Shown here in pieces: positions 1-24,625 of a DNA stretch of 24,625 nt. Origin of the DNA: a virus. The stretch's first letter is position 1. Every line of letters begins with the position of its first letter. The notes under the pieces were generated by a model. It searched no databases and was not told the DNA's origin. It was given only the letters and a program-made list of their open reading frames with translations. Location: positions 1 to 24,625 of the IMG/VR virus record IMGVR_UViG_3300046007_008025. One strand, written 5' to 3'. Both the position numbers and the translations under genes were made by a program.

Positions 1-1
1 G

Positions 2-1213
2 GAATTAAACCAAACAGTATTAGAAACTTGGACTAATCTATCTTTAGATCCATTTTCACCAAATTTTGTATCTAAAATAATTGGAGACCAATACCAAACG
101 TATGTTACTGATGGAACTTCATATTATTTACAAACAACTGGTTCTTACCCAGGTGGTTCAAATTATATTAGAGTAAAATCTGTAGTAACCACACCTAATT
201 ATTTTGATAATACAGGTGTACCTAAAGCTCAATATACTGCTTCTATTCCTATTAATACAAGTGGTTCATTTAGAGGAGCAGTAGGATCATTAGCTGGTGG
301 AGCTCAATTTTATGACCAAATAACAACAGCAGCTAACGCTCAGGGTGTTCCAATTGGATCAAATAATGGACAAGGTTACCCAGATATGATTAACTTATTA
401 TCTAATCAAGATGATTATAAATTTAATATATTACTAACCCCAGGATTAATTAACTCACTACAAACTGGACTAATATCTAGTATAATAAACATAGCTCAAA
501 ATCGTGGTGACTTTATTCATGTGACTGATTTAGTAACTTATGGTAATACATTAAGTGGTGTAACTGGTCAAGCTTCTGGTAGAAATACATCATATGCTGC
601 TTCTTATTGGCCTTGGGTTCAAGTTCAAGACCCAGATAGTGGAAGAAATGTTTGGGTCCCAGCTTCAACAGTAATAGGTGGTGTTTATGCTTATAATGAT
701 AGTGTTGCTGAACCATGGTTTGCCCCAGCAGGTTTAAATAGAGGTAGTCTTCAAGTTATTAAAGCTGAAAGACGTTTATCTCAAACAGATAGAGACACAT
801 TATATGATGGTAAAGTAAACCCAATAGCTACCTTCCCAGGTCAAGGAGTAGTAGTGTATGGCCAAAAAACATTACAAACTCAAGCCTCAGCTTTAGATCG
901 TGTAAATGTTCGTCGTTTATTAATCGCTCTTAAGAACTATATTTCTCAAGTCGCTAATAACTTAGTATTTGAACAAAATACAGCTACAACAAGAAATAAT
1001 TTCTTAGCGCAGGTAAACCCATACTTAGAATCAGTTCAACAAAGACAAGGTTTATATGCTTTTAGAGTAATAATGGATGAAAGTAATAACACAGCAGTAG
1101 ATATTGATAGAAATCAATTAAATGGTGGAATTTATATTCAACCAACTAAAACAGCTGAATATATTTACTTAGATTTCAATATTACACCAACTGGAGCTAC
1201 CTTCCCAGCGTAA
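2..1213 (+). CDS. Contractile tail sheath protein (gp18-like), 5' end missing
   Basis: This encodes the C-terminal ~400 residues of the tail sheath subunit, which polymerises around the tail tube and contracts during infection. The reading frame is open from base 2, so the gene starts before the window; the ATG at 386 is internal. The C-terminal half has the family's typical features: a VNPIATFPGQGVVVYGQKTL stretch, then SALDRVNVRRLL, a FEQNTATTR segment, and near the end MDESNNTAVDIDRNQL followed by IQPTKTAEYIYLDF. The gene is followed after 37 nt by the tail tube gene, the classic sheath-tube order. The N-terminal variable part cannot be judged. The family call is secure; the T4 gp18 label is by family resemblance. 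Confidence 0.95.
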   Translation, partial: ELNQTVLETWTNLSLDPFSPNFVSKIIGDQYQTYVTDGTSYYLQTTGSYPGGSNYIRVKSVVTTPNYFDNTGVPKAQYTASIPINTSGSFRGAVGSLAGGAQFYDQITTAANAQGVPIGSNNGQGYPDMINLLSNQDDYKFNILLTPGLINSLQTGLISSIINIAQNRGDFIHVTDLVTYGNTLSGVTGQASGRNTSYAASYWPWVQVQDPDSGRNVWVPASTVIGGVYAYNDSVAEPWFAPAGLNRGSLQVIKAERRLSQTDRDTLYDGKVNPIATFPGQGVVVYGQKTLQTQASALDRVNVRRLLIALKNYISQVANNLVFEQNTATTRNNFLAQVNPYLESVQQRQGLYAFRVIMDESNNTAVDIDRNQLNGGIYIQPTKTAEYIYLDFNITPTGATFPA

Positions 1214-1227
1214 TTTTTAAAAATTAG

Positions 1228-1240
1228 ATATTTATAATAA
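1228..1240 (+). promoter_or_regulatory. Putative late control motif before the tail tube gene
   Basis: An exact ATATTTATAATAA sits 10 nt before the tube ATG. The same 13-mer or a close variant precedes six other virion genes in this window. It is probably a phage late promoter element, although an mRNA-level role is not excluded. Confidence 0.5.
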
Positions 1241-1250
1241 ATAAAAAAAC

Positions 1251-1739
1251 ATGGCAATATTAGACGCAAACGAAATATTCTTCACAGCCTTTGAACCAAA
1301 GCAGGCTAATAGATTTATCCTGTATATGGATGGGGTACCTAGTTATATAGTTAAAGGAGTAAATGCTGTTACTGTATCACAAGGTGAAGTAACATTAAAC
1401 CATATTAATGTTTACAGAAAAGTTAAAGGTAAAACTACTTGGGGTGATATTCAAATGACATTATTTGATCCAATTACTCCATCTGGAGCTCAAGCTGTAA
1501 TGGAATGGGTACGTTTACATCATGAATCTGTAACAGGTAGAGATGGATACTCTGATTTTTATAAGAAAGATTTAGTATTAGATGTTTTAGGACCTGTAGG
1601 TGATGTAGTTAGTGAATGGATTATTAAAGGCGCATTTATTAAAGAAGCTAATTTTGGTGATTATAACTGGGATACAGCAGATACAGCTGTTAATATTACA
1701 ATGACTGTAGCTATGGATTATTGCGTGTTAAACTTCTAA
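1251..1739 (+). CDS. Tail tube protein (gp19-like)
   Basis: This 162-residue protein is the subunit of the inner tail tube through which DNA passes. It belongs to the T4 gp19 / phage tube family by length, by position just after the sheath gene, and by sequence: an N-terminal ANRFILYMDGVPSYIVKGVN strand pair, a central GDIQMTLFDPITPSGAQAV segment, and a WVRLHHESVTGRDGY segment before the C-terminal strands (GDYNWDTAD...ITMTVAMDYC). The start is the only sensible ATG, 37 nt after the sheath stop. No Shine-Dalgarno is visible; the leader is A-rich. A strong intrinsic terminator follows, so sheath and tube probably form the end of a highly expressed unit. Confidence 0.95.
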   Translation: MAILDANEIFFTAFEPKQANRFILYMDGVPSYIVKGVNAVTVSQGEVTLNHINVYRKVKGKTTWGDIQMTLFDPITPSGAQAVMEWVRLHHESVTGRDGYSDFYKKDLVLDVLGPVGDVVSEWIIKGAFIKEANFGDYNWDTADTAVNITMTVAMDYCVLNF

Positions 1740-1756
1740 TATTACTACTTAACAAT

Positions 1757-1791
1757 AAAAAGAGCTCGCTTTTAGCGAGCTTTCTTTTTTT
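1757..1791 (+). terminator. Intrinsic terminator after the tail tube gene
   Basis: A perfect 7-bp stem, AGCTCGC (1763-1769) with GCGAGCT (1775-1781) around a 5-nt TTTTA loop, can be extended by A-T pairs below. It is followed by a T-run (1785-1791). It separates the sheath/tube unit from the next gene. Confidence 0.88.
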
Positions 1792-1792
1792 A

Positions 1793-1805
1793 ATATTTAT
1801 AATAA
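1793..1805 (+). promoter_or_regulatory. Putative late control motif before the repeat protein gene
   Basis: An exact ATATTTATAATAA begins 2 nt after the U-tract of the terminator and ends 6 nt before the ATG at 1812. Terminator and motif together look like an insulating cassette that restarts transcription. Confidence 0.55.
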
Positions 1806-1811
1806 AATAAT

Positions 1812-2849
1812 ATGGGTTTAAAACAATTATTATTACAAGGTCAAACTACTTTAAGCGTTGGAAGTTTTCCTGGAGATACTCCAATTAATGACCCACAATC
1901 TGGATTTGTTCAAGATAACTTACCAAATGATACTTATGTAGATGAAACATTTGGTCAACCAAATAATGGAAGTGCTTTAATAAATACTTTAGATAATACT
2001 GGATTAGATAATACTGTAACATCATATGACACTAGCACCCCTCCCCCACCAGTAAATACAGATTATCCTCAATTATCTAGAGGAGAATTTGGAGGAGTTT
2101 CTAATAATTATAACCAAGTTTATGGTCCTAATAATACTTATTTAAGTAGTGTTTCTATTGAAGATACTAATAGTCCTCAACTGAATACTTTAGATAAAAC
2201 TAGTTTAGACAATACTAATCAATCTTCTATTTCTAATATTCCTATTCCAAATAATATTAGCTCCCCTACAGACTATCCACCTATAGTTTCTGGTGAATTT
2301 GGGAACGCTCCATCTCAATATGAGTCGCAATACAATGCGAGTAACACATATTTAAGTACTGTTGGTACAATTAGTGTACCTGCTAATAACAATCAAGTAT
2401 ACTCATTAGATAACACCGGATTAGACAACTTAAATTCTAATTTTGATCCAACTACTTTTAAACCAAATAATATTAGTTCTCCTACTAATTATGGTAATAT
2501 TTCGCCATCACCAAATATAAAACTAGGAGAATACGGAGGAGCTCCATCACAATATTCTGATGAATATTCACCAGCTAATACTTATTTAAATCAAATTGAC
2601 TCCCCAGAGTTTAATGGTATTCAAATATCAGCTATTACAGGTTCTGGATTAGATACAGATTTAACTAATTCAGCTGAAACTGTTTTTACTGTTCCTTTAC
2701 CTGATACCATAACAACTTATCCAGCTGATAATGTAACCCACAATACTCTTTCCTCAGGAACAAATTCAGCTCCTAAACCATTCAATCAAATCTGGAATGA
2801 CAATAATGATTATTATGAATTTATGAAAGAAAATTGGGAAGGTCATTAA
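1812..2849 (+). CDS. Unrecognised Asn/Ser/Thr/Pro-rich repeat protein of the tail region
   Basis: I do not recognise this 345-residue protein. It is almost devoid of Cys and Trp, very rich in Asn, Ser, Thr, Pro and Tyr, and built of three imperfect tandem units of about 67-78 residues. Each unit has an LDNTGLDN-type element (residues 60, 127, 199), a GEFG/GEYG element (91, 161, 239), an SxY...Y spacer and an NTYLS/NTYLN element (108, 178, 256). A partial fourth copy may begin at GSGLD near 278. There is no signal peptide or membrane segment. Low-complexity repeats of this kind suggest an extended or surface-exposed virion component. It lies between the tail tube and the gp26-like gene, where T4 has no equivalent. 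Its own terminator-motif cassette upstream suggests independent expression. Confidence 0.75.
   Translation: MGLKQLLLQGQTTLSVGSFPGDTPINDPQSGFVQDNLPNDTYVDETFGQPNNGSALINTLDNTGLDNTVTSYDTSTPPPPVNTDYPQLSRGEFGGVSNNYNQVYGPNNTYLSSVSIEDTNSPQLNTLDKTSLDNTNQSSISNIPIPNNISSPTDYPPIVSGEFGNAPSQYESQYNASNTYLSTVGTISVPANNNQVYSLDNTGLDNLNSNFDPTTFKPNNISSPTNYGNISPSPNIKLGEYGGAPSQYSDEYSPANTYLNQIDSPEFNGIQISAITGSGLDTDLTNSAETVFTVPLPDTITTYPADNVTHNTLSSGTNSAPKPFNQIWNDNNDYYEFMKENWEGH
1989..2591 (+). repeat. Three imperfect ~70-residue tandem repeats within the CDS
   Basis: Protein-level repeats show the order LDNTGLDN ... GEFG ... SxYxxxY ... NTYLS. Spacing between units is 67-72 residues for the first element and 70-78 for the second. 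The DNA has diverged, so this is an old duplication and not a recent expansion. Confidence 0.85.
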
Positions 2850-2865
2850 AATTCTAATTTTGTAT

Positions 2866-2878
2866 ATATTTATATAAG
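2866..2878 (+). promoter_or_regulatory. Variant late control motif before the gp26-like gene
   Basis: ATATTTATATAAG keeps the TATTTATA core of the late motif and lies 26 nt before the ATG at 2905. A second A/T-rich stretch (TTATAATAAATAA) lies between it and the start. Confidence 0.4.
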
Positions 2879-2904
2879 ACATTAAGTTATAATAAATAAA
2901 AGCT

Positions 2905-3639
2905 ATGAGTGAAAATAAATTAAAAATGCCAACAGAAATTGTTGAGCTCCCATCTCAAGGGTTAATATACCCAGAGTCTTCACCTTTATCAAGTGGTAAA
3001 ATTGAAATGAAGTATATGACTGCTAAAGAAGAAGATATATTAACAAATCAAAATTATATTAGTAAAGGTATTGTATTAGATGAATTAGTTAAATCTCTTA
3101 TTGTATCTAATATAAATTATGATGATTTATGTATTGGTGATAAAAATGGCATTTTGATAGCCGCTCGTATTTTAGGTTATGGTAAAGAATATACATTCAT
3201 GTACGGTGGAGAAGAATATACAATTGATTTAACTACTATAGAAAACAAATCTATTGATGCTGATTTATTTAAAAAAGGTACAAATGAATTATCATTTACC
3301 TTACCAGCTACTAATATCTCTATAACTTTTAAATTATTAACTGGGCAAGACGAGAAAAAAATTAAAGCTGAGTTAGAAGGTTTAAAGAAAATTAACAAAA
3401 ATTCATCAGCTGAATTATCTACTCGTTTAAAATACATTATTACATCTATAAATGGTAATAGAGATCAAAAAGATATTAGAGAATTTGTAGACACACAATT
3501 ATTAGCTCGTGACTCCAGAGCGTTGAGGGAGTATATAAAGGAGGTGCAGCCAGACGTTGATCTGACCTTTTTTCCCGATAGGAGCGACGAGAAAGTCTCA
3601 ATTCCAGTTGGACTTAGCTTTTTTTGGCCTGACGCCTGA
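2905..3639 (+). CDS. gp26-like baseplate/tail assembly protein
   Basis: This 244-residue protein has the pattern of the T4 gp26 baseplate protein family: an ELPSQGLIYPESSPLSSGKI start (residues 14-33), then KYMTAKEEDILTNQNYISKG, a VLDELVKSLIV helix, and a β-rich middle domain. In T4 the family acts in baseplate hub assembly. Here it sits two genes upstream of the tape measure, the usual place of tail assembly chaperones in other phages. The last ~45 codons (from about 3508) are far more GC-rich than the rest and use codons such as gag, gtg, ctg and gac that are rare in the neighbours. The gene ends in TGA inside the next ORF, after a T7 run that could allow frameshifting. The family call is fairly firm; the chaperone role is inference. 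Confidence 0.8.
   Translation: MSENKLKMPTEIVELPSQGLIYPESSPLSSGKIEMKYMTAKEEDILTNQNYISKGIVLDELVKSLIVSNINYDDLCIGDKNGILIAARILGYGKEYTFMYGGEEYTIDLTTIENKSIDADLFKKGTNELSFTLPATNISITFKLLTGQDEKKIKAELEGLKKINKNSSAELSTRLKYIITSINGNRDQKDIREFVDTQLLARDSRALREYIKEVQPDVDLTFFPDRSDEKVSIPVGLSFFWPDA
3593..3625 (+). other. Candidate programmed frameshift site with upstream hairpin
   Basis: Seven T (3619-3625), read TTT TTT TGG in the gp26-like frame, sit in the overlap of two ORFs. A +1 shift (or -2) here would move the ribosome from the upstream ORF into the downstream one, which has no ATG. Just upstream, AAGTC (3593-3597) and GACTT (3611-3615) can pair, with CAA/TTG inside and a 6-nt TTCCAG loop. GGACT (3610-3614) can alternatively pair with AGTCC (3643-3647), enclosing the T-run. 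Folding and slippage are inferred by eye only. Confidence 0.4.
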
Positions 3640-3913
3640 TATAGTCCCACAAATAAGAGCTAATTTATTTACTCAAATACATGAAATAGTTTTCCATGGT
3701 CAAGGAGGATATAATTGGGAAACTGTTTATAATATGCCTACTTGGCTTCGTAAATTTACTTTTAATAAACTAAGAGAATATTATGAAAAACAAAACCAAC
3801 ATAATAATGAAGATTTAGCTACTCAATCTCAAAAAATAAAAGAAGGTAAAATAGATTTACCATCTCATTTTAAAGGTAAAATAGATAATAGTAAGAAAAT
3901 AGCCAAGTATTAA
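3608..3913 (+). CDS. Small gp51-like / tail-chaperone-like ORF without ATG start
   Basis: This 101-residue ORF lies directly before the tape measure and overlaps the gp26-like gene by 32 nt. The frame opens after a TGA at 3563-3565 and contains no ATG before about residue 43. A TTG at 3608 is the listed start; CTG at 3629 is another. Alternatively it is translated only as the C-terminal part of a frameshift product with the upstream gene (about 335 residues in all). The protein has a GGYNWETVYNMPTWLRKFTF core (about residues 33-52) followed by a charged helix and a Lys-rich tail. A short W..VY.MP..LR.F helix of this sort recurs in gp51-type and tail-chaperone proteins, but the resemblance is weak. 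The terminator hairpin overlaps its stop codon. Confidence 0.7.
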   Translation: MDLAFFGLTPDIVPQIRANLFTQIHEIVFHGQGGYNWETVYNMPTWLRKFTFNKLREYYEKQNQHNNEDLATQSQKIKEGKIDLPSHFKGKIDNSKKIAKY

Positions 3914-3927
3914 AACTTGGCTTTTTT
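3901..3927 (+). terminator. Intrinsic terminator overlapping the stop codon of the small ORF
   Basis: AGCCAAGT (3901-3908) pairs perfectly with ACTTGGCT (3915-3922) around a 6-nt loop, and six T follow (3922-3927). The TAA stop of the preceding ORF (3911-3913) lies in the loop, so a terminating ribosome would cover the hairpin. Confidence 0.85.
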
Positions 3928-3928
3928 C

Positions 3929-3941
3929 ATATTTATAACAT
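3929..3941 (+). promoter_or_regulatory. Putative late control motif before the tape measure gene
   Basis: ATATTTATAACAT matches 11 of 13 positions of the motif, starts 2 nt after the terminator T-run and ends 12 nt before the ATG at 3954. It is the second terminator-motif cassette in the window. Confidence 0.5.
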
Positions 3942-3953
3942 ATACATTATAAT

Positions 3954-6395
3954 ATGGCTTTAACTCCTGAAGAACAAAAGAAACTAAATAATCTCCTTAA
4001 AGAAGGTATTGAATTAGCTAAAAAATTAGGTTTAACCGCTGATGAGGCTAGTTTAAAAAATTTTACAGGTGATTTAGTTCAAGCTGAAAGAATAGTAAAA
4101 TCTTTAAGAGATGAATGGAAAGATTATATTAGTGATATTGCTGGGGCTAGAGAAGGATTTGTTCGTATTCTTGATGAAATTAAAGGTATAAACAGTGGGA
4201 TTAATAGATCTAAAGAAGCTTTTAAAGGATTAACTAGTTTAGCTGCTAAATTGCAAAGCCATGCTGATGGAACTAATAGATTATCTACTAAAGAATTAGA
4301 AAAGCTAAAACAACAAACAAAACAAAGAGAAGAAGATTTAAAATTAGCTGGTAAATTAGCTAAAGATAGAGTAAAAGAATTAGAAGGTAAAGCTACATTA
4401 TCTAAAAAAGAAAAAAAAGAATTAACTGAAGCTAGAATTGCTCATCAAAATATTTCCCAAGAAATAACTAAAAACGCAGGGCATTTAAAACAATTTAATG
4501 AGCAATTAGATCGCAATATTGATGTTCAAAAACAAATTGAAAAATCTTTAGGTGTTACTGGGGCCCTAATGAAAGGGATGTCTAAAATCCCATTCCTAGG
4601 AGACCTACCAGGTATGAGTGACATTTTAGGTAATGTAGAAGAAGATATTAGACAGATTGAAGAAAAAGAAGGAAGAATAGTTAGTAAAAGCGAAGCTATG
4701 AAAATGGCTTTTAAAAAGATGGGTCCGACTTTAAAAGAAGGATTAACAGATCCATTAGTTATAGGAGGTTTTTTATTTAATGAGATGAAAGCTGCTATAT
4801 TAGGAGCTGACAAAGCTACAGGTGAACTAGCTAAAAATACAGACTTAACTTATACTGAAGCACTTCAAGCTAGAGAAGAATTTACAAATATAGCTAATTT
4901 GTCAATGGATAGTGCTATTAACACTAAAGGATTACAAGAGAGTTATAGTGCTATAGCATCATCATTAGGAGCTCAAGCTGATATTAATCAAAAAGATTTA
5001 GAAACCTTTACTAAATTAAGAGAACAAGCTGGATTTACTAATGAAGAATTAGCTGGGATGTATAAAATGTCTTTAGTAACTGGTAAATCTATTGAACAAA
5101 CATCTGAAGAATTTTTAGGAGGTGCTGAAGCTTTAGCTAAACAAAAAGGTTTATCTATCAATGTTAAGCAATTAATGAAAGACTCAGCATCTGTATCAGC
5201 TGATATTAAATTATCATTAGGTGGAAGTGCTGAATCATTAGCTAAAGCTATGGTATCTGCTAAAGCATTAGGTGTTAATCTAGAAAAAGTAGATGATATA
5301 GCTAACTCATTATTACAATTTGAAGACAGCATATCATCTGAATTAGAAGCAGAATTACTAACTGGTAAAGATATCACTCTTGAAAGAGCAAGATTAGCCG
5401 CTTTAAATAATGATTTTGCTACTGTAGCTGAAGAGATAAATAACCAATTAGGAGGATCAGCTGAATTCTCAGCTATGAATCGTCTTCAACAAGAAGCTAT
5501 AGCTAAATCAGTTGGTATGACAAGAGAAGAGTTAGCTAAATCTTTAACAGAACAAGAGGCATTACAAAAAGTAGGTGTTAAAACAGCTGAAGCCGCTAAA
5601 GAAAAATATGATGCCTTAGTAGCTCAATATGGAGTTGAAAAAGCCCAACAAATGTTAGGTGATGAAGCTTTAGCTAGACAATTTAAACAACAGGATAATC
5701 AAGAAAAAGTTAATCAAGCTATTGAAAAAGCTAGAGATTTATTTATAGGACTAGCCCAACCTATATTAGAATTTGTAACTCCTATAGTTGATCTAGTTAC
5801 AACTATACTCCCAGCTGTTAATTTTTTATTATCTCCCTTGATTGAAGGATTTAAACTTATTGGGAATTTAGTTTCTGGGTTTGTTGATGGGTTAAAAAAA
5901 GGACAACCAATTATGGTAGCTATAGCTGCTGGGTTAACAGCTATATTAGCTCCTACTATAATGACAGCTATATTTAGTATTTTTAGTGCTTTTGCTAAAA
6001 TACCATTTGGAGTAGGGATTCCTTTAGCTATCACAGCTGTAGCTGGAATGATAAGTCTAGCTACTAAATCAGCTAATGATGTTAAAAAAATTAAAGATGG
6101 AGCTATTGATTCCAATGGTGGTTTAGTAGTATCTAAACCTGAGGGAGGAATTGTAGCTCAAGGTATTAAAGATGATAATGTTGTATTCACTACTAATGAT
6201 GTTAAATCTGGAGGAGGAACCTCAACTGGAGGAAACACATCAGGCATGATGTCTGAGTTAGTCGCTATTAAAAACTTACTTCAACAAATAGCTTCAACAC
6301 CAGGTAAAGTTGAAATTGATGGAACAGAAGCTGGTAGAGTATTAGCCCCATTAATTAACCAAACTAACCTTCAAACCCAGGTAAAAACCCAATAA
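3954..6395 (+). CDS. Tail tape measure protein
   Basis: This 813-residue protein fits the tape measure, which sets tail length and is thought to pass into the cell ahead of DNA. The first ~220 residues are strongly charged, heptad-like coiled coil with many Lys, Glu and Leu. The middle is Ala/Leu/Glu-rich helix. Residues about 595-705 hold a cluster of hydrophobic segments (for example VAIAAGLTAILAPTIMTAIF) able to cross membranes. A GNTSG-type glycine/serine linker and a short C-terminal helical tail follow. A DGAIDSNGGLVVSKPEGGI stretch near residue 715 is typical of tape measure C-termini. It follows the gp26-like and small ORF pair, the standard gene order. The start ATG is preceded by the late motif and no Shine-Dalgarno. 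At 813 residues it would predict a tail of roughly 120 nm by the usual 1.5 Å per residue rule (inference). Confidence 0.92.
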   Translation: MALTPEEQKKLNNLLKEGIELAKKLGLTADEASLKNFTGDLVQAERIVKSLRDEWKDYISDIAGAREGFVRILDEIKGINSGINRSKEAFKGLTSLAAKLQSHADGTNRLSTKELEKLKQQTKQREEDLKLAGKLAKDRVKELEGKATLSKKEKKELTEARIAHQNISQEITKNAGHLKQFNEQLDRNIDVQKQIEKSLGVTGALMKGMSKIPFLGDLPGMSDILGNVEEDIRQIEEKEGRIVSKSEAMKMAFKKMGPTLKEGLTDPLVIGGFLFNEMKAAILGADKATGELAKNTDLTYTEALQAREEFTNIANLSMDSAINTKGLQESYSAIASSLGAQADINQKDLETFTKLREQAGFTNEELAGMYKMSLVTGKSIEQTSEEFLGGAEALAKQKGLSINVKQLMKDSASVSADIKLSLGGSAESLAKAMVSAKALGVNLEKVDDIANSLLQFEDSISSELEAELLTGKDITLERARLAALNNDFATVAEEINNQLGGSAEFSAMNRLQQEAIAKSVGMTREELAKSLTEQEALQKVGVKTAEAAKEKYDALVAQYGVEKAQQMLGDEALARQFKQQDNQEKVNQAIEKARDLFIGLAQPILEFVTPIVDLVTTILPAVNFLLSPLIEGFKLIGNLVSGFVDGLKKGQPIMVAIAAGLTAILAPTIMTAIFSIFSAFAKIPFGVGIPLAITAVAGMISLATKSANDVKKIKDGAIDSNGGLVVSKPEGGIVAQGIKDDNVVFTTNDVKSGGGTSTGGNTSGMMSELVAIKNLLQQIASTPGKVEIDGTEAGRVLAPLINQTNLQTQVKTQ

Positions 6396-6401
6396 TGTTT
6401 A

Positions 6402-6414
6402 ATATTTATAATAA
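6402..6414 (+). promoter_or_regulatory. Putative late control motif after the tape measure gene
   Basis: An exact ATATTTATAATAA lies 20 nt before the ATG at 6435 in the 39-nt gap. No terminator is visible in this gap. Confidence 0.5.
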
Positions 6415-6434
6415 ACCTTTAAAAATATACAACT

Positions 6435-6719
6435 ATGGGACTATTAGACAAATTTTTAGATGATGGATCAAATTACACTACATATAATAATGCTGGACAA
6501 CCAAATACAGTATTAGCTACAAACCAATCCACTCTTCACTACTACTCAGTAGGTAGATTTGAATATATGCAAGATGTTAATAATAGTTATCAACAGTATG
6601 ATGACGGTGCTCTTAATCCATTACCTATGCCTTCCCAATTAGATATTAGTAATGGGTACACTCCATTCCAATACCAATATAGCTTACCAGAAGGAATTAA
6701 CTTAGATAATTTAGGATAA
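6435..6719 (+). CDS. Small unrecognised virion-region protein
   Basis: This is a 94-residue protein that I do not recognise. It is Asn/Gln/Tyr-rich and acidic, with no Cys, no membrane segment and no signal peptide. Its N-terminus (MGLLDKFLDDGSNYT) recalls other short phage structural proteins that begin with an amphipathic GLLDKFL-type helix. It lies between the tape measure and a large baseplate-like protein and has its own late motif upstream, so it is probably a minor tail component. The start is the first ATG of the frame. Confidence 0.7.
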   Translation: MGLLDKFLDDGSNYTTYNNAGQPNTVLATNQSTLHYYSVGRFEYMQDVNNSYQQYDDGALNPLPMPSQLDISNGYTPFQYQYSLPEGINLDNLG

Positions 6720-6720
6720 T

Positions 6721-6733
6721 AATTTATAAAAAT
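6721..6733 (+). promoter_or_regulatory. Weak late-motif-like sequence
   Basis: AATTTATAAAAAT in the 21-nt gap before the ATG at 6741 resembles the late motif but lacks the TATTTATA core. It may simply be an A/T-rich leader. Confidence 0.2.
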
Positions 6734-6740
6734 CACTTGA

Positions 6741-9035
6741 ATGCCATTAATAACATCTAACACAGATCTTAAATCGTTATCCTTTGGTCACGATAGACCT
6801 GGTGGTGGATCAAGTGGTCAACCTTTTTTATTCACTGGATTTAATATACCTAATGTAGATTTTCCACCTCCTAATACAACATTAGAACAAGCTTACAGTG
6901 GGTCAGCTGGATTTGGAATAGGACAAAATCTTTTTGATATACCTCCACTAACACTTTTAGTTGGTAAAAATGTTAGAGAAGTAACTTTATTTAAGGGTAA
7001 TGGTATAGATATAGCTACACCTATTATTAATGGTTTAGATAAAGCCGCTAAATTTATAACAAATGGAGCTGAAGGAGCTGTAAATGCTGTTATCGGGGCT
7101 ATTAATAATTCATTTGATACAACCCAAAACCCAAGCTCTCCTGATTTTCTTTGGAGAAAAAATAGATTTAATATAGCTCATTCATTTGCTGATACTGTTA
7201 GAGTTACTAAATTTTTAACAACCCCATCAGGTATATTCTTTATTATTAAGCAGGAATTATTAGAAAGACAGAATGTTAAAGTAGATGGATACACTAGACT
7301 TTACAACCCAGGAAGTACTATAGCTCAAGTTGGTGTTAACTCTATTGGATATCATTTAAATAAAGCAGGTATAAATCCATTTGAACGAAGTTACTTTAAA
7401 GGTGGTAATATAGGATATTTTGATAATGCTAGACTTTACAAAAATAGATTTGGTTTACCTAATCAACCTGATGATATAGGTAGAGGGTCTAATAGGTTAA
7501 CATTATTAACTTTATCTAAAATAAACCAAGAAAATACTTTACAAGTAGCATTAGCTACTAATAACCAATATGGAGTCACTCCTCCAGGAAGTGTAGATCT
7601 TTTAAAATATGGAGGTGGTCCTGGTTCTATATTAGGTATAGGAAATACTAATATTCGTTGGCAAAATCCTACTAGGACTGTCTTATTAAGAAGAGATAAA
7701 ACAGGTTTTAGTAAAGTTACTAATGAATCAAATTATAACTATTTAACCCCAATAGGTTCTCCTAACATAGTCTGGTATTATAATCCAAATGCTTCAACTA
7801 CTACTATTAATGGTGTAGCTAAAAAAATTAGTGTTTACCAAAGTTTATATTTGTCACTTCCTGAAACTGATAGAGATAAATTATTTAATTTATACTTTAA
7901 TGGTGGAATTAATTATAGAAATAATACTTATACTATAAGTAGCAGTTTATACTCCCCACCAAGTTTACTTAGTGAATCATCTACTATTATAAGTAGAAAA
8001 GGAACAGACCCAACTAAACCAGAATATTACACCCCAGACAGTAATTCTACTACTTGGGTTTATACAGCGGCAAATGGTGCTGCTAAAAAATATTTTGATG
8101 TAGCTAAAGAAGAAATTAATACTACTAATACATCATCATTATTTGATAGTATTTTTATTGGAGGATTACCTGGAGAGTCTAAGAATACTAATTCTACTAA
8201 TATATTTTCAAATAAAAAAAATAACACAGATAAAGATCTTTTTACTTTAGATGGTGTTCAAATAGCTAATAAAACATCTTTAGGTAAAGCCCAAAATACT
8301 GAATTTGGAACTTCAGGTATAGTGGATTTTAGAAGTGGAAGTTTTGTAGATCAAAATGGAAAATCATTAGTATCATCAACTGATTATACTGTATTTAATA
8401 GAAATACATATGGTAGTAAAACTTCATTTAAAGGAAATTATTCTGGAGGTAGTAGAATTACAGATCCAAATGCTGGAATAAGTTCTGATAGTAGTAGTAA
8501 TGATTTTATTACTCTCCAATTTACTGTAACATCACCTCAAACTACAATTGCAGTTAATTTTAAAGCTTATTTAGAAAACTGGAGTGATGGATTTAAAGGA
8601 GATTGGAGTTCTATTAAGTATATGGGTAGAGCTGAAAGTTTTTATAAATATAATGGGTTTTCAAGAGATAGTTCAATTTCTTTTTTAGTACCTACTTTAT
8701 CAAGATTAGATTTAAAAAATAATTATTCTAATTTAAACCAATTAATTAGTAGTGTAGCCCCATCATATTCAACAGGAACAGGTGGAGCGACAGTGGGTTT
8801 AATGAGAGGTGTTATAACATATGTAACTATGGGTGATTATTTTAAAAACATGCCTTCTATAGTCAATAATGTAAATTATGAACAAATTAATGACATGGGG
8901 TGGGATATAAATAGAAATCAAGATGGAACTAAAATTACTGATAGTTTACAATTACCTAAAGGAATTAAAGTAAATATTTCATTTACCCCACTTCATAATT
9001 TTGTTCCTCAATATAATGAAAAATATATAGGATGA
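6741..9035 (+). CDS. Large baseplate / tail-tube-initiator-like protein
   Basis: This 764-residue protein has no family I can name with certainty. The N-terminal ~330 residues include a Gly/Pro-rich start, an Ala-rich helix (near 110-130) and a conserved-looking core with FLTTPSGIFFIIKQELLERQ and RLYNPGSTIAQVG. The middle (about 430-580) is Ser/Asn/Thr-rich and low in complexity. The C-terminal ~170 residues look like a tube-type β-domain: YMGRAESFYKYNGFSRDSSI, SFLVPTLSRLDLKNNYSNLN, then a MRGVITYVTMGDYFKNMPSI strand pair. That pattern fits proteins that cap the baseplate and start tail tube polymerisation (the role of T4 gp48/gp54), and the position between the tape measure and the gp53-like gene agrees. 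The role is inference; the structural nature is fairly sure. Confidence 0.75.
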   Translation: MPLITSNTDLKSLSFGHDRPGGGSSGQPFLFTGFNIPNVDFPPPNTTLEQAYSGSAGFGIGQNLFDIPPLTLLVGKNVREVTLFKGNGIDIATPIINGLDKAAKFITNGAEGAVNAVIGAINNSFDTTQNPSSPDFLWRKNRFNIAHSFADTVRVTKFLTTPSGIFFIIKQELLERQNVKVDGYTRLYNPGSTIAQVGVNSIGYHLNKAGINPFERSYFKGGNIGYFDNARLYKNRFGLPNQPDDIGRGSNRLTLLTLSKINQENTLQVALATNNQYGVTPPGSVDLLKYGGGPGSILGIGNTNIRWQNPTRTVLLRRDKTGFSKVTNESNYNYLTPIGSPNIVWYYNPNASTTTINGVAKKISVYQSLYLSLPETDRDKLFNLYFNGGINYRNNTYTISSSLYSPPSLLSESSTIISRKGTDPTKPEYYTPDSNSTTWVYTAANGAAKKYFDVAKEEINTTNTSSLFDSIFIGGLPGESKNTNSTNIFSNKKNNTDKDLFTLDGVQIANKTSLGKAQNTEFGTSGIVDFRSGSFVDQNGKSLVSSTDYTVFNRNTYGSKTSFKGNYSGGSRITDPNAGISSDSSSNDFITLQFTVTSPQTTIAVNFKAYLENWSDGFKGDWSSIKYMGRAESFYKYNGFSRDSSISFLVPTLSRLDLKNNYSNLNQLISSVAPSYSTGTGGATVGLMRGVITYVTMGDYFKNMPSIVNNVNYEQINDMGWDINRNQDGTKITDSLQLPKGIKVNISFTPLHNFVPQYNEKYIG

Positions 9036-9039
9036 TAAA

Positions 9040-9342
9040 ATGAATAGATATCAAAATACTAAAATAATAAATCAACCTGATACTAATATAAAATACTATA
9101 GAGACACTAAATACCCTATTGTACCTTTATCTATAGATGATATATATGTTATAGCGACAGAAGGAGATAGATATGACAAACTAGCTCAACAATACTATAA
9201 TGATTCAACATTATGGTGGGTTATATCTATAGCTAATGATAATCTTCCTCAAAATTCTTTATATCTTCCTGAAGGACTCCAAATACGTATACCCAGTAAT
9301 GTTAGTAGTATTATAGCCGCTTATAACATTTTAAATTCATAA
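9040..9342 (+). CDS. gp53-like baseplate wedge protein with LysM-like domain
   Basis: This 100-residue protein starts 4 nt after the preceding stop. Residues about 28-90 form a LysM-like unit: DIYVIATEGDRYDKLAQQYY, then a STLWWVISIAND segment and a final LPEGLQIRIPSN strand. Small LysM-like proteins with the R.D.LA..YY.D..LWW.I..AN signature are baseplate components in contractile-tail phages (the T4 gp53 / P2 gpX type), where the domain has a structural role. The neighbouring hub gene 3 nt downstream supports this. Peptidoglycan binding cannot be excluded. Confidence 0.82.
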   Translation: MNRYQNTKIINQPDTNIKYYRDTKYPIVPLSIDDIYVIATEGDRYDKLAQQYYNDSTLWWVISIANDNLPQNSLYLPEGLQIRIPSNVSSIIAAYNILNS

Positions 9343-9345
9343 GTT

Positions 9346-12300
9346 ATGCCAAAAAATATTGTAGGGTCTAAGTTTGATGACTATGTCAAAGAACAGATTG
9401 AATATAGACAAAAAGAACTATATAACCTAAAAAAATCTAAATCCTCAGAAACTTTAATATATCAAAATGCTAACACAGCGTTTTTACGATTAACTTCTGG
9501 AGTTGATATAGATGGAGAACAACCTGGAACCTCAGCTAAAAAATATCAATTATTTAATACTAGATTTGACAACCAATTTGCCACAGGTGTAGGATTAGGT
9601 GGGAACACAGCTTATGGTTTTGAATCTAATAGTGGATATGGATTTTCCCCACCCCCAGGTCTGGTTTCAGCAGATGTTAAATCTTTAAATAGAGGATCTT
9701 TAAGAGAAGCTACAATTAAAATACTATGTCATAATATTGATCAATTTAATATTATAGATAAATTATATCTTAGATTAGGATTTTCCATGTTATTAGAGTG
9801 GGGATGGTCCCAATATTTTAATAGCTCACCAAAATTTAAAGGTACATTTCAAACCACATACCATAATGTAGCTACAGACCAATATTTCTTAAAAAGAAAT
9901 AACCAAATAAATATCCTAAACCAAATTCAAGCTGATAGACAAAGTTCTTGTGGTAATTATGATGCTATGTTTGGTTTGGTAAAAAACTATTCCTGGGATT
10001 TACAAAAAGATGGAAGTTATGATATAACTATAAACTTAGTGTCGGTAGGAGATGTTATTGAATCTTTAAAAACTAATGTATCTCATCCTACTAATGCTCC
10101 TCAAACAACAAATGTCCCTCAAGACCAACCACCTTTACAATATAACGCTCAAAAATCTACTTTAAATAAAATATTATGGTGGTTAGCTAGCCAATTAAAA
10201 GCAGAAGATCTATATAATAATGGTAAATATTATTTACAAGGCCCAGAAGTAACAGCTGATTTAATAGCTAATGGAATTGGAGTTAAACCAAATCAAAACA
10301 ATGATGATCTAACCGCTGAAGGTGAAGTTGTTGGTTTTGTGTTCCCTCAATTACTTGGAGTAAAAGAAGGCTCTTCAATCCCAGGTGTGCAAGCTCAATA
10401 TTTTATGAAACTTGGATTTTTACTAAGATGTTTACAAAACTTTTGTTTATTATATGATGAAACACAATCTAATCAAGGATTAATTAATTTAGATTTTGAC
10501 AAAAATTCAAGTTTTTGCTTCACATATGGACGACATGGTAGTTTAGATCCTAGAGTATGCTTGATAGAAGTAAACAAAGATTTATCAGGCACAGTACCAC
10601 CTCCCCCATCTAACTCAGGAGGTAACACATCAGTGGCGACATCAAATGGTCTAGTTATGACTGTTAAGGAATATACTTGGAGAGGAATACATGTTCAAGA
10701 CGGAACTAACCCAATTCCTCCTGACTTTTCCAAAGGAGTAGCACCTATGACTTCAGAAATAACAGCTAAGGGAAGTGCATTTGGTTTTGCATCTGCTAAT
10801 CTAGTCAATGGTTATTATTCTCTTCAACAAGGTAATCCAACTTTTATAAATCTTTATGAAGATATTCAAGATAAAGCAAGTATAGAAGCAGATATACAAA
10901 AATACACCCCACCATCCCCAGGATATATTACTACTGAGACAACTCAACCTGCTACCTCAACTACAGCTAATGTAATAACACCGGTGTATTCAACCTTTTG
11001 GTATGGGATTTCAACACAATATAAAGATTTTGTTGATAAAGTACTTAATAAAAATCCAACCACAAGTACAGGTTTAATAGATATAGGTATTAATAATGAA
11101 GTTATAACAGAAATATTAGAGAATAACCCAACTATTTTTCAAAGAAATTTTAAATACGATGGGGCATTTGGTCTAGCTGATGGTTCAATACATATAAAAG
11201 AATATAAATATAAAACAGTTACATTCACTGATGCTAATGTTGGGTATACTAATAATAATACTTCTCCAACTGGTGAGGGAAATAATTTAGATGTACAAAA
11301 TAATTTATTTGATGATATTAAAGATGGTATACAATTTAAATATGACAATACAAGTCTCACTAAACAATTCATAGGTAGAACATTAAACATGTATATTAAC
11401 ATGGATTATATAGCTAAAACCTTAGAAAATTATATAGATATTAAAACTGGAGCTATATCTGTGTATGATTTTTTAGATAAATTAATGAGTGGGGTACAAC
11501 ATGCTTTAGGTAATATTAATAATTTTAGTGTCTCATATAACCAAGATAATAATTCTTTTAGAATAATTGATAATACATTCATACCTGGATTAGGAAGTAT
11601 CCCAGAAGCAAGTGGTTTATTTGATAACCCGACTAGATTTATAACTCACACCCTAGATAGTACTGAGGGTAGTTTTGTAAGAGATGCCTCTGTAAAAACC
11701 CAATTATCAAATAATTTTGCTACTTCTGTTACAGTTGGAGCTCAAGCTAATGGTAATGTTGTAGGATCTAATTCAACAGCTTTAAGTAAATGGAATACGG
11801 GGCTAACAGATAGGATAATTCATACTAAATCAAATATTAATAATCCTAAAGGAGGATCATCTGATGTGGCCACAAATTATTATTCAAATGTAGGTTTAAT
11901 ACAAAACCTATACTCAGCTATTAATGATGGTAATATAACAGATGAACAAATTGATGGTTCAAAAGATGCAGGTATAGATTTATTTAATTTTGAATTAGGA
12001 GAATATGTTAAAGAAGATATTATTCCAAGTATAGGATTTTTACCTATTAATCTTGAATTAACTATGGATGGCTTAAGTGGAATGAGAATATATGAGTCAT
12101 ACACAGCTGATACTAGGTTACTACCAGAAAAATATCAAAATAAAATTCAATTTATAACAACAGGTATATCTCATAAAATTCAAAACAATGATTGGACTAC
12201 AACAATAACAAGCATATCAGGCCCAAGATATGATGGTAAAACAGTAAAAGATACCCCTACTTTAAAAAGCCATAATTTAGGATGGATTCAACAAGTAGTT

Positions 12301-13059
12301 AAAGATGAATCAAAAGACTGGTTTTCTCAAACAATAAGTAAAGCACAAACATTAAATGGAAAATGTACTAGTGTACGTGGAAAGTTTATACATACTGGAA
12401 AAGAACCTCAATTTAGTGAAAAAAGAACACCTAGAAGTATAATACTACACGTTACTGATGGTCCTCCTTCACAAACCGCCCAGTCTATTGTTGACTATGT
12501 TGGAAGATGTAATGGTTCATTTGAGAGAGGAGGTATACACTATGCTGTGGGTATAGATGGAACTGTAGTCTCAGGAATACCTGAAGACACAGTTAGTATC
12601 CATGGAAATTATTGGAATAAATATGGTATAGGTATAGAAATAGTTAACCCATTTTCTTTATATACAAAAGATAACAAATACTACTTAACTAGTGATTATA
12701 AACATGAGGTTTCATCAAATAATGTAGAAATAACCTCATTTAGTTATGGTGGGTATAATACATGGTACCAATATCCAACAGTACAGATGGAAGGACTAAA
12801 AACTTTATTAACAAGTATAATGTCTAGATACCCAGATATTAAAACAGCATTTAAAGCTTATGATAGAAGAAAAATATACAAAGCATTATGGGGATTTGAT
12901 GAAATACCAGTAGTTGGAAAAAATTATAATAAAAAAGCTTTTGGAAAATATGATGTGTATGGAATATATGGACACGCTACTGGAGGTGGTGACCATGGTG
13001 ACCCAACCCCAGCATCAAATCTTATTAATATGCTTGATAGATTAAGAATAACAATTTGA
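9346..13059 (+). CDS. Baseplate hub protein fused to N-acetylmuramoyl-L-alanine amidase
   Basis: This 1237-residue protein combines two functions. Residues about 110-960 are a β-rich hub-like body: SLNRGSLREATIKILCHN near 114, a LEWGWSQYF segment, a GSYDITINLVSVGDVIESLK strand set, a Pro-rich linker near 250, and a terminal GISHKIQNNDWTTTITSISG unit around 936-955 that recurs in phage hub proteins. Residues about 1010-1237 form an Amidase_2 (PGRP-type) zinc hydrolase that cuts the MurNAc-L-Ala bond of peptidoglycan. Visible elements are RSIILHVTDG with His1035, a HGNYWNKYGIGIEIVN core, and GHATGGGDHGDP with His1210 and Asp1219 as the other expected zinc ligands. It lies 3 nt after the gp53-like gene and ends in TGA. 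It presumably pierces the cell wall during tail contraction. The hub assignment rests on context and partial pattern; the amidase call is strong. Confidence 0.88.
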   Translation: MPKNIVGSKFDDYVKEQIEYRQKELYNLKKSKSSETLIYQNANTAFLRLTSGVDIDGEQPGTSAKKYQLFNTRFDNQFATGVGLGGNTAYGFESNSGYGFSPPPGLVSADVKSLNRGSLREATIKILCHNIDQFNIIDKLYLRLGFSMLLEWGWSQYFNSSPKFKGTFQTTYHNVATDQYFLKRNNQINILNQIQADRQSSCGNYDAMFGLVKNYSWDLQKDGSYDITINLVSVGDVIESLKTNVSHPTNAPQTTNVPQDQPPLQYNAQKSTLNKILWWLASQLKAEDLYNNGKYYLQGPEVTADLIANGIGVKPNQNNDDLTAEGEVVGFVFPQLLGVKEGSSIPGVQAQYFMKLGFLLRCLQNFCLLYDETQSNQGLINLDFDKNSSFCFTYGRHGSLDPRVCLIEVNKDLSGTVPPPPSNSGGNTSVATSNGLVMTVKEYTWRGIHVQDGTNPIPPDFSKGVAPMTSEITAKGSAFGFASANLVNGYYSLQQGNPTFINLYEDIQDKASIEADIQKYTPPSPGYITTETTQPATSTTANVITPVYSTFWYGISTQYKDFVDKVLNKNPTTSTGLIDIGINNEVITEILENNPTIFQRNFKYDGAFGLADGSIHIKEYKYKTVTFTDANVGYTNNNTSPTGEGNNLDVQNNLFDDIKDGIQFKYDNTSLTKQFIGRTLNMYINMDYIAKTLENYIDIKTGAISVYDFLDKLMSGVQHALGNINNFSVSYNQDNNSFRIIDNTFIPGLGSIPEASGLFDNPTRFITHTLDSTEGSFVRDASVKTQLSNNFATSVTVGAQANGNVVGSNSTALSKWNTGLTDRIIHTKSNINNPKGGSSDVATNYYSNVGLIQNLYSAINDGNITDEQIDGSKDAGIDLFNFELGEYVKEDIIPSIGFLPINLELTMDGLSGMRIYESYTADTRLLPEKYQNKIQFITTGISHKIQNNDWTTTITSISGPRYDGKTVKDTPTLKSHNLGWIQQVVKDESKDWFSQTISKAQTLNGKCTSVRGKFIHTGKEPQFSEKRTPRSIILHVTDGPPSQTAQSIVDYVGRCNGSFERGGIHYAVGIDGTVVSGIPEDTVSIHGNYWNKYGIGIEIVNPFSLYTKDNKYYLTSDYKHEVSSNNVEITSFSYGGYNTWYQYPTVQMEGLKTLLTSIMSRYPDIKTAFKAYDRRKIYKALWGFDEIPVVGKNYNKKAFGKYDVYGIYGHATGGGDHGDPTPASNLINMLDRLRITI

Positions 13060-13063
13060 TAAT

Positions 13064-13642
13064 ATGCCTTACTATCCTAAAAATAAAATACTAACTAATC
13101 AAGTAGCTATAGCATCAGATGAATCATCTTTTGTATATGTTGTATCTTTAAAACCATATGTTGGTCCCTATTACAAACTAGCTACAGGTGAAATGTTCAC
13201 AGGAAAATACCCAGGTGATGGTGAAAATAGTAAAATAAAAATAATTAGTGAATTAGGTAGTATTGAACATGCCACTATTATATCTACTACACCTACTGCA
13301 CCTACTGCTCCTACTTTAAATACTACAAATGCTTTACCATTACATCCAACCCCAGATGATTATAAATTTGGAAGTTTTATAAGATATTTTTCTAAAAAAA
13401 GAAATGAATATTTGTTTAAAGAATTAACTAAAAATCAATATAATGAATTAAATTCATTAAAAAATCCTAATTTTTCACTTTTTAAACCATTTTATATTAA
13501 ATGGATGTTAACTGGAAGTGTGACTACAGTTAGTGATTTTAATCGTTACTCTATATTAAATGCTGAAGAAAAAGAACAAGTATATGGGTTAAATGAATTC
13601 TTAAAAATGAATTATACTCAATATTATCAACCAACAGTTTAA
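13064..13642 (+). CDS. Unrecognised virion-region protein
   Basis: This is a 192-residue protein without a family I can name. It has a β-rich N-terminal third (FVYVVSLKPYVGPYYKLATG with a GEMFTGKYPGDG turn), a Thr/Ala/Pro linker near residues 75-90 with an APTAPT repeat, and a helical, Lys/Asn/Tyr-rich C-terminal half (FIRYFSKKRNEYLFKELTKN). There is no signal peptide or membrane span. It starts 4 nt after the hub-amidase gene and its TAA overlaps the late motif of the next gene. The position between baseplate hub and fibre genes suggests a baseplate-periphery or fibre-attachment part, which is inference only. Confidence 0.7.
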   Translation: MPYYPKNKILTNQVAIASDESSFVYVVSLKPYVGPYYKLATGEMFTGKYPGDGENSKIKIISELGSIEHATIISTTPTAPTAPTLNTTNALPLHPTPDDYKFGSFIRYFSKKRNEYLFKELTKNQYNELNSLKNPNFSLFKPFYIKWMLTGSVTTVSDFNRYSILNAEEKEQVYGLNEFLKMNYTQYYQPTV

Positions 13643-13654
13643 TATTTATAATTA
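13642..13654 (+). promoter_or_regulatory. Putative late control motif before the fibre cassette
   Basis: ATATTTATAATTA (12 of 13 matches) overlaps the preceding stop codon and ends 3 nt before the ATG at 13658. If it works as a -10-type box, the transcript would be leaderless or nearly so. Confidence 0.45.
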
Positions 13655-13657
13655 AAA

Positions 13658-13930
13658 ATGGCTGAATATTTCCCCATAGATATTGGTGGTACAGGAAACT
13701 ATTACGGTGCCTTCACAGGTACAGGGACATTCTTTACAGGATCATTCACTGGTTCATTTTCAGGAGACGGAAGTGGGTTATCAGGTATAGAAGGAAGATC
13801 AACTGGGTCCTTATTAACTACAGCTTCATTTGCTGATAATTCTTCAAATACTAATATATCTTTTACAAAAGGTGATGGCAATAAATTTAATGTAAACATA
13901 AGTAAACTAGTTGATGGAGGTACTTTTTAA
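13658..13930 (+). CDS. Small Gly/Thr/Ser-rich tail-fibre-like protein
   Basis: This 90-residue protein is dominated by Gly, Thr, Ser and Phe. It contains TGTG/TGS(F/L) units (GTGTFFTGSFTGSFSGDGSG) shared with the two larger fibre genes downstream, and ends in DGGTF, close to the NGGTF end of the 326-residue fibre protein. It is probably a short fibre or fibre-tip component, or a detached N-terminal fibre module. Its stop overlaps the next start by 1 nt (TAATG), so translation is likely coupled. A GGAGGT lies 8 nt before that next ATG, though it also encodes the C-terminal GGT. Confidence 0.7.
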   Translation: MAEYFPIDIGGTGNYYGAFTGTGTFFTGSFTGSFSGDGSGLSGIEGRSTGSLLTTASFADNSSNTNISFTKGDGNKFNVNISKLVDGGTF

Positions 13931-14256
13931 TGAGTACTAGAACACCATTTCAGTGGGGTAATGCTAATTTCTCTTGGGAGTCAAATCCATTCCCGAATCA
14001 AAGCGCTAATCCGTTTACCTGGGATGATTGCGCGCTTATAACTGAAGTAGTTCAAACATTAGGTGGAGGGTATACACCAGATGATTTTTTTGGTAAACAA
14101 CCTGAAAAGAAAAAGAAATTTATTAAACTACTTTGTAAAGTAGAAGGTAAAGAATATAAAGAGACTAAAGAAGTAATAAAACGTAAAATACGTATATCGG
14201 ACGTAGCCTTAGTAGCTAAAGAAGTTTTAGGCATAAACATTAAAGTAGAATTATAA
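13930..14256 (+). CDS. Unrecognised small protein in the fibre cassette
   Basis: This 108-residue protein is of unknown function. The N-terminal third is Trp/Phe/Asn/Pro-rich (FQWGNANFSWESNPFPNQ), while the C-terminal two thirds are strongly basic, with a KQPEKKKKFIKLLCKV run and a terminal helix/strand pair (ISDVALVAKEVLG). It overlaps both neighbours by 1 nt (TAATG junctions at 13928-13932 and 14254-14258), so it is tightly coupled with them. Codon use at the start (ccg, cgc, gcg) is a little more GC-rich than average. A fibre-assembly or linker role is possible but unsupported. Confidence 0.7.
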   Translation: MSTRTPFQWGNANFSWESNPFPNQSANPFTWDDCALITEVVQTLGGGYTPDDFFGKQPEKKKKFIKLLCKVEGKEYKETKEVIKRKIRISDVALVAKEVLGINIKVEL

Positions 14257-14816
14257 TGTATAAATTATTTACTGACAAACCTGAAGTATTTGAGTGTAAT
14301 ATTAAACTTGAAGGTGCTTCATTAAAAAATAGTCAAGCAAGACTAATCATCGAATCAGAAGATGTTAATCTTTTATTTGAAGGCACCATTAATAAAGATG
14401 GAAAGTGTTCTATTCCTATTAAAAAACTAAAAGGTCTTTTAGAAGATAACACCTCAGGTCAAATAAAGCTTGAAGTTATAGCAGAGGATACTTATTTTAC
14501 ACCTTGGAAGTCAGAATTTATAGTAGAAGCATCTCGTAAAGTAACTGTTGAAGTTAAATCTAGTGACGCTGAAATTATAAAGGAAAATGCTCCTAAAATT
14601 CAAATTACAGGAATTGAAGAAGTAGATCCAATTACTGAACATATTATTAAAATTGTTAAAATGTTAGTTAAAGAAGATATTAATCTTAAGAATTTAACAG
14701 TTAAAAAGGATAAATTAAATAATATAGTAGGTACTTATTTGCAAGAAAATAAAATTGAACAAAAACAAGTTCAAGAAATTATAAGTGGGATTTTAGAAAA
14801 ACTTCCACAAAAATAA
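14256..14816 (+). CDS. Unrecognised protein with N-terminal β-domain and C-terminal helices
   Basis: This is a 186-residue protein that I do not recognise. Residues 1-95 look like a β-sandwich (FECNIKLEGASLKNSQARLI, LLFEGTINKDGKCSIPIKKL, then GQIKLEVIAEDTYFTPWKSE). After a linker near 115, residues about 125-186 form two Lys/Glu-rich helices (IIKIVKMLVKEDINLKNLTV and a C-terminal QVQEIISGILEKLPQK). It starts on the TAATG overlap with the previous gene. The two-part build, with a binding domain plus helical tail, would fit a scaffold, chaperone or internal virion protein. No enzyme motif is visible. Confidence 0.7.
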   Translation: MYKLFTDKPEVFECNIKLEGASLKNSQARLIIESEDVNLLFEGTINKDGKCSIPIKKLKGLLEDNTSGQIKLEVIAEDTYFTPWKSEFIVEASRKVTVEVKSSDAEIIKENAPKIQITGIEEVDPITEHIIKIVKMLVKEDINLKNLTVKKDKLNNIVGTYLQENKIEQKQVQEIISGILEKLPQK

Positions 14817-14831
14817 AATTAAATAAAAGTT

Positions 14832-15812
14832 ATGGCTGGACCATTTGATTTTACTGGCCAAAATATAGAAGATACATATCAACGGGTTTTACAAACACCT
14901 GATGGTATTAACATATATGATGGTACAGGTTCATTATTTACTGTAACAGCTGTAGCTTCAGCAGGTGGTTCTAATACCCAAATCCAATTTAATAGTGCTA
15001 GTTTATTAAGTGGTTCATCAAATTTCTCTTTTGATTATACTACTAATAATGTTAATTTAACAGGATCAATAATACTAACAGATTCAATTTACTTCTCAGG
15101 CTCATCAGCCGCTAGTCGTTTAGTTTGGAATAACACTGATGGTACTTTAGATTTGGGATTAAAAGGAGGTAATGTAACATTACAAATTGGGCAAGAATCA
15201 GTAATCCAAGTAATAAATAAAACTGGAGCTGATTTACTAGAATCTCAATATAGAGCTGTTCGTATACGTAGAGTAAGTGAAGGTGGAGCACAAGGGCAAC
15301 GATTAGCAGTTGTATTAGCCCAAGCTAATAATGATAACAACTCAGCTGATACATTAGGAATAGTAACAGAAAACATAGCCAATAACCAAGAAGGTTTTAT
15401 TACTAGCAACGGTTTAGTAAGAAATATAGATACTACAGGAGCATTACAAGGAGAAACTTGGACAGATGGGGATATATTGTATCTATCACCTACTATAGCT
15501 GGTGCTTTAACAAATATAAAGCCACAAGGACCCCAACATACTGTAATTATGGGATATGTAACATATGCCCATCAAAACAATGGTAAAATATTTGTTAAAG
15601 TAGATAATGGTTATGAGATAGATGAATTACATAATGTTAGAATAAACACAGCATCCTTAACCCCAGGACAATTATTAGTTAGAAGTGGAAGTAATAATAC
15701 AGGGGTATGGATTAATTCAAACCAATTAACAGGTTCATATGGTTTAACAGGTTCATTATCAATAACTGGTGATTTAACAGTTGGTGGAACTATAAATGGA
15801 GGAACTTTTTAA
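14832..15812 (+). CDS. Tail fibre protein
   Basis: This 326-residue fibre-like protein has an N-terminal Gly/Ser/Thr-rich β region with SGSS and TGS repeats. The central domain (about 120-275) begins QESVIQVINKTGADLLESQY and includes an AVRIRRVSEGGAQGQRLAVV and a GIVTENIANNQEGFITSNGL segment. The end is repetitive (LTGSYGLTGSLSITGDLTVG), finishing with NGGTF. The central domain pattern, with NKTG, GIVTE and GFI.. elements followed by a G..V..Y..H stretch, is common in phage fibre proteins and prophage structural proteins. It lies 15 nt after the previous gene without a late motif, so it is probably co-transcribed from upstream. The host-receptor role is inference. Confidence 0.85.
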   Translation: MAGPFDFTGQNIEDTYQRVLQTPDGINIYDGTGSLFTVTAVASAGGSNTQIQFNSASLLSGSSNFSFDYTTNNVNLTGSIILTDSIYFSGSSAASRLVWNNTDGTLDLGLKGGNVTLQIGQESVIQVINKTGADLLESQYRAVRIRRVSEGGAQGQRLAVVLAQANNDNNSADTLGIVTENIANNQEGFITSNGLVRNIDTTGALQGETWTDGDILYLSPTIAGALTNIKPQGPQHTVIMGYVTYAHQNNGKIFVKVDNGYEIDELHNVRINTASLTPGQLLVRSGSNNTGVWINSNQLTGSYGLTGSLSITGDLTVGGTINGGTF

Positions 15813-15824
15813 TATTTATAATAA
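15812..15824 (+). promoter_or_regulatory. Putative late control motif before the large fibre gene
   Basis: An exact ATATTTATAATAA starts at the last base of the previous stop codon and ends 3 nt before the ATG at 15828. The spacing leaves almost no room for a 5' leader. Confidence 0.5.
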
Positions 15825-15827
15825 AGA

Positions 15828-17750
15828 ATGGCTACAATAATAATAAGAAATAGTACAGGATCAGGAGCAGTACCTTCATCATTGGTGCAAGGTGAATTAG
15901 CTATTAATACTGTTGATGGAAAATTATTTTATGGTAGTGGTTCTGGTAATGTTGTAAAAGAATTCACAGCAAATAGTAGTAGTTTCGCCACAAGTGCATC
16001 TTACGCCACTCAAGCCGGTAACGCAGCTACTATAGACATTTATTCATTTAGTAGCCCAGTTGAAAGTTATCTACTAATGTCAAATGTAGTGGCTACAACT
16101 GGTGTAGCAGTAGGAGGAGATACTGATTTACGATATAACTCTAGTACAAATAAATTAACTGTAGGAAGTGTATCAGCTACAAGTTTTACAGGTTCATTAA
16201 TCGGCACAGCAAGTTGGGCTACAAATGCTATAACAGCTTCTATAGCAGGAACAGCTGTATCAGCTGATACAGCTAAAGCTATTCTTACAGTAGTTAATGC
16301 TACAAATGCTGATTTTTATCCTACATTTGTAGATTCAAACAATTCACCTACAGCTGCTTCTGAAAATGTGTATACTTCAAATAGGATAACATTTAATCCA
16401 TCCACACAACTTCTCACTGTACCCCGCATCTTTTCTACAGCTATAACTGCATCCACATTTACAGGATCATTAACTGGTAGTTTACTAGGAACTGCTTCAT
16501 ACGCAGTTCAAGCTTTATCAGCTTCATGGGCCCCAAGTGTAGCTTCAAACCCATTCCCATATACCGGAAGTGCAATTATATCAGGAAGCTTAGTAGTGAC
16601 AGGTTCACTGCGAGTAGGCGTCCCAGGAGTTAATAACCCTGCCATAGACACTACAGTAGGTACTTTGAGTAGAGGTACACAAGCTAAAGTAGATTGGGTA
16701 AACGCATATTTAAATAATTCATCCGCAGTCACTACAGTTGATTGGGAAAATGCTTTTTTAAATGATGGTAATGCTATAACTAGAGTTGATTGGGGTAATG
16801 GAGCCTTAAATGACTCAGCTGGTACTATGGTTTTTGATTGGGAAAGTAGGAGAATGATGGATGTAGCTGGAGCTCGCTCAGCTGACTTTGATACTAGATT
16901 CTTAATATATCCAAATGGTACTACCGCTGCTATAAACTATGGTACCCAAGGTCAAATAGCAATGACTGGTAGTGTATCTATCACAGGTTCACTTACTGTG
17001 TCAGGTTCTAGCACATTTACAAATATAGGACCAGCCATATTTTCTGGATCAGTAGATATCAGTAATGGAAATAAATTAACAATAAATGCTACAGGTGGTG
17101 ATGAGGGAGGAGAGATATTATTAGGAAAAGCAGTAACAAATACTACACTCACAGGTAGTGGAGTAACTGTAGATGTTTATCAAGATAAGGTAAGAATTTT
17201 TGAACAAGGTGGAAATAATAGGGGTGGTTACTTTAATATAGCCGGTTTAGGAGCAGGTGTAGCTACAAACTTATCTCCAATAAGAAACATTCAGGATGTA
17301 ACTGATGGTACAGCAGTAACAGGTACAACCTCAGGTACACTTACTAAATCTATATTAATACCAGCTAACACTGTAGGTGTAGGCGATGTTTTATATATAA
17401 AAGCTCGAGCAAGAAAAACAGGAACAGCTGGAACACTTGTAGTCAGAATGTATATTAATACATCCGCAGCTATAGGAGGCTCATTAATAGCTACATCAGC
17501 TACCAATGCTGCTACTACTGTTTACCATCAATATACTAGAACAGCAGTTGTCAAAACAACAACCAATACTGAGACTATGGCTGGTAATTTTAATGTGAAT
17601 GCTGATGACAATACTACATCTACAGCAGCAGTGAGTGCAAATAATATAGATTGGACAGTCAATCAATATCTAGTTATTGTACATACTAATTCTTCAACAG
17701 CTGATAGCTCAGTTAATTCATTTGGTCATATACAAATAAATAAAGCATAA
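15828..17750 (+). CDS. Large tail fibre / receptor-binding protein
   Basis: This 640-residue protein has a fibre build. The N-terminus (IIIRNSTGSGAVPSSLVQGE then LAINTVDGKLFYG) is typical of phage fibres and fits attachment. TGSL/TASYA/SASWA repeats follow (about 110-235). Then come five tandem 16-residue units (288-367) of the pattern xDWxNxxLND, a TGSVSITGSLTVSGS stretch, and a C-terminal β-domain (about 485-640; AVTGTTSGTLTKSILIPANT and WTVNQYLVIVHTN) that could form the receptor-binding head. It is the longest fibre gene of the cassette and the last long virion gene before the replication module. Target recognition is inferred from build and position. Confidence 0.88.
   Translation: MATIIIRNSTGSGAVPSSLVQGELAINTVDGKLFYGSGSGNVVKEFTANSSSFATSASYATQAGNAATIDIYSFSSPVESYLLMSNVVATTGVAVGGDTDLRYNSSTNKLTVGSVSATSFTGSLIGTASWATNAITASIAGTAVSADTAKAILTVVNATNADFYPTFVDSNNSPTAASENVYTSNRITFNPSTQLLTVPRIFSTAITASTFTGSLTGSLLGTASYAVQALSASWAPSVASNPFPYTGSAIISGSLVVTGSLRVGVPGVNNPAIDTTVGTLSRGTQAKVDWVNAYLNNSSAVTTVDWENAFLNDGNAITRVDWGNGALNDSAGTMVFDWESRRMMDVAGARSADFDTRFLIYPNGTTAAINYGTQGQIAMTGSVSITGSLTVSGSSTFTNIGPAIFSGSVDISNGNKLTINATGGDEGGEILLGKAVTNTTLTGSGVTVDVYQDKVRIFEQGGNNRGGYFNIAGLGAGVATNLSPIRNIQDVTDGTAVTGTTSGTLTKSILIPANTVGVGDVLYIKARARKTGTAGTLVVRMYINTSAAIGGSLIATSATNAATTVYHQYTRTAVVKTTTNTETMAGNFNVNADDNTTSTAAVSANNIDWTVNQYLVIVHTNSSTADSSVNSFGHIQINKA
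16689..16928 (+). repeat. Five tandem 48-bp / 16-residue repeats in the large fibre gene
   Basis: Successive units start VDWVNAYLNN, VDWENAFLND, VDWGNGALND, FDWESRRMMD and ADFDTRFLIY at exact 16-residue spacing (residues 288, 304, 320, 336, 352). The first three are close, the last two degenerate. The regular spacing suggests one coil per unit of a β-helix or triple-stranded β-prism shaft. Confidence 0.85.
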
Positions 17751-17953
17751 TGGAACACGTAACATACATAAACGGAATTATTAATTGGAGAGGATTTGAT
17801 TTTATATATGAGTCTTGTGATAAAGTAGATGATATGTGTGTTCATGTTAGTATGAGCCAAGGCATATATGCTTTTGTAGGAGGAGATGTTACAATTAATA
17901 ATGTATTACAACCTGATGCTGACACTATTATAGCTACTTTAAATAATAGATAA
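17750..17953 (+). CDS. Small unrecognised protein ending the virion module
   Basis: This 67-residue acidic protein starts on a TAATG overlap with the large fibre gene, so it is probably translated by coupling with it. It has two Cys (in a ESCDKVDDMC stretch), a β-rich pattern (VTYINGIINWRGFDFIYES, GIYAFVGGDVTINNV) and no membrane segment. I do not recognise it. Coupling with the fibre gene suggests a fibre-assembly helper or fibre-bound small subunit, which is inference. Confidence 0.65.
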   Translation: MEHVTYINGIINWRGFDFIYESCDKVDDMCVHVSMSQGIYAFVGGDVTINNVLQPDADTIIATLNNR

Positions 17954-17984
17954 TTTGGCTTAAAGACTACCTTTATTATATTAT
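17954..17984 (+). promoter_or_regulatory. Putative early/middle promoter before the DNA polymerase gene
   Basis: TTTGGC (17954-17959), a 17-nt spacer and TATATTAT (17977-17984) lie in the 46-nt gap before the ATG at 18000. Counting TTTG as the upstream box, the spacing to the downstream box is 19 nt, as in the Bacteroidota TTTG / TAnnTTTG consensus; the downstream box matches only its TAnnTT part. The same arrangement occurs at 19776-19807. Confidence 0.5.
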
Positions 17985-17999
17985 TAGAAAATAAAGGTT

Positions 18000-19280
18000 A
18001 TGTTTTGGCTTATTGAAACAAAAGAACAATTAAGAGAATTTGTTAATCAAGACTATAAAGAAGTCTTTGTTGAACTAATCCCATACCATAATCTTATTCA
18101 CCCTGTAGCAAATGATGTTTGCGCTGTCTATATAAGGCCAACTTATGATTCTAAAGGTTATATGTTATGTATAGATCATAGTGAAACATTATCTATTGGC
18201 AAAACATATATAGAAAAAATACTTCAACACATAGACACAGTATATGTTAGAGATAAAAAATCATTTTTATATTATTTTCAATTAAATAAAGTCATTGATA
18301 TATCTAGTGTTAAAAGCGTAGATACTCAACTTGAACCTGTATTTGATGTATTCTATCGATTACATCCAAATAAGCAAGATATTAACAAGATAATACCAAT
18401 CTCTAAACATTATGAGACTTGTGAGAATATTTATAATAAGCTTCAACAAACCATTTTGGAGCCAAAACCTGAATATATTGAATTCTATAATAAAGGCGCT
18501 TTAGCATTTTTTGGAATTGAAAAAAATGGTATTAGAATAAATAAAGAAAAATTTTTTAAATATTATGAGCCAAACAATGAAAGTTATTCGATATTTGATG
18601 ATCGAATTTACACTCAATATAATCTCAACACTACAACAAGAAGACCGTCTAATGCGTATAATAGCATTAACTTCGCTGCTTTAAAGAAAGATAACCACTC
18701 AAGATCTAGCTTTATACCACAAAACAATGAATTTCTTGAAATCGATATTTCAGCATACCATCCAACATTGGCGGGACAATTGGTTAATTATGAATTTAAT
18801 AGCCCTGATATTCACGCTGATTTTGCACTACTTTATAATGTAGATTATAAGACAGCTAAAGAATTAACATTTAAACAGTTATATGGAGGTGTCTTTAAAG
18901 AATATCAACATTTAGAATTCTTTCAAAAAGTCCAAACATATATTCAAAAACAATGGGACTTATTTAATAATCAAGGTTATATTGAAACTCCTATATCAAA
19001 GTATAAATTTGAAAAAGATAAATTAGGGGATATGAATCCTCAAAAACTTTTTAATTATACCTTGCAAAATCTAGAAACATCTACTAACATACAGATACTA
19101 CTTAAAATACATAAAGTACTATCAGGCAAAAATACTAAAATTGTTCTTTATACTTATGATTCCTTTTTATTGGATTGGGATGAAGATGAAGTTGAAGAAT
19201 TAGAAACAATAAAAAACATATTTAAAGAATTAAATTTATTAATAAAAATTAACAGAGGGAGGAATTATGACTTTAAGTAA
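18000..19280 (+). CDS. Compact, divergent family A DNA polymerase
   Basis: This 426-residue protein carries the polymerase-A palm motifs in order. Motif A is EIDISAYHPTLAG with catalytic Asp249. A DIHADFA element comes next, followed by motif B as AKELTFKQLYGG with Lys287, Phe291, Tyr295 and Gly296. A GYIETPISKYKF element and a NYTLQNLETSTNIQIL helix (the usual TP-QG-AAD helix) follow, then motif C YTYDSFLLDW with Asp387. Divergences are Tyr at the usual motif B arginine (283) and Asp-Ser in place of Asp-Glu in motif C. The N-terminal ~130 residues resemble a degenerate 3'-5' exonuclease fold (ETKEQLREF, then FVELIPYHN where D-x-E would be expected), so proofreading is probably absent. It begins the replication module behind its own promoter; AAAGG precedes the ATG closely. 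Its 3' end overlaps the next gene by 14 nt. Confidence 0.85.
   Translation: MFWLIETKEQLREFVNQDYKEVFVELIPYHNLIHPVANDVCAVYIRPTYDSKGYMLCIDHSETLSIGKTYIEKILQHIDTVYVRDKKSFLYYFQLNKVIDISSVKSVDTQLEPVFDVFYRLHPNKQDINKIIPISKHYETCENIYNKLQQTILEPKPEYIEFYNKGALAFFGIEKNGIRINKEKFFKYYEPNNESYSIFDDRIYTQYNLNTTTRRPSNAYNSINFAALKKDNHSRSSFIPQNNEFLEIDISAYHPTLAGQLVNYEFNSPDIHADFALLYNVDYKTAKELTFKQLYGGVFKEYQHLEFFQKVQTYIQKQWDLFNNQGYIETPISKYKFEKDKLGDMNPQKLFNYTLQNLETSTNIQILLKIHKVLSGKNTKIVLYTYDSFLLDWDEDEVEELETIKNIFKELNLLIKINRGRNYDFK
19258..19262 (+). promoter_or_regulatory. Shine-Dalgarno-like GGAGG inside the polymerase 3' end
   Basis: GAGGGAGGA (core GGAGG 19258-19262) lies 4 nt before the ATG at 19267. It is one of very few such sites ahead of a start in this window. 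It also encodes Arg-Gly-Arg in the polymerase, so the match may be accidental. Confidence 0.35.
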
Positions 19281-19713
19281 CACACGTCATATGTATGATA
19301 TGGACATCGATGTAATTTTTAAGGATTTGAACAATAAGTTATTTTGCACATTTACGGGTGCTGATGGATTAGAGCCTCTAATCGAAGACATATCTCAATC
19401 GTATACTATTATGTATAACAAAATGTTTGTACTATTTGTTAAAAGTACAAATGAATATGTTGTCACTTATAATGTTGATCAAGGTAACATTAATGATATT
19501 CCTGAAAATACAATCTTAGTTCATCGTAAAAAAGAAACCAATACACTTTATACTATAAACGCTTTAAACGAATTAATTAAAAAATTAAATGGTGGAGTAG
19601 TAGATGTAGAATATAGAGTAAGTTGGCCACATTATAAAAATAGTATATTATTGACTCAACATAATGAGTTAAAACAACTAAACACAAAGGTGTTTAGGAT
19701 CATTGAATTATAA
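19267..19713 (+). CDS. Unrecognised protein overlapping the polymerase gene
   Basis: This is a 148-residue protein of unknown function. It contains an LYTINALNELIKKLNGGVVD helix (about residues 100-119), then RVSWPHYKNSILLTQHNELK and a short final strand. This two-part ending looks like a conserved phage module rather than random sequence. The N-terminal half is β-rich (VIFKDLNNKLFCTFTG, MYNKMFVLFVKSTNEYVVTY). The ATG at 19267 overlaps the polymerase by 14 nt; ATGs at 19291 and 19300 would avoid the overlap and are also plausible. Co-transcription with the polymerase suggests a replication accessory role, which is inference. Confidence 0.75.
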   Translation: MTLSNTRHMYDMDIDVIFKDLNNKLFCTFTGADGLEPLIEDISQSYTIMYNKMFVLFVKSTNEYVVTYNVDQGNINDIPENTILVHRKKETNTLYTINALNELIKKLNGGVVDVEYRVSWPHYKNSILLTQHNELKQLNTKVFRIIEL

Positions 19714-19775
19714 GGTACGTAACGTTAAAGAAAACACTACAATAGAAAGGCATTTTAAAAGCTTGTATTAGCTAG

Positions 19776-19807
19776 TTTGGCCTATAAGAATAAATGTAGT
19801 ATATTAA
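19776..19807 (+). promoter_or_regulatory. Putative early/middle promoter before the ssDNA-binding protein gene
   Basis: TTTGGC (19776-19781), an 18-nt spacer and TATATTAA (19800-19807) precede the ATG at 19835. It matches the site before the polymerase gene except for one extra spacer base. It lies in the largest intergenic gap of the window (121 nt), whose first 60 nt show no terminator or ORF. Confidence 0.5.
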
Positions 19808-19834
19808 ATAGTAACAATTTAAAACCAAATAAAA

Positions 19835-20683
19835 ATGGACATCAATGCGATTAAACAGAGATTGAATTCTCTACAAGCAACCGGAACCAAGAAAGAAAAG
19901 GTTGACTATTCCAAGTACTATTGGAAACCAAAACAAGAAGGTAAGTATCAAATCCGAATTGTACCTTCATCAATTAATAAAGAAAATCCGTTTCAAGAAG
20001 TGTTTGTACACTATGGATTATCTAAATTCCCAACTTATGCTTTAACAAACTGGGGTGAAAAAGATCCAATTGTTGAATTTGCAAAACAACTTCGTCAAAC
20101 AAATGATAAGGAAAATTGGCAACTAGCTAAAAAGTTAGATCCTAAAATGCGAATATTCGCTCCTGTTATTGTTCGAGGTGAAGAAGACAAAGGAGTTCGT
20201 TTGTGGGAATTTGGAAAAGAAATCTATATGCAATTATTAGGTATTGCTGAGGATGAGGATTATGGGGATTTTACTGATATCAATGAAGGTCGTGACTTTA
20301 CAGTTGATGCTAACATTGGTGACATTGGAGGTCGTCAAGGTATTAAATGCTCAATTCGTGTTAAACCTAAAACATCAGTGTTAAGTTCTGACAAATCAGA
20401 AATTAAATCATGGTTAACTGAACAACCTAATGTTTTAGAGTTACAAAAGAAAAATAGTTATGAAGATCTTAAAGATATCTTAAAACGTTTCTTAAACCCA
20501 GAAGAGGAAGAATCTGAGGAAACAGTTACAGTTGAAGATACAAAAGATGAAGATCCAATCTTAGCTAAGGCTGAACAGCCAAAATCTAACTACACACTTC
20601 AAGTAAAACCAAAAGCAACTAAAGCAGATAAGTTTGATGCTTTGTTTGGTGATGATGAAGATAGTGAAGATGCACCGTTTTAA
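19835..20683 (+). CDS. Single-stranded DNA-binding protein (gp32-like)
   Basis: This 282-residue protein has the gp32 layout. A basic N-terminal arm (MDINAIKQRLNSLQATGTKK) probably gives cooperativity. The OB-fold core includes WKPKQEGKYQIRIVPS, MRIFAPVIVRGEEDKGVRLW and FGKEIYMQLLGIAEDEDYGD. A strongly acidic C-terminal tail (from about residue 222, ending DDEDSEDAPF) is expected to contact partner proteins. Unlike T4 gp32 it has only one Cys (in IKCSIRVKP), so the structural zinc site is missing. It protects ssDNA and recruits UvsX and the helicase machinery, whose genes follow at once. It has its own promoter candidate. Confidence 0.92.
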   Translation: MDINAIKQRLNSLQATGTKKEKVDYSKYYWKPKQEGKYQIRIVPSSINKENPFQEVFVHYGLSKFPTYALTNWGEKDPIVEFAKQLRQTNDKENWQLAKKLDPKMRIFAPVIVRGEEDKGVRLWEFGKEIYMQLLGIAEDEDYGDFTDINEGRDFTVDANIGDIGGRQGIKCSIRVKPKTSVLSSDKSEIKSWLTEQPNVLELQKKNSYEDLKDILKRFLNPEEEESEETVTVEDTKDEDPILAKAEQPKSNYTLQVKPKATKADKFDALFGDDEDSEDAPF

Positions 20684-20696
20684 TTAATAACAATTT

Positions 20697-21782
20697 ATGG
20701 CTAAAAAGAAAGAATCTTTAATGACAGCAGTCTCAGCTGAAATGAAATCTAGTTTTAATCTAGATAAATTTAAAGAGAAAAAGCTACTTAATAACCCAGT
20801 TAAGTTCAAAGAACAAAAATGGATCCCATTTTCAGAAGCATTACAAGATTCAACTTCATTACCCGGAGCAGCTATAGGCCATATTAATCTCTTAAGAGGA
20901 CACAGTAATACAGGTAAAACAACAGCTTTACTTGAGCTAGCAATTAATGCCCAGAAAATGGGCATTTTGCCTGTGTTTATTATTACTGAGATGAAATGGT
21001 CTTGGGAACATGCTAAACAAATGGGTTTTCAAGTTGAAGATGTTGTCGATGAAACAACAGGTGAAATTGTAGACTATAGAGGATTTTTCTTATATGTTGA
21101 TAGAAGTACATTAGGTACTATTGAAGACACAGCAGAATTTATAGCCGATTTGTTAGATGAACAGAAGAAAGGTAATTTACCTTATGATTTATGCTTCTTC
21201 TGGGATTCAATTGGTTCTATACCTTGTAAAATGAGTGTTGAAGCAAATAAAAACAATCCAATGTGGAATGCAGGAGCAATGTCACAACAGTTTGGTAATT
21301 TTATTAATCAACGATTCCCATTATCAAGAAAAGAATCATCACCATATACAAATTCTATGGTAGCAATTAATAAGATCTGGATCGCACCAGCTGAAAATAT
21401 ATTTGCTCAACCAAAAATGAAGATGAAAAATGGTGAGACAATGTTTTTAGATGCTTCAATTGTAATTACATTTGGTAATATTACTAATAGCGGTACAAGT
21501 AAATTAAAAGCAACTAAAGATGGTAAGGAAGTAGAATTTGCAGTTCGTACTAAAGTATCAGTAGATAAAAATCACGTTACTGGGTTACAAACTAAAAACA
21601 CAGTTGTAGCTACAGTTCATGGTTTTATTAGTGATGATACTAAAGATGTTAATGAATATAAGAAGCAACACGCTCATGAATGGGTACATATCTTAGGAAG
21701 TCTTGAAGGTATTGGTTTAACTGAAGACAAATCAGAATGGGAAGAAAGTAAAGAGAATATTACATTAATTGACGAAGAATAA
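20697..21782 (+). CDS. uvsX: RecA-like recombinase (UvsX)
   Basis: This 361-residue strand-exchange ATPase catalyses homologous pairing for recombination-dependent replication and repair. The Walker A loop is GHSNTGKT (residues 68-75). The likely catalytic Glu98 lies in FIITEMKWSWEHA. The Walker B strand is LCFFWDSIGSI with Asp170. The DNA-binding loops follow in MWNAGAMSQQFGNFINQ and around NKIWIAPAENIF. The order Walker A, E-M-K, W-DSI-GS, then GAMSQ is the UvsX pattern. It starts 13 nt after the gp32-like gene and is 2 nt from the exonuclease gene, so the three probably form one transcript. No Shine-Dalgarno precedes the ATG. Confidence 0.95.
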   Translation: MAKKKESLMTAVSAEMKSSFNLDKFKEKKLLNNPVKFKEQKWIPFSEALQDSTSLPGAAIGHINLLRGHSNTGKTTALLELAINAQKMGILPVFIITEMKWSWEHAKQMGFQVEDVVDETTGEIVDYRGFFLYVDRSTLGTIEDTAEFIADLLDEQKKGNLPYDLCFFWDSIGSIPCKMSVEANKNNPMWNAGAMSQQFGNFINQRFPLSRKESSPYTNSMVAINKIWIAPAENIFAQPKMKMKNGETMFLDASIVITFGNITNSGTSKLKATKDGKEVEFAVRTKVSVDKNHVTGLQTKNTVVATVHGFISDDTKDVNEYKKQHAHEWVHILGSLEGIGLTEDKSEWEESKENITLIDEE

Positions 21783-21784
21783 AC

Positions 21785-22825
21785 ATGAACAAGAAAGGCT
21801 TACTTGATATGCTGGAAAATATGGATAAACCAGATGGCCCAGCAGCAACATTTAATAAACATAGTAGAGTATTAATTATAGATGGTTTAAATCTATTCTT
21901 ACGTAACTTTGCTGTATTAAACTATGTTAATCAAGATGGAGTTCATGTAGGTGGGTTAGGAGGATTCTTACGCTCATTAGGGTTCTTAATTGCCCAAAAC
22001 AAGCCTACATCTGTTTATATTATATTTGATGGGGTAGGTTCAACTATTAATAGGAAGAACCTACTCCCCGAATACAAATCAGGTCGAAATCTATCAAGAA
22101 TGACTAATCATTCTGCATTTGATGACTTAGAAGAAGAACAAGATTCTAAAGTTAATCAAATATCAAGACTCATTCACTATTTAAGGTGTTTACCCGTCAA
22201 TCTTATATCACTCGATAAGGTTGAGGCGGATGACATAATAGCGCATTTATCCAACTATATGGCGGTTAAATACGATAGCAAATGTGTGATTGTGTCCGCA
22301 GATAAAGACTTCTTACAATTAGTGAACAAAAATATTACTGTTTATAGCCCTATTGTAAAAGAATACTACACACCTGAAACAGTTAAAGAAAAATTTGGCC
22401 TACCAGCTAAAAACTTTATATTGTATAAGACACTTATGGGTGACAACTCAGATAAAATACCTGGATTAAAAGGATTAGGACCTAAAAAGTTATTTAAATT
22501 CTTCCCAGAGTTACAAACAGAAGAGTTGTCCTTAGAATCTTTGTATAATATTTGTGAAGGGAAGTATAAAGAAAACGTTATATACTCGAGGTTGATATTT
22601 GAGTATGAGACGTTACAGAAGCACTACAAGATAATGGATCTAAGTAACCCGTTAGTAGATGAGAATGAGAAGCAGTTAATAGAAGATGTGATTGAAAGTG
22701 AGATAGAGAATACTAAAATAGTAGAGTTTCTAAACATGTATAATGAAGATGGTTTAGGTCACACTCTTAAAAATGTAGACTACTGGATCAGAAATACATT
22801 CACTACATTAAATAGTTTTAAATAA
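21785..22825 (+). CDS. 5'-3' exonuclease / RNase H of the FEN family
   Basis: This 346-residue protein has the full metal-binding acid set of the 5'-nuclease family: Asp33 in LIIDGLNLFLRNF, Asp82 in YIIFDGVGS, Glu147, Asp149 and Asp150 in DKVEADDIIAHL, Asp173 and Asp175 in VSADKDFLQLV, and Asp220 and Asp223 in LMGDNSDKIPG. A GLKGLGPKK helix-hairpin-helix follows (227-235). It removes RNA primers and flaps on the lagging strand, the role of T4 RNase H. The C-terminal ~100 residues are helical and not assigned. The gene starts 2 nt after the uvsX stop. Codons in 22190-22320 are somewhat richer in GC than elsewhere. Confidence 0.93.
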   Translation: MNKKGLLDMLENMDKPDGPAATFNKHSRVLIIDGLNLFLRNFAVLNYVNQDGVHVGGLGGFLRSLGFLIAQNKPTSVYIIFDGVGSTINRKNLLPEYKSGRNLSRMTNHSAFDDLEEEQDSKVNQISRLIHYLRCLPVNLISLDKVEADDIIAHLSNYMAVKYDSKCVIVSADKDFLQLVNKNITVYSPIVKEYYTPETVKEKFGLPAKNFILYKTLMGDNSDKIPGLKGLGPKKLFKFFPELQTEELSLESLYNICEGKYKENVIYSRLIFEYETLQKHYKIMDLSNPLVDENEKQLIEDVIESEIENTKIVEFLNMYNEDGLGHTLKNVDYWIRNTFTTLNSFK

Positions 22826-22834
22826 AAATAAGTT

Positions 22835-24199
22835 ATGACATTAAGCACACTATCGCAGTATGGAATTCATTTCCAGATCAAGGTTTTGTCCTCTTTACTT
22901 ACACGTAAAGAGTTTTTAGTAAACATCCATGACATTATAAGTGAAGAGTACTTTGACAACTCAGCACATAAATGGATTATTTCTGAAATACTTAAGTATT
23001 ATGATAAATACCATACGACACCTAGTATGGATATACTTAAAGTAGAAATGAAGAAAATTGAGAATGAAGTTTTACAATTAGCAATTAAAGAACAACTTCG
23101 GGAAGCTTATACAGCTTCAGAAGATGATTTAGCTTATGTGGAACAAGAGTTTTCTAATTTCTGTAAAAACCAACAATTAAAGAAAGCATTACTAACATCT
23201 GTTGATTTGTTAAAGGCAGGTGATTATGATTCTATTAGGCATTTGGTTGATAATGCTTTAAAAGCAGGTCAAGATAAAAATCTAGGATTAGAATATAATA
23301 AGGATATAGAATCTCGATACAGAGAAGAACATAGAGTTGCTATCCCTACACCTTGGGAATTATTTAACAATCTATTTCAAGGTGGTATTGGACCAGGTGA
23401 TTTTGGTCTAATATTTGGTAACCCAGGAGGAGGTAAATCATGGACATTAATAGCTTTAGGAGCACATGCTGTTAGTTTAGGTTTTAATGTTATACATTAT
23501 ACTCTAGAGTTAGGTGAAGATTATGTTGGAAGAAGATATGACGCTTGTTTTACTGGAGTACCTGTAAATCAAATTATGGATTTTAAAGACAGAGTAGAAT
23601 CAATGGTGACTACACTACCAGGTAATTTAGTTATCAAAGAATACTCACCAGGTAAAGCGTCTATTTCAACAATAGAAGCACATATTCAAAAGTGTATTGA
23701 ACAAGATTTCAAACCAGATTTAGTAATTATTGACTATGTAGATCTTCTTCGATCAAAAAGAACTGGTCGAGAGAAGAAAGAAGAGATAGATGATATTTAT
23801 GTTAGTACAAAAGGTTTAGCACGAGAACTTAAGGTACCTGTTTGGAGTGTATCACAAGTTAATCGTGCTGGAGCTAAAGATGACATTATTGAAGGTGACA
23901 AAGCCGCTGGAAGTTACGACAAAATTATGATTACAGATATTTCTATTTCATTATCACGTAAAAAAGAAGACAAAGTGGCCGGCACTGGAAGATTCCATAT
24001 CATGAAAAATCGTTACGGTGGCGACGGAATGACATACGGCGCCAAGATAGACACATCAACAGGTCGTTTTGAGATATTTGATGATTACGAAGACAACGAG
24101 GAATCATATACACCATCCAAACCAGTTAATGATTTTAGTGACGTGAACGTCCAAGAAAGAGAAACTCTTAAAAAGAAGTTTTTCGAATTACAATCCTAA
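22835..24199 (+). CDS. Replicative DNA helicase (gp41 / DnaB type)
   Basis: This 454-residue hexameric helicase unwinds the fork and recruits primase. The N-terminal ~150 residues are helical, as in DnaB-type N-domains (QIKVLSSLLTRKEFLVNIHD). The RecA-like motor has Walker A GNPGGGKS (195-202), catalytic Glu225 in HYTLELGEDYVGRR, Walker B VIIDYVDLL with Asp300, a sensor Gln341 in SVSQVNRAG, and a probable arginine finger Arg393 in MKNRYGGDGM. Length and motif order match the gp41 family. It follows the exonuclease after 9 nt. No separate primase gene is visible in the window. The C-terminus is acidic and probably flexible. Confidence 0.95.
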   Translation: MTLSTLSQYGIHFQIKVLSSLLTRKEFLVNIHDIISEEYFDNSAHKWIISEILKYYDKYHTTPSMDILKVEMKKIENEVLQLAIKEQLREAYTASEDDLAYVEQEFSNFCKNQQLKKALLTSVDLLKAGDYDSIRHLVDNALKAGQDKNLGLEYNKDIESRYREEHRVAIPTPWELFNNLFQGGIGPGDFGLIFGNPGGGKSWTLIALGAHAVSLGFNVIHYTLELGEDYVGRRYDACFTGVPVNQIMDFKDRVESMVTTLPGNLVIKEYSPGKASISTIEAHIQKCIEQDFKPDLVIIDYVDLLRSKRTGREKKEEIDDIYVSTKGLARELKVPVWSVSQVNRAGAKDDIIEGDKAAGSYDKIMITDISISLSRKKEDKVAGTGRFHIMKNRYGGDGMTYGAKIDTSTGRFEIFDDYEDNEESYTPSKPVNDFSDVNVQERETLKKKFFELQS

Positions 24200-24214
24200 C
24201 ATTATATTAATATC

Positions 24215-24625
24215 ATGATTATTGAAGCAAGGAACTTTTATAAGCCTTTTGAGTACCAACAGGCTTTTGATTTTTACAAAGACCAACATAGAGCACATTG
24301 GTTGGCAGATGAGGTGCCATTAGCATCTGATTTAGGTGATTGGAAATTAAAACTAAATGAATCTGAAAAGAATTTAATTGGTAATATTTTAAAATCATTT
24401 GCTCAAACTGAAGTACATGTTAATGACTATTGGTCAACTAAAGTATCAGTATGGTTTCCAAAACCTGAAATACAAGCTATGGCTCGTGTATTTGCTGATT
24501 TTGAGTCAATACACGCTGAAGCATATGCTCGATTAAATGAAGAGTTAGGATTAGATGATTTTCAGGCGTTCTTAGAAGATGAAACATCAAAAGCTAAAAT
24601 TGATCGTTTAGTAGAAACACCAGGT
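24215..24625 (+). CDS. nrdB: Ribonucleotide reductase beta subunit, N-terminal part
   Basis: An open frame of 137 codons runs to the window end without a stop. The protein matches the class I ribonucleotide reductase small subunit, which holds the di-metal centre and radical for dNTP synthesis. Visible elements are the WLADEVPLASDLGDWK start region (about 30-45), an FAQTEVHVNDYW helix carrying the first metal ligand, and DFESIHAEAYARL, where Glu, His and the radical Tyr occupy the canonical E-x2-H-x3-Y spacing. The start ATG lies 15 nt after the helicase stop in an A/T-rich gap (TATATTAATA). The remaining metal ligands lie beyond the window. Confidence 0.93.
   Translation, partial: MIIEARNFYKPFEYQQAFDFYKDQHRAHWLADEVPLASDLGDWKLKLNESEKNLIGNILKSFAQTEVHVNDYWSTKVSVWFPKPEIQAMARVFADFESIHAEAYARLNEELGLDDFQAFLEDETSKAKIDRLVETPG

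Follow-up and report, generated by a model that had tools for sequence, protein, structure and literature searches.

A conserved +1 frameshift site putatively joins the two forms of a tail assembly chaperone in T4-superfamily phages

Results

Genes at the locus

The window (the whole stretch of DNA analysed) is a 24.6-kb viral fragment, and its nearest isolate, at 61% identity, infects Flavobacterium. The features relevant here are as follows.

1251..1739, + strand: gp19-like tail tube protein, upstream in the tail module (PF06841 hit at E 0.0017, which does not reach the curated cut-off)
2905..3639, + strand: gp26-like tail assembly chaperone, short form (TAC-N, 'G'), 244 aa in the 0 frame, stop TGA at 3637-3639
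3608..3610, + strand: TTG, proposed as an alternative start and rejected here (TTG in only 75/147 representatives)
3618..3618, + strand: base -1 of the slip codon, C in the window; T in 0/147 representatives
3619..3621, + strand: inferred slip codon TTT, with P-site tRNA-Phe moving +1 from UUU to UUU
3619..3630, + strand: near-invariant shift-site core TTTTTTTGGCCT, consensus TTT-YTT-TGG-CCT, about 2 bits of information per base
3623..3913, + strand: +1-frame extension as read after the putative slip (gp51-type C-terminal domain, FGLTP..YNMP.WLR), stop TAA at 3911-3913
3954..6395, + strand: large 813-aa protein in the tape-measure position, adjoining the chaperone pair; the gene at the same position in phage immuto is annotated as tail tape measure

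The 0-frame product of the upstream ORF ends in ...GLSFFWPDA*. The downstream ORF, counted from the TTG at 3608 to the TAA at 3911-3913, encodes 101 aa, and the offset of 703 nt between the two starts (3608-2905) places it in the +1 frame. This frame is open from 3566, giving an open overlap of 74 nt with the upstream ORF. Every coordinate given in an earlier note on this DNA (ORFs at 2905-3639 and 3608-3913) was reproduced, including the 32-nt overlap counted from the TTG and the T7 run within it (3619-3625). The downstream ORF has its first ATG at residue 43 (position 3734), in line with the statement that none precedes about that residue. The fusion of roughly 335 residues expected from a +1 slip computes to 240+95 = 335 aa, and a -1 slip does terminate soon, reading TTG GCC TGA.

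The tube-hub-tape gene order is the same in the window as in Flavobacterium phage immuto, and in both the position expected of a G/GT module, between the tail tube and tape measure genes, is met. A 345-aa protein with imperfect repeats (SLDNTGLDN..., GEFGG...NTYLS...) is encoded between the tail tube and gp26 genes at 1812-2849. Further downstream, a 1237-aa baseplate-region protein (9346-13059) carries a C-terminal Amidase_2 domain (peptidoglycan amidase) at residues 1026-1167. T4-type replication genes lie beside the tail module at 18000-24196: gp32-like, RecA/UvsX-like, 5'-3' exonuclease and DnaB-like helicase genes, together with a gene whose 426-aa product matches family A polymerases only weakly.

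Homology of the two domains to T4 gp26 and gp51

The upstream protein had been called gp26-like, and its match to phrog_150 ('baseplate hub', E 6.9e-11) bears this out. The same profile is matched by T4 gp26 (profile positions 14-235 of 282) and by the longer T4 gp51 (13-280). Therefore, gp51 amounts to a gp26-type protein extended at its C-terminus. The AlphaFold model of the 244-aa protein has a pLDDT of 89.8, and its BFVD matches are predicted gp26-type viral proteins, with E values down to 1.7e-18. The annotation of phage Abraxas names T4-type gp26 and gp51 as tape measure assembly chaperones. The PDB holds no significant sequence relative, and a fold search of the PDB gave no significant match; the HK97 tail chaperone 2ob9, only at rank 44 (E 4.7, prob 0.20), was not used as evidence. 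Single-sequence fold prediction of the fusion reached a pLDDT of only 36.

The small downstream ORFs of Synechococcus phage S-SCSM1 and Desulfovibrio phage 7757 match phrog_150 at positions 241-281 and 223-275, respectively. In hhalign, the window extension aligns with the cyanophage gp51 and 7757 ORFs (95.9%, E 5e-9), and the latter align with the C-terminus of T4 gp51 (97.6%, E 3e-12; reversed T4 gp51 control, 0.1%). The fusion aligns end to end with Firmicutes phage fusions (99.9%, E 6e-35) and with -1-frameshift fusions (99.5%), and through these it is linked to T4 gp51 (95%, E 7e-9). When the +1 family is compared with T4 gp51 directly and by itself, the HMM match falls short of significance, and the -1 and Firmicutes members are needed as a bridge. 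Judged by this chain of profile matches, the small ORF encodes the same C-terminal extension as the separate long chaperone of T4, gp51. Membership in the phrog_150 family is met on both counts, namely homology of the N-terminal domain and a gp51-type C-terminal extension on the long form. In the protein alignment of the extension (37 sequences), conservation starts at the first residues, FGL.

T4 gp26 and gp51 thus resemble the window in having a homologous short form and a C-terminal extension. However, the two forms are separate genes in T4, whereas the window family would use one gene and a +1 shift, and T4 gp26 ends in ...TTC TTT GAG, without a slippery run. Searching whole records with phrog_150, we found two gp26-type genes in T4 and one each in immuto, Mel-JY01, RM378, GXN1, LIS04, RAS14, and the 161-kb contig that carries locus L008. 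SP-15 has one clear gp26-type gene and a very weak second match (E 0.03). That match aside, the search revealed no second gene for the long form in the records of the phages with a frameshifted arrangement.

Conservation of the +1 arrangement

Three scans of IMG/VR gave 240 loci, and these loci and isolates were scored for a +1-frame ORF extending beyond 100 nt, with redundancy removed above 90% nucleotide identity. A +1-frame downstream ORF is present in 241 scored loci, of which 151 are non-redundant; two scored records have another frame, and both are -1 relatives. Among isolates, the +1 arrangement occurs in Flavobacterium phage immuto, Microcystis phage Mel-JY01, Rhodothermus phage RM378, Bacillus phage SP-15, Streptococcus phage GXN1, and Listeria phage LIS04. 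IMG/VR queries with RM378 and SP-15 returned only themselves. In one locus (L025), the +1 ORF extends only 79 nt past the 0-frame stop, unlike in the near-identical L022-L024, reflecting either a sequencing error or a broken copy. Recurrence of the frame arrangement in 241 loci with a near-invariant 12-base core is far beyond chance.

The pattern of substitution changes at the junction. Upstream of the slip, constraint is weakest at position 3 of the 0-frame codons, which takes 45-47% of substitutions. Downstream, the weakest constraint is mostly at 0-frame position 1, the wobble position of the +1 frame, with 46-57%. Upstream of the site, the +1 frame shows no constraint and is interrupted by stops; its Gly-Leu codons are constrained already before the 0-frame stop. 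Within the dual-coded stretch, the Pro codon is CCT in 145/147 representatives, as compared with 35% elsewhere. As read from these alignments, selection passes from the 0 frame to the +1 frame precisely at the junction, before the 0-frame stop.

The shift site

Site statistics were computed over 147 representatives. The junction consensus, [C/G] TTT YTT TGG CCT GAC, is almost invariant, and its 12-base core TTTTTTTGGCCT (Y at one place) is nearly so. The first codon is TTT in 143, CTT in 4, and TTC in none, although TTC makes up 22% of Phe codons elsewhere in these genes. The second is TTT in 120, CTT in 25, and CTA in 2. Likewise, Phe-Phe is encoded by TTCTTC in 11/53 cases elsewhere in these genes, compared with 0/116 at the shift site. 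A second Phe-Phe run at 3568-3573 was considered as the slip site and rejected; the same residues read TTC TTC in immuto.

Only codon 1 can re-pair in the +1 frame in all variants, TTT-CTA-TGG included: UUU to UUU or UUC, and CUU to UUU. We accordingly assign the slip to the first Phe codon, an inference from pairing rules without measurement. In TTT-TTT-TGG sequences taken singly, codon 1 cannot be distinguished from codon 2, nor +1 from -2.

The base before the run is C in 104, G in 35, A in 8, and T in 0 of the 147, whereas the codon usage of the residues concerned predicts T 68, A 49, C 22, and G 7; among all scored loci it is T in four. T at this position would create T_TTT_TTT, the -1 heptamer. 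The canonical -1 criterion (X_XXY_YYZ in phase, -1 frame) is not met, the frame being +1 in all 241 family loci.

The UUU_YUU_UGG site has no detectable RNA structure and no A-site stop codon. Folding of the segments +9..+90 and -75..0 in 41 members, in search of an RNA stimulator, gave nothing unusual (mean z about -0.4). The 0-frame stop follows the start of codon 1 by 15 nt (2 representatives), 18 nt (96), or 24 nt (49). In contrast to the prfB type of +1 shift, in which a slow stop in the A site is combined with an upstream Shine-Dalgarno sequence, a stop at 15-24 nt is too far downstream for A-site action. In addition to the Phe-Phe site, SP-15, GXN1, and LIS04 (L085, L086, and L089) have NCC-CGA-TT in common, close ahead of the 0-frame stop; a +1 shift could also take place there (NCC to CCC).

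Relatives with a -1 arrangement

RAS14, LR756511, Desulfovibrio phage 7757, and a cyanophage-like set have the shift at the homologous Phe-Phe motif and the same downstream domain as the window. The -1 relatives have a T_TTT_TTC or T_TTT_TTT heptamer and the -1 frame, whereas the window family has C or G before the run and the +1 frame. Specifically, RAS14 reads T_TTT_TTT, and LR756511 and 7757 read T_TTT_TTC. Nearly all gp26/gp51 pairs of the cyanophage-like set (L266-L345) read T_TTT_TTC with a stop one codon later, and gp51 is in the -1 frame in 77/78. The gp51 ORF of this set has an ATG 14 nt past the stop in 72/80, and frameshifting and separate gp51 initiation may both operate. Synechococcus phage S-SCSM1 (L103, 2661-2720) departs from its set: its gp51 lies in the +1 frame with respect to gp26, and the stop is followed by an ATG belonging to gp51 itself.

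Alternative explanations

The small ORF could be translated separately, by reinitiation or coupling, from the TTG at 3608, the competing explanation in the earlier note, or from another start. The TTG is present in the window, the cyanophage-like gp51 ORFs mostly have the ATG described above, and Cygsa01 has an overlapping TAATG. However, the codon at the position of 3608 is TTG in only 75 of the 147 representatives and is otherwise TGG (35), TCG (19), TAG (9), TTA (5), TGA (2), or TCA (2), a stop codon thus replacing TTG in 11. From this codon set, the TTG appears to be wobble drift of a 0-frame Ile/Val-Gly pair. In 22/147, the open stretch of the +1 frame begins at most 8 nt ahead of the slip codon; a canonical start before the site (GTG at -8) is present in just two of the 22. 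No ATG, GTG, or TTG precedes the 0-frame stop in 34/151 relatives, and L144 and L162 lack all three throughout the ORF. The conserved +1 Gly-Leu codons lying ahead of the 0-frame stop also argue against a separate start. The TTG start is therefore rejected, and separate initiation, very unlikely for the locus, is refuted across the family; a free small product made on the side is not excluded. The earlier note had proposed comparing homologous gene pairs. In that comparison, the relative frame and the T run proved conserved and the start codon did not, which supports its suggestion of a chaperone frameshift of unusual direction on a gp26-like gene.

That note left the direction as +1 or -2. 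A Mu-like -2 slip within the T run, adding one Phe, would reach the same final frame, and TTT-TTT-TGG permits re-pairing on U. Such re-pairing is possible in the TTT-TTT members when these are considered by themselves, but 27/147 read TTT-CTT-TGG, TTT-CTT-TAC, or TTT-CTA-TGG, where no acceptable -2 re-pairing exists and +1 (UUU to UUC) works. The +1 slip fits every site variant; the -2 slip fails the TTT-CTT/CTA subset and is improbable. RNA polymerase slippage on the T7 run, present in most members, would instead yield mRNAs one base shorter or two longer. We give it very little weight, as the run is broken in the TTTCTTTGG and TTTCTATGG members with the frame arrangement unchanged, and a better-slipping run of eight T is avoided (T at base -1 in 0/147, 68 expected). 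Finally, a single-base sequencing error or a decayed pseudogene would explain the frame difference in any one sequence. However, the frame relation is shared by 241 loci that come from separate contigs and isolates, and purifying selection acts on either side; the explanation is thereby refuted and keeps only a negligible probability. Comparison of the genomes thus establishes the change of frame, the slip window, the homology of both domains, and the lack of a conserved start.

Discussion

We consider it highly likely that the locus serves a T4-superfamily phage as its tail assembly chaperone module, producing a short form and, by a +1 slip, a long form. To the extent that sequence alone can tell, this is very probably how the phage and no fewer than 150 distinct relatives come by the longer second chaperone. 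Most ribosomes would finish the short chaperone of 244 aa, and a minority would slip +1 at the T run to give the long G-T form. By analogy with lambda gpG/gpGT (PMC5009743), the short form G would coat the tape measure protein and T would recruit tail tube subunits. The ribosomal nature of the slip, the slipping codon, the efficiency, and the chaperone roles in tape measure and tube binding are inferred, and no protein-level or reporter evidence supports them.

The chaperone shift of most tailed phages is in the direction opposite to +1. Lambda gpG/gpGT resembles the window in having two products with a common N-terminus encoded beside the tape measure gene, but it uses the -1 direction and another slip site (PMC5009743). 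According to a 2016 review, G-T frameshifting is conserved among the long-tailed phages, 'except T4'; the single probable +1 case it lists is a tail gene of the haloarchaeal myovirus HSTV-2 (PMC5009743). Like the shift proposed for the window, those of HSTV-2 and the Listeria phages PSA, A118, and A500 (CCC_UGA) are +1 and lie in structural or tail genes (PMC5009743). In the Listeria phages, the shift is on Pro codons in genes for the capsid and tail shaft, with a stop codon or pseudoknot at the site (PMC5009743), whereas the inferred window site is on a Phe codon and the stop follows at a distance of about five codons or more. Vladimirov, Gautam & Davidson (Virology 2022) dealt with the tail assembly chaperones of T4-like phages; as cited in PMC10885494 and PMC12846349, their work reports that some T4-like phages have separate genes for the short and long forms and that others have poly-T -1 signals.

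The gp26/gp51 chaperones, the separate T4 genes, and the poly-T -1 signals are thus already known, and the conserved +1 direction appears to be new. No conserved +1 shift in the T4 superfamily was found in the literature searched, which excluded most subscription journals. To our knowledge, no +1 site with the sequence UUU_UUU_UGG has been published. We lean, by a narrow preference, towards UUU_YUU_UGG being an undescribed class of bacterial +1 site employed by a large clade of T4-superfamily phages, with -1 and +1 shifts at the same Phe-Phe site across the superfamily, the preceding base (T versus C or G) biasing the direction, and two genes in T4.

Although T4 is the listed exception, its superfamily relatives appear to use a chaperone frameshift, and in the rare +1 direction. 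The site would be a strongly conserved bacterial +1 site without a known stimulator. The finding would also correct the annotation of many genomes, in which the small ORF is hypothetical, started too late (immuto, SP-15), or unannotated (LIS04). The -1 shift, the +1 shift, and the two separate genes form a natural series, which raises the question of how the direction of a shift evolves.
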